64,000 bases of DNA from Frigoribacterium sp. ACAM 257 (GTDB lineage Bacteria > Actinomycetota > Actinomycetes > Actinomycetales > Microbacteriaceae): positions 868,001-932,000 of the forward strand of contig NZ_VOLO01000001.1 of NCBI RefSeq assembly GCF_007954365.1, in the 5' to 3' direction. Below, piece by piece: positions 1 through 64,000 of the stretch. Position numbers and translations under genes: made by a program. The first letter of the stretch is position 1. Each line of letters begins with the position of its first letter. The notes below the pieces were generated by a model. The model was not told the origin of the DNA. It did no database searches and was given only the letters and a program-made list of their open reading frames with translations.

Positions 1-263
1 TCGAGGAGGGCTACGAGCTCCCCGCCGAGGCGGAGGACAACGTCTGGGGCATGAGCGACGCCGAGCGCCGGGCCCTCGGCTACAAGCAGCTCCCCGCGAG
101 CCTCGACCACGCGCTCTCGATCATGGAGGACAGCGAGCTCGTCGCCGAGACGCTCGGCGAGCAGGTCTTCAACTACGTGCTGCTCAACAAGCGGCAGGAG
201 TGGAAGTCCTACCGCGCCCAGGTGACGCCGTTCGAGCTGCGCTCCAACCTCGAGATCCTCTAG
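1..263 (+). CDS. Glutamine synthetase, C-terminal part (type I, GlnA2-like; 5' end outside window)
   Basis: Only the last 86 or so codons are present, open at the left edge. The visible end (residues around SLDHALSIMEDSELVAETLG and the final ELRSNLEIL) matches the C-terminus of short-form actinobacterial type I glutamine synthetases, which make glutamine from glutamate, ammonia and ATP. The tail after the helix rich in Glu/Leu ends as in GlnA2-type enzymes, and differs from the complete GlnA encoded at 8659-10083. The gene stops 14 nt before glnE, the enzyme that adenylylates glutamine synthetase, so the two are probably co-transcribed. The catalytic region and any adenylylation tyrosine lie outside the window. 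Family assignment is confident; the paralogue number is inferred from the glnE neighbour. Confidence 0.85.
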   Translation, partial: EEGYELPAEAEDNVWGMSDAERRALGYKQLPASLDHALSIMEDSELVAETLGEQVFNYVLLNKRQEWKSYRAQVTPFELRSNLEIL

Positions 264-277
264 CGGGCTGACCCGTC

Positions 278-3223
278 ATGCCCCGAGCCGCGACGGCGCT
301 GTCGGACCTGGCGCGGCTCGGGTTCGCCGAGCTCGGCACCGCGCGCGAGCGACTGGACCGCCTCGTCGAGGCGACCCCGTCGCTCGCGTCGGCCGTCGCC
401 TCCTTCGCCCGCAGCCCCGATCCCGACCAGGCGCTGCTGCACCTCGAGCGCTTGCTCGAGCGGTCGCCCGCCGGGGTCGCCGCCTTGCTCGAGGCCGGTG
501 CGGGGGAGCGCCTGCTGCGCCTCCTCGGATCGTCGTCGGGCCTCGCCGAGTTCCTCCTGCGTCGTCCGGCCGAGCTCGAGCTCCTGACCCAGCCCGCGCC
601 CGTCCCGTGCACGCTCGACGAGTACGTCCGCGACCTGACGTCACGGGTGTCCGGCCTCGTCGACGAGGAGGCGCGGGTCGCGCTCCGCGTCGGCTACCGA
701 CGTCACCTCGTGCGGATCGCGAGCTGGGACCTCGACCGGACCGACCCGGTCGAGGCGCTGCCCGTCGTCGCCGCGGGCCTCGCCGACCTGGCGGGTGCTG
801 CGCTGCACGCGGCCCTCGACGTGGCCAGGCGCGAGGTGCCCTTCCCTGCCGACGACGTGGCCAGGACCCGTCTCGCCGTGATCGGCATGGGCAAGGCCGG
901 GGCCCGCGAGCTCAACTACCTGAGCGACGTCGACGTCGTCTGGGTGGCCGAGGGCGCCGACGAGCTCGAGAACGGGCGGGCCGTCGAGATCGGCACCCGG
1001 CTGGCGATGCACACCGTGCGCGCGATCACCGATCTCGCCCTCGAGCCCGAGCTGTGGGAAGTCGACTCGAACCTGAGGCCGGAGGGCAAGGACGGCGCCC
1101 TCGTCCGCACGCTCGAGTCGCACGTCGCCTACTACGAGCGCTGGGCGAGGGGGTGGGAGTTCCAGGCGCTGCTGAAGGCACGTCCCCTCGCGGGGGACGC
1201 AGACCTCGGCGCCCGGTACGCCGAGCGCATCGCGCCGTTCGTCTGGTCGGCGGCGCAGCGAGAGGCCTTCGTCGAGTCGGTGCAGGCCATGCGCGAGCGC
1301 GTCACCGACCTGCTGCCCGCCGACGAGGTCGACCGTCAGCTGAAGCTCGGCCCCGGCGGCCTCCGCGACGTCGAGTTCACGATCCAGCTGCTGCAGCTGG
1401 TCCACGGCCAGGCCGACGACGGCGTGCGGCAGCGGTCGACGCTGGAGGCGCTGGCCGCGCTGGCGAGGCGCGGCTACGTGGGCCGTGCGGAGGCGGCCGA
1501 GTTCGATCGCGACTACCGCGTGCTCCGCGTGCTCGAGCACCGCGTCCAGCTCACCGACCTGCGTCGGACGCACCTCATGCCCACCGACGAGAACGCTCTC
1601 CGGGTCCTGGCCCGTGCCTCCGGGCTCGGCTCGTCGGGCACCGGTCTCGTCGAGACCTGGCACGAGGTCAAGCGGCGTGTCCGCACCCTGCACGAGCGGC
1701 TCTTCTACCGGCCTCTGCTCTCGGCGGTCGCGGCCCGCCCGGAGGAGGACCTGGCACTCAGCACCGACCAGGCGGCCGCCCGGCTGGCCGCCATCGGCTT
1801 CTCGGACCCCCGCGGCGCCCTGGGGCACATCGCGGCCCTGACCGGGGGAGTCTCCCGGCGGGCGAGCATCCAGCGTCACCTCCTGCCCGCGATGCTCCAG
1901 TGGTTCGCCGACGGCACCGACCCCGACCTCGGGCTGCTCGCCTTCCGTCGGCTGAGCGACGGGCTGGGCGAGTCGTACTGGTTCCTCCGGATGCTGCGGG
2001 ACTCGTCCGGCGCCGCCCACCGGCTGACGACCGTGCTGTCGTCGTCGACCTTCGTCGCCGACCTGCTCGACCGGACGCCCGAGGCAGCGGCCTGGTTCGA
2101 GTCCGACTCCGAGCTGCAGCCGCGGACCCTCGCGAGCCTCCTCGACGAGACGCGGGCCACCGTGGGCCGGCACGAGTCGGGGGAGGCGGCGGCCGGCGTG
2201 CTCCGGCAGGCCCGGCGCCGAGAGATCCTGCGCCTGGCGATCTCGGGGATCCTGGGGCTCGTCACCATCGACCAGCTCGCCGAGGGACTGACCGACGTGA
2301 CGACGGCCACCATCACCGGCGCCCTCGCGCTCGCGCGCCGTGACGTGCCGGACGTCGAGATGGTCGTCGTGGCCATGGGTCGCTACGGAGGACGCGAGCT
2401 CGGCTTCGGGTCCGACGCCGACGTCCTCTTCGTGCACCGAGGCGCGGAGGGCGACGACACGGCACAGCGACGCGCCGCCGGCGTCGTGGCCGAGATGGGC
2501 CGACTCACCTCCGACGCGCTCGTGCCGCTCGACCTCGACACCGGCCTGCGCCCCGAGGGGGGGAACGGTCCCGTGACGAGGTCGCTCGCCTCCTACCGGG
2601 CCTACTACGCCCGCTGGTCGCTGACGTGGGAGGCCCAGTCCCTCCTGCGTGCCCGTGTCGTGGCCGGCGACGACGGCCTGGGGGCGGAGTTCACCGCGCT
2701 GGCCGACGAGGTCCGCTACCCGACCGCCCTCTCCGACCAGGAGGTGCGCGAGGTCAAGCGGATCAAGGCGCGCGTCGAGGCGGAGCGGCTCCCCAAGGGC
2801 GCCGAGCCGTCCCGCCACCTCAAGCTCGGACGGGGATCGCTCAGCGACGTCGAGTGGTTCGTCCAGCTGCTCCAGCTGCAGCACGCGCACGACGTGCCGG
2901 GCCTCCGCACGACCTCGACCCTGGCCGCCCTCGACTCCGCCGCGACGGCCGGGCTGGTCGACGCGGACGACGCGGACAAGCTGCACGACGCGTGGCTGAT
3001 GGCCTCGCGAGCCCGCTCTGCCGTCGTCCTCTGGACGTCCCGCACCTCGGACGTGCTGCCGACGGACCGACGGCAGCTCGAGGGCGTCGCCCGCCTGATG
3101 GAGTACCCGCCGGGGTCCGCGACGCGGCTCGAGGAGGACTACCTCGCCGTGACCCGTCGAGCTCGCGCCGTCTTCGATCGCGGCTTCTACGGCCTCGACG
3201 AGGCGCCGGAGCCTACAGCCTGA
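278..3223 (+). CDS. glnE: Bifunctional glutamine synthetase adenylyltransferase/deadenylyltransferase GlnE
   Basis: Full-length 981-residue GlnE. The family adds AMP to, and removes it from, a tyrosine of GlnA in response to nitrogen status. Two nucleotidyltransferase halves are visible. The N-terminal (deadenylylating) half has the acidic motif LSDVDVV near residues 215-221, after GMGKAGARELNY. The C-terminal (adenylylating) half has GSDADVLF near residues 711-718, after MGRYGGRELGF. Each half also has an RPEG...Y block and a helical LKLGxGxLxDVE block, as expected for the duplicated architecture. The ATG at 278 follows the glutamine synthetase stop by 14 nt, so translation may be coupled. 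It probably acts on the GlnA encoded at 8659-10083, which keeps the target tyrosine. Confidence 0.96.
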   Translation: MPRAATALSDLARLGFAELGTARERLDRLVEATPSLASAVASFARSPDPDQALLHLERLLERSPAGVAALLEAGAGERLLRLLGSSSGLAEFLLRRPAELELLTQPAPVPCTLDEYVRDLTSRVSGLVDEEARVALRVGYRRHLVRIASWDLDRTDPVEALPVVAAGLADLAGAALHAALDVARREVPFPADDVARTRLAVIGMGKAGARELNYLSDVDVVWVAEGADELENGRAVEIGTRLAMHTVRAITDLALEPELWEVDSNLRPEGKDGALVRTLESHVAYYERWARGWEFQALLKARPLAGDADLGARYAERIAPFVWSAAQREAFVESVQAMRERVTDLLPADEVDRQLKLGPGGLRDVEFTIQLLQLVHGQADDGVRQRSTLEALAALARRGYVGRAEAAEFDRDYRVLRVLEHRVQLTDLRRTHLMPTDENALRVLARASGLGSSGTGLVETWHEVKRRVRTLHERLFYRPLLSAVAARPEEDLALSTDQAAARLAAIGFSDPRGALGHIAALTGGVSRRASIQRHLLPAMLQWFADGTDPDLGLLAFRRLSDGLGESYWFLRMLRDSSGAAHRLTTVLSSSTFVADLLDRTPEAAAWFESDSELQPRTLASLLDETRATVGRHESGEAAAGVLRQARRREILRLAISGILGLVTIDQLAEGLTDVTTATITGALALARRDVPDVEMVVVAMGRYGGRELGFGSDADVLFVHRGAEGDDTAQRRAAGVVAEMGRLTSDALVPLDLDTGLRPEGGNGPVTRSLASYRAYYARWSLTWEAQSLLRARVVAGDDGLGAEFTALADEVRYPTALSDQEVREVKRIKARVEAERLPKGAEPSRHLKLGRGSLSDVEWFVQLLQLQHAHDVPGLRTTSTLAALDSAATAGLVDADDADKLHDAWLMASRARSAVVLWTSRTSDVLPTDRRQLEGVARLMEYPPGSATRLEEDYLAVTRRARAVFDRGFYGLDEAPEPTA

Positions 3224-3227
3224 TCTG

Positions 3228-3264
3228 GTCGGGCACGACCGGCAGCCGGTCCTGCCCGCCCGAC
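3228..3264 (+). terminator. Hairpin after glnE, probable terminator
   Basis: A nested inverted repeat begins 5 nt after the glnE stop. An inner 6-bp stem (GACCGG/CCGGTC, loop CAG) sits inside an outer GTCGGGCA arm that pairs with TGCCC...CCGAC with a small bulge. There is no U-tract, as is usual in GC-rich actinobacteria. Confidence 0.55.
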
Positions 3265-3756
3265 ACGCCCGGGATGCACCCACCCGAGGGGTGATGCCCG
3301 ATTAGGTCACGGGTGATTTTCCCGTACCCCGAAAAGGGGGTGCGTACCCCAACCGACATGTCAGTCGTGTTTCGGTCGTGTCTCGACCTGGCACTCGAGC
3401 CGGACGCGCGCCGTGGGCGTCCCTTCTGTCCGCGCGTTCGTGCGTGACTCATCCGCACGAGGCGGCAGTGAGCCGTGACCAGCACTTAGTGCATTCGGCA
3501 CCCGTGGCCCTGGACGATCTGACAGAGCGGCCTGTCGAGGACCCACCGGCACTTCCCGGTGCCCGGGCGCTCTGTCGGCATTTCGTGCGACACCGATGTG
3601 AGGACAAGGTCGTACCCCGCACTGGCGGCTTGCGTCCCCGAACGGGTGGCCGGTTGTGAGTCCCCTCCGAACCGCCCCAAGATTGCACCGACCCGACAGA
3701 CCCCTTTCCTCGACGACGCGGAATCATCCCTTTCCCATCCCCGTGAGGCGGCCCTC
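3265..3756 (+). promoter_or_regulatory. Long leader/promoter region of the polysaccharide operon, no gene seen
   Basis: Nearly 500 nt without a credible reading frame before the glycosyltransferase at 3757. The GTG start at 3757 has a GTGAGG ribosome site 8 nt upstream, so the longer frame opening at 3559 is probably untranslated. Several dyads are packed here. TTTTC-N9-GAAAA is at 3317-3335. ACCCC and GGGGT arms at 3326-3350 can pair two ways, and CGTACCCC is repeated with 20-bp spacing at 3323 and 3343. A GGTCG/CGACC inverted repeat is at 3374-3388, GCACTTAGTGC at 3482-3492, and TGTCG/CGACA at 3573-3592. These look like operator or leader-RNA elements. I recognise no named riboswitch. Confidence 0.5.
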
Positions 3757-5409
3757 GTGTTGACTTTCATCCTCCAGATCCGATCCATGGCAGGCGGCCA
3801 CGCCGAGCTGTACCTGTTCGCGGTCTACTCCGCGTTCATCTGGATCCTGTGGATCGTCAAGGTGCTGCTCTCGCGGCGGTACCGCCCGTTCACCGGCGAG
3901 TTCTCCGGCTCCACCAGCGTCGTCGTCCCGGTGGTCGACGAGCCCCTCGACCTGTTCCGCGACGTCATCGGCCGAATGGTCGAACAGCGACCCGGCGAGA
4001 TCATCGTGGTCATCAACGGCAAGCCGAACCCCGAGCTCGCCGCCGTCTGCGACGAGTACGCGCCTCTCGTCCGCTGGGTGCACACCCCCATCCCCGGCAA
4101 GCGCAACGCCGTCATGATCGGCACCGAGCTCAGCCGCGGCGACATCACCGTCCTCGTCGACTCCGACACCGTGTGGACGCCGGGCACGCTCTCCGAGCTG
4201 GTCCGTCCCTTCGCCCACGAGAACGTCGGCGGCGTCACCACCCGCCAGCGCATCCTCGAGCCCGAGCGCAGCTGGATCACCCGCTGGGCCGACTGGCTCG
4301 AGAACTCGCGGGCCCTCTACTCGATGCCGGCCCAGAGCGTCCTCGGGCAGATCGGCTGCCTGCCCGGCCGCACGATCGCGTTCCGTCGCGAGATCCTCGT
4401 CCGCGTCATGGACAAGTTCATGACCGAGAAGTTCATGGGCGTGTTCCTCGAGGTCAGCGACGACCGCACCCTGACGAACCTCACGCTGAAGGAGGGCTAC
4501 CGCACCGTCTACCAGCACACGAGCCTCGTCTACACGGATGCGCCGCTCGAGGTGAAGAAGCTCTTCAAGCAGCAGCTCCGCTGGGCCCGCGGCAGCCAGT
4601 ACAACACCTTCCGGATGATGCCGTGGATGCTCGGGCACGCTCCGATGCTGGCCTTCTTCTTCGCGATGGACATCATCCTGCCGTTCCTGCTGATGGGCGT
4701 CATCGGGGGCTGGATCTACCGGGGCATCACCGGACAGGGCGTCAACCTGTACCGCGGCATCCTCGCCGAGTACGGCGTCTCGACCGGACTGGTCAGCATC
4801 GTGGTCCTGATGGTGCTGTCGTCCGTCCTCAGCATGGCGATCCGGCAGATGCGGCACCTGGCCGAGAAGCCCTCCGACTTCGTCCGGCTGCCGGTGTTCA
4901 TCATCGTGTCGACCTTCTTCCTCATGCCGATCCGCGTGATCGGGTTCTTCCGGATGGGGCACGCCAGCGGCTGGGGCACCCGAGCAGGGGCCTACGCCGG
5001 CGGTGCCGCCGACGACGCGGCGCAGCAGATGGCGCACCAGACCGCCGGCGACGACTCGCTGCGGGTGCTCGAGCGCGAGTTCGACGACGAGGCCGACCCC
5101 GGCGTGGACGCCCTGTTCGACTTCGGCGGCACCTCGACGCCGGCCGGGCCTACATCCGACGCCACCACGGTCCGTCGCGACGACACCGGCGTGGTGCTCG
5201 TCCGCAGCCACCGCGCCGAGACCGCCGTCGACACCTCGCCGTCGCCCCAGGGCGACGCAGTCAGCACGTCGTCGGCGACCGCCTTCGCCGCGGCCACGGC
5301 CCCCGTGGCCGCGGTCGCGCCTCCTCGTCGTCGTCTCAACCCCAAAGCCGGCTTCCCGTACCTGATCGGTGCCGTCATCATCGCCCTGGAGGTGTGGTTC
5401 ATTGTCTGA
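3757..5409 (+). CDS. Processive family-2 glycosyltransferase, membrane polysaccharide synthase (HasA/BcsA-like)
   Basis: A 550-residue membrane glycosyltransferase. The GT-A core shows the nucleotide-sugar acidic motif DSD at about residues 135-137, a downstream SDDRTLT block near 234, and QQLRW at 272-276. QxxRW is the signature of processive beta-glycan synthases such as hyaluronan, cellulose and chitin synthases. One membrane helix precedes the core, about three follow it, and a further helix forms the extreme C-terminus after an Asp/Ala/Thr-rich cytosolic stretch of roughly 110 residues. That tail plus terminal helix is unusual for the family. Start chosen at GTG 3757 for its GTGAGG site; TTG 3760 and ATG 3787 are alternatives. 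Its 3' end overlaps the next gene by 8 bp, and a UDP-sugar dehydrogenase follows, so the substrate may include a uronic acid. The polymer is unknown. Confidence 0.85.
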   Translation: MLTFILQIRSMAGGHAELYLFAVYSAFIWILWIVKVLLSRRYRPFTGEFSGSTSVVVPVVDEPLDLFRDVIGRMVEQRPGEIIVVINGKPNPELAAVCDEYAPLVRWVHTPIPGKRNAVMIGTELSRGDITVLVDSDTVWTPGTLSELVRPFAHENVGGVTTRQRILEPERSWITRWADWLENSRALYSMPAQSVLGQIGCLPGRTIAFRREILVRVMDKFMTEKFMGVFLEVSDDRTLTNLTLKEGYRTVYQHTSLVYTDAPLEVKKLFKQQLRWARGSQYNTFRMMPWMLGHAPMLAFFFAMDIILPFLLMGVIGGWIYRGITGQGVNLYRGILAEYGVSTGLVSIVVLMVLSSVLSMAIRQMRHLAEKPSDFVRLPVFIIVSTFFLMPIRVIGFFRMGHASGWGTRAGAYAGGAADDAAQQMAHQTAGDDSLRVLEREFDDEADPGVDALFDFGGTSTPAGPTSDATTVRRDDTGVVLVRSHRAETAVDTSPSPQGDAVSTSSATAFAAATAPVAAVAPPRRRLNPKAGFPYLIGAVIIALEVWFIV

Positions 5410-7018
5410 GTCCCCGCAGACCTTCGTCGCCCCGCTGCACGTGCAGTCGGGAGCCTGGTGGGCCTCGTCCCACGGGAACGCCCGCCGGACGGCGCTCGGC
5501 GCGACCGCCTCCGTCGTCCTGCTGGCCATGATCTCCTGGCTGATCTGGATCTCCCCGACGGACAACCCCGTCCGCACTGCCGTGCAGGAGGCGGTCGGCA
5601 CCACGCCTGCGCAGGTGACCAGCCTGAAGGAGGACCGCTCCGCCCTGCTCGACCAGCTCGTCGCCGCGAAGCAGCAGCTCGCAGCCAGCAAGACCGAGCT
5701 GGCAGAGGTGCAGCAGCAGGCCTGGACGTCAGAGGGGCAGCTCACCGACGCACAGGCTCGCCTCGCCTCGGCCCAGGACTCGCTCCGGGACGCCCAGACG
5801 GCGGCCGGCGGCGGCTCGACGACGGGCGGCTCGACGACGGGCGGCTCGGGCACCGGGACGAGCACGGACGGCGGCGGCCCCGGCGGCGGCCAGGCCGTGG
5901 TGGTCCCCGGGCCGGGGCGCGACGACGGGAACGACTCCGGCGACGGCGAGGGCGCCGGGAACGGCGACGGCAACGGCAACGGCTCCGGCGACGGCAACGG
6001 CTCCGGCGGGGGCGGCACGGTCGGGCCCGTCCCGATCACGGCTCCCTCCCTCGCTGACATCATCTCGCCCGAGTCGCGGTACTTCGGCCTGTACACGGCC
6101 CAGTCGCCCTTCAGCTGGTCCGAGTTCGACGACGTGACCACCAAGATCGACGCCCAGCCGAACATGGCCGGCTACTTCCAGGGGTTCGACCAGGAGTTCA
6201 ACGCCACCGCCGTCAACCGGTCCTGGGCCAAGGGCGACCTCCCCTTCCTCACCTGGGAGTCGCGACCGATCGCCGCCGCCAACGACGCCGTGGTCGACCC
6301 CGACTACGAGCTGAGCAAGATCATCGACGGCGAGTTCGACGAGTACCTGACGCGCTGGGCCGACGCCCTGGTGGCCAACGGCCTGCCGCTGGCGATCCGC
6401 CTCGACCACGAGATGAACGGCAACTGGTACCCGTGGGCCGAGGGGGTCAACGGGAACGAGACGGGCGAGTACGTGACGATGTGGAAGCACGTCCACGACC
6501 TCTTCGAGGCACGCGGCGCGAACGAGCTCGTGGCCTGGGTCTGGGCTCCCACCCGGGTCGAGGGCGTGCCCACGAAGAACCGCACCGTCGAGTACACGGA
6601 CAGCCTCTACCCGGGCGACGACTACGTCGACTGGGTCGGCATGACGGGCTACCTCCGCAACAGCGTCGAGACGCCGCAGAGCGGCGACTTCGACGGCACG
6701 TTCGGGAAGACGCTGGCGCAGCTGCGGCAGATCACGACGAAGCCGATCATCCTCGCCGAGATGGGCGCGGCCGAGCTCGGCACGACCAGGGACGCTCAGA
6801 AGCCCCGGTGGATCGACTCCCTCTTCGCCGAGCTCGCGAGACCGGAGAACGACGACATCATCGGCTTCGCCTGGTTCAACCTGACCGCCACCACCGTGTC
6901 GAGCGGCTCGTACCTGACGAACGACTGGCGGATCACCTCCCGGCAGGACTCCCTCGAGGCCTTCCGGCGCGGGATCGTCCGGACCGACACGGACTTCGCC
7001 CTGAGGCCGCTCCCGTGA
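5402..7018 (+). CDS. Membrane-anchored GH26-like glycoside hydrolase with coiled coil
   Basis: About 538 residues, started at TTG 5402. A strong GGAGGTG ribosome site at 5388-5394 lies inside the preceding gene and fixes this start. Order of parts: short cytosolic N-terminus, one membrane helix at about 31-51, coiled coil at about 72-133, Gly/Ser/Thr-rich linker to about 215, then a TIM-barrel domain. The barrel resembles GH26 endo-mannanases and related beta-glycanases: HEMNGNWYPW with candidate acid/base Glu337, and LAEMGA with candidate nucleophile Glu453. The catalytic domain should therefore be held outside the membrane, where it could trim, release or sense the polymer made by the adjacent synthase. 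Substrate specificity cannot be read from the sequence. The 8-bp overlap implies translational coupling to the synthase. Confidence 0.85.
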   Translation: MSESPQTFVAPLHVQSGAWWASSHGNARRTALGATASVVLLAMISWLIWISPTDNPVRTAVQEAVGTTPAQVTSLKEDRSALLDQLVAAKQQLAASKTELAEVQQQAWTSEGQLTDAQARLASAQDSLRDAQTAAGGGSTTGGSTTGGSGTGTSTDGGGPGGGQAVVVPGPGRDDGNDSGDGEGAGNGDGNGNGSGDGNGSGGGGTVGPVPITAPSLADIISPESRYFGLYTAQSPFSWSEFDDVTTKIDAQPNMAGYFQGFDQEFNATAVNRSWAKGDLPFLTWESRPIAAANDAVVDPDYELSKIIDGEFDEYLTRWADALVANGLPLAIRLDHEMNGNWYPWAEGVNGNETGEYVTMWKHVHDLFEARGANELVAWVWAPTRVEGVPTKNRTVEYTDSLYPGDDYVDWVGMTGYLRNSVETPQSGDFDGTFGKTLAQLRQITTKPIILAEMGAAELGTTRDAQKPRWIDSLFAELARPENDDIIGFAWFNLTATTVSSGSYLTNDWRITSRQDSLEAFRRGIVRTDTDFALRPLP

Positions 7019-7124
7019 CCGCGGCGCCCTCGTCGGGCAGATCGCCTTCGCGGGCTCCGTCCTCCGCCACCAGAACCGCCCCAGCACCCCTGACTGCAGC
7101 ACCCCAGATCGCGAGGAGCGCATC

Positions 7125-8570
7125 ATGAACGAGAACACCCGCCCCGCCGACGGCGCCGGCACCGACCCCCAGTCCGTCGACGCCGCCGTGACGTCGGCCT
7201 CGACCAGGCCCCGCATCAGCGTGATCGGAACCGGCTACCTCGGCGCCACCCACGCCGCCGCCATGGCCGAGATGGGCTTCGACGTCATCGGCGTCGACAC
7301 GGACCCCGCGAAGGTCGAGGCTCTCAGCCAGGGCCGAGTGCCCTTCTTCGAGCCGGGCCTGCCCGAGCTGATCCTGCGACACGTCCAGTCCGGACGCCTG
7401 CTCTTCACGACCGACATCGCAGAGGCCGTCGCCCTCTCCGACGTGCACTTCATCTGCGTCGGCACTCCGCAGCGCCGGGGGAGCCACGCAGCCAACCTGA
7501 GCTACGTCGAGGAGGCGACCCGCAAGGTCGCCGAGTCGCTCAGCCACGACGGCCTGATCGTCGGCAAGTCGACCGTCCCGGTCGGCACCGCGGCTCGCCT
7601 CCGCGAGATCGTGGCCGGCGCGCTGCCGACGGGGGTCTCGGCCGACGTGGTGTGGAACCCGGAGTTCCTGCGCGAGGGCCACGCCGTCGAGGACACCCTC
7701 CGTCCCGACCGCATCGTCTTCGGCGGCACCGACGTCCGGAGCGAGGCGATCCTCCGCGAGGTCTACGCCGAGCCCATCGCGACGGGCACGCCGGTCATCT
7801 CGTGCGACCTGCCCACGGCCGAGCTCGTCAAGGTCAGCGCGAACGCGTTCCTGGCCACGAAGATCTCGTTCATCAACGCGATCAGCGAGCTCTGCGAGGC
7901 CGCGGGGGCGAACGTCTCGACGCTCGCGGACGCCCTGGGCTACGACGACCGGATCGGCCGCAAGTTCCTCAACGCAGGGCTCGGCTTCGGGGGCGGCTGC
8001 CTGCCCAAGGACATCCGTGCGCTGATGTACCGTGCGAACGAACTGGGCGCCCACCGCGCCGTCGGCCTCATGCAGCAGGTCGACGAGATCAACATGGCCC
8101 AGCGCCAGCGGGTCATCGACCAGGCCATCGACGCGTGCGGCGGCTCCGTGCTGAACCGCCGCATCGCCGTCCTCGGCGCGGCCTTCAAGCCGCACACCGA
8201 CGATGTCCGTGACTCGCCGGCCCTCAACGTGGCCGCCGCCCTGCACCTGCGCGGCGCACAGGTGCTGGTGGTCGACCCGGAGGCGACCCAGACCGCCCAG
8301 CGCAGCTTCCCCACCCTGTCGTTCGCCGACGACATCGAGGAGGCGGTCACCGACGCCGACGCCGTTCTGCTCCTGACGGAGTGGCCCGAGTTCGTCAGCG
8401 CCGAGCCCTCCGCACTCGCGCAGCTGGCCGCCAACCCCGTCGTCGTCGACGCCCGCAACGCGCTCGACGCCGAGGTGTGGTCGAGCGGCGGCTGGGAGGT
8501 GCGTCCGCTCGGCGGTCGCCGCACCCCGGCTCAGCGTCGCGTGCTCGCGGGGAGCAGCCTCCCCGCCTGA
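7125..8570 (+). CDS. UDP-glucose/GDP-mannose 6-dehydrogenase
   Basis: 481 residues. The enzyme oxidises a nucleotide sugar twice with NAD to give a uronic acid (UDP-glucuronate, or less likely GDP-mannuronate). The N-terminal Rossmann motif VIGTGYLG lies after a 28-residue polar extension. The catalytic cysteine is Cys292 in GGGCLPKD, and AAFKPHTDDVRDSPA marks the C-terminal UDP-binding domain. Start ATG 7125 has a GAGGAG site. It lies 106 nt after the GH26-like gene on the same strand, so it likely provides precursor for the synthase at 3757-5409, a layout comparable to hasA-hasB. Whether it prefers UDP-glucose or GDP-mannose is not decided by the sequence seen here. Confidence 0.92.
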   Translation: MNENTRPADGAGTDPQSVDAAVTSASTRPRISVIGTGYLGATHAAAMAEMGFDVIGVDTDPAKVEALSQGRVPFFEPGLPELILRHVQSGRLLFTTDIAEAVALSDVHFICVGTPQRRGSHAANLSYVEEATRKVAESLSHDGLIVGKSTVPVGTAARLREIVAGALPTGVSADVVWNPEFLREGHAVEDTLRPDRIVFGGTDVRSEAILREVYAEPIATGTPVISCDLPTAELVKVSANAFLATKISFINAISELCEAAGANVSTLADALGYDDRIGRKFLNAGLGFGGGCLPKDIRALMYRANELGAHRAVGLMQQVDEINMAQRQRVIDQAIDACGGSVLNRRIAVLGAAFKPHTDDVRDSPALNVAAALHLRGAQVLVVDPEATQTAQRSFPTLSFADDIEEAVTDADAVLLLTEWPEFVSAEPSALAQLAANPVVVDARNALDAEVWSSGGWEVRPLGGRRTPAQRRVLAGSSLPA

Positions 8571-8587
8571 CGTCGCGGCCACGACGG

Positions 8588-8624
8588 GAGAAGGCCCGCA
8601 CCCCGAGGGGGTGCGGGCCTTCTC
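8588..8624. terminator. Strong bidirectional hairpin terminator between the dehydrogenase gene and glnA
   Basis: Perfect 17-bp stem (8588-8604 with 8608-8624) and a 3-nt GAG loop, placed between two convergent genes. The left arm begins GAGAAGG and the right arm ends CCTTCTC, giving T-rich exits on both strands. Confidence 0.9.
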
Positions 8625-8658
8625 GCGCGCCGTCCGGCGACAGCCGAGCTGGTGTCGA

Positions 8659-10083
<1,425 letters not shown>

Positions 10084-10156
10084 CTAGGTGTCTCTCCAAT
10101 GGGCTCAGATCGGTCAGACTGCCGGACGCAGCCTTCGACGACGTTATGGCGAGGCC

Positions 10157-10194
10157 GTTTCGTCGCGGTGTCCTCATTGTTTCAGAGATGTTAC
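10157..10194 (-). promoter_or_regulatory. GlnR operator upstream of glnA
   Basis: Read on the minus strand from 10194: GTAAC-6 nt-GAAAC-6 nt-GACAC-6 nt-GAAAC. This is the four-half-site a1-b1-a2-b2 pattern known for the actinobacterial nitrogen regulator GlnR, with every spacer exactly 6 nt. It lies 74 bp upstream of the glnA start, and 28 bp before the divergent RDD gene start. Confidence 0.88.
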
Positions 10195-10221
10195 GGGTGT
10201 CGCGTCGGTAGGCTCTGCGTC

Positions 10222-10662
10222 ATGCACGACGACCGATACCGACCTCCGTCCGGTCCCGTGGACGGCGGCGAGGCGCCCCGCCAGGACTGGCCGGGGCAGC
10301 GTCTCGGCCTGCCCCGCACGGGTCCTCGGTCGATCGCCCGGGTCGGCCGCCGCCTCGCTGGCGTGTCGATCGACTGGGCCATCGCCTACGTCGTCGCGTT
10401 CGCCTTCTTCGACGGCCAGGGGCTCGCCATCTCGGTCGTCTTCAGCGTCGTGCAGATCGTGTTCCTCGTCACCCTCGGCGGCACCGTCGGCCATCTCGTC
10501 CTCGGCATGCGCCTCGTCCCGATGGCGGGCGGGCGCACCGGCCTCTGGCGCCCGGTCGTCCGCACGCTGCTGCTCGCCCTCGTGATCCCCGCGGTCGTCT
10601 GGGACCAGGACCAGCGAGGCCTGCACGACCGCGTGGCCGGGACCGTGCTCGTCCGCGTCTGA
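10222..10662 (+). CDS. RDD-family membrane protein
   Basis: 146 residues. A polar N-terminus of about 40 residues precedes three hydrophobic segments. The RDD family is named for Arg-Asp-Asp; here the first helix begins VGRRLAGVSIDWAIAY with conserved Arg and Asp, followed by GGTVGHLVLGMRLV and the C-terminal QRGLHDRVAGT block typical of the family. The function of RDD proteins is mostly unknown; transport or membrane scaffolding has been suggested. The ATG at 10222 sits 7 nt after a TAGGCT -10 box, so the message is probably leaderless. It is divergent from glnA with the GlnR operator between them. Confidence 0.85.
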   Translation: MHDDRYRPPSGPVDGGEAPRQDWPGQRLGLPRTGPRSIARVGRRLAGVSIDWAIAYVVAFAFFDGQGLAISVVFSVVQIVFLVTLGGTVGHLVLGMRLVPMAGGRTGLWRPVVRTLLLALVIPAVVWDQDQRGLHDRVAGTVLVRV

Positions 10663-10673
10663 CGGACGCCACA

Positions 10674-10721
10674 ACAGACGGAGGCGCCCGTCCCCTCGAG
10701 GGGACGGGCGCCTCCGTCTGT
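10674..10721. terminator. Perfect 48-nt palindrome, bidirectional terminator
   Basis: The 24-nt arms are exact reverse complements about the centre TC|GA; as RNA this gives a stem of about 22 bp with a TCGA loop. It lies between the convergent RDD and DUF4191 genes, starting 12 nt after the RDD stop. Confidence 0.9.
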
Positions 10722-10749
10722 GGCTGGTCCGGTCAGCGGCCGGCGTGGA

Positions 10750-11472
10750 TCAGCGCGGGCGTCCGGCTCGCACCTTGAACGGGTCGACCCCCTTGGGGAT
10801 CGGCAGGCCGTTCTTGCCGAGCGACTGGAGGCGGTTGCTCACGGCGAGCACTTCGTTGCGGTTCAGCGACGACTTGATCTTGTTCATGCGGCCGGCGATC
10901 TTGTGCAGCGGCACGGACTCGGCGTCGGGGCCGACGTGCAGCACCGTGATGGGGACGTTGGGGAGGATGCGCGCGACCTTCCGTCGTTCCTCGTCGACGA
11001 GCTTCTTGGTCTGGGCGACCGAGCCCTCGCCGATGAGGACGACGCCGCCCTTGCCGACGGCCCGGTAGACGGCGGCCTGCGAACGGCCCTGCACGGCGAC
11101 GGGCATCTCCGCGGCGCGCCACGAGCGGCGGAGGCCGCTCTTCATGACTGCGCCGACGGCGCCCGGCTGCCCCTCGATCTGTGAGTAGGCGGCCCTCTCC
11201 GCCTTGCGTCCGAGGACGATCAGCAGCAGCAAGATGCCGAGCATCACGCCGACCACGATGTAGAGGACGAGTGCCAGGACGTTGCCGGCGGAGAGGAAGA
11301 GGCCCGCGAGCACCCCGGCCGCCACGGGCAGCAGCAGCGCCAGCAGCATCAGCGGCAGCGCGGTCTTGTCGACGCGGCGGGTCATCTTGAACACCTGCCA
11401 CATCTGCGTGAAGCGGCCCGGTTCCTTGGGCGGCTTCGGGGACGTGTTCTCCGGTGACGTGCGACGTGCCAT
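10750..11472 (-). CDS. DUF4191 family membrane protein
   Basis: 240 residues. Polar N-terminus, two adjacent membrane helices (about 40-85), then a soluble C-terminal domain with AVYRAVGKGGVVLIGEG and DEERRKVARILPNVPI, characteristic of the actinobacterial DUF4191 family, whose role is unknown. ATG 11472 lies 7 nt after a minus-strand TATCCT -10 box, so it is probably leaderless. In this window it is followed by the palindromic terminator and is divergent from a pseudokinase gene. Confidence 0.88.
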   Translation of the reverse strand: MARRTSPENTSPKPPKEPGRFTQMWQVFKMTRRVDKTALPLMLLALLLPVAAGVLAGLFLSAGNVLALVLYIVVGVMLGILLLLIVLGRKAERAAYSQIEGQPGAVGAVMKSGLRRSWRAAEMPVAVQGRSQAAVYRAVGKGGVVLIGEGSVAQTKKLVDEERRKVARILPNVPITVLHVGPDAESVPLHKIAGRMNKIKSSLNRNEVLAVSNRLQSLGKNGLPIPKGVDPFKVRAGRPR

Positions 11473-11595
11473 GCAGACCAGGATACGGGGTCGGGGGCCG
11501 CCGTGGGTCCTCCCCGGGCGCTCGACGTCGTCGTCTCTCCCCGGCCAGCACGAGGAGGTGCGGGGCAGCGACCCCGCGACGGCCACGCTGGGCCC

Positions 11596-12927
11596 ATGGT
11601 CACCTCGTCGCTCGGCCCGTACCGCCTCGACCAGGGGTCCGTCTGGCCTCCTCCTCCGGGCGGCACGGTCGAGGGAACGTCCCCGGGAGGGCGACGGGTG
11701 GTGCTTCGTCGCTCGTCGCCGGCCCTCGTCGCGGCGGCCGACTCGACGCAGCACCCGCACCTCCTCCGGCCGCTCGACGTGCTGGCCGACGGCGACGGCG
11801 TCCTCGTCGTCGTCACGGACGGGCCGGCGGGCGAGCGACTCGACGTCTGGGCCCGACGGCGGGGGACGATGTCGGGCGGAGAAGCCGTGACGATCCTCCT
11901 GCCCGTGATCGCGGCCGTCGCCCATCTCGCTCGGCGGGGAACCGTGCTCGACGACGTCGGCCTGGAGCAGGTCGAGGTGGACGGCAGGGGTGCTCCGGTC
12001 CTGGTCGGGGGCCGCGTGGCCCGGCTCGGTGCTCAGCCGCCCGGATCGGTGCCGGGCGGCGCCCTGGCTCTCGTGCGGGCCGTCGCCCGCGAGCTGCCCC
12101 CTCACGAACGGGACCGGCTGACGGACGAGATGGGGACGGAGGCGAGCGTCGAGGAGCTCGTGGAGCGGGTCCACGACCTGGCTCGGCCGGTGCCGTTGCC
12201 GACGGTCGTCCCGAGCGCCGACACGGCAGCGTCCAGGGTCGAGTGGCGACCTCCGCCTGCGGAGCCGACGAGGTCGGGCTGGACGAGCGTCCTGCCCGAG
12301 TCCGCCCTGCTGGACGGGCTCGCGGACTGGTGGGAGGCCGTGTCCGCCGTGCCCGTCCTGGGCCGCCTGCGGTCGGTGAGACCACGCTCCTGGGTGCTGG
12401 GCGGGCTCGTGGTCCTCTCGCTCGTGGTCGGCGCCGCGGTCGTCCCGGGGAACTCGGGATCCGACGTCCCGTCGGCCGACACGGTGCAGCCCGCCCCGAC
12501 GCCGTCCACCGGGTCGACCTCCGACGCGGCCCCTCCTGACGGAGACCCGGGGGCTGTCGCCTCCGTCCACGACGGGGCTGCCGACGACCCCGTGAGCCAG
12601 GAGGAAACGGCCGTGCGGGGCGACGACGCGATCGCCGCCGCCACGGTCCTGCTCCGAGCCCGTGTCACCTGCGCGCGAGAGCCCTCGACGTCGTGCCTCG
12701 CTGACGTGGACCAGGCCGGCTCGCCCGTCTCGGCAGGCGACTCTCTGGTGCTGACGGACATCGAAGCCGTCGACGACCTCGTCCTGCCCACGGACGTGGT
12801 GTCCGAGGTGCAGCGGCTGGGGGAGACCGTGCTCCTCGCCTGCCGCACGTCGGACGACGAACCGGCCTCGGTCCTCGTGGTGAGGACCGAGGCCGGTTGG
12901 CGACTCAGAGAGGTGCTGCGCGGTTGA
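11596..12927 (+). CDS. Membrane protein with degenerate kinase-like N-terminal domain
   Basis: 443 residues from ATG 11596 (an upstream in-frame GTG at 11503 would add a low-complexity stretch). The N-terminal 200 residues look like a worn protein-kinase fold: LGPYRL as in bacterial Ser/Thr kinase starts, HPHLLRPLDV, then RRGTVLDDVGLEQVEV where a kinase would have its catalytic HxD loop. There is no glycine-rich loop, no HRD and no DFG, so it should be a pseudokinase. One membrane helix at about 266-285 is followed by a Thr/Pro/Asp-rich linker and an extracytoplasmic domain with three cysteines. I do not recognise a named family. A receptor or scaffold role is inference. Confidence 0.7.
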   Translation: MVTSSLGPYRLDQGSVWPPPPGGTVEGTSPGGRRVVLRRSSPALVAAADSTQHPHLLRPLDVLADGDGVLVVVTDGPAGERLDVWARRRGTMSGGEAVTILLPVIAAVAHLARRGTVLDDVGLEQVEVDGRGAPVLVGGRVARLGAQPPGSVPGGALALVRAVARELPPHERDRLTDEMGTEASVEELVERVHDLARPVPLPTVVPSADTAASRVEWRPPPAEPTRSGWTSVLPESALLDGLADWWEAVSAVPVLGRLRSVRPRSWVLGGLVVLSLVVGAAVVPGNSGSDVPSADTVQPAPTPSTGSTSDAAPPDGDPGAVASVHDGAADDPVSQEETAVRGDDAIAAATVLLRARVTCAREPSTSCLADVDQAGSPVSAGDSLVLTDIEAVDDLVLPTDVVSEVQRLGETVLLACRTSDDEPASVLVVRTEAGWRLREVLRG

Positions 12928-12950
12928 CCCGCGCCGTTAGGCGTGGTGGC

Positions 12951-14477
12951 TCAGATCCCCAGCACGCCGGCGAAGTCACCCGCCTCGAGGCGGCTCTTGA
13001 CCGCCACGAGGAACCGAGCCGCGTCTGCGCCGTCGACGATGCGGTGGTCGTAGGACAGAGCCAGGTAGACCATCGAACGGACAGCGATCGCATCGGCGCC
13101 GTCGACCTGGACGACGACGGGACGCTTGACGACGACGCCGGTGCCCAGGATGGCGACCTGGGGGAGGAACACCACGGGGGTGTCGAAGAGCGCCCCGCGC
13201 GAGCCCGTGTTCGTCACCGTGAAGGTGCCGCCCGCCAGCTCGTCGGGCTTCAGCTTGTTGTCCCTGGTCCGCTGTGCGAGGTCCGCGATCTGGGCAGCGA
13301 TGCCGGCCAGGTCGAGGTCCGATGCACCCTTGATGACGGGCGTGAGCAGGCCGCGCTCGGTGTCGACGGCCATGCTGACGTTCTCGTGGTCGGGGTAGAC
13401 GATCGAGTCGCCGTCGACGGTCGCGTTCAGCTTCGGGTGCGCCTTGAGCGCCTCCGCCGCCGCCAGGGTGAAGAACGGCAGGAACGAGAGCTTGTTCCCG
13501 GTCTTCTCGAGGAACGCGGCCTTGTTCGCGTCACGGAACGTGGCCACGGCCGTGACGTCGACCTCGACGACGCTCGTGAGCTGGGCCATCGCCTGCATCG
13601 ACTGGACGGCCCGCTCAGCGACGACCTTGCGCAGGCGGGTCATCGGCACGGTGGTCCCGCGGAGGGGCGAGACCTCGACGGGCGCGGGTGCCGACGAGCC
13701 GGCTGTCGACGACGAGGTCGCTGCGGCCTCGGCTGCGGCGATCACGTCCTCCTTGCGGATGCGGCCGCCGACCCCGCTGCCGCTGAGGGTCGAGATGTCG
13801 ACGCCCTTCTCGTTCGCGAGCTTCCGAACGAGGGGAGTGACGTAGCCCGTCGGAGCCTGCGACGCGTCGGACGAGGCCGACGGCGCCGCTGCCGGAGCGG
13901 CAGCGGGTGCGGGGGCAGCAGGCGCCGGAGCGGCAGCCGGCGCAGCTGCTGCGGGCGGCGCCGCCGCTGCGGGTGCCGCTGCGGCGGGGGCAGCCGCAGC
14001 GGCCGGGGCGGTGGCAGGAACGGCCGGTGCCTGGTCGGCAGGCTGCTCGGCAGCCGGGGCAGGGTCGACGTCGTCGGCAGGCGCGGGCGCGTCGGCGTCC
14101 GACTCCTCGCCCGGGGCCGGTGCCGCGGACGACGCGACGACGGCGTCGTCCGCCTCGTCCTGGCCGCCCTCGGCCGAGGCCTCGGGCTGCGAGCTCTGCT
14201 CTGCCGGGGCGTCGTCGGGGGAGTCGCCGCCCTGGCCGCTGCCGTCCCCGATGCGGACCAGAGCGGTCCCGACCTCGACGGTCTCGTCCTCGGGCACGAG
14301 GATCTCCTCGATGACGCCGGCGACGGGGGAGGGGATCTCCGTGTCGACCTTGTCGGTCGAGACCTCGAGCAGGGGCTCGTCGACCTCGACCCGGTCGCCG
14401 ACGTTCTTCAGCCAGCGGGTGACCGTGCCCTCGGTGACACTCTCTCCGAGTGCCGGGAGGTTGACGGATTCGCTCAT
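12951..14477 (-). CDS. sucB: Dihydrolipoyl acyltransferase (E2) of a 2-oxoacid dehydrogenase, SucB type
   Basis: 508 residues from ATG 14477 (AAGGAGT site). An N-terminal lipoyl domain has lipoyl-lysine Lys43 in STDKVDTE. A long Ala/Pro-rich linker follows, then a peripheral subunit-binding domain at about 213-247 and a catalytic domain with the active-site His478 in YDHRIVDG. It transfers the acyl group from lipoamide to CoA. Only one lipoyl domain is present. The SucB label rests on similarity to actinobacterial succinyltransferase E2s and the adjacent lpdA; a pyruvate or branched-chain E2 is possible. Probable operon pepA-lpdA-sucB reading leftward. Confidence 0.88.
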   Translation of the reverse strand: MSESVNLPALGESVTEGTVTRWLKNVGDRVEVDEPLLEVSTDKVDTEIPSPVAGVIEEILVPEDETVEVGTALVRIGDGSGQGGDSPDDAPAEQSSQPEASAEGGQDEADDAVVASSAAPAPGEESDADAPAPADDVDPAPAAEQPADQAPAVPATAPAAAAAPAAAAPAAAAPPAAAAPAAAPAPAAPAPAAAPAAAPSASSDASQAPTGYVTPLVRKLANEKGVDISTLSGSGVGGRIRKEDVIAAAEAAATSSSTAGSSAPAPVEVSPLRGTTVPMTRLRKVVAERAVQSMQAMAQLTSVVEVDVTAVATFRDANKAAFLEKTGNKLSFLPFFTLAAAEALKAHPKLNATVDGDSIVYPDHENVSMAVDTERGLLTPVIKGASDLDLAGIAAQIADLAQRTRDNKLKPDELAGGTFTVTNTGSRGALFDTPVVFLPQVAILGTGVVVKRPVVVQVDGADAIAVRSMVYLALSYDHRIVDGADAARFLVAVKSRLEAGDFAGVLGI

Positions 14478-14565
14478 GCGGGGGACTCCTTCGAAGACAT
14501 CGTGTGTCTGTGTGATCGGGTGGTGCGGAAGTGTGCGGGTGCTGCGGGTGTGACAGGGGACGCGA

Positions 14566-15939
14566 CTACATCGCGTGGAGCGGCTTGCCGGCCAGTGCCA
14601 GCATCGCCTCTCCGAGGGCCTCGTTCTGGGTCGGGTGGGCGTGCACGAGGGGCGCGACGTCCTCCGGGTAGGCCTCCCAGTTGACGGCCAGCTGGGCCTC
14701 GCCGATGAGCTCGCCGACACGGGCGCCGATCATGTGGACCCCGACGACCGGACCGTCGACGACGCGGACGACCTTGACGGAGCCGCTGGTGCCGATGATG
14801 TGGCTCTTGCCGTTGCCGGCGAGGTTGTAGTCGTAGCTCGTCACCTTGTCGGCACCGTGCTTCTCGGCCGCCTTGGCCTCCGTCAGGCCCACGGACGCGA
14901 CCTCGGGGTCGGAGTAGGTGACCTTGGGAATGTTGGTGTCCTCGATGACCTGCGGCGCCAGGCCCGCGATCTCCTCGGCGACGAAGATGCCGTGCTGGAA
15001 GCTGCGGTGCGCGAGCTGCAGGCCGGGGACGATGTCGCCGATCGCGAAGACCCCGGGGACGCTGGTGCGGAGTCGCTCGTCGGTGATGACGAAGCCGCGG
15101 TCGATAGTGACCCCCGCCTCCTCGAAGCCGAGGCCCTGGGTCGAGGGGCCGCGCCCGACGGCCACGAGGAGCAGGTCGGCCTCGATGGTCTTGCCGTCCT
15201 CCAGGGTCACGACGACGCCGTCGTCGCTCTGGGACACGCTCTCGAAGCGGACTCCGAGCGAGAAGCCGATGCCGCGCTTGCGGAACGCGCGCTCGAACTG
15301 CTTCGAGATGGACTCCTCCTCGTTGGGGACGAGGTGGGGGAGAGCCTCGACGATCGTGACGTCGGAGCCGAAGGACTTCCAGACGCTGGCGAACTCGACG
15401 CCGATCACGCCGCCGCCGAGGATGGCGACACGGGCCGGCACGTGGTCGAGGGCAAGGGCGGCCTCGCTCGTGATGACCTTGCCGCCGATCTCGAGGCCGG
15501 GGAGGCTGCGGGAGTAGGAGCCGGTCGCCAGGACGACGTTCTTGGCCGTCAGCGTGGTCTCGCCGACCTGGACGGTCGTGGGCGACGTCAGACGGCCCTC
15601 GCCCTCGATGACCGTGATGCCCCGCGCCTTGACCAGGCCCTGCAGGCCCTTGTACTTGCTGGCGACGACGCCCTCGCGGTAGGCCGTCACGGCGGGGATG
15701 TCGATGCCGTGGAAGTCGGTCGACACCCCGTACTTCGCTGACTCCCGCGAGACGTCGGCGACCTCGGCGGAGTGCAGCAGCGCCTTGGTCGGGATGCAGC
15801 CCCGGTGGAGGCAGGTGCCGCCGAGCTTGTCCTTCTCGACCAGCGCGACGCTCAGCCCCAGCTCGGTGGCCCGCAGGGCCGCGGCGTATCCGCCGCTGCC
15901 GCCACCGAGCACCACCAGGTCAAAATTCTGTTCCGACAC
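14566..15939 (-). CDS. lpdA: Dihydrolipoyl dehydrogenase (E3)
   Basis: 457 residues. This flavoprotein re-oxidises dihydrolipoamide with NAD for 2-oxoacid dehydrogenases. Visible: FAD-binding GGGSGGYAAA at 12-21, redox-active disulphide Cys43/Cys48 in TCLHRGCIPTK, NAD-binding GGGVIGVEFA, the second FAD motif AIGDIVPG, and the C-terminal HAHPTQNEALGE with the catalytic His-Glu pair. It sits 88 nt upstream of the E2 gene on the same strand, consistent with shared use in the complex. Confidence 0.97.
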   Translation of the reverse strand: MSEQNFDLVVLGGGSGGYAAALRATELGLSVALVEKDKLGGTCLHRGCIPTKALLHSAEVADVSRESAKYGVSTDFHGIDIPAVTAYREGVVASKYKGLQGLVKARGITVIEGEGRLTSPTTVQVGETTLTAKNVVLATGSYSRSLPGLEIGGKVITSEAALALDHVPARVAILGGGVIGVEFASVWKSFGSDVTIVEALPHLVPNEEESISKQFERAFRKRGIGFSLGVRFESVSQSDDGVVVTLEDGKTIEADLLLVAVGRGPSTQGLGFEEAGVTIDRGFVITDERLRTSVPGVFAIGDIVPGLQLAHRSFQHGIFVAEEIAGLAPQVIEDTNIPKVTYSDPEVASVGLTEAKAAEKHGADKVTSYDYNLAGNGKSHIIGTSGSVKVVRVVDGPVVGVHMIGARVGELIGEAQLAVNWEAYPEDVAPLVHAHPTQNEALGEAMLALAGKPLHAM

Positions 15940-16092
15940 CCAGCAACTCCCTCGTGCGTTCGGAGGTACCCGAGGCGGGAAGGACGCCGTCGTGGTGACG
16001 TCGGCGTCGCGTCCGCGTCCACCTCGGTGAGGAGGAGGCGGCGTCGCCCGGGGGACCGATCTCGGCGGGTCGCTCCCGCCTCCTCGACCCTA

Positions 16093-17568
16093 CTACGCAG
16101 CCGAAAAGTCGCGGGCCAGCTCTAGCAGCGTTCTCACGGAAACGCCGGTCGACCCCTTGCCCGTGTAGCCCCAGCCGCCGCCCTTGTTGTTGGAGGGGCC
16201 CGCGATGTCGAGGTGAGCCCAGGGCAGCGGCGTTCCCGTGCCCTCCTTCTCGCCCACGAACTCGTTCAGGAACACGCCCGCGAGCAGCATGCCGGCCGCG
16301 GTGTTGCCCGGCGTGGCGTTGACCAGGTCGGCCACGTCGGACTTGAGCCTGCTGCGGAGCTCGCCCGGCAGCGGCATGCGCCAGGCGGCCTCGCCGGCAC
16401 GGTCGGCGAGCTCGACCACGCGACCCGCGAGGTCGTCGTTGCCCATGACCCCGACCGTGCGCGTGCCGAGCGCGACCACCTGGGCGCCGGTCAGGGTGGC
16501 GACGTCGACGATCGCGTCGGGCTGCTCCTCGCTCGCGGCGACCAGTCCGTCGGCCATGACGAGGCGGCCCTCGGCGTCGGTGTTCGTGACCTCGACGGTG
16601 GTGCCGCCCCGGATGGTGAGGACGTCGTCGGGACGGATGGCCGTGCCGCTCGGCATGTTCTCGGCGACGCAGAGCCACGCGGTGAGGCGGACGGGGAGCT
16701 GCAGCCGCGCGGCGGCGACGACGACCGCGAGCACGGTGGCGGCGCCCGTCATGTCGTCCTTCATGCCGAGCATGCTGCCCGCGGGCTTGAGCGAGAGCCC
16801 GCCGGTGTCGTACGTGATGCCCTTGCCGACGAGCGCCAGGTGCTTCGACGCGCCCTCCGGCGAGTAGACGACCTTGACGAGACGAGGTCCGCGGCTCGAC
16901 CCCTGGCCGACGCCGAGGATGCCGCCGAACCCGCCCTCCCGCAGCTCGTCCTCGGCGAGGACGGTCACGTCGAGGGGCAGGTCGGCGGCCAGCTCGACGG
17001 CGTGGTCGGCGAGGGCCTGCGGGAACATCTGCTGCGGGGGAGTGTTGGCGAGGTCCCGGACGGTGTGCACGGCCTGCGCGACCACGGTCGCCTGCCGCAC
17101 CGTCGGCTCCTCGACCTCGAGGTCGGCGGCGAGCACCAGCGTCCGGGCGTGACGCCTCGACTCGGACGCCGACGACCCGCGGAACGCGTCGAACTCGTAG
17201 GAGGCGATGGCCGCGCCCTCGAGGGCCGCCAGCGCCTCCGCCTCGGTCGAGACGGGCAGGTCGAGCACGACGCGGTCGACGCCGGTCAGCTGTCGGATCG
17301 CCGCGCCGGCCGCGTAGCGGAGGGCCTCCGCGTCGACGACGTCGCCCAGCCCCACGAGGGCGGTGACGACGGCGGCGCCGGTCCCCGGGAGCCGGACGAG
17401 CTCGTCGCGGGCGCCGGTCACGCCGAGCGCCCGGAGGTCGGAGGGCAGGCCGGGCACGTCGCGGGTGACCGAGGGGCCGTCGGCTCCCGTGACGACGCCT
17501 ACGACGAGGACGTCGGCCTCGACCTCGGCTGCGGGGGAACGGGTGGTGGACAGGAAGAGCTCGGTCAT
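16093..17568 (-). CDS. pepA: Leucyl aminopeptidase (M17 family)
   Basis: 491 residues. Cytoplasmic two-metal aminopeptidase releasing N-terminal residues. The C-terminal catalytic domain has GKGITYDTGG, KDDMTGAA and the M17 signature NTDAEGRLVMADGL near residue 331; metal ligands Lys, Asp and Glu are in these motifs. The N-terminal half is the variable macro-like domain. The ATG at 17568 follows a minus-strand TACGAT -10 box by 6 nt (probably leaderless) and is divergent from the PAC2 gene. lpdA follows after 153 nt. Confidence 0.95.
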   Translation of the reverse strand: MTELFLSTTRSPAAEVEADVLVVGVVTGADGPSVTRDVPGLPSDLRALGVTGARDELVRLPGTGAAVVTALVGLGDVVDAEALRYAAGAAIRQLTGVDRVVLDLPVSTEAEALAALEGAAIASYEFDAFRGSSASESRRHARTLVLAADLEVEEPTVRQATVVAQAVHTVRDLANTPPQQMFPQALADHAVELAADLPLDVTVLAEDELREGGFGGILGVGQGSSRGPRLVKVVYSPEGASKHLALVGKGITYDTGGLSLKPAGSMLGMKDDMTGAATVLAVVVAAARLQLPVRLTAWLCVAENMPSGTAIRPDDVLTIRGGTTVEVTNTDAEGRLVMADGLVAASEEQPDAIVDVATLTGAQVVALGTRTVGVMGNDDLAGRVVELADRAGEAAWRMPLPGELRSRLKSDVADLVNATPGNTAAGMLLAGVFLNEFVGEKEGTGTPLPWAHLDIAGPSNNKGGGWGYTGKGSTGVSVRTLLELARDFSAA

Positions 17569-17654
17569 CCCTCGATCGTAGCCACCGCGGGTGTTCGCTC
17601 AGGGCACGTCGCCGGAGCAGGCCGGTGCCGGGCGCGTTGCCTAGCATTGACGGC

Positions 17655-18569
17655 ATGCACGACCCCGCCGGACTCTACGACCTCGCTCCCGACGCCTCCG
17701 ACGTTCCCGAGGGGCTGCCCCTCGTCGCAGGACTGACGGGCTCCTCCGACGCGGGGGGCGCCGTAGGGCAGCTCGCCGAGTTCCTCGTCGCCGAGCTCGA
17801 CCACTCGATGGTCGCGTCGTTCGACGCGGACGAGCTCCTCGACTACCGCGCCCGTCGCCCCGTCTTCACCTTCGACCAGGACCACATCTCCGAGGTCGCG
17901 ACCGCTACCCTGTCGCTCCGGCTCGTGACGGACGACATCGGCCAGCCCTTCCTCCTCCTGTCGGGGTTCGAGCCCGACTTCCAGTGGCAGCGGTTCACTG
18001 CAGCCGTGGTCGACCTCGTCCGCCGCTACCGGGTGTCCACCACCACCTGGGTCCACTCGATCCCGATGCCGGTGCCGCACACACGGCCCATCGGGGTGAC
18101 CGTCAGCGGCAACCGCGCCGATCTCGTCGAGTCCCTCTCGGTCTGGCGGCCCGTCACCCAGGCCCCGGCGAACGCGCTGCACCTCGTCGAGCAGCGGCTG
18201 GGCGACTCCGGGCACCCGACCGCCGGCTTCGTGCTCCTCGTGCCGCACTACCTCGCGGACACCGAGTTCCCCGACGCCGCCGTGGCGGCCCTCTCGAGCA
18301 TCAGCGCCGCGACGGGGCTCATCTTCCCCACCGACCGGCTCCGCTCGGAGGGGCGCGACTTCCTCGCCAAGGTCGACGAGCAGGTGCACGGCAACCACGA
18401 GCTCTCCCGATTGGTCTCCACGCTCGAGGAGAGGCACGACACGTACATGGAGGGCAACCCCCTCCCGTCGCCGCTGACCGACCAGGACGGGCAGGTCCCG
18501 TCCGCGGACGTCCTCGCTGCCGAGCTGGAGCGGTTCCTCGCGGGGCGCCGCCCCGACGACGAGGCCTGA
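17655..18569 (+). CDS. PAC2-family protein (proteasome-assembly-chaperone-like)
   Basis: 304 residues. The order LVAGLTGSSDAGGAVGQL, LLDYRARRP, PFLLLSGFEPDFQWQRF and GNRADL is that of the actinobacterial PAC2 family, named after a eukaryotic 20S proteasome assembly chaperone. The role in bacteria is not established. ATG 17655 lies 7 nt after TAGCAT, so it is probably leaderless; an in-frame ATG at 17625 is less likely. It is divergent from pepA. The link to proteolysis is suggestive only. Confidence 0.88.
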   Translation: MHDPAGLYDLAPDASDVPEGLPLVAGLTGSSDAGGAVGQLAEFLVAELDHSMVASFDADELLDYRARRPVFTFDQDHISEVATATLSLRLVTDDIGQPFLLLSGFEPDFQWQRFTAAVVDLVRRYRVSTTTWVHSIPMPVPHTRPIGVTVSGNRADLVESLSVWRPVTQAPANALHLVEQRLGDSGHPTAGFVLLVPHYLADTEFPDAAVAALSSISAATGLIFPTDRLRSEGRDFLAKVDEQVHGNHELSRLVSTLEERHDTYMEGNPLPSPLTDQDGQVPSADVLAAELERFLAGRRPDDEA

Positions 18570-18664
18570 GGGGCCGCCGCGCGGTTCGCGGCCCTCTCGC
18601 TCTCGTGCCCGCGGCCTCGCCCGTGCCCCGCACGGAGGGCCGGGGCGGCCACTAGGGTCGTCGG

Positions 18665-20005
18665 GTGAACTCGTCGCGTGCCTGGCTCGTCTGGGGCGCT
18701 GCCGTCCTCGCCTACGTCGTCGCCGTCCTGCAGCGCTCTTCGCTCGGCGTCTCCGGCGTCGAGGCGCAGCAGATCTTCGGCATCTCCGCGTCGACGCTGT
18801 CGACCCTGGCCGTCGTGCAGCTGGTCGTCTACGCGGGTCTGCAGATCCCGGTCGGCGTGCTGCTCGACCGGGTCGGACCCCGTGCGCTCATCGTGGCCGG
18901 CGGTGTCCTGCTCGTCGTCGGGCAGTCCGTCGTCGCGTTCGCGCCCCCGCACATCGGCGTGGCGATCGCCGGGCGCGTGCTCGTGGGAGCCGGCGACGCG
19001 ATGACCTTCATCAGCGTCATCCGCCTGCTGCCCGCGTGGTTCCGCGGGCCGATCCTGCCGCAGATCTCGCAGTGGACCGGCAACGTGGGGCAGCTCGGGC
19101 AGGTGCTCTCCGCCGTTCCGCTCTCGCTCGTCCTGCACGGCAGCGGATGGCGCCCGGCGTTCCTCGGCGCGGCGGGACTCTCCGTCGTGGCCGTCGTGCT
19201 CGTGGTCCTCGTCGTGCGCGACTCGCCCCTCGGCCGTCCCGCCGGGTCCGCCGGCACGACCTGGCGCGACGCCGGTCGTCAACTCGCGGAGAGCGTCCGG
19301 CGACCGGGCACTCGCCTCGGGTTCTGGTCCCACTTCGTGACCCAGTCGTCGGGGACCGTCTTCAGCCTGCTCTGGGGCGTGCCGTTCCTGGTCGGGGCCC
19401 TCGGGTTCTCCGCCGCACAGGCGTCCGGCATGCTCACGCTCCTCGTGGCCTCCGGCGTCGTCGCCGGCCCGGTCCTCGGACTCCTCACCGCGCGCTTCCC
19501 CCTGCGCCGCTCGAACCTCGTCCTCGGCATCGTCACGGCCCTCGGGATCACCTGGACCGTCGTGCTGGCATGGCCTGGACAGCCGCCGCACTGGCTGGCC
19601 TACGTCCTGGTGGTGGTGCTCGGCGTAGGCGGCCCCGGCAGCCTGATCGGCTTCGACTTCGCCCGTTCGTTCAACCCCGTCCGCAGTCTCGGCGTCGCGA
19701 ACGGCATCGTCAACGTCGGAGGGTTCCTGGCGAGCTTCGTGATGATGTTCCTCATCGGCGTGGTGCTCGACCAGCTCGACGCGACGCGGGTGGCCGGCGG
19801 GGGGACGAGCGACCTCTTCTCGTTCGACTCGTTCCGGATCGCCTTCCTCGTGCAGTACGTCGTCATCGGGGGAGGTGTCGTCGGGCTCGTCCTGGAGCGC
19901 AGGCGGACTCGGCGCCTGCTGCACCTCGAGGAGGGGATCCAGGTGGCGCCGCTGTGGGTCGCGCTCAACCGGAAGTGGCAGGCCCGGAGACGACGGAGTT
20001 CCTGA
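18665..20005 (+). CDS. Major facilitator superfamily transporter
   Basis: 446 residues with about 12 hydrophobic segments. After helix 2 comes the MFS loop [16 protein letters not shown] (variant of the GxxxDRxGxR motif), and the halves are joined by a basic loop around [18 protein letters not shown]. Substrate not evident. The GTG at 18665 is 6 nt after TAGGGT, indicating a leaderless transcript. The C-terminus is basic ([11 protein letters not shown]). Confidence 0.88.
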
Positions 20006-20237
20006 CGACGGGAGGGGACCGTGGTCGGCGTGGCCGACCAGACGTGCAATAATCGGAGTCGGACCCGTTCATGTCCCGTGCAGGTGCCCGACCCTCATCG
20101 GTGCGCTCGTCTGCGCGGACTTGACATGGGTCCTAGTACTGCCCGAAAGGCGCGGTGCTGCCCGCAAGGCCCGTGCGCTGCCCGACGAGACCAGTGCGCC
20201 CGGAAGACCCAGTGCAGATGAAGTGGAAGGTGTTCGC
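20006..20237 (+). promoter_or_regulatory. sigA upstream region
   Basis: 232 nt before sigA. Candidate promoter elements are CAATAAT near 20048-20053, a TTGACA at 20121-20126 and TAGTAC at 20134-20139, but no pair has normal spacing, so I cannot choose a promoter. The ribosome site GGAAGG lies just before ATG 20238. Confidence 0.4.
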
Positions 20238-21545
20238 ATGGCTACTCGCAGCAAGGCGACCACGGTCGTCGACGAGACCGTGACCGACGGCGCGGTGCTC
20301 GAGAACGAGCCCGCGACGACCGAGGAGGCGCCCTCGGCGCCCGAGAAGGCACCCGCCAAGCGGGCGCCCGCCAAGAAGGCGACCGCGGCGAAGGCGCCCG
20401 CCGCCAAGAAGGCGACACCGGCGAAGGCGGCACCCACCAAGGCGGCAGCCGCCAAGGCGGCGAAGGCGGCAGAGGCGGACGACGAGGCCGAGCCCGCCGA
20501 CGTCGACGCGGCAGACACCGATGCGGACGACGCCGGCGACAAGGCAGCAGCTCCTGAGGTGCTCCCCAAGGGCGCACTCGTCATCTCGCAGGACGACGAC
20601 GACGAGATGCCCGTCTACTCGACGACGATCACCGGTGCGACCGCCGACCCCGTCAAGGACTACCTGAAGCAGATCGGCAAGGTGGCCCTTCTGAACGCCG
20701 CCGAGGAGGTCGAGCTCGCCATGCGCATCGAGGCCGGTCTCTTCGCCGAGGACAAGCTCTCGAACAGCACGGGCCTCAGCAAGGAGCTCGAGCGCGAGCT
20801 CCGCTGGGTCTCCCGCGACGGCCAGCGAGCCAAGAGCCACCTCCTGGGTGCCAACCTGCGCCTGGTCGTCAGCCTCGCCAAGCGCTACACGGGCCGCGGC
20901 ATGCAGTTCCTCGACCTGATCCAGGAGGGCAACCTGGGCCTCATCCGTGCGGTCGAGAAGTTCGACTACACGAAGGGCTTCAAGTTCTCGACCTACGCCA
21001 CGTGGTGGATCCGCCAGGCCATCACCCGCGCCATGGCCGACCAGGCCCGCACCATCCGCATCCCCGTGCACATGGTCGAGGTCATCAACAAGCTCGCCCG
21101 CGTGCAGCGCCAGATGCTGCAGGACCTGGGTCGCGAGCCCACGCCCGAAGAGCTGAGCCGTGAGCTCGACATGACGCCCGAGAAGGTCGTCGAGGTCCAG
21201 AAGTACGGTCGCGAGCCCATCTCGCTGCACACCCCCCTCGGCGAGGACGGCGACAGCGAGTTCGGCGACCTCATCGAGGACACGGAGGCGGTCGTCCCCG
21301 CCGACGCCGTGGGCTTCACCATGCTGCAGAAGCAGCTCGAGTCGCTCCTCGACAGCCTGTCCGAGCGTGAGGCCGGCGTCATCCGCATGCGCTTCGGCCT
21401 CGGCGACGGCATGCCGAAGACGCTCGACCAGATCGGCGACACCTTCGGCGTCACGCGTGAGCGCATCCGCCAGATCGAGTCCAAGACGATGGCCAAGCTG
21501 CGCCACCCGTCCCGGTCGCAGTCGCTCCGCGACTACCTCGAGTAG
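20238..21545 (+). CDS. sigA: Principal RNA polymerase sigma factor (SigA/RpoD/HrdB type)
   Basis: 435 residues. An acidic and Lys/Ala/Pro-rich N-terminal extension (about 30-85 with repeated PAKK/AAKA units) precedes region 1.2 ([11 protein letters not shown]). Region 2 contains [42 protein letters not shown]. Region 3 follows, and region 4 contains the helix-turn-helix [20 protein letters not shown] ending in [15 protein letters not shown]. These are the marks of a group 1 sigma factor that directs housekeeping promoters. The start at ATG 20238 gives the usual MATRSK opening. murT begins 4 nt after the stop, so a joint transcript is likely. Confidence 0.97.
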
Positions 21546-21549
21546 GCCC

Positions 21550-22809
21550 GTGCGATACCTGTTGCCCGTGCTCGCGGGCCGTCTCGTCCGTGCGGTCGCG
21601 CGTCTCCGCGGCGGCGGCTCGGCCTATCCCGGCCGCACCGTCCTCGCGCTGGCGCCCGACTTCCTCACCCACGTCTCGTCCCAGTTCGAGCAGGGCGTCG
21701 TCTTCGTCCTCGGCTCGAACGGCAAGTCGACGACCACGATGATGCTGACCGAGACCCTGCGTGCCCACGGGCTGCGGGTCTTCACGAACCCCACCGGCGC
21801 CAACCTGCCGCAGGGAATCGCCTCGGCGTTCCTCCGCGAGGTGACGCCCTTCGGGAACGTCAAGCACCACATCGGCGTGATCGAGGTCGACGAGGCCTTC
21901 GCCGTCGAGCTCACCCGGTCGCTGCACCCGTCGACGGTGTTGATGCTCAACGTGCAGGTCGACCAGCTGTACCGCTTCTTCGAGACGGAGCGGGTGGGCA
22001 CGATGATGACGGACACCGCCGCCCTGGCCACCCGTGCCGTCGTGACGAACCGCGACGACCAGCACCTCGCGCCCTACGAGGCGCAGCCGGGCCAGACGGT
22101 CACCCGGTTCGGGGCTGCCGCCGACGTCGTCGCCGCTGCCCCCAACGGGCTGCAGAACGCTGACGACTTCTCCCGTGAGGCCGACGCCACGCGCCCCGTC
22201 GAGGCCGAGGTCGTGCGGATGGACGGCGACAGGGCGAGCATCCGTGTCGGCGAGTCCACGGTCGAGGTGCGGCTGCCCGCCCGTGGCCTGCACTACGCCG
22301 TCGACGCGGCCGCGGCACTGCAGACCGCGTCCGTCGTCCTCGGGCGGACCGTCGAGCAGGAGGCGGTGGCCCGCGCCTTCGACACGATGAAGCCCGCCTA
22401 CGGCCGGGGCGAGCGCATGTCGCTCGGCGCCGACGAGGCCGAGTTCATCATGTTCAAGAACGCGGCGAGCCTGCAGCTGAACCTCGACGCGCTCCCGCAG
22501 GACACGGAACAGGTCATGCTCGCGATCGACGAGGGCACGCCCGACATCTCGTGGATCTACGACATCGACTTCTCACGCCTCGACCATGTCGACGTGCTCG
22601 CCGGCGCCAAGGCGTGGCAGCTCGCACTGCGTCTCGAGCACGAGGGCATCCCCGTGCACGTGATCGAGGAGGACATCGCGAAGGCGATCAAGCTGATGAG
22701 GGCTCTGCCCTCGCCGAGCGACCGCACGAAGCACTTCGTCACGAACTACGAGCAGATGATGCTGGCCCGCCGCATCCTCGGCCACCCCGACCTGGAGAAG
22801 ACCGCGTGA
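21550..22809 (+). CDS. murT: MurT-like Mur ligase (lipid II isoglutaminyl synthase subunit), zinc-ribbon-less
   Basis: 419 residues from GTG 21550. Mur-ligase ATPase P-loop GSNGKSTTT at about 55-63, TGANLPQG, VIEVDEA, and the C-terminal DUF1727 part with DISWIYDIDF, where the catalytic Asp of MurT is expected. In characterised MurT/GatD pairs, MurT activates the alpha-carboxyl of D-Glu in lipid II with ATP and uses ammonia from GatD. The protein has no cysteine at all, so the Cys4 zinc ribbon found in S. aureus and S. pneumoniae MurT is absent. It overlaps gatD by 4 bp (GTGA). Its partner lacks glutaminase residues (see gatD), so the amine donor may differ. Confidence 0.88.
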   Translation: MRYLLPVLAGRLVRAVARLRGGGSAYPGRTVLALAPDFLTHVSSQFEQGVVFVLGSNGKSTTTMMLTETLRAHGLRVFTNPTGANLPQGIASAFLREVTPFGNVKHHIGVIEVDEAFAVELTRSLHPSTVLMLNVQVDQLYRFFETERVGTMMTDTAALATRAVVTNRDDQHLAPYEAQPGQTVTRFGAAADVVAAAPNGLQNADDFSREADATRPVEAEVVRMDGDRASIRVGESTVEVRLPARGLHYAVDAAAALQTASVVLGRTVEQEAVARAFDTMKPAYGRGERMSLGADEAEFIMFKNAASLQLNLDALPQDTEQVMLAIDEGTPDISWIYDIDFSRLDHVDVLAGAKAWQLALRLEHEGIPVHVIEEDIAKAIKLMRALPSPSDRTKHFVTNYEQMMLARRILGHPDLEKTA

Positions 22810-23561
22810 GCGCCGACACACTCCGCCTCGTCCACCTCTACCCCGAGCAGCTCGGCGTCAGCGGCGACCGGGGCAACGTGGCGACGCTCGTGGCGCGGGC
22901 CCGGCGGGCGGGGCTCGAGACGGAGGTCGTCGAGTACCGCGTGGGCGACGACGTGCCCACCGTGGCGGACGTCGTGCTCCTCGGGCACGGACCGCTCTCG
23001 GGAGTCCGCTCGGTCAGCGTCGACGCGCAGCGGCTCCTGCCCGCACTCGAGGGATTCGCCGCCTCAGGCGTCCCCGTGATCGGGGTCGGCGGCGGCATGG
23101 AGCTGTTGACCAAGGGCGTCGTCACCGAGCAGGGCGAGACCGTGCCCGGCATCGGGTTCTTCGACGCCACGGTGCGACGGGGCGCCCCGCGTCGGACGAA
23201 CTACTTCCAGGTGACGACGACCTACGGCGGGGACGAGCTGACCCTCTTCGGCTTCGAGGACCACGCCGCCCACCTCGAGCTCGGCGCCGGCGTCGAGGCC
23301 TTCGGTCGCGTGGTGCACGGTGGAGGCAACGGGACCGACGGCGCCGAGGGCGTCGTGCGCGGCGCCTCCTTCGGGACGCAGCTCAAGGGGCCGCTGCTGC
23401 CCCTCAACCCGGCGCTGAGCGACCGGGTGCTCCGCGCGGCGCTGACGCGTCGCAGCATCTCGTACCACGCGGGGGAGGCGCACGCGAAGCTCGACGAGTA
23501 CGCGGAGCAGTCGCAGCGGGTCATCCGTGAGAACCTCGAACGGGCCTTCAAGGCCATGTGA
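22806..23561 (+). CDS. gatD: GatD-like glutamine amidotransferase subunit, catalytic residues lost
   Basis: 251 residues, started at GTG 22806 inside the murT stop. The overall fold markers of the class I (CobB/CobQ-like) GatD family are present: LYPEQLGVSGDRGN, VVLLGHGPLSG, GIGFFD, and SFGTQLKGPLLPLNP. The nucleophile-elbow cysteine is replaced: the sequence reads VIGVGGGMELL, with Gly95 where family members have Cys (VCGGYQLL-like). The catalytic His is replaced by Lys194 in GTQLKGPLL, where GTYLHGPLL is usual. Glutamine hydrolysis by the known mechanism should therefore be impossible. The frame is intact and coupled to murT, so it is not an evident pseudogene. It may be a structural partner of MurT in a cell wall whose D-Glu is not amidated. 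Confidence 0.87.
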   Translation: MSADTLRLVHLYPEQLGVSGDRGNVATLVARARRAGLETEVVEYRVGDDVPTVADVVLLGHGPLSGVRSVSVDAQRLLPALEGFAASGVPVIGVGGGMELLTKGVVTEQGETVPGIGFFDATVRRGAPRRTNYFQVTTTYGGDELTLFGFEDHAAHLELGAGVEAFGRVVHGGGNGTDGAEGVVRGASFGTQLKGPLLPLNPALSDRVLRAALTRRSISYHAGEAHAKLDEYAEQSQRVIRENLERAFKAM

Positions 23562-23582
23562 CGTCGTCCGGCGCGCCCCGAC

Positions 23583-23626
23583 CGACGAGAAGGGCCCGCG
23601 TCCTCACGGATGCGGGCCCTTCGTCG
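23583..23626. terminator. Bidirectional hairpin terminator after gatD
   Basis: A long imperfect stem: outer CGACG/CGTCG arms and a core AAGGGCCCGC/GCGGGCCCTT, with a TCAC loop. It lies between convergent gatD and the small DUF7455 gene. Confidence 0.85.
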
Positions 23627-23656
23627 CGTCGCCGGGGTGCTGTTCCCCGGACGACG

Positions 23657-23884
23657 TCAGTTCTGGTGGAGCTTGGAGCTCTCGTCCAGCCACTCGACGG
23701 CGGTGGGCTGGAGCTTGTCCTTGACCTTGGCACCGTGGTGCGCGCAGAACAGCAGCTCGCCGCTGGCCATGGTCGCGCGGACGTAGGCCTGCGCCCCGCA
23801 GCTGTCGCATCGGTCGGCGGCGGAGAGCTGGTAGCGGGAGCCGAGCTCGTCGACGGCGGTGTGGTCGGTGGCCATCTGAGTCAT
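23657..23884 (-). CDS. Small DUF7455 family zinc-ribbon-like protein
   Basis: 75 residues from ATG 23884, with a strong GGAGGAG site. Contains CDSC (Cys26, Cys29) and FCAHH (Cys47, His49, His50), a likely metal-binding knuckle, and ends TAVEWLDESSKL. This short family is widespread in actinobacteria next to the parE/sigA region; no function is established. It is divergent from parE. Confidence 0.85.
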   Translation of the reverse strand: MTQMATDHTAVDELGSRYQLSAADRCDSCGAQAYVRATMASGELLFCAHHGAKVKDKLQPTAVEWLDESSKLHQN

Positions 23885-24102
23885 GTGATGCTCCTCCTGA
23901 CGGTGGTGCTGTGGATGTGAAGACCTCATCAAAACACGCGCTCCCGGGTATCGGGTGCGATCCGAGCCGATTTCGCTCATCGCGTAGTGACGGAGGGGGG
24001 CGAGCGCCTCCCGGGACTGTCCGTGGGCGCTCGTAGGATGGAACCAGACCCCTCCCTCCGGAATTCCCGCCGGTCGGCTCTGCCTCGCGTCAGGAGAACA
24101 CC

Positions 24103-26199
<2,097 letters not shown>

Positions 26200-26205
26200 T
26201 CCACC

Positions 26206-26237
26206 ACGGCGGCCGCAGGGTCAGACTGAGCCGCCGT
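26206..26237. terminator. Hairpin between convergent parE and parC
   Basis: 8-bp stem ACGGCGGC/GCCGCCGT (26206-26213 with 26230-26237), loop of 16 nt, in the 44-nt gap between the two stop codons. Confidence 0.55.
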
Positions 26238-26243
26238 CAAGGG

Positions 26244-28754
26244 TCACTCGGGTTCGCTGCCCGCGGGCGCCCCGGTCGCCGCGTCGGTGACGTGGGCCAG
26301 CGACGCTCCCACCGTGGCGACGAGCGCCTGCAGCGGCGTGCCGGAGGCGTCCCGGCGCACGAGCGTCTCGGGGAGCGACCTGACGCCTCCGTCGACCGCC
26401 ACCGCCCGCGCCGGGGCAGGGCCCACCCAGGCGAGCGACAGCTCGGACTCGCCCTTGAGCAGCGCATGTGACCGCACGCCCCCGGTGGCCCGGCCCTTGG
26501 CGGGGAACTCGGAGAAGGCGCTGATCTTGGCGCGCCCGGGGTCGGTGCCCTCGAGCGCACCGGCGGCGGACGAGATCGTGGTGACCACCGCCTCCTGCCC
26601 CTCGGGCACGGCGCCGAAGAACACGACACGAGCGTCGGGAGCCACGGAGACGCCGGCGACGCCGCCGCCGGCGGGACCCTGGGGGCGGACCGACGAGGCC
26701 GCGAAGCGCAGCAGCTGCGTGCTGGAGGTCACGAAGACCAGCTCGTCGTCGTCCGAGCCCTGTGCCGCCCCGACGACGGTGTCGCCCTTCTTGAGGGTGA
26801 TCACCGGGAACTCGGGCTTCGGCGGGTACTGGCCGGTGGCCACGCGCTTGACGACGCCCCGCGCGGTGCCCAGGGCGATCGGACGGTCAGCGGTCAGCGA
26901 GACGAGCGCCAGGACGCGCTCCGACTTGTCGGCGAGGCCCAGGTAGTCGCGCACGGGGACGCCGGCACCGAGCTGCACCGAGGTGGGCGGCACCGCCGGC
27001 AGGTCGACCGGCGTGAAGCGGAGCAGCCGGCCCGTCGTCGTCACCGCGCCGATCTCGGCTCGCGTGGTCGTGTCGATCGACGAGAGCACGGCGTCGTGCG
27101 ACGTCCTGCGCGACGGGGGAGCGGGGGTGTCGGCCGACGGGTCCTGGTGGTCGACCCGCAGGAGGCGCCCCGTCGTCGACAGGAACACCCGAGTGGGCGT
27201 GTCGGCGATCTCGAGCACCGGGGCGTTCTTGCCCCGGCCCTGCTTCGCGATGCTCGGGGCCGCCTCGGTGAGGAGGGTGCGCCGGGGCGTGCCGAACTGC
27301 TCGGCGATGTCGGCGAGCTCGCTCGAGACGAGCGCGCGCAGTCGCGCCGGGTCGCCGAGCAGCGCCTGCAGCTCGGCGATCGCGGCCCGCAGCTCGTCGC
27401 GCTCGGTCTCGAGCTCGACCCGGCTGAACTTGGTGAGGCGCCGCAGCTGGAGGTCGAGGATGTACTCGGCCTGGATCTCGCTGAGGTCGAAGACCTCGCG
27501 GAGCCGAGCCCGCGCCGCGGCGGTGTCGTCGCTCGAGCGGATCACCTGGATGACCTCGTCGATGTCGAGGATGGCGATCAGGAGGCCCTCGACCAGGTGG
27601 AGGCGCGCCTCCTTCTTGCCCAGGCGGTGCCGGGTGCGACGGGTGACCACCTCGACACGGTGGCCGACGTAGACCTCGAGCATCTCCTTGAGGCCGAGGG
27701 TCCGGGGCTGGCCCTCGACGAGCGCGACCGCGTTGATGCTGAAGCCGTCCTCGAGGGGGGTGTAGCGGTAGAGCTGCTCGAGCACGGCCTCCGGGCTGAA
27801 GCCCGTCTTGACGCCGATGACGAGGCGCAGGCCGTGCGTGCGGTCCGTGAGGTCGGTGACGTCGGTGATGCCCGTGAGCTTCTTCGCCTGGACGCCGTCC
27901 TTGATCTTCTCGATCACCTTCTCGGGGCCGACGAGGTACGGCAGCTCGGTGACCACGAGACCTGACTTGCGCGCCGTGATGCTCTCGACCTGCACGCGCG
28001 CCCTGGTCTTGAACGAGCCGCGCCCGGTCGCGTAGGCGTCGCGGACCCCGGCGAGACCGGAGATGGTGCCGCCGGTGGGCAGGTCGGGGCCGGGCACGAA
28101 GGCCATGAGGTCGTCGAGGCTCGCGTCGGGGTGGTCGATCAGGTGCCGGGCAGCGCCCACGACCTCGACGAGGTTGTGCGGGGCCATGTTCGTCGCCATG
28201 CCCACGGCGATGCCGCTGGCCCCGTTGACCAAGAGGTTCGGGAACGCGGCGGGGAGCACCTCCGGCTGCATGAGCTGGTTGTCGTAGTTCGGCACGAAGT
28301 CCACGACGTCCTCGTCGAGGCTGCGCGTCATCGCGAGCGACGCCTCGGCGAGCCGAGCCTCGGTGTACCGCGGAGCGGCCGGCCCGTCGTCGAGCGAGCC
28401 GAAGTTGCCGTGGCCGTCGATCAGCGGCACCCGCATCGTGAACGACTGTGCCTGGCGCACCATCGCGTCGTAGATGGCCGTGTCGCCGTGCGGGTGCAGC
28501 TTGCCCATCACCTCGCCGACGACCCTGGCGCTCTTGACGTGTCCGCGGTCGGGTCGGAGGCCCATCTCGGACATCTGGTAGAGGATGCGCCTCTGCACGG
28601 GCTTGAGCCCGTCCCGGGCGTCGGGCAGGGCCCGTGAGTAGATGACCGAGTAGGCGTACTCGAGGAACGACCCCTGCATCTCGAGCGAGACGTCGATGTC
28701 CTCGATGCGCTCTCCGGAGTCCGTGGGGCCGGTGGTGTTCTCGGTCGTCGTCAT
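26244..28754 (-). CDS. parC: DNA topoisomerase IV subunit A (ParC type)
   Basis: 836 residues from ATG 28754. Breakage-reunion domain: [35 protein letters not shown] (the quinolone-resistance region, with Thr at the usual Ser/Thr position) and the catalytic Tyr130 in APRYTEARL. Also [12 protein letters not shown], the coiled gate around [15 protein letters not shown], and a C-terminal beta-pinwheel. The pinwheel repeats lack a clear GyrA box (QxRGGKG), favouring ParC-type decatenation over gyrase supercoiling. It is convergent with parE, which supplies the ATPase subunit. An upstream in-frame ATG at 28787 is possible but adds a proline-rich stretch. Confidence 0.94.
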
Positions 28755-28871
28755 GCACTTCTCTGGGGCAGGAGGTGCGCGAGGCACCTGGGCGGGCTGT
28801 CGGCGAGGGGAGGAGGCGGCAGCGGCGGGAAGGAGGTCCGCGCGCGGACCCGCTGTGCCAGACTGGTGCCG

Positions 28872-30008
28872 ATGACGACCATCGTACCGGCGCGTCCCCC
28901 CGGCGCGGTGAGCCTGGCCGACGTCCTCCCGTCCGTCCTGGCGGCCCTCACCGGCCGTGTCGGCTCCCTCCCCCTGCCTCCCGCCCGCTCGGCCGTCGTG
29001 CTGGTCGTCGACGGTCTTGGGTCAGCGAACGTCGGAGCCCGCCGCGGCCACGCCCGGCACCTCGGGAGCGTCTCGGGCAGCCTGTTCTCCGGCTTCCCGA
29101 CGACCACCGCCTCCGCCCTGACGACCTTCACGACCGGTCGCCTGCCGGGTGAGCACGGCCTCGTCGGCTACTCGGTGCTCGACGCCGAGCGCGACCGCGT
29201 CGTCAAGCAGCTGTCCGGCTGGGACGCGGGCATGCGCCCGGACACCTGGCAGCTCAGCCGGACGGTGTTCCAGGAGGCCGCCGACCTGGGCGTCGCGAGC
29301 GCGGCCGTCGGCCCGGCGCGCTACGCCCGGTCGGGCCTCACGGAGGCGATCCTCCGGGGTGCCACCTACGAGGCTGCCGAGTCCGTGGCGGACAGGTTCC
29401 GTCGGGCACGCGACCTCGTCGCCGGCCCCGGGGCCGCGCTCGTCTACCTCTACGTGCCCGAGCTCGACATGATCGCTCACCGTCTCGGCTGGCAGAGCGA
29501 CGAGTGGACGGCAGCCCTCGAGGAGGTGGACGGCGAGATCGGCAGGCTCGCCGCCGCCCTGGGGCCCGACGAGGGCCTCGTCGTGACGGCCGACCACGGC
29601 GTCCTCGACGTGGGGGAGCGAGGCCGCGTCGTCTTCGGCGACCGGGCCTCGCTCGTGGACGGCGTCCGGCACGTCGCGGGGGAGCCTCGCTGCCTCCAGC
29701 TGCACTTCGAGCCGGACGCGTCGCAGGCCGTGCGGGCCGCCACGCTGGCGGCGTGGCGCGAGACGGAATCGGACCGCGCCTGGGTCGTCACCCGGGAGGA
29801 GGCGGTGCAGGCCGGCTGGTTCGGGCCCGTCGACCCTGTGGTCGCCCCGCGCATCGGCGACGTGCTGGTCGCCGCCCGCAAGGGCGTCGTCTGGTACGAC
29901 GGTCGCTCGACCGGAGGCCAGGCAGGGTCGATGATCGGCCAGCACGGCTCGTGGTCGAGCGACGAGACCCAGGTGCCCCTTCGCAGGTTCGGCGCCTTCG
30001 CCCGCTGA
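28872..30008 (+). CDS. Alkaline phosphatase superfamily protein (nucleotide pyrophosphatase/phosphodiesterase)
   Basis: 378 residues. Type I phosphodiesterase/nucleotide pyrophosphatase fold: metal site VVLVVDGLG, nucleophile Thr region [41 protein letters not shown], and the second metal site [10 protein letters not shown]. It probably hydrolyses phosphodiester or pyrophosphate bonds; substrate unknown. There is no signal peptide, so it is cytoplasmic. ATG 28872 follows CAGACT by 7 nt, so it is probably leaderless. It is divergent from parC. Confidence 0.9.
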
Positions 30009-30038
30009 CCCGGGGCTCGTGTGCTGCGGTGTCCTCGC

Positions 30039-31229
30039 TCAGGCCGGGTCGTCGTCCGATCGTGCGCCGAAGACGATCTCGTCCCAGCTCGGCATGGAGG
30101 CGCGGCCACGAGACTTCTTGGCGCCGCCCTGTCCGGGCACGACGCCGTCCGGTCCGGGCATCGCCGGGCGGCGGCCGCCGCGGAGCTGGCCGGTCGCGCG
30201 AGGGCGCTGGTCGCCGCTCGCCGAGGCCGGAGGACCGGACGGCAGGGACTGCGACCCCGTCTCGCCCTCGGGAAGGTCGAAGTCGTCGAGGGGCACGTCG
30301 ATGACTCGGACGGAGCCGGCGGATCGGTCGTCGCGCGACGGGTCGTCCGGGAAACGGGCTGCCTCGCGTTCGCCTCGGCGGCGGCGCAGCGCCTCGAGCA
30401 GGTCGGCGGTCTGGGCGTGCGGGTCGCCGGCCGAGGCCTCTGGGTCGCGATTCGTCGCCGCGAGGGAGGCGGGGGAGCGGACGTCCTGCCGGGCGACCGC
30501 CGCGGGACGGTCATCACGGTGCGGGGCGTCGGCCGCCTCGTCGAGATGGTCCTCCTCGCTGCTCGTCCGCTCGACCAGGAACGCGCCGCTGTCGAAGCGC
30601 CCCGCCAGCGGCTCGTCGTCGTCTCGGCCCAGGCTCACGGCGCGCAGCCGAGGGACGAGGGGACCGACGTCGGCCGAGTGCTGCGAGAGGGCGCGAGCGT
30701 CGCCGGCGTGCGGGACGAGGGAGAGCGCCTTCGGGTCGAAGCGCCAGGCGGCGTCGCGCGAGACCTCCTGCGTCACGTACGAGACGGAGACGAGCCAGCC
30801 GTGCTCGGCGTCCCTGTAGCTGGTCCAGTGCCGGTCGGTCGCGTCGGCCGAGTCGAGACGGGACTCGATGACGCCGCCGAACGAGGACTGGTCCCCGTCG
30901 GGCTGGACGTCCGAGGCGACGGTGACCGCGACCCCGAGCGCCGTGCGGAGCGCGTGCGACCGCTCGGCGAGCACGGGGCCCTCGAAGCGTCGGACGTAGG
31001 CCAGGTCGGCACCCGTGCGCTCGGCCGCCTGCTCGGGCGAGAGGCCCGAGCGGATGAGCGACTGGATCTCGCGGGGCGGTGCCTTGCGCTCGACGGGGGC
31101 GCTGTCGGGGGCGGCGGCGCGCAGCTGCGACCTCAGCGACGGGGTGACGGGGAGCCGGTACTCGGCCCCGCCGTCGGCGGCGACGACGAGCGCTCCGCTC
31201 TCGACCCCGATGACCCTCAGATCCTGCAT
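30039..31229 (-). CDS. sepH: Septation protein SepH (DUF3071)
   Basis: 396 residues. The N-terminal DUF3071 domain (MQDLRVIGVESGALVVAADGG, IQSLIRSGLSPEQAAERTGADLAYVRRFEGPVLAER) contains a helix-turn-helix-like segment. After about residue 200 the chain is disordered and acidic, and it ends SMPSWDEIVFGARSDDD. In Streptomyces SepH binds FtsZ and promotes Z-ring assembly. ATG 31229 is preceded by AAAGG. It is convergent with the phosphodiesterase, 30 nt apart. Confidence 0.93.
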   Translation of the reverse strand: MQDLRVIGVESGALVVAADGGAEYRLPVTPSLRSQLRAAAPDSAPVERKAPPREIQSLIRSGLSPEQAAERTGADLAYVRRFEGPVLAERSHALRTALGVAVTVASDVQPDGDQSSFGGVIESRLDSADATDRHWTSYRDAEHGWLVSVSYVTQEVSRDAAWRFDPKALSLVPHAGDARALSQHSADVGPLVPRLRAVSLGRDDDEPLAGRFDSGAFLVERTSSEEDHLDEAADAPHRDDRPAAVARQDVRSPASLAATNRDPEASAGDPHAQTADLLEALRRRRGEREAARFPDDPSRDDRSAGSVRVIDVPLDDFDLPEGETGSQSLPSGPPASASGDQRPRATGQLRGGRRPAMPGPDGVVPGQGGAKKSRGRASMPSWDEIVFGARSDDDPA

Positions 31230-31393
31230 CTCGCACGCCTTTCCGCCGTCGTGTCCTGGCCAGAAGGGTCCCACGTCAGAGGCGTGTTCCCGGGAATGGA
31301 ACGGGCGTGCCGCGAGTTCCTCCAGGGCGGCCGAGAGGCCCCTTCGGCGGGTTTGCTATTCGACAACGAGTGATGCAAACTGTGCCCGCCGAA

Positions 31394-31421
31394 TTCGGTA
31401 CACGAACTTCGGTACACGAAC
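31394..31421 (+). repeat. Perfect 14-bp tandem duplication upstream of the DUF4193 gene
   Basis: TTCGGTACACGAAC occurs twice head to tail (31394-31407, 31408-31421). Each copy is itself an inverted repeat, TTCG-GTACA-CGAA. It ends 20 nt before the ATG at 31442, so it lies in the 5' leader or promoter and could be an operator pair. Confidence 0.8.
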
Positions 31422-31441
31422 TATTGAAGAACTGGATGGGC

Positions 31442-31735
31442 ATGGCCACCGACTACGACGCACCTCGCAAGAACGACGACGACGGCTCGGAGTCGATCGA
31501 GGGGCTCAAGGAGCGCACCCCCGACAAGACCACCGGAGTGATCGACGACGACGCGGACAACCCGGGCTCGTTCGAGCTGGCCGGCCAGGATCTCTCCGAC
31601 CTCGACCTCGACGTCGTCGTCCTGCCCCCGCAGGTCGACGAGTTCACCTGCGTCGAGTGCTTCCTGGTGAAGCACCGCTCGCAGCTCGACCACGAGACCA
31701 AGCTCGGGGCTATCTGCCGGGAGTGCGCTGCCTGA
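31442..31735 (+). CDS. DUF4193 family protein
   Basis: 97 residues. The opening MATDYDAPRK, an acidic middle, and a C-terminal zinc-ribbon-like FTCVECFLVKHRSQL...ICREC are the DUF4193 pattern, highly conserved in actinobacteria with unknown function. An ATG two codons earlier (31436) is possible. The 3' end overlaps the convergent DUF3093 gene by 26 bp. Confidence 0.93.
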   Translation: MATDYDAPRKNDDDGSESIEGLKERTPDKTTGVIDDDADNPGSFELAGQDLSDLDLDVVVLPPQVDEFTCVECFLVKHRSQLDHETKLGAICRECAA

Positions 31736-32165
31736 GCGTCTCCAGGCGGCGGACGACCTCGTCGGGACGTCGCGTCGACACCAACCAGTAGGGTGCGGGA
31801 TCCGTCCCGTCGGTGAGGGAGATCCGCACCACCGGCTTCACCCAGCCACGGAAGAGGGTCCAGGCTCGCGCGTCGAGCCCGGGCCCTCTCTGCTGTGTGG
31901 CCTCTGCTCCCGAGAAGCCGCGCACGTCCCCGATCTCGTAGGGGAACAGACGTGCGCGCCCCGCCGAGAACGCTTCGTCGTCGATGGTCAGCACCGGCGA
32001 GGTGACGACGAGGGCGATCACGATCGCGGCGTAGAAGAGGACGGCCACGACCACCCCGACCACCTGGTCGATGGGCAGGAAGACGAGCAGGGTCGCGGGC
32101 ACCACCAGGGCGGTCGCGACGAAGACGGTGGCCGGCGGCGTGAGCCGTTCGCGGTACGGGTTCAT
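31710..32165 (-). CDS. DUF3093 family membrane protein
   Basis: 151 residues. Two adjacent membrane helices (about 10-55) are followed by a soluble domain ending YWLVSTRRPDEVVRRLETL, as in actinobacterial DUF3093, which habitually neighbours DUF4193 and dut. Function unknown. It is divergent from dut with a 38-nt gap, and its 3' end overlaps DUF4193. Confidence 0.9.
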   Translation of the reverse strand: MNPYRERLTPPATVFVATALVVPATLLVFLPIDQVVGVVVAVLFYAAIVIALVVTSPVLTIDDEAFSAGRARLFPYEIGDVRGFSGAEATQQRGPGLDARAWTLFRGWVKPVVRISLTDGTDPAPYWLVSTRRPDEVVRRLETLRQRTPGR

Positions 32166-32203
32166 GAGTCCATTCGACCAGACTTCTGCACTAGCCTCGA
32201 CAC

Positions 32204-32692
32204 GTGACCCCGACCCTCGACGTCCCCTTCACGGCCGACCGAGCCGGCGCCTCCTCGTCCCCTGACGACCGGGCACCCCGCTACGCGCACCCCGGCGACG
32301 CCGGCGCCGACCTGCTCTCGTCCGAGGCCCTGGTGCTCCGCGCGGGCCACCGGGCCCTGGTGGGCACGGGCGTCTCGATCGCCCTGCCCGAGGGCCACGC
32401 GGCGTTCGTCGTCCCGCGCAGCGGGCTCGCGGCCAAGCACGGCATCACCGTCGTCAACAGCCCCGGCACGGTCGACGCCGGCTACCGCGGCGAGATCAAG
32501 GTCACGCTCCTGAACACCGACCTCGAGTCGGACCACCAGATCGAGGTGGGCGACAAGATCGCCCAGCTCGTCGTCGTGCCCGTCGTCCGGGCCTCGTTCG
32601 TCCCCGTCGACGCGCTGCCCGAGAGCAGCCGGGGCACGGGCGGCTTCGGCTCCACGGGCTACGCACACACCACCGGAGGCACCGCATCATGA
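32204..32692 (+). CDS. dut: dUTP diphosphatase
   Basis: 162 residues. Homotrimeric dUTPase converting dUTP to dUMP and pyrophosphate. All five motifs are visible: AHPGDAGADLLS, VPRSGLAAKHGI, NSPGTVDAGYRGEIKV, IAQLVVVPV, and the C-terminal arm RGTGGFGSTG. The N-terminus has about 20 extra polar residues. GTG 32204 follows TAGCCT by 6 nt, so it is leaderless. It overlaps the next gene by 4 bp (ATGA). Confidence 0.97.
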   Translation: MTPTLDVPFTADRAGASSSPDDRAPRYAHPGDAGADLLSSEALVLRAGHRALVGTGVSIALPEGHAAFVVPRSGLAAKHGITVVNSPGTVDAGYRGEIKVTLLNTDLESDHQIEVGDKIAQLVVVPVVRASFVPVDALPESSRGTGGFGSTGYAHTTGGTAS

Positions 32693-33402
32693 GGAAGTCG
32701 AAGCGCGAAGCGCAGCAGCTGGCCGAGATCGAGGTCGAGACCGCCGACCTGACCGACGTCGAGGTCGACATCGAGGCCCTGGACGACGCCGAGGTCGAGG
32801 TGTTCGACGACTCGAAGTCGGCGCCGGCCGACCGGGCCGACGAGGGCCCCCTCGACGAGACCGAGGCGAATCCCGTCCGCCCCTACGTCGACCTCGGCGG
32901 CGTGAAGATCGTCCCGCGCGACGGCCTGCACCTGCGGCTCGAGGTCGAGGAGGGCAGCAAGCGCGTCGTCGCCGTCGGCCTGGACTTCGCGAAGTCGACA
33001 CTGCAGGTGCAGCCCTTCGCGGCACCCCGCACCACGGGGCTGTGGAACGAGATCCGCGAGCAGATCAGCGAGCAGATCCAGAAGCAGGGCGGCACGACCA
33101 CCGAGGTGGACGGCCCCTTCGGCCCTGAGGTGCGAGCCGAGATCCCCCTGATGGGCGGCGACCCCGGCAGCACCCGCCTCGCCCGCTTCATCGGCGTCGA
33201 CGGCCCACGGTGGTTCCTCCGCGGCGTGATCGCCGGCGACGCCACGGTCGACGACGAGGCGGCCGCCAAGATCGAGGAGCTCTTCCGCAGCATCGTCGTC
33301 GTCCGGGGCACCACCCCGATGCCGCCGCGCGAGCTCATCCCGCTCAGCATGCCCAAGCCGAGCGCGGTCGACGCGGCCGCGGGCCCCGCCGACCAGGCCT
33401 GA
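32689..33402 (+). CDS. DUF3710 family protein
   Basis: 237 residues, cytoplasmic, acidic N-terminus (repeated DVEVD/EVEVFDD). The core has RPYVDLGGVKI, WNEIREQISEQIQKQGG and GVDGPRWFLRGVIAG, diagnostic of actinobacterial DUF3710, usually found after dut. Function unknown. It is translationally coupled to dut by the ATGA overlap and is followed after 4 nt by DUF3159. Confidence 0.93.
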   Translation: MRKSKREAQQLAEIEVETADLTDVEVDIEALDDAEVEVFDDSKSAPADRADEGPLDETEANPVRPYVDLGGVKIVPRDGLHLRLEVEEGSKRVVAVGLDFAKSTLQVQPFAAPRTTGLWNEIREQISEQIQKQGGTTTEVDGPFGPEVRAEIPLMGGDPGSTRLARFIGVDGPRWFLRGVIAGDATVDDEAAAKIEELFRSIVVVRGTTPMPPRELIPLSMPKPSAVDAAAGPADQA

Positions 33403-33406
33403 CCCG

Positions 33407-34216
33407 ATGGCCCAGGACGGGGCGACGGACCATCCCGGCGACGAGCCTCCGGCCCCTGGCGACCACCGTGCCGGCCCCGGCGACGAGTCGGTCCTGGACG
33501 ATCCTCGCGTGTCGCTGGCCGCACAGCTGCGGGCGGCGGCGCAGAAGGCGGGGATCGGCCAGGTGGCTCCCGGTGAGGTCCCCACCGCGTCCGCGCTGCT
33601 CTCGGCCATCGGCGGCGTCCGCGGCCTCGCGGAGTCGATCGTCCCGGGACTCGGGTTCGTCGTCGTCTACACGATCACCGGAGAACTGCTCCCGTCCGTG
33701 CTGATCCCGGTCGCCCTCGCCGTCCTCTTCGTGCTCTCCCGGGCCGTCCAGCGCGGGCCGGTGGCGCAGGCCCTGGCCGGTGTGCTCGGCGTCGCCTTGT
33801 CCGCAGGCATAGCGCTGCTCAGCGGCCGGGCCGAGGGCAATTTCGTCCCCGGAGTCGTCATCAACGCGATCTCGCTCGTGGCGATGGTCGTCAGCATCGC
33901 AGTCCGCTGGCCGCTGGTGGGCGTCATCGTCGGCCTCCTGACGAACGAAGGAGGCGCGTGGCGGCAGGACCGCGCCAAGCGTCGTGTCCTCGTGCTCGTC
34001 ACCTGGCTGTGGGCGGGGCTCTTCGCGGCTCGACTGGCGGTGCAGCTCCCGCTCCTGCTGAGCGGGCAGATCGCCGCTCTCGCCACGCTCAAGCTCCTCA
34101 TGGGCGTGCCGCTCTACGCGGGCCTCCTCTGGGTCACGTGGCTGCTCGTCAGGACGGTGTACCGCGGCCGGGCCTCCGGCGACGACGCGGTCGACGCTCG
34201 GGGCCCCGTCAGCTAG
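33407..34216 (+). CDS. DUF3159 family membrane protein
   Basis: 269 residues. A polar N-terminus of about 60 residues is followed by a transmembrane bundle of about six helices, including PGLGFVVVYTITGELLPSVL and RWPLVGVIVGLLTNEGGAWR, typical of DUF3159. Role unknown. Third gene of the dut-DUF3710-DUF3159 run. Confidence 0.92.
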   Translation: MAQDGATDHPGDEPPAPGDHRAGPGDESVLDDPRVSLAAQLRAAAQKAGIGQVAPGEVPTASALLSAIGGVRGLAESIVPGLGFVVVYTITGELLPSVLIPVALAVLFVLSRAVQRGPVAQALAGVLGVALSAGIALLSGRAEGNFVPGVVINAISLVAMVVSIAVRWPLVGVIVGLLTNEGGAWRQDRAKRRVLVLVTWLWAGLFAARLAVQLPLLLSGQIAALATLKLLMGVPLYAGLLWVTWLLVRTVYRGRASGDDAVDARGPVS

Positions 34217-34233
34217 CGCACCGCCTCCGGTGC

Positions 34234-34256
34234 TAGGTTTGTCTCGACATCAAGAC
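34234..34256 (+). promoter_or_regulatory. acnA promoter -10 with overlapping dyad operator
   Basis: TAGGTT at 34234-34239 is a good -10 box. Immediately downstream is a 16-bp dyad (34241-34256, GTCTCGACATCAAGAC) with 6 of 8 pairs symmetrical, covering the likely start of transcription. The shape resembles MarR-family operators described near aconitase genes in streptomycetes (TamR type). The regulator assignment is tentative. Confidence 0.55.
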
Positions 34257-34367
34257 AGTTCGACGACATGCGCCCCTGCACCGGTCGACGACTTAGGCTG
34301 ACCTCGCTGGTGCGGTCCCTCGTCGTCGGGTCATGATGAGGGCGAAGTCCAGCAAGGGAGACGGCAC

Positions 34368-37184
<2,817 letters not shown>

Positions 37185-37302
37185 CCGCACCCCGAGGCCC
37201 TCGACGTCGTGTCCGCACGTCGCCGGGGGCCTCCCGGCGTTCCCCGCGGTCCGCGCCTAAACTGAGGATCGCCGCCTCCGGGCTGCCGGAAAGGAAATCC
37301 CG

Positions 37303-39243
37303 ATGAGCATCCTCGAGACGATCAAGGGTCCCCGCGACCTCGATCACCTCACCGACCAGCAGGTGATCGCGCTGGCCGCCGAGATCCGCCGCTTCCTCGT
37401 CACGGAGGTGTCCAAGACCGGCGGGCACCTGGGGCCCAACCTCGGCGTCGTCGAGCTCACGCTGGCGATGCACAGGGTCTTCGAGTCGCCGCGCGACGCG
37501 TTCGTCTTCGACACCGGCCACCAGTCGTACGTGCACAAGCTCGTCACCGGGCGGCAGGACTTCAGCGGGCTGCGCCTGCGCGGCGGCCTCGCCGGCTACC
37601 CGCAGCGCTCCGAGTCGGAGCACGACATCGTCGAGAGCTCGCACGCCTCCAGCAGCCTCTCGTGGGCCGACGGCATCTCGCGGGCGTTCCAGCTCACGGG
37701 GCAGTCGGACCGTCACGTCGTCGCGGTCGTGGGCGACGGCGCGCTGACCGGCGGCATGACGTGGGAGGCGCTGAACAACATCAGCGACGACAACGGTCGT
37801 CGTCTCATCATCGTCGTCAACGACAACGGCCGGTCATACGCGCCGACGATCGGCGGCATGGCGCGGTTCCTCAACACCGTCCGCACCCGCAGCACGTACC
37901 GCGACATGCACCGCGGATCCGAGGCCGTCTTCGACCACCTCGGGCACCCCGGCCGTGCCCTCTACCGCGGCGTGCGGGGCGGCCTGCACGGTTTCCTCAG
38001 CCGGTTCACGAACAACGAGGCCCTCTACTCGAACCTGGACATCAAGTACCTCGGCCCGGTCGACGGCCACGACCAGAAGGCGATGGAGGAGGCGCTCACC
38101 CAGGCGAAGGACTACGGGGCCCCCGTCATCGTCCACGCCATCACGGAGAAGGGGCGCGGCTACGACCCGGCCCGCGCCGACGTGGCCGACCAGTTCCACG
38201 CGGTCGGCCAGATCGACCCTGAGACGGGCGAGCCGCTCGAGACGACCAACGCCCCCTCGTGGACGAGCGTCTTCGCGGACGAGATCGTCTCGATCGCCGA
38301 GCGCGACGAGACCGTCGTGGGCATCACCGCGGCCATGCTCCGGCCGGTCGGGCTGCACAAGCTCGCCGAGCGCTTCCCGAGCCGCGTCCTCGACGTCGGC
38401 ATCGCGGAGCAGCACGCCGTGACGAGCGCGGCGGGCCTGGCCTTCGGCGGCCTGCACCCGGTGGTCGCGCTCTACGCCACCTTCGTTAACCGTGCCTTCG
38501 ACCAGGTCCTGATGGACGTCGGCCTGCACCGGGCGGGCGTGACGTTCGTCCTCGACCGGGCCGGCGTCACCGGCCCCGACGGCCCCAGCCACCACGGCAT
38601 GTGGGACCTGGCGCTCCTCCAGATCGTCCCGCACATCCGCCTCGCCGCTCCTCGCGACGCGTCTCGGCTGCGGGAGGAGCTCCGCGAGGCCGTCGCCGTG
38701 ACCGACGCTCCGACGGTGGTCCGCTTCTCGAAGGGCAGCGTCGGCACGGAGCACGAGGCCGAGTCGCGCCTCTCCGACGGCGTGGACGTGCTGGCGAGCG
38801 ACGAGCGGCGCGACGTGCTGCTGGTCTGCGTGGGGCCGATGGCCACCGTCGGCCTCGACGTCGCCGAGCGCCTCGCGGCGCAGGGCATCGGGGCGACCGT
38901 CGTCGACCCGCGCTGGGTCGTGCCCGTGCCGCGGTCGATCATCGAGCTCGCCGCCGAGCACCGCCTCGTCGTCACCATCGAGGACGGCGTGCGCGTCGGC
39001 GGCATCGGCACCCGGGTCCGTCAGGACCTGCGCGAGGCCGGCGTCGACACCGCGCTCACCGAGCTCGGGCTCCCCGACGAGTTCCTGCAGCACGGCTCGC
39101 GTGCCGAGATCCTGGAGGAGGCGGGCCTCACGCCCCAGCACATCGCCCGGGACGTAGTGGCCCAGGTCCTCGGCAGCAAGATCCCCGTGGCCCGTCCGCT
39201 CGACGACGCATCGTCACGTCGGGTGGACGCGCAGCAGGACTGA
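37303..39243 (+). CDS. dxs: 1-deoxy-D-xylulose-5-phosphate synthase
   Basis: 646 residues. First enzyme of the MEP isoprenoid pathway; condenses pyruvate and glyceraldehyde 3-phosphate using thiamine diphosphate. Visible: [25 protein letters not shown], the ThDP motif [23 protein letters not shown], the transketolase-type pyrimidine domain with [15 protein letters not shown], and the C-terminal LVVTIEDG...[14 protein letters not shown] 37303 has an AAAGGAA site. Transcribed alone, convergent with the fatty-acid oxidation genes. Confidence 0.97.
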
Positions 39244-39263
39244 GCGTCCGCGCACAGCACGAT

Positions 39264-39304
39264 GAGGCAGGGCCTCGACGACCAGGTCGTCGAGGCCCTG
39301 CCTC
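39264..39304. terminator. Bidirectional hairpin terminator after dxs
   Basis: Perfect 19-bp stem (39264-39282 with 39286-39304) and a 3-nt CAG loop, between convergent dxs and the 3-hydroxyacyl-CoA dehydrogenase gene. Confidence 0.9.
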
Positions 39305-39348
39305 GTGACGGGACGAGCGCCTCCTCGGCTGCCGCCGGGACGTCCGGC

Positions 39349-41493
39349 TCAGGCCGAGACGCGTGCCACGTGCTCCGGGCCGACGACGAGCGGGTCGTGG
39401 AACGTGCGTCCCCGCACCCGCTCGGAGGCGCCGACCCGGTCGAGGTAGGGCGTCACCCCGCCCATCTGGAACGGCCAGCCGGCGCCGAGGACCATGCACA
39501 GGTCGATGTCCTCCGCGGCGGCGACGACCCCGTCGTCGAGCATGCGGCCGACCTCGTCGGCGAGGCCGTCCTCGATGCGGCGCCGCAGCTCGTCGTCCGT
39601 GAGGGGAGTCCCCTCGCCGGCGACGAGCGCGACGGCCTTCTTGTCGAAGCCCTTGCGGCGGCCCTTGGCGTCGCGCTCGAAGACCCGGCCGTGCTCGGCG
39701 AGCAGGTGCAGGCCGTCGCTGGCGAAGAAGCGCTCGGGGAACGCCGCGTGGTGCGTGTCGAGCACGTGCGCCCCGACGGTGAGGCCGACGAGCTCGAGCA
39801 GCTCGAACGGGGTCATCGGGAGGCCGAACGGCGCGGTGGCCCGCTCGACCGTCTCGAAGGGCGTGCCCGTCTCGACCGCGTGCATGGCCTCGCCGAGCAG
39901 CTTGGCCAGGATGCGGTTCACCACGAAGCCAGGCGTGTCGGCGGTGATGACCGCGTTCTTGCGGAGCGCCGCCGCCGTGACCATCGCGGTGCTGAGGGTG
40001 GGGTCGTCGGTGGCCGGTGCCTTCACGACCTCGATCAGCGGCATGACCGCGACCGGGTTGAAGAAGTGGAAGCCCACGAGGCGTTCGGGGTGAGCGAGGC
40101 GGGCCCCGATCTGCTCGACGCTGAGCGAGGAGGTGTTCGTGGCCAGCACAGTGGTCTCCGAGACGACGGCCTCCACGTTCGCGAAGACCTGTTGCTTGAC
40201 GCCCAGTTCTTCGAAGACGGCCTCGATCACCCAGTCGGCGTCGGCGAAGTCGGCGAGGTCGGTCGTGCCGGTCACGAGTGCGGTGAGCCGGTTCGACTCG
40301 TCGCCCGAGATGCGCCCCTTCTCGGCGAGCTGGAGGATCTCGCCGCGGATGCGCTCGACCCCGGCGTCGACACGGGCCTGGTCGATGTCGGTGATGACCA
40401 CCGGGACCTGCAGCCGCCGGACGAAGAGCAGCGCGAACTGGCTGGCCATCAGGCCGGCCCCCACGACGCCGACCTTGCCGATCTTGCGGGCGACGTCGGG
40501 GGAGGGAGCCCCGGCCGGCTTCTTCGCCCGCTTCTGGACGAGGTCGAACGCGTACATGCTGGCGTGGAACTGGTCGCCCGAGACGAGCTCGGCCAGGGCC
40601 GCGTCCTCGGCGGCGAACCCCGTCGCGCGGTCCGTGTTGCGTGCCGCCTCGAGCAGGTCGAGGGCGACCCAGGGGGAGCGCGCGACCGTGCCGATCTTGG
40701 ACTCGAGCGATTTGCGGGCGATCGAGATCGCGGCGCCCCACTTCACGGCGCGCTCGATCTTGCCGGGCACGTTCGGCCGGGCGACCTTCGTGCGACCCGC
40801 CACGACGCCGTCGGCCCAGCGGATCGAGTCCTCGAGGAACGCGGCCGGGCCGCACTCGACGTCCACGATGCCGAGCTCGAGGGCCTGCGCGGCCTTGAGG
40901 GTGCGGTTGTTCTTGAGCGGATTCTCGAGGACGACCTTGAGCGCGTTCTCGATCCCGATCAGGTTCGGCAGCAGCCAGGCGCCGCCCCACGCGGGGACGA
41001 TACCGAGGAACACCTCGGGCAGGGCGATGGCCGCCGCGGACGAGTCGACCGTGCGGTAGTCGGCGTGCAGGGCTATCTCGAGCCCGCCTCCCAGGGCCAG
41101 GCCGTTCACGAAGACGAACGTCGGCACCCCGGCGTCGTGCAGCTTGCCGAGGGTCGAGTGGCCGAGGCGAGCCAGCTCGCGGGCCACGTCGCGGCTCGGG
41201 ATCTGGCTGACCTTGCTGAGGTCCGCACCGGCCGCCAGGAAGTACGGCTTGCCGGTGACCGCGATGGCCTGGACCTCCCCACGGGAGGCGCGGGCCCGGA
41301 GGTCGTCCAGGGTCTCGGACAGCTCGACGAGCGTCGCGGGCCCCAGCGTGCTCGGTCGTTTGTGGTCGCGGCCGTTGTCGAGGGTGACGAGGGCGAGGAC
41401 GCCGCCCGAGGGCAGCGGCACGTCGCGGACGAACGAGTGCGTCACCACCTCGTCGGCGCTGAGGGCGGTGAGCTGGTCGACTGCGCTGCTCAC
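39349..41493 (-). CDS. Multifunctional fatty-acid oxidation protein (enoyl-CoA hydratase / 3-hydroxyacyl-CoA dehydrogenase)
   Basis: 714 residues from GTG 41493. The N-terminal crotonase domain has the oxyanion-hole motifs YFLAAGADLS and VNGLALGGGLEIALHAD and the LPEVFLGIVPAWGG block. The central NAD domain begins VGVVGAGLMASQFA, followed by ATNTSSLSVEQI, RLVGFHFFNPVAVMPLIEVV and GFVVNRIL. The C-terminal HAD domain ends at residue 714. It hydrates and oxidises acyl-CoA in beta-oxidation. The start overlaps the thiolase stop by 4 bp, so the two form a coupled FadBA-like pair. fadB and fadJ types cannot be told apart here. Confidence 0.94.
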   Translation of the reverse strand: MSSAVDQLTALSADEVVTHSFVRDVPLPSGGVLALVTLDNGRDHKRPSTLGPATLVELSETLDDLRARASRGEVQAIAVTGKPYFLAAGADLSKVSQIPSRDVARELARLGHSTLGKLHDAGVPTFVFVNGLALGGGLEIALHADYRTVDSSAAAIALPEVFLGIVPAWGGAWLLPNLIGIENALKVVLENPLKNNRTLKAAQALELGIVDVECGPAAFLEDSIRWADGVVAGRTKVARPNVPGKIERAVKWGAAISIARKSLESKIGTVARSPWVALDLLEAARNTDRATGFAAEDAALAELVSGDQFHASMYAFDLVQKRAKKPAGAPSPDVARKIGKVGVVGAGLMASQFALLFVRRLQVPVVITDIDQARVDAGVERIRGEILQLAEKGRISGDESNRLTALVTGTTDLADFADADWVIEAVFEELGVKQQVFANVEAVVSETTVLATNTSSLSVEQIGARLAHPERLVGFHFFNPVAVMPLIEVVKAPATDDPTLSTAMVTAAALRKNAVITADTPGFVVNRILAKLLGEAMHAVETGTPFETVERATAPFGLPMTPFELLELVGLTVGAHVLDTHHAAFPERFFASDGLHLLAEHGRVFERDAKGRRKGFDKKAVALVAGEGTPLTDDELRRRIEDGLADEVGRMLDDGVVAAAEDIDLCMVLGAGWPFQMGGVTPYLDRVGASERVRGRTFHDPLVVGPEHVARVSA

Positions 41494-42695
41494 GATCGAG
41501 CCGCCTTCCGTGAGTAGTGGGGGTTCTCCCAGATGACGCTGCCGCCCTGGCCGAGGCCGACGCACATGGCCGTGAGCCCGTAACGGACCTCGGGGTGCTG
41601 CTCGAACTGGCGGGCCAGCTGGATCATCAGGCGGACGCCCGACGACGCGAGCGGGTGGCCCACGGCTATGGCGCCGCCCCAGGGGTTGACCCGGGGGTCG
41701 TCGTCGTCGACGCCGAAGTGGTCGAGCAGCGACAGCACCTGCACGGCGAAGGCCTCGTTCAGCTCGAACAGGCCGATGTCGTCGATCGTGAGCCCCGCCT
41801 TGCGGAGCGCCTTCTCGGTCGAGGGGACCGGACCGATGCCCATGATCTCGGGCTCGACGCCGGCGTAGGCGAAGCTGACGAGGCGCATCTTCACACCGAG
41901 GCCGAGCTCGTCGGCCGCGCCGCGGGAGGCGAGCAGGCTGACCGTCGCACCGTCGTTCAGCCCCGACGAGTTGCCGGCCGTGACCCGCCCATGGGGGCGG
42001 AACGGCGTACGGAGCCCGGCCAGCCCCTCCATCGTGGTCTCGGGGCGGGGAGCCTCGTCGCGCGTCGCCAGGCCCCAGCCCTCGGGCGTCTGCACCGCGA
42101 CCGGCACGAGGTCCGGCTGGATGTGGCCCGCGTCGTAGGCGGCGGCGAGCTTCTGCTGGGACCGCAGGGCGAAGCGGTCGGAGCGCTCCTTGGTCAGCTG
42201 CGGGAACCGGTCGTGGATCCGCTCGGCGGTCGAGCCCATGTTGAGCGCATCGCCGCTGACCAGCTTCTCGGTGAGGAACCGGGGGTTGGGGTCGGCGGCG
42301 AAGCCCATCGGGTGCCGGCCCATGTGCTCGACGCCGCCCGCGAGGACGACGTCGTAGGCGCCGAACGCGATGCCGCCCGCGAGTGTCGTGACGCTCGTCA
42401 TCGCGCCGGCGCACATGCGGTCGATCGCGAAGCCGGGCACCGACCGCGGGAGGCCCGCCAGGAGGGCTGTGGTGCGGCCGAGGGTCAGGCCCTGGTCGCC
42501 CTGCTGCGTCGTGGCCGCGATCGCGACGTCGTCGACGCGCTCGGGAGGCAGCGACGGATTGCGCTCGAGCAGGCCCTTCATGGCCTTCACGACCAGGTCG
42601 TCGGCCCTGGTTCCCCAGTACATGCCTTTTTCTCCGGCCCTGCCGAACGGGGTGCGTACCCCGTCGACGAAGACCACGTCTGTCGTGTCGGCCAC
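41490..42695 (-). CDS. Acetyl-CoA acyltransferase (3-ketoacyl-CoA thiolase)
   Basis: 401 residues. Last step of beta-oxidation, cleaving 3-ketoacyl-CoA. Catalytic Cys95 in DRMCAGAM, then GGVEHMGRHPMG, NEAFAVQVL, the His of AVGHPLASSG, and the second Cys in MCVGLGQGG. First gene of a two-gene operon with the hydratase/dehydrogenase, GTGA overlap. 72 nt separate it from rnd upstream on the same strand. Confidence 0.96.
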   Translation of the reverse strand: MADTTDVVFVDGVRTPFGRAGEKGMYWGTRADDLVVKAMKGLLERNPSLPPERVDDVAIAATTQQGDQGLTLGRTTALLAGLPRSVPGFAIDRMCAGAMTSVTTLAGGIAFGAYDVVLAGGVEHMGRHPMGFAADPNPRFLTEKLVSGDALNMGSTAERIHDRFPQLTKERSDRFALRSQQKLAAAYDAGHIQPDLVPVAVQTPEGWGLATRDEAPRPETTMEGLAGLRTPFRPHGRVTAGNSSGLNDGATVSLLASRGAADELGLGVKMRLVSFAYAGVEPEIMGIGPVPSTEKALRKAGLTIDDIGLFELNEAFAVQVLSLLDHFGVDDDDPRVNPWGGAIAVGHPLASSGVRLMIQLARQFEQHPEVRYGLTAMCVGLGQGGSVIWENPHYSRKAARS

Positions 42696-42767
42696 AGTGC
42701 CTCCAGTGCTCGGAACTGCTCCGATCCTAGGGAGGGGCCTGCTGCCGGCGGAATCCTTCGCGGATTG

Positions 42768-44081
42768 CTACGAAGCGTCGGCGGGGTCGCTCTCGGGCTC
42801 TTGGTGGGCGTCGACAAACGCCTCGGCCAGTCGCTCGGCGACGGCGTCGACCTGCCACCGTCGAGCGCCGAGCTCGACGAGGGCTGCGGCGAGGGTCTCG
42901 GTGTCGAAGGGGATCGGCGGCTCCCAGCAGAGACGTCGCAGCAGCTCGGGCGTGAGCAGGTTCTCGACGGGCAGGTCGAGCCCCTCGGCGATTTCGGCCA
43001 CCGCGGGGCGGGCGTGCCGGAGGCGCGCGTCGGCCATCGGGTTCTTGTCGGCCCAGCTGCGGGGCGGCGGCAGGGTGTCGCCGGCAGGACCACGGGACGA
43101 GGGCAGGTCGCGGGTGGCCATGCCGCGCTCGATCGCGGCCCACCAGCGGTCCAGCTCGCTCCGGCTGGCGCGGCCGACGAACTCCTTGAGCCCGGCGAGG
43201 GCGCGCTTGTCGGCGGGCTGCGCCTTGGTCGCGGCGACGAGCGACTGGTCGGGGACCAGGCGTCCCGCGGCCGTGTCGACCTGGCGTGCGTAGTCGTCCC
43301 GCGCCTGCCAGAGCTCGCGGGCCACCGCGAGCGACCGGGCCCCTCGGACGGTGTGCAGGCCGGTGAGGCGCCGCCAGGGCTCGGCCTTCGCCGGCTTCGC
43401 CTCGCGCGCCACGGTCGCGGCGAACTCCTCGCGGGCGATCTCGAGCTTGCCGTCGCGCTCGAGCAGCTCGGCCATCGCGTCGCGGAGGTCGACGAGGAGC
43501 TCGACGTCGAGGGCGGCATAGACGAGCCAGCTCTGCGGCAGCGGCCGGGTCGACCAGTCGGCCGCCGAGTGCTCCTTGGCGAGATGGACGCCGAGCAGCT
43601 GCTCGACCACGGCGCCCAGACCGACCTTGGGCAGGCCCGCGAGGCGGGCGCCGAGCTCGGTGTCGAAGACGAGGTCGGGGTCGAGTCCGACCTCGCGCAG
43701 GCACGCGAGATCTTGGCTGGCGGCGTGCAGCACCCACTCCTCATGGCCGATGACGGCCTGCAGCTCGTCGAACGAGCCGATCGCCGGCGGGTCGAACAGG
43801 AAGACCCCGCTGCCGCGACGGAACACCTGGATGAGGTAGGCGCGCTGGGAGTACCGGTAGCCGGAGGCGCGCTCGGCGTCGATCGAGACGGGTCCGTGCC
43901 CCGCGGCGATCGCCTCCACGGCCTCGAGGTACGCCTCACGGTCGCCGATGACGTGCACCTCGCCGTGCACCGAGTCGGCGGTCGCCGCACGGGGCGTGAC
44001 GATCGTCGGAGCGACGGTGACGGCGGGGGAGGGGACCGACGACGCGTCGGCGGGGGATGACTCGGGTGTGGGGGTGCTCAT
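42768..44081 (-). CDS. rnd: Ribonuclease D-like 3'-5' exoribonuclease
   Basis: 437 residues. The DEDD exonuclease domain is in the first 200 residues: SIDAERASGYRYSQRAYLIQ (first Asp-Glu), LHAASQDLACLREVGL, VFDTELGARLAGLPKVGLG, and ADWSTRPLPQSWLVYAALDVELL (Tyr and last Asp). One or more HRDC-like helical regions follow (ALAGLKEFVGR region). Expected to trim 3' ends of tRNA precursors and other RNAs. DUF3000 lies 18 nt upstream, likely the same operon. Confidence 0.93.
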   Translation of the reverse strand: MSTPTPESSPADASSVPSPAVTVAPTIVTPRAATADSVHGEVHVIGDREAYLEAVEAIAAGHGPVSIDAERASGYRYSQRAYLIQVFRRGSGVFLFDPPAIGSFDELQAVIGHEEWVLHAASQDLACLREVGLDPDLVFDTELGARLAGLPKVGLGAVVEQLLGVHLAKEHSAADWSTRPLPQSWLVYAALDVELLVDLRDAMAELLERDGKLEIAREEFAATVAREAKPAKAEPWRRLTGLHTVRGARSLAVARELWQARDDYARQVDTAAGRLVPDQSLVAATKAQPADKRALAGLKEFVGRASRSELDRWWAAIERGMATRDLPSSRGPAGDTLPPPRSWADKNPMADARLRHARPAVAEIAEGLDLPVENLLTPELLRRLCWEPPIPFDTETLAAALVELGARRWQVDAVAERLAEAFVDAHQEPESDPADAS

Positions 44082-44099
44082 GTCTCCGTCGTTCCGGGG

Positions 44100-44693
44100 T
44101 CAGTCGCGGCCCACGCGACGCGAGGCGAGGAGCGTGACGCCCTCGACGGTCGGGGGGAGGCCCGCGAGGGTGCAGATGAGCTCGCTCCACGCGGCGACGT
44201 GGGGGGCGAGGTCGGTGCTGGTGGGGGTCCACGAGGCGCGCAGCTCGAGCTGCGCCCCGTCGCCCTGGGCGGCGAGCTCGCCGTAGCCGGACGAGAGCAC
44301 CTTCGTGGCGGTGCCCGACGCGGAGTGCCGGGAGGCTCCTCCTGCGTCGAGGGAGTCGACGAGCCACGACCACGCGACGTCCGCGACGAAGGGGTCGAGG
44401 GCGAGGTCGGTCTCGAGCGGGGCCTGCGCGAAGCAGACGACGCGGAAGACGCCGCCCCACGCCTCGGGCGCGCTCTCGTCGTACAGCAGGACGAAGCGCC
44501 CGGTGCCGAGCTCGGCGTCGGCGCGGCCGGACGCGCCCACGACGTCTCCGGCGAGCGCGAGGGCGTGCGGGGCCAGACCGCCGGGGGCGGGGATCTCGGT
44601 CACCGCGAGGTCGTCGCGCGAGAGCGCCTCGCGGACGGCGGCCGACGCGGCGGCGAACGCGGTCGGGACCGCGGGCGAGGAGGTGTCGGACAC
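44100..44693 (-). CDS. DUF3000 family protein
   Basis: 197 residues, cytoplasmic. PAPGGLAPHALALAGDV, GRFVLLYDESAPEAWGGVFRVVCFAQAPLE and AWSWLVDSL mark the actinobacterial DUF3000 family, typically directly before rnd. Unknown function. GTG 44693 follows a minus-strand TAGTCT -10 box by 6 nt, so it is leaderless. Confidence 0.92.
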   Translation of the reverse strand: MSDTSSPAVPTAFAAASAAVREALSRDDLAVTEIPAPGGLAPHALALAGDVVGASGRADAELGTGRFVLLYDESAPEAWGGVFRVVCFAQAPLETDLALDPFVADVAWSWLVDSLDAGGASRHSASGTATKVLSSGYGELAAQGDGAQLELRASWTPTSTDLAPHVAAWSELICTLAGLPPTVEGVTLLASRRVGRD

Positions 44694-44805
44694 CTCAGCA
44701 GACTAGGCTCCGAGCCGGTTCACAGGCGGGCGGCACGCCGCAGGTGCCTCCGTGCAGCTGCGCGGTGCAGGTGCTCCGATCCGCCCCGTCCGTCCGGAGG
44801 TCTCG

Positions 44806-46041
44806 ATGTCACGTCTCCCACGCCCTCGCCGCACCCGGGCGGCCGTCGCGGGCCTCGTCGTGTCGGTCTCCGTCGGGGGCACGGTCGTCGCCGCGTCCCT
44901 CGCGCTGGTCGCGGGCGTCGTCGCCATGGCCAGGAAGGTCGTCACGCCGGCCCGCCGACGGTCCGACGACGTCCGCGTGCTCGGGCACGACCCCGTCGCC
45001 GGGACCGTCACCCTCTCGGCCGACGCCGACACGCGCCTCCCCGGCCGCTACAGCTTCTGGTTCGACCACGGCAGGGGACACGCCCGCCTCGGCGAGGTCG
45101 TCGAGGAGGAGGGGCGGCGGGTCGTGCGCCGCGTCGAGGTCGTCGACGAGGGCGACCTGACCACGGCGAGGACGGGCCGCATCGGCGGCTGGCTGTGGCG
45201 GTCGCCGCGCGACGCTGGCCTCGCGGTGGAGGACGTCGAGGTCGACACGCCGGTCGGCCGCGCGCCGGCCTGGCTCGTGCCGGGGCCCGACGGCACCGAG
45301 GGGCCGTGGATGATCGGCGTGCACGGACGCGGCGTCACCCGGGCGGAGACCGTGCGCGCGGCTCCCGTGTTCCACCGCGCCGGGCTGACGTCGCTGCTCG
45401 TCTCGTACCGCAACGACACCGAGGCGCCCCGGTCCGCCGACGGCCGGTACGCGCTCGGCGACGCGGAGTGGACGGACGTCCAGGCGGCCATGCGCTGGGC
45501 GGTGGACCAGGGTGCGACGTCGATCGTGCTGATGGGCTGGTCGATGGGCGGCGCCACCGTGTTGCAGGCCGTCACCCGCGCCGAGCTGCGCGACCGCGTC
45601 GTCGGGATCGTGCTGGAGTCGCCCGTCGTCGACTGGCGCACCACTCTCCGGTACCAGGGCACGGCCATGCGCGTGCCGCGGGTGGTTCAGGAGCTGGCGA
45701 TGCGCCTCCTGCAGTCTCCTCGGGCGTCACGGCTGAGCGGCAGGGCGGAGCCCCTCGACCTCGACCGGCTCGACCTGGTCGAGCGGGCCGGCGAGCTGCG
45801 CGTCCCCGTGCTGGTGCTGCACAGCGACGACGACGGCTTCGTGCCGTCGACGGCCTCGCACGCCCTCGCCGCCGCCCGGCCGGACATCGTGCAGCTCGAG
45901 GTGTTCGAGGTCGCCCGGCACACGAAGATCTGGAACTACGACCCCGAGCGCTTCGAGGCGGTCATCGCCGAGTGGCTGGGCCGTCTGCCACGAGCCAGCG
46001 TGCGTACAGGGCGCTCTGGTCGTCCATCATCAGCTGGCTGA
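44806..46041 (+). CDS. Membrane-anchored alpha/beta hydrolase
   Basis: 411 residues from ATG 44806 (GGAGG, 5 nt spacer). An N-terminal membrane helix (about 12-40) is followed by a beta-rich region of about 120 residues and then an alpha/beta-hydrolase domain. The nucleophile elbow is GWSMGG, and the acid Asp is likely in LVLHSDDDGFVP with His in VARHTKIWNYDPERF. Substrate unknown; the domain is probably outside the membrane. The 3' end overlaps the convergent RibD-like gene by 80 bp, an unusually long coding overlap. Confidence 0.88.
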   Translation: MSRLPRPRRTRAAVAGLVVSVSVGGTVVAASLALVAGVVAMARKVVTPARRRSDDVRVLGHDPVAGTVTLSADADTRLPGRYSFWFDHGRGHARLGEVVEEEGRRVVRRVEVVDEGDLTTARTGRIGGWLWRSPRDAGLAVEDVEVDTPVGRAPAWLVPGPDGTEGPWMIGVHGRGVTRAETVRAAPVFHRAGLTSLLVSYRNDTEAPRSADGRYALGDAEWTDVQAAMRWAVDQGATSIVLMGWSMGGATVLQAVTRAELRDRVVGIVLESPVVDWRTTLRYQGTAMRVPRVVQELAMRLLQSPRASRLSGRAEPLDLDRLDLVERAGELRVPVLVLHSDDDGFVPSTASHALAAARPDIVQLEVFEVARHTKIWNYDPERFEAVIAEWLGRLPRASVRTGRSGRPSSAG

Positions 46042-46753
46042 GGGAGAGCCGCGACGGGTCGAACCGCTCCCGGCCGAAGACGGGCAGACCGCTGCCGATC
46101 ACGACGGGCGAGGTCGAGAGGCAGAGCTCGTCGACGAGGCCGTCGTGCAGCAGCTGTCCGGCCAGCGAGGGGCCGCCCTCGCAGACGAGGGAGCGCAGGC
46201 CGTGGCTCCTGAGGCGGTCGACGAGAGTCGCCATGGCGACCTGCCCGTCGTCGTCGTCGACGACGAGCACGGCGGCCCGGGCCGCGACGTCGGGGCCGAG
46301 GGTCTCCGTGACCCGGTCGACCGCGGCGGCGGGGCATACGACGACGACACGGTCGGCGCGCTCGGGGTCCATCCGGTGCCCGCTCAGGTCGCCGCTCGCC
46401 GTGAGCACGACGAGCTGGGCGGAGCGGGGCACCCGGTACCCCTCGGCTCGGACGCTCGCGGCGCCCACGAGGACCCCGTCGGCGAGGTCGCGGATCGCGG
46501 CCAGCACGGCGCGGTCGTCGGCGTTGCTGAGCGTGTCGGAGGTGCCGTCCTCGCCGGCGGCGTCGCCGCTGACGGCCGTGATCAGGTTGAGGCGCAGCCA
46601 GTCGGCCGCAGGAGGCGCGTAGAGCTCTCGCAGACGCGCCCGCCCCTCGTCGGTGTCCGCCTCCACGACGGTGCCGAGCTCGGCGGCGACGTGGCCCTCG
46701 GCGCCTGCACCCGACGCCGGGGCAGGTACCGGGTGCAGCACCCGCAGGGTCAC
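45962..46753 (-). CDS. Pyrimidine reductase family protein (RibD C-terminal-like)
   Basis: 263 residues from GTG 46753. The dihydrofolate-reductase-like RibD C-terminal domain shows WLRLNLITAVSGD, DRAVLAAIRDLADGVLVGAASVRAEGY, SLVCEGGPSLAGQLLHDGLVDELCLSTSPVV and GSGLPVFG. Expected to be an NADPH-dependent reductase; a role in riboflavin synthesis is possible, but no rib genes are near. It overlaps the sufE stop by 4 bp (GTGA), so translation is coupled to sufE. Confidence 0.88.
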   Translation of the reverse strand: MTLRVLHPVPAPASGAGAEGHVAAELGTVVEADTDEGRARLRELYAPPAADWLRLNLITAVSGDAAGEDGTSDTLSNADDRAVLAAIRDLADGVLVGAASVRAEGYRVPRSAQLVVLTASGDLSGHRMDPERADRVVVVCPAAAVDRVTETLGPDVAARAAVLVVDDDDGQVAMATLVDRLRSHGLRSLVCEGGPSLAGQLLHDGLVDELCLSTSPVVIGSGLPVFGRERFDPSRLSLSQLMMDDQSALYARWLVADGPATRR

Positions 46754-47199
46754 GCCGCGGACTTCTCTCGGACCTGGCGCTTCGCCCGCGCGAGCAGCGC
46801 CGTCATCCCCCGCACCCGGAGCGGGCTGACGGCGACGCCGAGGCCGATGGTCTGCGGGTAGTCGTCGGGGACGTCCTCGAGGACCTCGCGCACCGACAGG
46901 CCGCTCAGTCCCTGGGCCAGGATCGAGGCGAAGCCACGGGTGGTGGGCGCCTCGCGCGGAGCCGTCGCGTGCATCGTCACCACGTCGTCGGCGACCTCGA
47001 CGAAGATGAACACGGGCGACTGGCACTCCTCCACGCGCTCGAGGAGGTCGGGGTGGCCCTCGTACTCGGCGGGCAGCGACGGGAGCTCGTTCGAGAACTC
47101 GAGCAGCAGCTGGAGCCGGTCCTTCACGTCGAGGGCGAGGAAGTCCTCCCGGGTCTCGGCGAGGACGCGGGGGAGCGCTCGGGGCTCGGAGGCCGACAC
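46750..47199 (-). CDS. sufE: SufE family cysteine desulfuration protein
   Basis: 149 residues from GTG 47199. SufE accepts sulfur from a cysteine desulfurase. The acceptor cysteine is Cys59 in RVEECQSPVFIF, and the helix-strand order LLLEFSNELPSLP, TMHATAPREAPTTRGFASIL and IGLGVAVSPLRVRGMTALL is that of the family. It is 5 nt after the sulfurtransferase gene, and the RibD-like gene overlaps its end, giving an sseA-sufE-reductase operon. Confidence 0.94.
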   Translation of the reverse strand: MSASEPRALPRVLAETREDFLALDVKDRLQLLLEFSNELPSLPAEYEGHPDLLERVEECQSPVFIFVEVADDVVTMHATAPREAPTTRGFASILAQGLSGLSVREVLEDVPDDYPQTIGLGVAVSPLRVRGMTALLARAKRQVREKSAA

Positions 47200-47204
47200 C
47201 GCGC

Positions 47205-48104
47205 TCAGCGCCCCGGGACCGTGCCGGGCTCGACGCCCTGGACGATCGGCACGCGCACCGCGCTGCCCCACTCGGTCCACGAGCCGTCGTAGTTGCGGAC
47301 GTTCTCGAACCCCATCAGGTGGTGCAGCACGAACCAGGTGTGGCTCGACCGCTCTCCGATGCGGCAGTACGCGACGACGTCGTCGCCCGCGGAGAGACCG
47401 GCGCCGTCGCGGTAGATCGCGTCGAGCTCGCCGAGGCTGCGGAAGCGGCCGTCCTCGGCCGCGGCCTTGCCCCACGGCACGTTCTGCGCGGACGGGATGT
47501 GCCCGGCGCGCAGCGCGCCCTCCTCGGGGTAGGCCGGGGCGGTCGTGCGCTCGCCCGAGTACTCCTCGGGGGAGCGGACGTCGATGAGCGGCGATCCGAG
47601 GTGCGCGAGCACGTCGTCCTTGTAGGCGCGGATGCGGCGGTCGTCCCGCTCGACGACGGGGTAGTCGGTCGGGACCGGCTCGGGGGCGTCGGTCGTGTAC
47701 TCACGGCCCTCCGCCTCCCACGCCGCCCGGCCGCCGTCGAGCAGGCGCACGTCGTCGTGGCCGAAGAGGGAGAAGACCCACAGCGCGTAGGCGGCCCACC
47801 AGTTGTTCTTGTCGCCGTAGATCACGACGGTGCTGTCGCGCGCGATGCCGCTGCGGGACATCAGGGCGGCGAACGCCTCGCCGTCGACGTAGTCGCGCTG
47901 CACGGGGTCGTTCAGGTCGAGGTGCCAGTCGATCTTGACCGCGCCCGCGATGTGGCCGGTGTCCCAGAGGAGCACGTCCTCGTCGGACTCGACGACGACG
48001 AGGCCGGGCGTGCCCAGGTTCTGCTGCAGCCAGTCGGTGCTGACGAGGCGCTCGGGGTGGGCGTACTCGCTGAACCGTGCGGACGTGTCGTGCTCGACGA
48101 CCAT
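47205..48104 (-). CDS. sseA: Thiosulfate/3-mercaptopyruvate sulfurtransferase (tandem rhodanese)
   Basis: 299 residues. Two rhodanese domains. The N-terminal one ([25 protein letters not shown]) lacks a catalytic cysteine; the C-terminal one ([24 protein letters not shown]) carries catalytic Cys247 in [12 protein letters not shown], with an ERSS loop typical of thiosulfate-type enzymes. ATG 48104 has a strong AGGAGGT site. First gene of an operon with sufE, consistent with persulfide handling; divergent from zapE. Confidence 0.95.
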
Positions 48105-48340
48105 TGCTGTACCTCCTGGGTCGGCCCCGAGGGGCTGGGTGGCGCTGCGGGCTGGTGGTGCGGGGCTTGGGCGACGCTTCGGCGGGCGGTGCCGCCGGGG
48201 CGGCGGATAAGATCGCCGCGCGGCCCCGTCGAGGCTACGCACCCTCGGTGCGTGCCGACCGGGTCCCTCTGACTCTGACACATCTCGCGCCCCTGGCATT
48301 CCCCGGGGACGCCCGCCACGACGCCTGCGAGGTCGCACCG

Positions 48341-49372
48341 ATGCCCACCGAACACGTGCCCGCCGGACCTCACCGCTCCGTGGTGTCGCTCGTCGACCGT
48401 GCCCCGACCATCACGGGTGCCGAGATCGTCGCCGAGCTCGTGCCGCCGCGCCAGTTCGCCGAGGCGTCCCTCGAGAACTACCGGCCCGACGACGCGTTCC
48501 CCTCCCAGGCCGAGGCGGTCCAGGCCGTCGCCTCCTTCTGGGCCTCCGCCGAGCGCCCGTCCCGGCGCGGGCTGTTCCGACGCCGTCCCGAGACCGAGGA
48601 GGCGCCTCCCGGCCTCTACCTCGACGGCGGCTTCGGCGTCGGCAAGACGCACCTGCTTGCCGCGGCGTACAACCGCGCGGCAGGTCGGCGCTACTTCGGC
48701 ACCTTCATCGAGTACACCGCTCTCGTCGGCGCGGTCGGCTACGCGGGGGCGGCGAAGCAGCTCGAGGGCGCGGCGCTCGTCTGCATCGACGAGTTCGAGC
48801 TCGACGACCCGGGCGACACGATGATGATGACGCGTCTGCTCGGCGACCTCGCCGACGCCGGCACCCGGATCGCGGCGACCTCGAACACGCCGCCGGGAGC
48901 CCTCGGCGAGGGGCGCTTCGCCGCCGCGGACTTCCTGCGCGAGATCCAGGGGCTCTCCGACCGGTTCCGCACCCTGCGCATCGACGGGAACGACTACCGG
49001 CGCCGTGAGGTCGAGGCGCGGGCGCACGTCGTCGACGACCTGGACGCAGCCGTCGCTGCGGTCGCGGGCACCGCCTCCCTCGACGACTTCGGCGCCGCCG
49101 TGCAGCACTTGTCGACCGTGCACCCCAGTCGCTACGTCAAGCTCATCGGCGGCCTGGACGCCGTCGGGCTGCGCGAGGTCACGCCGCTCAGCAGCCAGAC
49201 CGACGCCCTGCGCTTCGTCGCGTTCGTCGACCGTCTGTACGACGCCCAGGTGCGCGTGCTCGCGACCGGGACGCCCCTCGACGAGGTCTTCAGCGACGAG
49301 ATGCTCGCGGGCGGCTACCGCAAGAAGTACCTCCGCGCGACGTCGCGGCTCGTCGCACTGACCTCTTCCTAG
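48341..49372 (+). CDS. zapE: Cell division/AFG1-like ATPase ZapE
   Basis: 343 residues from ATG 48341 (GAGG, 8 nt spacer). Walker [11 protein letters not shown] with Lys102, Walker [13 protein letters not shown], sensor region IAATSNTPP and an [12 protein letters not shown] arginine-finger block: the AFG1/ZapE AAA+-like family. In E. coli ZapE destabilises FtsZ polymers in the presence of ATP. It is divergent from sseA. Confidence 0.94.
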
Positions 49373-49453
49373 ACCGCTCCGGACAGGTCAGGGGCGGCGT
49401 CCCTGCCGTCCCTGAGTCTCGGGAAACGCGTTGTTCACACGGGGCCGGATCCT

Positions 49454-49491
49454 GTTACATCGCCGAAACACGGGTGCACACGGTCCGAAAC
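49454..49491 (+). promoter_or_regulatory. GlnR operator upstream of the ammonium transporter
   Basis: GTTAC-6 nt-GAAAC-6 nt-GCACA-6 nt-GAAAC. Same a1-b1-a2-b2 layout and 6-nt spacers as at glnA; the third half-site is degenerate. It ends 117 nt before the amt ATG, as expected for a GlnR-activated ammonium transporter gene. Confidence 0.85.
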
Positions 49492-49608
49492 GAGGCGCCG
49501 CGACACTGGGGACCGCACCGCCCGAGCCCACAGCTCACAGCCCGCTCACCCTCGCGGACGGGTCGGGACCGGTGCGCCCCTGGCTCCCGAACTCGAGAGG
49601 TACCACCC

Positions 49609-50889
49609 ATGGATCAAGGCAACACCGCGTTCATGCTGATCTGCGCAGCACTCGTGCTGCTCATGACGCCTGGACTGGCGTTCTTCTACGGAGGCCTCGT
49701 CAAGGCCAAGAGCGTCATCAGCATGATGATGCTCAGCTTCGGGGCGATGGGCCTCATCGGCGTCCTGTGGGTGCTGTACGGCTACGCGATCGCCTTCGGC
49801 AACCCGACCTCCATCCCCGGCGGCTCCGACGCGTTCGTCGGCATTCAGGGCTGGTTCGGCATCGACACCGCGTCGCTCGGCCTCGACTCCGCGTTCCAGG
49901 ACAGCCTCGCCCCGGCCGGCGACTACCCGACGATCGCCTTCGCAGCCTTCCAGGCGACCTTCGCGATCATCACCGTCGCCCTCATCTCGGGCGCCATCGC
50001 GGACCGTGCCAAGTTCGGCGCGTGGATGATCTTCGCCGGGGTCTGGGCCACGGTCGTCTACTTCCCCGTGGCGAGCTGGGTCTTCAACTTCACCACCGAC
50101 GACGACGGCAACGTGGTCGGCGGCTGGATCGCCGCCATGGGCGTCATCGACTTCGCGGGCGGCACGGCCGTCCACATCAACGCGGGTGCCGCTGCCCTCG
50201 CCCTGGCGCTCGTCCTCGGCAAGCGCGTCGGCTTCGCCAAGGGCGCCGACAAGCCGCACAACCCGCCCTTCGTGCTGCTGGGCGCCGGTCTGCTCTGGTT
50301 CGGCTGGTTCGGCTTCAACGCCGGCTCGGAGCTCGCCGCCGACGGCGTGGCCGCCCTCGCGTTCCTCAACACGATCGCCGCGCCCGCGGCCGCCGTCCTC
50401 GGCTGGCTCGTCGTCGAGAAGCTCAAGGACGGCAAGGCCACCTCGGTCGGCGCCGCTTCGGGCGCCGTCGCGGGCCTCGTCGCCATCACCCCGGCCTGCG
50501 CCGCGCTGACCCCCGGCTGGGCCGTCGTCCTCGGCGTCGTCGCCGGCGCCGTCTGCGCGCTCGCCATCGACCTCAAGTTCAAGCTCGGCTTCGACGACTC
50601 GCTCGACGTCGTCGGCATCCACCTCGTCGGCGGCCTCCTCGGAACGCTCTACCTGGGCATCTTCGCGAACGACACCGGCCTGATCTTCTCGGGCACGTTC
50701 ACCCAGCTCGGGATCCAGGCGCTCTCGGCCGTGGCCGTCATGCTCTACTCGTTCGTGCTCGCCTTCGTCATCGGCTTCGCCATCGAGAAGACCATCGGCT
50801 TCCGCGTCAAGAACGAGGACGAGGTGGCCGGCATCGACCTCGCCCTGCACGGCGAGGAGGGCTACGTGCTCGAGAACGCGCGCGTCTAG
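49609..50889 (+). CDS. amt: Ammonium transporter (Amt family)
   Basis: 426 residues, about 11 membrane helices. MDQGNTAFMLICAALVLLMTPGLAFFYGG is the classic Amt start. The pore histidines are in GGTAVHINAG and DVVGIHLVGG, and LLWFGWFGFNAGS is the family signature. Moves ammonium into the cell. ATG 49609 has a GAGAGG site. No glnK/glnD follows; the gene ends in a strong terminator, so it is a single-gene unit under GlnR control. Confidence 0.97.
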   Translation: MDQGNTAFMLICAALVLLMTPGLAFFYGGLVKAKSVISMMMLSFGAMGLIGVLWVLYGYAIAFGNPTSIPGGSDAFVGIQGWFGIDTASLGLDSAFQDSLAPAGDYPTIAFAAFQATFAIITVALISGAIADRAKFGAWMIFAGVWATVVYFPVASWVFNFTTDDDGNVVGGWIAAMGVIDFAGGTAVHINAGAAALALALVLGKRVGFAKGADKPHNPPFVLLGAGLLWFGWFGFNAGSELAADGVAALAFLNTIAAPAAAVLGWLVVEKLKDGKATSVGAASGAVAGLVAITPACAALTPGWAVVLGVVAGAVCALAIDLKFKLGFDDSLDVVGIHLVGGLLGTLYLGIFANDTGLIFSGTFTQLGIQALSAVAVMLYSFVLAFVIGFAIEKTIGFRVKNEDEVAGIDLALHGEEGYVLENARV

Positions 50890-50912
50890 CGCACCGCCTC
50901 GGCGCAGCTCGT

Positions 50913-50949
50913 CAGAACGGCCCCGGTCCTCGCGACCGGGGCCGTTCTG
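50913..50949 (+). terminator. Terminator of amt
   Basis: Perfect 16-bp stem (50913-50928 with 50934-50949), loop CTCGC, starting 24 nt after the stop codon. Confidence 0.9.
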
Positions 50950-51158
50950 CGTGCCCGGCCGCCGTGCGTGCCGGGCCGTCGACACCCGCGGAAGCCGCGC
51001 GGACCCTCGTGAGCGCCGCAGGGTGTGCGCGGCTTCGAGGGGTGCCGGCAGCCGAGGAGGCGCGGGCCGAGCACCGGGGGAGCCGCCGGCAGCCCCCTGG
51101 ACCAAGTCGGCGGACGACACGAGCTCGACGACGACACGAGTCCGCGTCCGGGAACGAC

Positions 51159-51186
51159 GAAGGCCCCCGATCTCTCGGGGGCCTTC
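51159..51186 (-). terminator. Terminator of the leftward tRNA cluster
   Basis: Perfect 12-bp stem GAAGGCCCCCGA/TCGGGGGCCTTC with a TCTC loop, 7 nt past the 3' end of tRNA-Val(GAC). The sequence between the amt terminator and this hairpin (50950-51158) holds nothing I recognise. Confidence 0.85.
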
Positions 51187-51192
51187 TGCGTG

Positions 51193-51264
51193 TGAGCGAT
51201 ACTGGGATCGAACCAGCGACCTCTTCCGTGTCAGGGAAGCGCGCTACCGCTGCGCCAATCGCTC
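51193..51264 (-). tRNA. tRNA-Val (anticodon GAC)
   Basis: 72-nt cloverleaf on the minus strand. Acceptor GAGCGAT pairs with ATCGCTC, discriminator A, anticodon stem CTTCC/GGAAG with GAC in the loop, and T-loop GGTTCGATCCC. CCA is not encoded. Last gene of a leftward Gly-Cys-Val cluster. Confidence 0.95.
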
Positions 51265-51327
51265 ATGCTTGTTCAGTTGTCTTCGTCTCGGGGAGACGAA
51301 TCGATCATAGACCCAGAGGGTGGTCCA

Positions 51328-51401
51328 TGGAGGTGGAGACGGGATTTGAACCCGCGTGAACGGCTTTGCAGGCCGGTGCCTCGCCTCTCGGCCACTCCAC
51401 C
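51328..51401 (-). tRNA. tRNA-Cys (anticodon GCA)
   Basis: Minus strand. Acceptor GGTGGAG/CTCCACC, discriminator U, encoded CCA, anticodon GCA in the loop of the CGGCC-region stem, T-loop GGTTCAAATCC. Middle gene of the tRNA cluster. Confidence 0.94.
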
Positions 51402-51463
51402 ACATGAGATACTCCCAGAAGGAGCCACCATCGGTGGACTCCCTCTGGTGAGCTTTACACTCG

Positions 51464-51535
51464 AGCGGATGACGAGATTCGAACTCGCGACCCTCACCTT
51501 GGCAAGGTGATGCGCTACCACTGCGCCACATCCGC
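51464..51535 (-). tRNA. tRNA-Gly (anticodon GCC)
   Basis: Minus strand. Acceptor GCGGATG/CATCCGC, discriminator U, anticodon stem CACCT/AGGTG with GCC, T-loop AGTTCGAATCT. First gene of the leftward cluster; the 23-bp repeat array lies directly upstream. Confidence 0.95.
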
Positions 51536-51542
51536 ATTTCGT

Positions 51543-51640
51543 TTCGCATTGCTGCGATGTTTCTTTTCGCATCGCTGCGATGTTTCTTTTCGCATCGCTG
51601 CGATGTTTCTTTCTTTTCGCATCGCTGCGAACAAGAAGAA
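51543..51640. repeat. 23-bp tandem repeat array with hairpin-forming units
   Basis: The unit TTCGCATCGCTGCGATGTTTCTT starts at 51543, 51566, 51589 and, after a 4-nt insertion, 51616 (last copy partial). Each unit has a dyad TCGCA-TCGC-TGCGA followed on the plus strand by a T-rich run. The array is AT-richer than anything around it and lies 8 nt upstream of tRNA-Gly, so on the minus strand it forms the tRNA leader or promoter region. Confidence 0.9.
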
Positions 51641-51760
51641 CACTACCCAGACCCTGGACAGAAAACAAATCGAGAGATGTTCGTGTCTTGGCCGCCTCCT
51701 CGACGCCTCGCCGGAGGTGCTGCCGGCCCCCTCGAATGGCGTCGGAGCCAGAAGATCCAC

Positions 51761-51766
51761 TAGTAT
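51761..51766 (+). promoter_or_regulatory. Candidate -10 box for tRNA-Val(CAC)
   Basis: TAGTAT, 17 nt before the mature tRNA 5' end. No clear -35 hexamer is seen. Confidence 0.5.
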
Positions 51767-51783
51767 CGACGAGTCCCGATCAG

Positions 51784-51859
51784 GGGCGATTGGCGCAGTT
51801 GGTAGCGCGCTTCCTTCACACGGAAGAGGTCATCGGTTCGAGTCCGGTATCGCCCACCA
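51784..51859 (+). tRNA. tRNA-Val (anticodon CAC)
   Basis: Plus strand. Acceptor GGGCGAT/ATCGCCC, discriminator A, encoded CCA at 51857-51859, anticodon CAC between CTTCC and GGAAG, T-loop GGTTCGAGTCC. Transcribed away from the other three tRNA genes. Confidence 0.95.
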
Positions 51860-52534
51860 CGTTCTTCCTGTCATGTGACGGACCACGATCATGGCCTGAC
51901 CCCGCTCCCCGTCGCCGTCCGTGCGCCCGGTCATCGTCGAACTCGCCCTCTGTCATGGCCCGCGGCCACGTCCGGAGGCCTCCGTCGCACCGATCACCAC
52001 CCCGTACCCGTTCGACTCCGCCGAGCAGCAGGCCAGTGGGATCGACAACATGAGGATCATTCCGCTACGGTGTTGACCACTCCTAGAGGCCCGATGCGAG
52101 GACGCCACCCGACGGCGTCCGAGCGCCGCTGGACACCCGCAGCAGCCGGGTCCTCGTGTCACCTCGGCCCGAACCGAGACTGGGGGAGTCGCGGGCGCCG
52201 GCCCTCACCTGGCCGGCGCCCGTCCCCGCCGTTCGCCGGCAGCCGGGAGGATCGGCACCGGTCCACGTCGAGGACTCGGGGAGTGGCCTCGACGCGCAGG
52301 GCGACTTCGGCGCCGGCCAGCTGCACCGTGACCAGGTCGTCTGGCGGCACGGGTGGAGAGCCCCCCGCCTGACGCTGGCTTCCGGTGCTCGGGCACGCTC
52401 TCTTCCCACCGTCGGGCGGGCAGGTCCAGCACGACGCCGACAGGCCCCATCTCGTGCTGGTGGCGGTTCGCTCGTCGGCACCTCGGTGAAGGGCAGCGGC
52501 TCACCTCGTCGTCGAACGGTGCCAGGATCGGGGG
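51860..52534. other. 675-nt stretch without a convincing gene; possible gene remnant
   Basis: No start/ribosome site and frame combination gives a recognisable protein. Between about 52160 and 52480 on the minus strand, two different frames have protein-like composition: one contains GPVGVVLDLPARRWEE, the next VPPDDLVTVQLAGAEVALRV. This would fit a decayed gene broken by a frameshift. I do not recognise the parent family. The last 12 nt carry the promoter of the dehydrogenase gene. Confidence 0.35.
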
Positions 52535-53566
52535 ATGCGCGCCGTCCAGTACGACCACTTCGGGTCCGCCCCGACCATCGTCGAGCTTCCCGACCCAGCA
52601 GCGCCGGCGGACGGCGTGGTCGTCAGGGTCGCTGCGACCGGGGTCTGCCGCAGCGACTGGCACGCCTGGAAGGGGCACGACGACTCGGTGCGGCTGCCAC
52701 ACGTCCCCGGGCACGAGTTCGCCGGCGTCGTCACCGCAGTGGGCGCGGACGTCACCCGGGTCTCCGTCGGCGACCGCGTCACCGCGCCGTTCGTCTTCGC
52801 GTGCGGCACGTGCGGCGAGTGCCGGGCGGGGGCGACCCAGGTGTGCACCCGCCAGGAGCAGCCGGGCTTCACCCTGCCCGGCTCCTGGGCCGAGTCCCTG
52901 GTCGTCCCGCACGCCGACGTCAACGTCGTCGCACTGCCGGACGCCGTCGGGTTCGCGGCCGCCGCCGCACTCGGCTGCCGCTTCGGGACGGCGTACCACG
53001 CGCTCCACGAGCGGGCCAGGGTGAGCTCGGGTGAGCAGGTCGCCGTCTTCGGCTGCGGCGGGGTCGGCCTCTCGGCGATCACCGTGGCCGTCGCGGCCGG
53101 TGCCCGCGTCGTCGCCGTCGACATCTCGCCCGCGGCGCTCGAGCGGGCTGCCGCCCTCGGCGCCGACGTCGTCCCGATGGACGACCAGGCCGTCGACACG
53201 GTCAGGGACCTCACCGGAGGCGGTGCGCACGTCGCCCTCGACGCCTACGGCAGCCGCGCCACGTCCGCCGCCTCGGTCCGCTCGCTCAGGCCTCGGGGTC
53301 GGCACGTCCAGGTGGGGCTGCTCCTCGACGACGAAGCCGCCCCCGTCATCCCGATGGGCCGGGTCATCGCCGACGAGCTCGAGCTGCTGGGCAGCCACGG
53401 CATCTCGATCGGCGAGTACGCCGCCATGATCGCCGACGTCGTCGCTGGCCGTCTGCGGCCCGAGGAGTCGATCGGGCTGACGATCGGCTTCGAGGACCTG
53501 CCGAGCGCCTTGGCCTCCATGGACCGCCCGGCGGCCACCGCCGGGATGACGGTGGCCGTCTGGTGA
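52535..53566 (+). CDS. Zinc-type alcohol dehydrogenase (MDR superfamily)
   Basis: 343 residues. Catalytic zinc ligands Cys in ATGVCRSDWH and His-Glu in GHEFAGVV; structural zinc site CGTCGECRAGATQVC with four Cys; NAD(P)-binding FGCGGVGLSAI. Oxidises an alcohol or polyol, substrate unknown; the ACGTC-type threonine/sorbitol-dehydrogenase-like branch is plausible. ATG 52535 follows CAGGAT by 6 nt, so it is probably leaderless. Convergent with the catalase gene. Confidence 0.93.
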   Translation: MRAVQYDHFGSAPTIVELPDPAAPADGVVVRVAATGVCRSDWHAWKGHDDSVRLPHVPGHEFAGVVTAVGADVTRVSVGDRVTAPFVFACGTCGECRAGATQVCTRQEQPGFTLPGSWAESLVVPHADVNVVALPDAVGFAAAAALGCRFGTAYHALHERARVSSGEQVAVFGCGGVGLSAITVAVAAGARVVAVDISPAALERAAALGADVVPMDDQAVDTVRDLTGGGAHVALDAYGSRATSAASVRSLRPRGRHVQVGLLLDDEAAPVIPMGRVIADELELLGSHGISIGEYAAMIADVVAGRLRPEESIGLTIGFEDLPSALASMDRPAATAGMTVAVW

Positions 53567-53580
53567 CCGGTCGGGCCTGC

Positions 53581-53629
53581 GACCTGCCGGTCAGCTACCT
53601 GCTCGCCAGCGACCTGCTGGTCAGCTACC
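53581..53629. repeat. 30-bp-period direct repeat at the catalase 3' end
   Basis: Two 19-nt copies of GACCTGCYGGTCAGCTACC at 53581-53599 and 53611-53629, one mismatch. Each copy contains a GACC/GGTC mini-dyad. The second copy covers the catalase stop codon and the first repeats it downstream in the same frame. Confidence 0.75.
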
Positions 53630-54578
53630 CGCCGGTGGGCCCGTAGAAGCTCTCGATGTCGGCGAGCTCCATCTCGGCGGTCTGCTGGATGAGCGACAGC
53701 AGGTCCTTGTCGAGCCCGGGCGAGAACTCCTCGAGACGCTCGGGCGAGATGGTCGACGGGGCCCCCTTCGGCGCCTGCTCGGTCGACGACAGCTCGGTGC
53801 CGTCGCCCGAGGGTGAGCTGCCCTGAAAGATCTTGCCTGCCTCCGACTTGCCGTCGAGGTCGAACGTGTACTGCTTGCTCTGCAGCCCGAGGTCGACCAG
53901 CTCCTTCACCTCGGGGAACTGCTCGGCGTTGGTCTTCGGGATCGGCAGCAGCTTGCCCCAGTCGACGCCGAGCGTCTCGAGCGCCTTGGCGTAGGCGTTC
54001 TCGTGCGCCTGGTCGCGGACGATCAGGTACGCGACCGTCTTGCGGGCGACGGGGTTGTCCGTCATCTCGTAGATGCGGCTCTTCTGCAGTCGGCCCGTCG
54101 ACTCGAGCATGAGGTTGTAGAGCAGGTCGAGGGGCAGGTTGCCCGAGTTGTAGACGTAGCTGCCGCTCCAGGGGTTGCCGACGGAGTCGACCGGCAGCGC
54201 GCCCTGAACGCCCACGAGGTAGTGGTGGATGTTGCCCGTGTCGAGCGCGATGTTCAACGGCGTGGCCCCGCCGGCGCCTGGGGTGTCGAGCGGGTCGGTC
54301 AGCGTGCCGGTGTAGTCGGGGCTGCCGTCGAGGAGCCTCGAGATCGTGGTGCCGATCAGCTCGACGTGGCTGATCTCCTCGGTGCCGATGCCCTGGATGA
54401 GGTCGCGGTACGGCTTCGCCGCCGGCCCGCGGAAGTTCATCGCCTGGAACAGGTACTGCATCATGGTGCGCATCTCGCCGAACTGTCCGCCGAGGCCCTC
54501 CTGCAGGGCGTTGGCCGCTGCGGGGTCCGGCTCGCCGTCGGCGATGTCGTTGATCCAGGTCTGTGCGTGGAAGTACAT
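53625..54578 (-). CDS. Manganese catalase
   Basis: 317 residues from ATG 54578 with a GGGAGGA site. The dimanganese ligand set of the family can be placed: Glu35 (GEMRTMMQ), Glu67 and His70 (TEEISHVE), Glu158 (LESTGR) and His191 (QAHENAY), in a ferritin-like helical bundle. Dismutates hydrogen peroxide without haem. The C-terminal 40 residues are an extension rich in Ser/Pro/Glu. Upstream, 117 nt with a G-tract array separates it from a glycosyltransferase on the same strand. Confidence 0.95.
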   Translation of the reverse strand: MYFHAQTWINDIADGEPDPAAANALQEGLGGQFGEMRTMMQYLFQAMNFRGPAAKPYRDLIQGIGTEEISHVELIGTTISRLLDGSPDYTGTLTDPLDTPGAGGATPLNIALDTGNIHHYLVGVQGALPVDSVGNPWSGSYVYNSGNLPLDLLYNLMLESTGRLQKSRIYEMTDNPVARKTVAYLIVRDQAHENAYAKALETLGVDWGKLLPIPKTNAEQFPEVKELVDLGLQSKQYTFDLDGKSEAGKIFQGSSPSGDGTELSSTEQAPKGAPSTISPERLEEFSPGLDKDLLSLIQQTAEMELADIESFYGPTGG

Positions 54579-54604
54579 GGTTCCTCCCTGGGCGCCGGTC
54601 GGCA

Positions 54605-54679
54605 GGGGTACAGACGGGGGACCGGGCAGCGGGGGACGAGACGGGGGACCCACGAGACGGGGGACCAGACGGCGGGGGA
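54605..54679 (+). repeat. G-tract array (degenerate GACGGGGGACC repeats) upstream of the catalase gene
   Basis: One G4 and five G5 runs spaced 7-11 nt apart on the plus strand, inside imperfect copies of GACGGGGGACC. On the transcribed side of the minus-strand catalase gene, it covers most of the 117-nt gap. Confidence 0.75.
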
Positions 54680-54695
54680 CAAGCGCGCAGGCCGC

Positions 54696-55544
54696 TCAGG
54701 CCGTGACGCGCTCCCAGCCGCCGTCCTCGGCGACGCGCACCGCGCCTCCTTCACGGAAGGCCTCGAGCCAGCCGCCCATCGGCCACTCGCCCCATCGCTC
54801 GGCGAACCGACGGCCGTTGCGGAGGATGTCGTCGAGGTGCTGCCACGGCGGCGACGTCGTGGGGTGCCACTGGTGGTAAGCGTGCGCGCCGCCGACCCAG
54901 ACGAGGGGGAGGCCGAGCGACCGCGCGGTGAAGGCGAAGTCGGTGTCCTCGCCGCCGTAGCCCTCGTAGCCGGGCTCGAAGCCCCCGGTCCGCCCCCAGG
55001 CGTCGGCTGCCAGGGCGAACGAGAGCGACCAGAAGAGCGGGTACTCGTCGTGCCCCGCGACGATCGTCTCGCCGGCCGCCGGCGCCGGGCGTGCGGTGTG
55101 CGGTCGCGTGGCGGCAGAGAGCGAGTCGTCGTCGAGGCCGACGTGCCCTTCGGGCAGGTACGTGACCGGGCCGCAGAGCAGCGCGTCCGGGTGCACCGCC
55201 GCGGCGGCCTCGTAGCCGGCGACCAGGTCGGGACCGGGGACGCAGTCCGCGTCGAGGAACACCACGAGCGACGCGCCGAGGGCGATCGCCCGGTCGGCAC
55301 CTGCGTTGCGGCCGGTCGCGAGGCGCAGGCCGTCCGGCCCGGGGGGCACGTGCAGCACGTGCGCGTCCGCCAGCTCGGGCAGCGCGGGCGCCGGCGCCTC
55401 GTCGAGCCAGACGACGACGTGGGGGACCGAAGGCCGGAGGCGCGCTAGTGCCTCGCGCTGCGGCAGGAGGTGGTCGAGACGGGCTGCCGAGCACAGGGTC
55501 ACCGCGACCGTCGAGACCGGCGTCGAAGTCTGCTGCCCCGTCAC
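54696..55544 (-). CDS. Family-2 glycosyltransferase with galactosyltransferase-like C-terminal motif
   Basis: 282 residues from GTG 55544. GT-A core with the metal/nucleotide motif FLDADC (Asp98, Asp100) and, further on, GGFEPGYEGYGGEDTDFAF, the acceptor-side Glu-Asp motif seen in chondroitin-polymerase and galactosyltransferase C-terminal families. No membrane helices. Fourth and last gene of the leftward glycan set; its start overlaps the preceding stop by 4 bp. Confidence 0.9.
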   Translation of the reverse strand: MTGQQTSTPVSTVAVTLCSAARLDHLLPQREALARLRPSVPHVVVWLDEAPAPALPELADAHVLHVPPGPDGLRLATGRNAGADRAIALGASLVVFLDADCVPGPDLVAGYEAAAAVHPDALLCGPVTYLPEGHVGLDDDSLSAATRPHTARPAPAAGETIVAGHDEYPLFWSLSFALAADAWGRTGGFEPGYEGYGGEDTDFAFTARSLGLPLVWVGGAHAYHQWHPTTSPPWQHLDDILRNGRRFAERWGEWPMGGWLEAFREGGAVRVAEDGGWERVTA

Positions 55545-56590
55545 CGGGCGACCTCGGCGATCACCGCGGCCGCACGGGACGCTGCCCCCTCGACCTGCCA
55601 GAGCGACCAGTCGGGAGCGAGCGAGCGCGCCCGGTCGAGCAGCCCCGGCCACAGGTCGGGTACGGGCCAGCCGTCCTCGGGCACGACGGCGAGCCCCCGG
55701 TCGGCGAGGAGGCGCGCGGTCGTCCGCTGCTCGTCGAAGGGACGGTCCTGGGGCACGACGACGGCGCGGGAGCCGGCCGCCGCGAGGTCGGCGACGCTGT
55801 TCTGGCCGGCGGCCGAGACGACGACCTCCGCCCCGCGGAGGAGCGGCCACGGGTCGTCGACCCAGCTGTCGGGCGACGCGCCGAGCACGGACCAGCGCCA
55901 GGCAGGCGTCGCCGCCGAGGCCTCGGCGACACGCTGTGCGAGGCCCTCGCGGCCTTCGGCACCGCCGCCGGCCAGCACCAGGACCGTGCCGGCTGCAGGC
56001 GAGTCGGGGCCGTCGACCCGTCCGTCGTGCCGGGAGATCCCGCCGACGAGCCGGACCCTGTCCCGGACGCGGTCGAGAGCGGGCGAGACGTGCAGTCCCT
56101 CGGCCCAGGGCGCGAGCACACGGTCGGCGGCGTCCCAGCCCAGAGTGTGCGGGGCGTCCGACCGGTCGCCGGGCTGGGCGACGACGACGGGCGGGACGCC
56201 GAGCAGGCGGACGAGCAGCGTGACCTCGACCGAGACGTCGACGACGAAGGCGCGGGGACGGGCGTGCGCGATCCACGCCGCCACCGCGGCGAGGCGTCCG
56301 GCGTGGCCGTCGTGGTGCAGTGGGGCCCAGTGCAGCAGCCCCCGCACAGTCGGGTCGGTGCCCGAGTCGGGGTCACCGGGGGCCTTGGTCGTGCCGTCGG
56401 GTGCGACGACGTCATGGTCGTCCCGGGGGAGCTGCAGCCAGGTGGTGCGCTCGGGGAGGACGACCGGAGCGGCCAGGGAGCTGAACACGACGACGTCGGC
56501 GTCGAGGTGCGGCCGCACCGCGAGCAACCGGGTCAGGTGCCCAGCACCGTGGTGGTGCACGTACCAGCCGACGAGGGGACGCGCGGTCAC
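55541..56590 (-). CDS. GT-B glycosyltransferase (MurG/GT28-like)
   Basis: 349 residues from GTG 56590. N-terminal HHHGAGHLTR is the MurG/MGT-type acceptor loop (GxGHxxR), and the C-terminal nucleotide-sugar part has LVLAGGGAEGREGL, VVVSAAGQNSVADLAAAG and VPQDRPFDEQ. Soluble. Acceptor and sugar unknown. GTGA overlaps at both ends couple it to the flanking glycosyltransferase genes. Confidence 0.88.
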   Translation of the reverse strand: MTARPLVGWYVHHHGAGHLTRLLAVRPHLDADVVVFSSLAAPVVLPERTTWLQLPRDDHDVVAPDGTTKAPGDPDSGTDPTVRGLLHWAPLHHDGHAGRLAAVAAWIAHARPRAFVVDVSVEVTLLVRLLGVPPVVVAQPGDRSDAPHTLGWDAADRVLAPWAEGLHVSPALDRVRDRVRLVGGISRHDGRVDGPDSPAAGTVLVLAGGGAEGREGLAQRVAEASAATPAWRWSVLGASPDSWVDDPWPLLRGAEVVVSAAGQNSVADLAAAGSRAVVVPQDRPFDEQRTTARLLADRGLAVVPEDGWPVPDLWPGLLDRARSLAPDWSLWQVEGAASRAAAVIAEVAR

Positions 56591-57804
56591 GCGGCGGCCT
56601 CCGGGGCGAGCGGGGCACCGGCCTTGCCGGCGCCGGCGAGGTGACCGGCGACGAGGGCCTCGTGCACCTCCTCGACCACCTCGGCACGGCGGTGCAGCGA
56701 GAAGCGCTCCAGGGCGTCGGCGCGCACCCGCCGGCGGAAGCCGGGCGTCGTCGACGCGGCGTCCGCGAGACCCGCGGCGAGGTGGGCGAGCCCCACCACG
56801 TCGCCCCGAGCCACGAGGCCCGCGCCGATGCTCGAGCCGACGACCTCGGGCACGCCGCCGGTCGCGAACGACGCCACCGGCGTGCCGGCCGACAGCGCCT
56901 CGGCGATGACGAGCCCGAACGGCTCGTCCCAGCAGGGGGTGACGAGGGCGCATGCCGAGTGTCCGACGAGCTCCGCGAGATCCGGCTGGCGCAGCGGACC
57001 CACGTGCTCGGCGTCCGCTCCCAGCAAGGGCAGGACCATAGACTCGTGGTAGTCGACGTCGCCGACACGACCGGCGAGGACGATGCGCCGGCCGGCCAGG
57101 CGCGCGGCCTCGATCGCGAGGTGAGGGCCCTTCTCGGGCACGATCCGGCCCGTCCAGACCAGGTCGTCACCCCCGGGGCCCAGTGGCCAGAGATCGGTGT
57201 CGACGGCGTTCGGCAGGACCCGCGCCTCGACCCCCTCGGCTCGCCAGGCCGCGGCGGTGTGCTCGCTCACGGCCAGGAACGCGCTGCGCGGCTCGCCGCC
57301 CGCGCGGTGGTGCGCGAGCAGGTCGGGCAGGGTCGGGGTGTGCAGGGTCGAGACCACGGGCACGCCGAGCTCGCCGGCGCGCGACAGCACGTGACCGCTC
57401 AGGGAGTGGTTCTCGACCACGTCGATCTGGTCGGCGTGGTCCCGGATCCAGTCGAGCGCCCGGTGCAGCGCCGGCACGGCCACCTCGAGGTAGCCGTCCG
57501 GGTACGTCGAGTCGGTGGCGTCGGCCGGGTCGTCCCAGTGCACCGCAGGCAGGGCGAACTCCGGGGGCCCGCCGAGGAGGTCGTCGCTGCCCTCGACGGC
57601 GCAGAGCAGCACCTCGTGTCCGCGGGCGCGCAGCACGCGCACCTGGTGCCAGACGCTCGACTCCAGGCCGCCGGCGTGCGGCTCGGCGATCGGGTAGCGC
57701 AGGGGGGCCACGACGACGATGCGGCGAGGGCGCTCCGCCGTGCGCGCGGGCTCGCCGAAAGCCGACGACGAGGAGGCGGCTCCCGTCCCGGGCAGGGCCG
57801 TCAC
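56587..57804 (-). CDS. Family-4 glycosyltransferase
   Basis: 405 residues from GTG 57804. Retaining GT-B enzyme: EPHAGGLESSVWHQVRVLRARGHEV at the N-terminus, VSEHTAAAWRAEGVEARVLPNAVD, WTGRIVPEKGPHLAIEAA, and the GT4 Glu-x7-Glu motif in DEPFGLVIAEALSAGTPVASF. Soluble. Coupled by GTGA overlaps on both sides. Confidence 0.93.
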   Translation of the reverse strand: MTALPGTGAASSSSAFGEPARTAERPRRIVVVAPLRYPIAEPHAGGLESSVWHQVRVLRARGHEVLLCAVEGSDDLLGGPPEFALPAVHWDDPADATDSTYPDGYLEVAVPALHRALDWIRDHADQIDVVENHSLSGHVLSRAGELGVPVVSTLHTPTLPDLLAHHRAGGEPRSAFLAVSEHTAAAWRAEGVEARVLPNAVDTDLWPLGPGGDDLVWTGRIVPEKGPHLAIEAARLAGRRIVLAGRVGDVDYHESMVLPLLGADAEHVGPLRQPDLAELVGHSACALVTPCWDEPFGLVIAEALSAGTPVASFATGGVPEVVGSSIGAGLVARGDVVGLAHLAAGLADAASTTPGFRRRVRADALERFSLHRRAEVVEEVHEALVAGHLAGAGKAGAPLAPEAAA

Positions 57805-59003
57805 GAGACGAGCTCCGCGGGTCGGGCGGCAGACGAGGACGCGGCGGTGCTCGGCGCCGGTCGGGCCGTGGCCGAGGCGACGGCGCGCTCGTAGGCGGCG
57901 AGGTGCGCCTGCGCGATCTCGTCGCGCTGCGCCCGTCGCTGTTCGCGGCGCCCGGCCACGAGGGCTCGGCGGGACGCGGAGCCGGGCCGGGCGGACACGT
58001 CGGCGCGCGCCCGCACGAGGGAGTCGACGGCGGCCGCCAGCTGGTCGGCGTCGCCGGCGTCGAACGACGCGGTGTCCCCGGCAGCGGGGTGCTGGTCGTC
58101 GACGTGGCCGACCCGCGGCGCCGCGACGGGCACGCCCAGGTCCCAGCTCAGCTCGACCCAGCCGGAGTGCGTGCCGTGCGAGTAGGGCAGCACCACGACG
58201 TCGAGGTCGGCCAGCGCCTCCGCGAGCTCGTCGTCGTCCAGCCGCGGGTGGACGACCAACGAGACGTCGAGGTGACCGGGGGCACCGGCGACGAGGGCCC
58301 GCACCTCGGCGAGCGCCACGGCGTCGCGGACGCGCTCGTTGACGTCGACCCGCACGGTGACGGGCCGGCCGGCCGCGGCCAGCAGCCCGGCCGCCGCGAT
58401 CAGGGTCGACACGGAGCCCGGGCCGTCGACGTTCGGCCGAAGGTCGCGCAGGCTGACGCCGACGACGACCTCGACGTGGGCGGTGCCGGTCGGGGCGACC
58501 GCGTCGAGGGGCAGGAGGTGCGGGTGCGGAACGACGACGGGCCGGCGTCCGAAGGTGCGCTCGATCTCGGCCGCGGCGCCCTCCGTCAGCGTGAGCAGCT
58601 CGTCCGACTCGGCGACGAGCAGCCCGAGGTGGGCGAGGTGCGGCGCCTGGTCGACGAGCTGGGGGTTGACGAGGTCGTGCACGGTGTGGACGAGGGGGAT
58701 CCGGGCGGCACGGGCGGCGTCGACCACACGGCGGAGGTGCCCGAGGTCGTACGACTCGGTGCCGAAGTGCACGTGCAGCACGTCGACCTCGGCCGCGTGC
58801 TCGGCGATCCAGCCTGCGTCGAGGACGACGGGCGGCCACCACCGGGCGGGCTCGGCCGGGTCGGGCAGCGGGTCCGCGAGGCGGATCACGGCACGGCTCA
58901 CGGCGGAGTCGTCGACCGGCTGGAGGTGCCGCACGTACGGGTGGCCGGCAGGCACGGACGCGACGCGCAGGGCGTCGCGGGCGGGCGGCGGGGTGTCGAT
59001 CAT
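57801..59003 (-). CDS. Family-4-like glycosyltransferase, first gene of the leftward glycan set
   Basis: 400 residues from ATG 59003, with a GAGGAGG site, the only strong ribosome site in this operon. GT-B features: DVLHVHFG, IPLVHTVHDL, LLTLTEGAAAEIERTFG, and VVLPYSHGTHSGWVELSWDLGVPVAAP in place of a standard E-x7-E motif. Ser/Ala/Pro-rich C-terminus. Probable glycan assembly in the cytoplasm. Confidence 0.87.
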   Translation of the reverse strand: MIDTPPPARDALRVASVPAGHPYVRHLQPVDDSAVSRAVIRLADPLPDPAEPARWWPPVVLDAGWIAEHAAEVDVLHVHFGTESYDLGHLRRVVDAARAARIPLVHTVHDLVNPQLVDQAPHLAHLGLLVAESDELLTLTEGAAAEIERTFGRRPVVVPHPHLLPLDAVAPTGTAHVEVVVGVSLRDLRPNVDGPGSVSTLIAAAGLLAAAGRPVTVRVDVNERVRDAVALAEVRALVAGAPGHLDVSLVVHPRLDDDELAEALADLDVVVLPYSHGTHSGWVELSWDLGVPVAAPRVGHVDDQHPAAGDTASFDAGDADQLAAAVDSLVRARADVSARPGSASRRALVAGRREQRRAQRDEIAQAHLAAYERAVASATARPAPSTAASSSAARPAELVS

Positions 59004-59257
59004 CGGGCCTCCTCGGCTCAGTCATTGCGCGACGGTCGGCGGAGACCGTCGTGAGGTGAGCCGGGGCGACTCGGGGACCCTGGGGAGACCGGGGGCCCGG
59101 TTCGCGTCGAGGGAGGGGGCCGATGGGAGCGGCCTCTCTGCACCATAGCCCGCGACGGCCCCCCGTGCCCGCTCGCGGATGCTGGCCCTCGCGGCCCCCC
59201 ATCCAGCACGATGGAGTCGTCGCGTCCGCCGCTCGCGGGACGTCACGGAGAGGCACC
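59004..59257. promoter_or_regulatory. Divergent promoter region of the two glycan operons
   Basis: 254 nt between the leftward and rightward glycan sets. Must contain both promoters, but I see no pair of hexamers with normal spacing. The GGAGAGG ribosome site of the WcbI-like gene is at its right edge. Confidence 0.5.
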
Positions 59258-60190
59258 ATGACCCAGCACACCCCGGCCGTCGACGGCCGCACCCGTCACT
59301 ACGGGCACTTCTACGGTCTCGGCGAGCCCGAGGGCGACGGTCCCGTGGCCGTCGTGATCGGCAACTGCCAGGCCGAGTCGCTTCGGGTCGCGCTCGACGG
59401 GCAAGGACTGCGCACCGTCCGGACACCTGCTGTTCACGAGCTCGTCATGGCGGACCTGCCGCACCTGGACCGGTGGCTGGCCCGCGCCTCCCTGCTCGTC
59501 TCGCAGCCGGTGCGCGACGACTACCACGACCTCCCCCTCGGCACGCGGCAGCTGACCGCCCGGCTCGGCTCCGGGGCGCGGGTCGTCGCGGTGCCCGTCA
59601 TCCGCTTCGCCGGCCTCTACCCGACGTCGGCGATCGTCCGGCCGCCGCGCGATCCGTCGCTGACGCCGCCGCTGGTCGACTACCACGACCTCGTCGTGCT
59701 GGCCGAGGCGGCCGCCCGGCGTGACGGCACGACGCCCCCGACCCCGCGGCTGGACCCGGAGGCCGTCCGGTCGGTCGCCGCGCTGTCGCTGCACGAGCTG
59801 CGGAAGCGCGAGCAGGCGCACGACGCTGTGGTCGTCTCCGACCTGTTCGGCGACCCGTCCTTCGCGCAGATGCGCACCCTCAACCACCCGGGCAACCCCG
59901 TGTGGACGGCGCTCGCGTCCCGGGTCCGTGACCGGCTGGGGCTGCCCGAGCACGTCGTCGACCCGGGGCGGCAGCTGCTCGACAGCGTCCACGCACCCCG
60001 GCTGCAGGCGGTCGTCGACGCCTTCGGGCTCGACGAGGCGCCCACCGACCACTGGGTGATCGAGGGCACGCGCGTGCCCGCGGACGAGGTCAAGGAGGCG
60101 CACCTCCGGTGGTACGAGCGCGAGCCGCAGGTCGTCGACGCCGGCCTCACCCGCCACGCCGACTCGCTGGCCCTGCTGGGGCTCGCGTGA
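59258..60190 (+). CDS. WcbI-like polysaccharide biosynthesis protein (putative acyltransferase)
   Basis: 310 residues from ATG 59258. VVIGNCQAES at 32-41 is the hallmark of WcbI-family proteins (Gly-Asn-Cys-Gln), a capsule-associated family thought to transfer acetyl groups. PVIRFAGLYPTS, MRTLNHPGNPVW and a C-terminal LRWYEREPQVVDAG follow. No membrane segment. First gene of the rightward glycan set, overlapping the next by GTGA. Assignment rests on the GNCQ motif and context. Confidence 0.75.
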   Translation: MTQHTPAVDGRTRHYGHFYGLGEPEGDGPVAVVIGNCQAESLRVALDGQGLRTVRTPAVHELVMADLPHLDRWLARASLLVSQPVRDDYHDLPLGTRQLTARLGSGARVVAVPVIRFAGLYPTSAIVRPPRDPSLTPPLVDYHDLVVLAEAAARRDGTTPPTPRLDPEAVRSVAALSLHELRKREQAHDAVVVSDLFGDPSFAQMRTLNHPGNPVWTALASRVRDRLGLPEHVVDPGRQLLDSVHAPRLQAVVDAFGLDEAPTDHWVIEGTRVPADEVKEAHLRWYEREPQVVDAGLTRHADSLALLGLA

Positions 60191-61227
60191 CCGCCGGGCT
60201 GTCAGGCGTACCGGCTCTGGTCGTGACCGACGACCCCCAGCACGGCGTCACGGCCCTCGCCCGCCGCATCGCCGACGCGGTCGCCCGTCGCACCCGGCGC
60301 GACCTCGTGGTCTCGCCGGCCGAGCTGACCGGGCCGACGCCGCCCGCCTCGGCCCACCTGCACTTCACCGACCGGCTGTGGGCGTCGTCGCCGGAGGACG
60401 CCGCCGACCGCCTCGTCGACCTGGCGGGCCGGGTCGCGCTCACGGTCACCCTGCACGACCTGCCGCAGCCGTCCGACGGCGAGCGCAACCTCGTCCGGCG
60501 CGGCCACTGCTACCGGCGGGTGGTCGAGGCCGCGGCGGGCACGGTCGTCAACAGCGAGCACGAGGCGCTGCTGCTCGCCGAGCACACGACCGCTGCCGTA
60601 CGGCCTGCCGTCGTCCCCCTCCCCGTCGACCTCGCGGCGCCGCCCTCGGAGCGTCCCGCGCCCGACGGCACCGCAGCCGTCATCGGCTTCGTCTACCCGG
60701 GCAAGGGCCACGCGGAACTCGTCGACGCCGTCGCCCGGCTGCGGGGCCGCGGCGACGACCCGGCGGGGGCGCTGCGCGTCGTCGCCCTCGGCCGTGCCAG
60801 CGCGGGCCACGAGGCCGAGACCGACCAGCTCGTCGCGGACGCCGCCTCCCGCGCCGTCGTGCTCGACGTGACCGGGTACCTCGACGACGCGGTGCTCCTC
60901 GACCGCTGCCGTCGCGCCTCCGTGCCCGTCGCCGTGCACCGGCACGTCTCGGCGTCGGGCTCGATCGCGACCTGGATCGGCGCCGGGCGACGCCCGATCG
61001 TTCCGGACACGCGGTACTCCCGCGAGATGGCGGCGCTCCGGCCCGGCACCCTCACCCTGATCGACGACGATCCCGACGCCCTGGTCGACGCCGTCGCCCG
61101 GGCCGCGGCCGACCCGGACTCGACCTGGCTGGCCCCCGACGCCGTCACGACGCCCGGCATCGACGACGTCGCGGCCGCGTACCTCGAGTGGTGGGCCGGC
61201 CGCGAGCGCTCGGGGGCGACCTCGTGA
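60187..61227 (+). CDS. GT-B family glycosyltransferase, divergent
   Basis: 346 residues from GTG 60187. HLHFTDRLW, LTVTLHDLPQ, TVVNSEHEALLL and GFVYPGKGHAELVDAVARL match the GT4-type pattern, with SVPVAVHRHVSASGSIATWIGAGRRPIVPDT as the donor-site region; the E-x7-E motif is not clear, so specificity or even activity is uncertain. Coupled to both neighbours by GTGA overlaps. Confidence 0.8.
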   Translation: MTAGLSGVPALVVTDDPQHGVTALARRIADAVARRTRRDLVVSPAELTGPTPPASAHLHFTDRLWASSPEDAADRLVDLAGRVALTVTLHDLPQPSDGERNLVRRGHCYRRVVEAAAGTVVNSEHEALLLAEHTTAAVRPAVVPLPVDLAAPPSERPAPDGTAAVIGFVYPGKGHAELVDAVARLRGRGDDPAGALRVVALGRASAGHEAETDQLVADAASRAVVLDVTGYLDDAVLLDRCRRASVPVAVHRHVSASGSIATWIGAGRRPIVPDTRYSREMAALRPGTLTLIDDDPDALVDAVARAAADPDSTWLAPDAVTTPGIDDVAAAYLEWWAGRERSGATS

Positions 61228-62588
61228 CCGACGCGCGACGAGACGAGGAGGCGGGTGCGCTGTCCCCGAGGCGGCCCAGGGGAGTCCCCGGCAACCGCTG
61301 GGACCTGCTCGACGGCCTCGTCCCCGACCCGCTGCCGACCGTCTCCGTCGTCGTGGCCCACTACCGCCAGCAGGCAGAGCTGGACCGGACCCTCGCCGCT
61401 CTCGCGCGACAGGACCACCCGGCCGACCTGCTCGAGGTCGTCGTCGTCGACGACGGCTCGCCCGAGGCGCCCCGGGTGCCGGCCGGCGTGCGGCTGGTCG
61501 TCCAGGCCGACGAGGGCTTCCGGCTGTCCGCCGCCCGCAACCTCGGGGTGCGCTCGTCGACGGGCGAGGTGATCTGCTTCCTCGACGCTGACACGGCGCC
61601 CGAGCCCGGCTGGGTGACGGCCATGTCGAGGCTCCCTGCGCTCGCGTCGGAGGCCGTCGTCGTCGGGAGGCGCCGGCACGCCGACTTCACCGGCGTCGCC
61701 GTCGAGGCTCCCGTCGAGCAGGAGGGACCACGGCACGAGCTGCCCGCACCGCGCTGGCTCGACGACGCGTACCGGGGCAGCCGCGACCTGCTCGACGCCG
61801 ACGACCGCTCGTACCGACACGTCATAGGCGCCGTGCTCGCGTGCTCCCGTTCGTTCCTCGAGACCGTCGGCGGCTTCGACGAGGACTTCACGACCTACGG
61901 CGGCGAGGACTGGGAGTGGGCCTGGCGTGCCTGGCGCGGAGGCGCGCTGCTCGCCCACGAACCGGCCGCCGTCGCCTGGCACGACGGCCCGGACTGGGCC
62001 GGCCGCGACTCGGTCGACCGCCAGCGGCAGAAGAACGGCGAGACGCTCGTGCTCAGCGGCCTCGTCCCCGTCGAGGGCTCGCGTCCGCGAGGGCTGCGCG
62101 GGGCGACCCCCGACGTGCTGGTGCGGCTCGCCGCGGCGCCCTCGGCGGGCACCGCCTGGCTCTGCGTCGACACCGTCCTGGCCGCGCTGCCCGGCTCCGT
62201 CGTCGTGGTGCCCGACGAGCACCTGTCCGTCTTCGGCGCCGACGCCCGGGTCGTCGGCGCCTCGGCCGAGGCCGCCGCCCGGGCGGCGCGCACGGCGCGG
62301 GTGACCGTCGACCTGCCGGCCCCGGTGCGCGTCCGCGACGCCGCCCCCCTGCTCGAGGCGGTCTCCTCGATCGGCGTCGGGGTCCTCGGCACGGTCGAGG
62401 TGACTGACGACACGGCCGACCAGGGAGGGGGTGGCCCGGTGCTGCGCATCCGGTCGAGCCGGGCCGAGGCGCGCGCCCTCCTGCACGGGACCGAGGAACT
62501 CTTCGAGACCCGCAGTGGCCGAGCCCGGTGGTGCGAGCGGATCGAGGGCGAGCCCTCTCTCGCCGCCTACCTGGGCGGCTGGGGCTGA
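61224..62588 (+). CDS. Family-2 glycosyltransferase with extra C-terminal domain
   Basis: 454 residues from GTG 61224. GT-A core VSVVVAHYRQQAELDRTLAAL, VVVVDDGS, LSAARNLGV, FLDADTAPEPGW (Asp121, Asp123), and GGFDEDFTTYGGEDWEWAWR, the acceptor-side Glu-Asp motif. After about residue 290 there is a second region of about 160 residues (VLVRLAAAPSAGTAWLCVDTVLAALPG, VVVPDEHLSVFGADARVVGA) that I do not recognise. Last gene of the rightward glycan set. Confidence 0.9.
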   Translation: MTDARRDEEAGALSPRRPRGVPGNRWDLLDGLVPDPLPTVSVVVAHYRQQAELDRTLAALARQDHPADLLEVVVVDDGSPEAPRVPAGVRLVVQADEGFRLSAARNLGVRSSTGEVICFLDADTAPEPGWVTAMSRLPALASEAVVVGRRRHADFTGVAVEAPVEQEGPRHELPAPRWLDDAYRGSRDLLDADDRSYRHVIGAVLACSRSFLETVGGFDEDFTTYGGEDWEWAWRAWRGGALLAHEPAAVAWHDGPDWAGRDSVDRQRQKNGETLVLSGLVPVEGSRPRGLRGATPDVLVRLAAAPSAGTAWLCVDTVLAALPGSVVVVPDEHLSVFGADARVVGASAEAAARAARTARVTVDLPAPVRVRDAAPLLEAVSSIGVGVLGTVEVTDDTADQGGGGPVLRIRSSRAEARALLHGTEELFETRSGRARWCERIEGEPSLAAYLGGWG

Positions 62589-62610
62589 GAGCACGCGTCA
62601 CCCCGTGATA

Positions 62611-62648
62611 GCGACAAGGCGACGCAGCCTTCTCCGTCGTCTTGTCGC
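62611..62648 (+). terminator. Terminator of the rightward glycan operon
   Basis: 14-bp stem with one G-U pair (62611-62624 with 62635-62648), loop CAGCCTTCTC, 22 nt after the glycosyltransferase stop. Confidence 0.8.
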
Positions 62649-62826
62649 CTTCGCGGAGTTTCCCGGCGGTCGGCGGCCCGCGCGCCATCGACCGTTCACC
62701 CGCCCTCCACCCGACGCCCCCCGGCACGACGCCGGGCCTCCCTACCGTGCACGCAGGCCGACCGACGCCCCTCCGCGAGCTGATCCCCAGACGCGACCGG
62801 CGGCCGAGCTCCAGGAGGACCCACCC

Positions 62827-63960
62827 GTGATCGACAAGCGATACCTCGCCGCCGCCGCCGCCCTCGGCGCACTCGCCCTCGGCCTGACCGGCTGCTCGGC
62901 CTCCGCTGACGCGTCCGACGTGGCTGGCGCCTCCGGCACCGACGCCGCCACCGCGACCAGCGCCGCCGACCTGGGCGGCATGGACGCCCTCGTCGCCGCC
63001 GCCGAGGCGGAGGGCGAGCTGAACGTCATCGCCCTGCCCGACACGTGGGCCAACTACGGGAAGATCATCGACGCCTTCGAGGCCGAGTACGACATCACGG
63101 TCAACTCGGACAGCCCCGACGTGTCGAGCGCCGAGGAGATCACCGCGGCCCAGAACCTGGCGGGCCAGGACGGCGCCCCCGACGTCTTCGACCTCGGCTC
63201 GGCCGTCGCGCTGGCGAACACGGACCAGTTCGCGCCCTACAAGGTCACCACGTGGGACGACATCGCGGACGACCACAAGGACGCGGACGGCACCTGGGTC
63301 TACGACTACACCGGCCTGATGTCGGTCGGCTACGACGCGGACGCCGTCCCCGAGCCCACCAGCCTCGACGACCTGCTCGGCGACGACTACAAGGGGAAGA
63401 TCGCGATCAACGGCGACCCGACCCAGGCGGGCGCGGCCGCTGCCGCCGTCCAGTGGGCGGCCCTCCAGGACGGCGGCAGCGCGGACGACGTGCAGCCCGG
63501 CATCGACTTCTTCGGCCAGCTGGCGGACGCGGGCAACTTCCTGCCCACCGACCCGACCCCGGCGACCATCGCCTCGGGCGAGACCCCGGTCGTCTTCGAC
63601 TGGAGCTACAACAACCTCGCGGCCGCGGCCGACGCGGGCGGGCGTGACTGGAAGACCGCCGTGCTGCCCGGCACGGCCCTCGCCAGCTACTACAACCAGG
63701 CGATCAACGTGGACGCGCCGCACCCGGCCGCCGCGCGGCTCTGGCAGGAGTTCATCATGAGCGATACCGCGCAGAACCTGTACCTCGCCGCCGGCGCCTA
63801 CCCCGTCCGGCTGGCCGCGATGGTCGAGGCGGGCACCGTCGACCAGGACGCCCTCGACGCCGTGGGCGAGCAGCCCGAGGACACCGTGCAGCTGACGAGC
63901 GAGCAGACCGAGGCCGCCTCGGCCCTGCTCGCGCAGTCGTGGTCCGCGGCGATCGGCTGA
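62827..63960 (+). CDS. ABC transporter substrate-binding lipoprotein (spermidine/putrescine or iron type)
   Basis: 377 residues from GTG 62827, AGGAGG 8 nt upstream. Lipoprotein signal peptide with lipobox LTGC (Cys23), then a Ser/Thr/Ala linker and a periplasmic-binding-protein fold of the PotD/AfuA class: ELNVIALPDTWANYGKIIDAFEAEY, DVFDLGSAVA, WVYDYTGLMSVGYD, FDWSYNN, NQAINVDAPHPAAARLWQEF. The ligand is uncertain. The next gene starts 2 nt after the stop and probably encodes the permease. Confidence 0.92.
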   Translation: MIDKRYLAAAAALGALALGLTGCSASADASDVAGASGTDAATATSAADLGGMDALVAAAEAEGELNVIALPDTWANYGKIIDAFEAEYDITVNSDSPDVSSAEEITAAQNLAGQDGAPDVFDLGSAVALANTDQFAPYKVTTWDDIADDHKDADGTWVYDYTGLMSVGYDADAVPEPTSLDDLLGDDYKGKIAINGDPTQAGAAAAAVQWAALQDGGSADDVQPGIDFFGQLADAGNFLPTDPTPATIASGETPVVFDWSYNNLAAAADAGGRDWKTAVLPGTALASYYNQAINVDAPHPAAARLWQEFIMSDTAQNLYLAAGAYPVRLAAMVEAGTVDQDALDAVGEQPEDTVQLTSEQTEAASALLAQSWSAAIG

Positions 63961-63962
63961 TC

Positions 63963-64000
63963 GTGACCACCCTGGCGGAGACCGTCCCCCAGGCCTCCGT
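63963..64000 (+). CDS. Start of next gene, probably ABC transporter permease (cut by window edge)
   Basis: GTG 63963 opens a frame beginning VTTLAETVPQAS, 2 nt after the substrate-binding protein stop. Twelve codons are visible, too few to identify it; permease is inferred from position. Confidence 0.45.
   Translation, partial: MTTLAETVPQAS

Follow-up and report, generated by a model that had tools for sequence, protein, structure and literature searches.

A cysteine-less branch of MurT–GatD in Microbacteriaceae, a candidate amino-acid ligase of the cell wall

The murT–gatD locus of Frigoribacterium

The window, by which we mean the whole analysed stretch of 64,000 nucleotides from Frigoribacterium sp. 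ACAM 257, holds a gene for a MurT-type ligase and a gene for a GatD-type subunit, placed between a sigA-like gene and a gene for a parE/gyrB-type topoisomerase subunit (Table 1). Throughout the text MurT′ denotes a MurT whose GatD partner is without Cys, and GatD′ that partner, both of the Microbacteriaceae branch described below and with the window pair included. The sigA-like frame is given as the longest ORF, its true start being probably downstream, and the start of the parE/gyrB-type frame is possibly further upstream.

Table 1. Features of the sigA–parE slot in the window
Feature	Position	Strand	Basis
sigA-like ORF, left slot border	19875..21545	+	own sequence and likeness to the sigA cluster of other loci
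murT′, MurT-type ligase, 419 aa	21550..22809	+	ORF, Pfam, motifs
GTGA start/stop overlap, couples gatD′ to murT′	22806..22809	+	
gatD′, GatD-type subunit, 251 aa, glutaminase nucleophile and histidine lost	22806..23561	+	ORF, Pfam, alignment, model
Gly95 codon (GGC) at the position of catalytic Cys94 (S. aureus numbering)	23088..23090	+	
Lys194 codon (AAG) at the position of catalytic His189 (S. aureus GatD)	23385..23387	+	
parE/gyrB-type topoisomerase subunit, right slot border	24178..26199	+	own sequence and likeness to clusters of other loci

A first-pass annotation of this DNA had read Gly at residue 95 of GatD, where the nucleophilic Cys is expected, and Lys instead of the catalytic His at residue 194, and both replacements were confirmed by alignment to S. 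aureus GatD. The intact frames and the overlap of the two genes were also found as described there. There is no cysteine at all in either protein. In MurT′ of the window the P-loop GSNGKST, E112/D114/E115 and D332 are retained, and Y249 and D252 stand where the canonical adenine pocket has a pair of Asn. Both proteins passed the Pfam cut-offs (MurT_C, Mur_ligase_M and GATase_3), in line with the intact fold motifs noted for GatD in the same annotation, and AlphaFold models of the two subunits (mean pLDDT 92 and 88) matched solved chains, i.e., GatD 6gs2_A with a TM score of 0.85 and MurT 9sq9_B with 0.67. The NCBIfam equivalog models gave 102 bits against a cut-off of 800 and 73 against 400, thus staying below both; the cut-off for GatD was reached by none of 199 genomes of the family, Cys-bearing ones included, and does not discriminate.

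No second MurT and no second complete GatD were found by profile searches of the own Frigoribacterium genome, as the idea of the first-pass annotation required for GatD. MurT_C and the NCBIfam GatD model (E ≤ 0.001) each matched once, and four further GATase_3 matches were weak, with 17–35 bits and partial coverage of the profile. Six matches to Mur_ligase_M were taken, by position and score, for MurC–F, FolC and MurT′, and an extra Mur ligase as a general bridge enzyme was rejected on this ground.

The Gly/Lys state (G/K) recurred in 13 of 13 GatD of Frigoribacterium, the window counted, and median dN/dS in this genus was 0.19 for GatD and 0.14 for MurT (78 pairs each). With open frames, purifying selection and the same state in all 13 GatD, pseudogene formation, sequencing error and local decay were rejected as explanations.

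Distribution and conserved sites of the Cys-less branch

The family was sampled by a fixed draw of 199 Microbacteriaceae genomes. At 90 family loci from this draw, GatD had both Cys and His in 23 cases, lacked Cys in 65 and belonged to a third class, with His for Cys, in two. All of 14 additional family loci had a GatD without Cys, and both residues were intact at every one of the 26 loci read in eight further families of the order. The 80 loci with genus names comprised 47 Cys-less loci (12 Frigoribacterium with G/K, 21 Curtobacterium with G/Q, 6 Rathayibacter with G/H and 8 others), 28 Cys/His loci (24 Leucobacter, one of them with its frame in two pieces, 2 Canibacter and 2 Aurantimicrobium), four of the third class and one without a GatD result. 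Among the MurT/GatD loci read, Canibacter and Aurantimicrobium had intact Cys/His pairs only. The two sets share members, as 16 of the loci without a genus name are identical to named ones, and names were assigned to genera via identical DNA (g13 Leucobacter, g6 Canibacter, g55 Aurantimicrobium, g29 Curtobacterium, g41 Rathayibacter); three genomes of the window's own genus (G198, G032, G153) likewise have loci identical to named Frigoribacterium records.

Distinct GatD sequences with Cys numbered 74, all of which (74/74) kept His, and His was kept in 58 of 120 distinct sequences without Cys; the classes were split by the Cys itself, and the figure of 120 is a count and no test. L001/L002, six third-class rows and identical rows were dropped from these and from the MurT site counts, and for GatD also rows with a gap at either catalytic site. 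Cys is the consistent loss in GatD′ and His the variable one. A midpoint-rooted MurT tree of 88 rows, all from Microbacteriaceae, placed the 63 rows with a Cys-less GatD on one branch with support 100/99, and all 23 Cys/His rows together with the two third-class rows outside of it. The Cys-less branch splits into branch A with 40 rows and branch B with 23 rows, the latter including, e.g., Rathayibacter. Five genomes (G050, G113, G060, G149, G189) carry a Cys/His pair as well as a Cys-less pair, and redundancy of the two is thus not a given. What was noticed in the window marks a branch of MurT–GatD that is family-wide and changed in function.

The first-pass annotation had also pointed to the missing cysteines of the zinc ribbon in MurT. 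Their absence stands, MurT′ of the window being free of Cys, but it was rejected as a special sign, since 19 of the 26 intact MurT from the other families of the order have at most three Cys and cannot form a Cys4 ribbon either. According to excerpts of the S. aureus paper, the zinc finger is present in only a subset of MurT (PMC6113224).

Invariant in 121 of 121 MurT′ were K59 (the P-loop Lys), E112 and E115 (the Glu that serve Mg2+), D114, D138, R142, R286 and D332, the last corresponding to the triad Asp, D349 of S. aureus MurT. Column 249 held Tyr or Phe in 113 and column 252 Asp in 118 of the 121 sequences, and in canonical MurT (n = 72) the two positions were Asn in 94% and 100%, respectively; the columns of S. 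aureus N267 and D349 were matched by motif. Near-invariant sites new to MurT′ were N311 (121/121), an acid at 401 (120/121) and S307 (119/121). The stretch of GatD′ that contacts MurT was retained, with G195 and P202 in 120/120 and N201 in 119/120, while the catalytic site drifts. Since both Asn of the adenine pocket are replaced and the substitution N267Y kills S. aureus MurT, the use of ATP by MurT′ is not certain.

The sigA–parE slot and its occupants

The surroundings of the pair were read at 42 wide loci, hand-picked with one per genome and 11 of them from genus g78 (probably Microbacterium). sigA lay upstream of the pair in all 42 and parE downstream in 39, no parE being found in the stretch read at the other three. 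In the named set, sigA or parE was present in the flank of 46 of the 47 Cys-less loci versus none of the 28 Cys/His loci; the Cys/His pair of Leucobacter thus sits outside this context.

Between gatD′ and parE, two relatives of alanine racemase were found in 19 of the 42 wide loci, nine of these from g78, in either the same or the opposite orientation relative to the pair, and one further wide locus had the shorter relative 6.6 kb away. The shorter protein, AlrS (approximately 235 aa), has in 37/37 sequences the Tyr which we take to be catalytic, and in 0/37 the Lys which we take to bind PLP. The longer one, AlrL (approximately 370 aa), has the Lys in 37/38 and is without the Tyr; the exception (L287) is an AlrS filed with AlrL by score. 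This division of residues is what one would expect of a heterodimer whose two chains together form one active site, and no report of a heterodimeric racemase was found in the open-licence literature. No racemase lies beside the pair in Frigoribacterium, and the window genome has a second full-length Alr-like gene elsewhere, in tandem after alr. At least two Ala_racemase_C matches were present in 36 of 40 branch A genomes, 2 of 20 branch B genomes (sister rows L047, L086 and L089 excluded) and 1 of 18 genomes with Cys/His only; that branch B is mostly without an extra Alr speaks against the reaction proposed below. AlrS/AlrL also occurs without MurT and is therefore a neighbour in the slot and not a partner of MurT′ alone. 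In g78, where 21 of 119 genomes have MurT, at least three Ala_racemase_C matches were counted in 71 of the 98 genomes without MurT versus 19 of the 21 with it, and the count was rejected as a simple marker of MurT′. It was this failure that led to another occupant of the slot, a module with a CofE-like protein.

Matches to MurT were strong in 151 of the 199 family genomes, weak in 13 and absent in 35. A CofE-like protein matched strongly (E < 1e-110) in 28 genomes, all of them among the 35 without MurT and none among the 151 with a strong MurT, and three weaker matches were seen in G049, G112 and G134, the last of which has MurT. Fisher's test gave p = 1.6e-21 for this exclusion, with kinship ignored. 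Eight genera contain genomes of both states, hence the swap has happened repeatedly. One or the other gene was present in 192 of the 199 genomes, 18 of these with Cys/His only, Leucobacter included, and seven genomes had neither.

Twelve MurT-less loci were read (L334–L345). They were chosen for holding AlrS/AlrL, and their adjacency is therefore a selected one; six of the twelve genomes belong to the draw. In 10 of the 12, sigA and the CofE-like gene were both present, i.e., the CofE-like gene occupied the slot, while an ATP-grasp protein was found in 11 and AlrS/AlrL and parE in all 12. The CofE-like protein belongs to PF01996 with 38–48 bits in two proteins scanned, and scores under the NCBIfam cut-off; the ATP-grasp protein was assigned to PF14397 (ATPgrasp_ST) in three scanned. 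A phmmer search of PDB sequences gave no solved relative of the former, and a PDB sequence search gave nothing useful for the latter. The CofE-like protein is only a distant relative of CofE, with putative ligase activity. The third MurT/GatD class, with His or Gln for Cys, also belongs here, as its four distinct records (L081 and L083, the two read of the 13 weak MurT matches, and the named L157 and L175) all lie between sigA and parE.

The B-type wall and the proposed reaction

In a B-type wall the alpha-carboxyl of D-Glu bears the interpeptide bridge, and the bridge residue adjoining D-Glu is often a D-diamino acid. Walls of this type are taken as usual in Microbacteriaceae, and that of Frigoribacterium is presumably B2beta with D-Lys, its wall type not being found in the open-licence literature. 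In the same literature, searched non-exhaustively, no enzyme was found reported that joins the bridge to D-Glu. According to excerpts of the respective papers, the wall is B2beta with D-Dab in Rhodoluna and B2gamma in Subtercola (PMC4156110, PMC5945732), and of B-type in Leucobacter (PMC4511665, PMC4804768).

The suggestion in the first-pass annotation that loss of Cys and His might track with B-type peptidoglycan found no support in that form, since His persists in nearly half of the Cys-less GatD (58/120) and Leucobacter has Cys/His in 24 of 24 named loci. Intact GatD as the usual state in B-type species was among the results which that annotation had named as refuting its idea, and for Leucobacter it is what was found. 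Two strains whose measured wall is of B-type in the available part of the source (PMC4804768) are our loci L146 and L148, each with a Cys/His pair. Each of the four Leucobacter genomes in the draw gave a single match to MurT and none to the CofE-like protein. Leucobacter must then rely on a different enzyme, or else the first bridge bond is not the work of the module. The notion that all B-type species need this pair was rejected on account of Leucobacter and of the 35 family genomes without a MurT match, and the correspondence between the Cys-less pair and B-type walls is incomplete.

Starting from the loss of Cys throughout the branch, the retained activation residues of MurT, purifying selection, the fixed slot and the replacement by ligase-like modules, we propose that MurT′–GatD′ is probably an amide ligase which uses ATP, descends from lipid II isoglutaminyl synthase and adds the first bridge amino acid to D-Glu. 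MurT′ would still bind ATP and activate a carboxyl; the likeliest one is the alpha-carboxyl of the residue at position 2 of the lipid-linked stem, which is D-Glu or 3-hydroxy-Glu. GatD′ would no longer make ammonia but would still be required, either for structure or for binding the amine. An amino acid would act as the nucleophile, namely the first residue of the B-type bridge, in many cases presumably a D-diamino acid provided by an additional racemase of Alr type. The reaction of CofE links a carboxyl with an amino acid, and many ATP-grasp proteins are ligases of this sort. Should the two slot proteins indeed be able to replace MurT′–GatD′, then ligation of an amino acid and not amidation is the simplest reaction common to both modules. 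Judging from genomic context, the most likely activity of the pair is ligation of an amino acid, probably the first residue of the bridge, and D-Glu would be the acceptor. That the pair is a modified ligase in which GatD plays a structural part was already put forward as a possibility in the first-pass annotation; it is the leading mechanism, backed by the branch-wide loss of Cys and the invariant ATP site of MurT′, and it gains independent support from the in-place exchange with other ligase-like genes. The split racemase beside the pair, the extra Alr genes of branch A and the behaviour of S. aureus GatD-C94G also favour the proposal; on the other side stand, besides Leucobacter, the exclusively intact pairs of Canibacter and Aurantimicrobium, the seven genomes with neither gene, the scarcity of extra Alr in branch B and the position of the second Alr of Frigoribacterium away from the pair. 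A wider reading, somewhat short of even odds in our judgement, is that the enzyme which begins the B-type bridge is encoded in the sigA–parE slot and comes in three forms able to replace one another, i.e., MurT′–GatD′, the third MurT–GatD class and the CofE-like protein with the ATP-grasp protein, that AlrS–AlrL often supplies the D-diamino acid, and that GatD has been turned from a supplier of ammonia into an amine-binding or structural subunit.

Another possibility is an amide ligase of the same kind which acts on a different carboxyl, or on another envelope polymer, and not at the first bridge position. The exchange, the slot and the racemase fit it as well, and Leucobacter, with a B-type wall and neither a Cys-less module nor a CofE-like protein, is in its favour. 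We hold it to be unlikely, however, as a MurT-like or CofE-like gene is nearly ubiquitous in the family (192/199) and the nearest relatives, the canonical MurT/GatD, modify D-Glu of lipid II at its alpha-carboxyl (PMC6113224, PMC3266927).

Less probable still is an ammonia-dependent isoglutaminyl synthase, in which D-Glu is amidated from free NH3 and GatD′ is only a scaffold. Its basis is the S. aureus enzyme, of which, in excerpts of PMC3266927, the GatD-C94G variant has lost all use of glutamine and still amidates lipid II with NH3 at pH 8.5, and MurT without GatD is inactive; the MurT core is moreover conserved in MurT′. From this chemistry, a pair resembling C94G would be a ligase taking its amine from elsewhere. 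Yet NH3 was not used at pH 7.5 in the same system (PMC3266927, in part), and free ammonia leaves both the exchange with the CofE-like and ATP-grasp proteins and the adjoining racemase unexplained. In the B-type wall, furthermore, the alpha-carboxyl already carries the bridge.

A catalytically dead pair, kept as a regulatory scaffold, would agree with the lost site of GatD and with the replacement of both adenine-pocket Asn in nearly all MurT′; we give it little credence, because the P-loop Lys, E112/D114/E115 and D332 are invariant in 121/121 MurT′ and a swap with unrelated ligase-like genes is not expected of a scaffold. An ordinary glutamine-dependent synthase with a displaced nucleophile is hardly conceivable, the retained fold and MurT contact motif of GatD′ notwithstanding, as neither window protein has a cysteine and both C94G and C94S of S. 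aureus GatD are dead with glutamine in excerpts of PMC6113224 and PMC3266927.

Cross-linking of B-type has been used in taxonomy for decades. The preferred reading, that of a ligase for the first bridge residue, puts forward candidate genes together with a non-homologous replacement and a probable racemase of amino acids, by which the question of how the bridge is joined to D-Glu becomes directly testable. It also suggests that a glutamine amidotransferase may change its nucleophile while keeping the glutaminase subunit.

With the MurT/GatD of S. aureus (6gs2), S. pneumoniae (6fqb) and S. pyogenes (9sq9) the window pair has in common both folds, the gene order, the P-loop and Mg2+ residues and the triad Asp (D332), whereas it lacks the catalytic Cys and His, has the adenine-pocket Asn pair replaced and occupies a fixed sigA–parE slot. 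The ligases MurC–MurF activate a stem carboxyl with ATP and take an amino acid or a dipeptide as the nucleophile, which is the same chemistry as that proposed for MurT′–GatD′. They differ in that MurT′ has a GatD partner and that MurT is without the UDP-binding N-terminal domain, as given in excerpts of PMC6113224. CofE, i.e., F420-0:glutamate ligase (PF01996), and ATPgrasp_ST (PF14397) represent families of ligase type that occupy this slot in genomes without MurT′–GatD′, but their folds are unrelated to those of the pair and the slot protein is only modestly similar to characterised CofE. Inactive homologues of class I glutaminases which are retained as partners exist, and they keep the fold without the nucleophile, as does GatD′. 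In contrast to these, the genes with which MurT′–GatD′ trades places suggest that its nucleophile has changed, and not regulation only.

Variants of the MurT-GatD pair

Besides the pair lacking the catalytic cysteine, a third MurT-GatD class was also placed between sigA and parE, with His or Gln in place of the catalytic Cys and Leu or Ile in place of the catalytic His of GatD. The strongly reduced genome G013 (locus L096, contig 927303), presumably that of Tropheryma whipplei, still holds a Cys-less pair, which is adjoined by a gene resembling the long alanine-racemase relative, AlrL. Two MAG records under the title Frigoribacterium (L165 and L167) have Gly at both catalytic positions of GatD and the short and long racemase relatives, AlrS and AlrL, beside the pair; they differ from the remaining 12 Frigoribacterium records and are probably misnamed.

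Racemase relatives and the CofE-like module

AlrS and AlrL form a split alanine-racemase pair, in which the catalytic Lys and Tyr were lost in complementary fashion. From this pattern in the sequences, the two look like a heterodimer sharing a single active site. At 10 of twelve loci without MurT, chosen for having AlrS/AlrL (L334-L345), the place between sigA and parE holds a CofE-like (PF01996) gene, mostly as a module with an ATP-grasp (PF14397) gene. Strong matches to both CofE-like and MurT occurred together in none of the genomes of the 199-genome draw of Microbacteriaceae.

Loci of the features described; for AlrS/AlrL and the module these are examples, and further loci carry AlrS/AlrL
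Feature	Locus	Coordinates
AlrS/AlrL pair	L257	8159-9951
AlrS/AlrL pair	L337	6797-8589
AlrS/AlrL pair	L274	6913-8696
CofE-like + ATP-grasp module (from L334-L345)	L337	5056-6773
Third MurT-GatD class	L139 (= L081)	
Third MurT-GatD class	L158 (= L083)	
Third MurT-GatD class	L157	
Third MurT-GatD class	L175	

Placement of canonical murT-gatD and of a murE-like gene

The canonical murT-gatD of one Leucobacter genome (L256 in G012, genus g13) does not have sigA or parE beside it, and is adjoined by genes named by eye as trmD-like and rimM-like. At L251-L254 (genomes G440, G444, G001 and G096, of genera g78 and g2) a murE-like gene lies apart from the remaining mur ligase genes, the labels being assigned from score and place, unlike the arrangement in Frigoribacterium sp. 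ACAM 257 itself and in genome G031.
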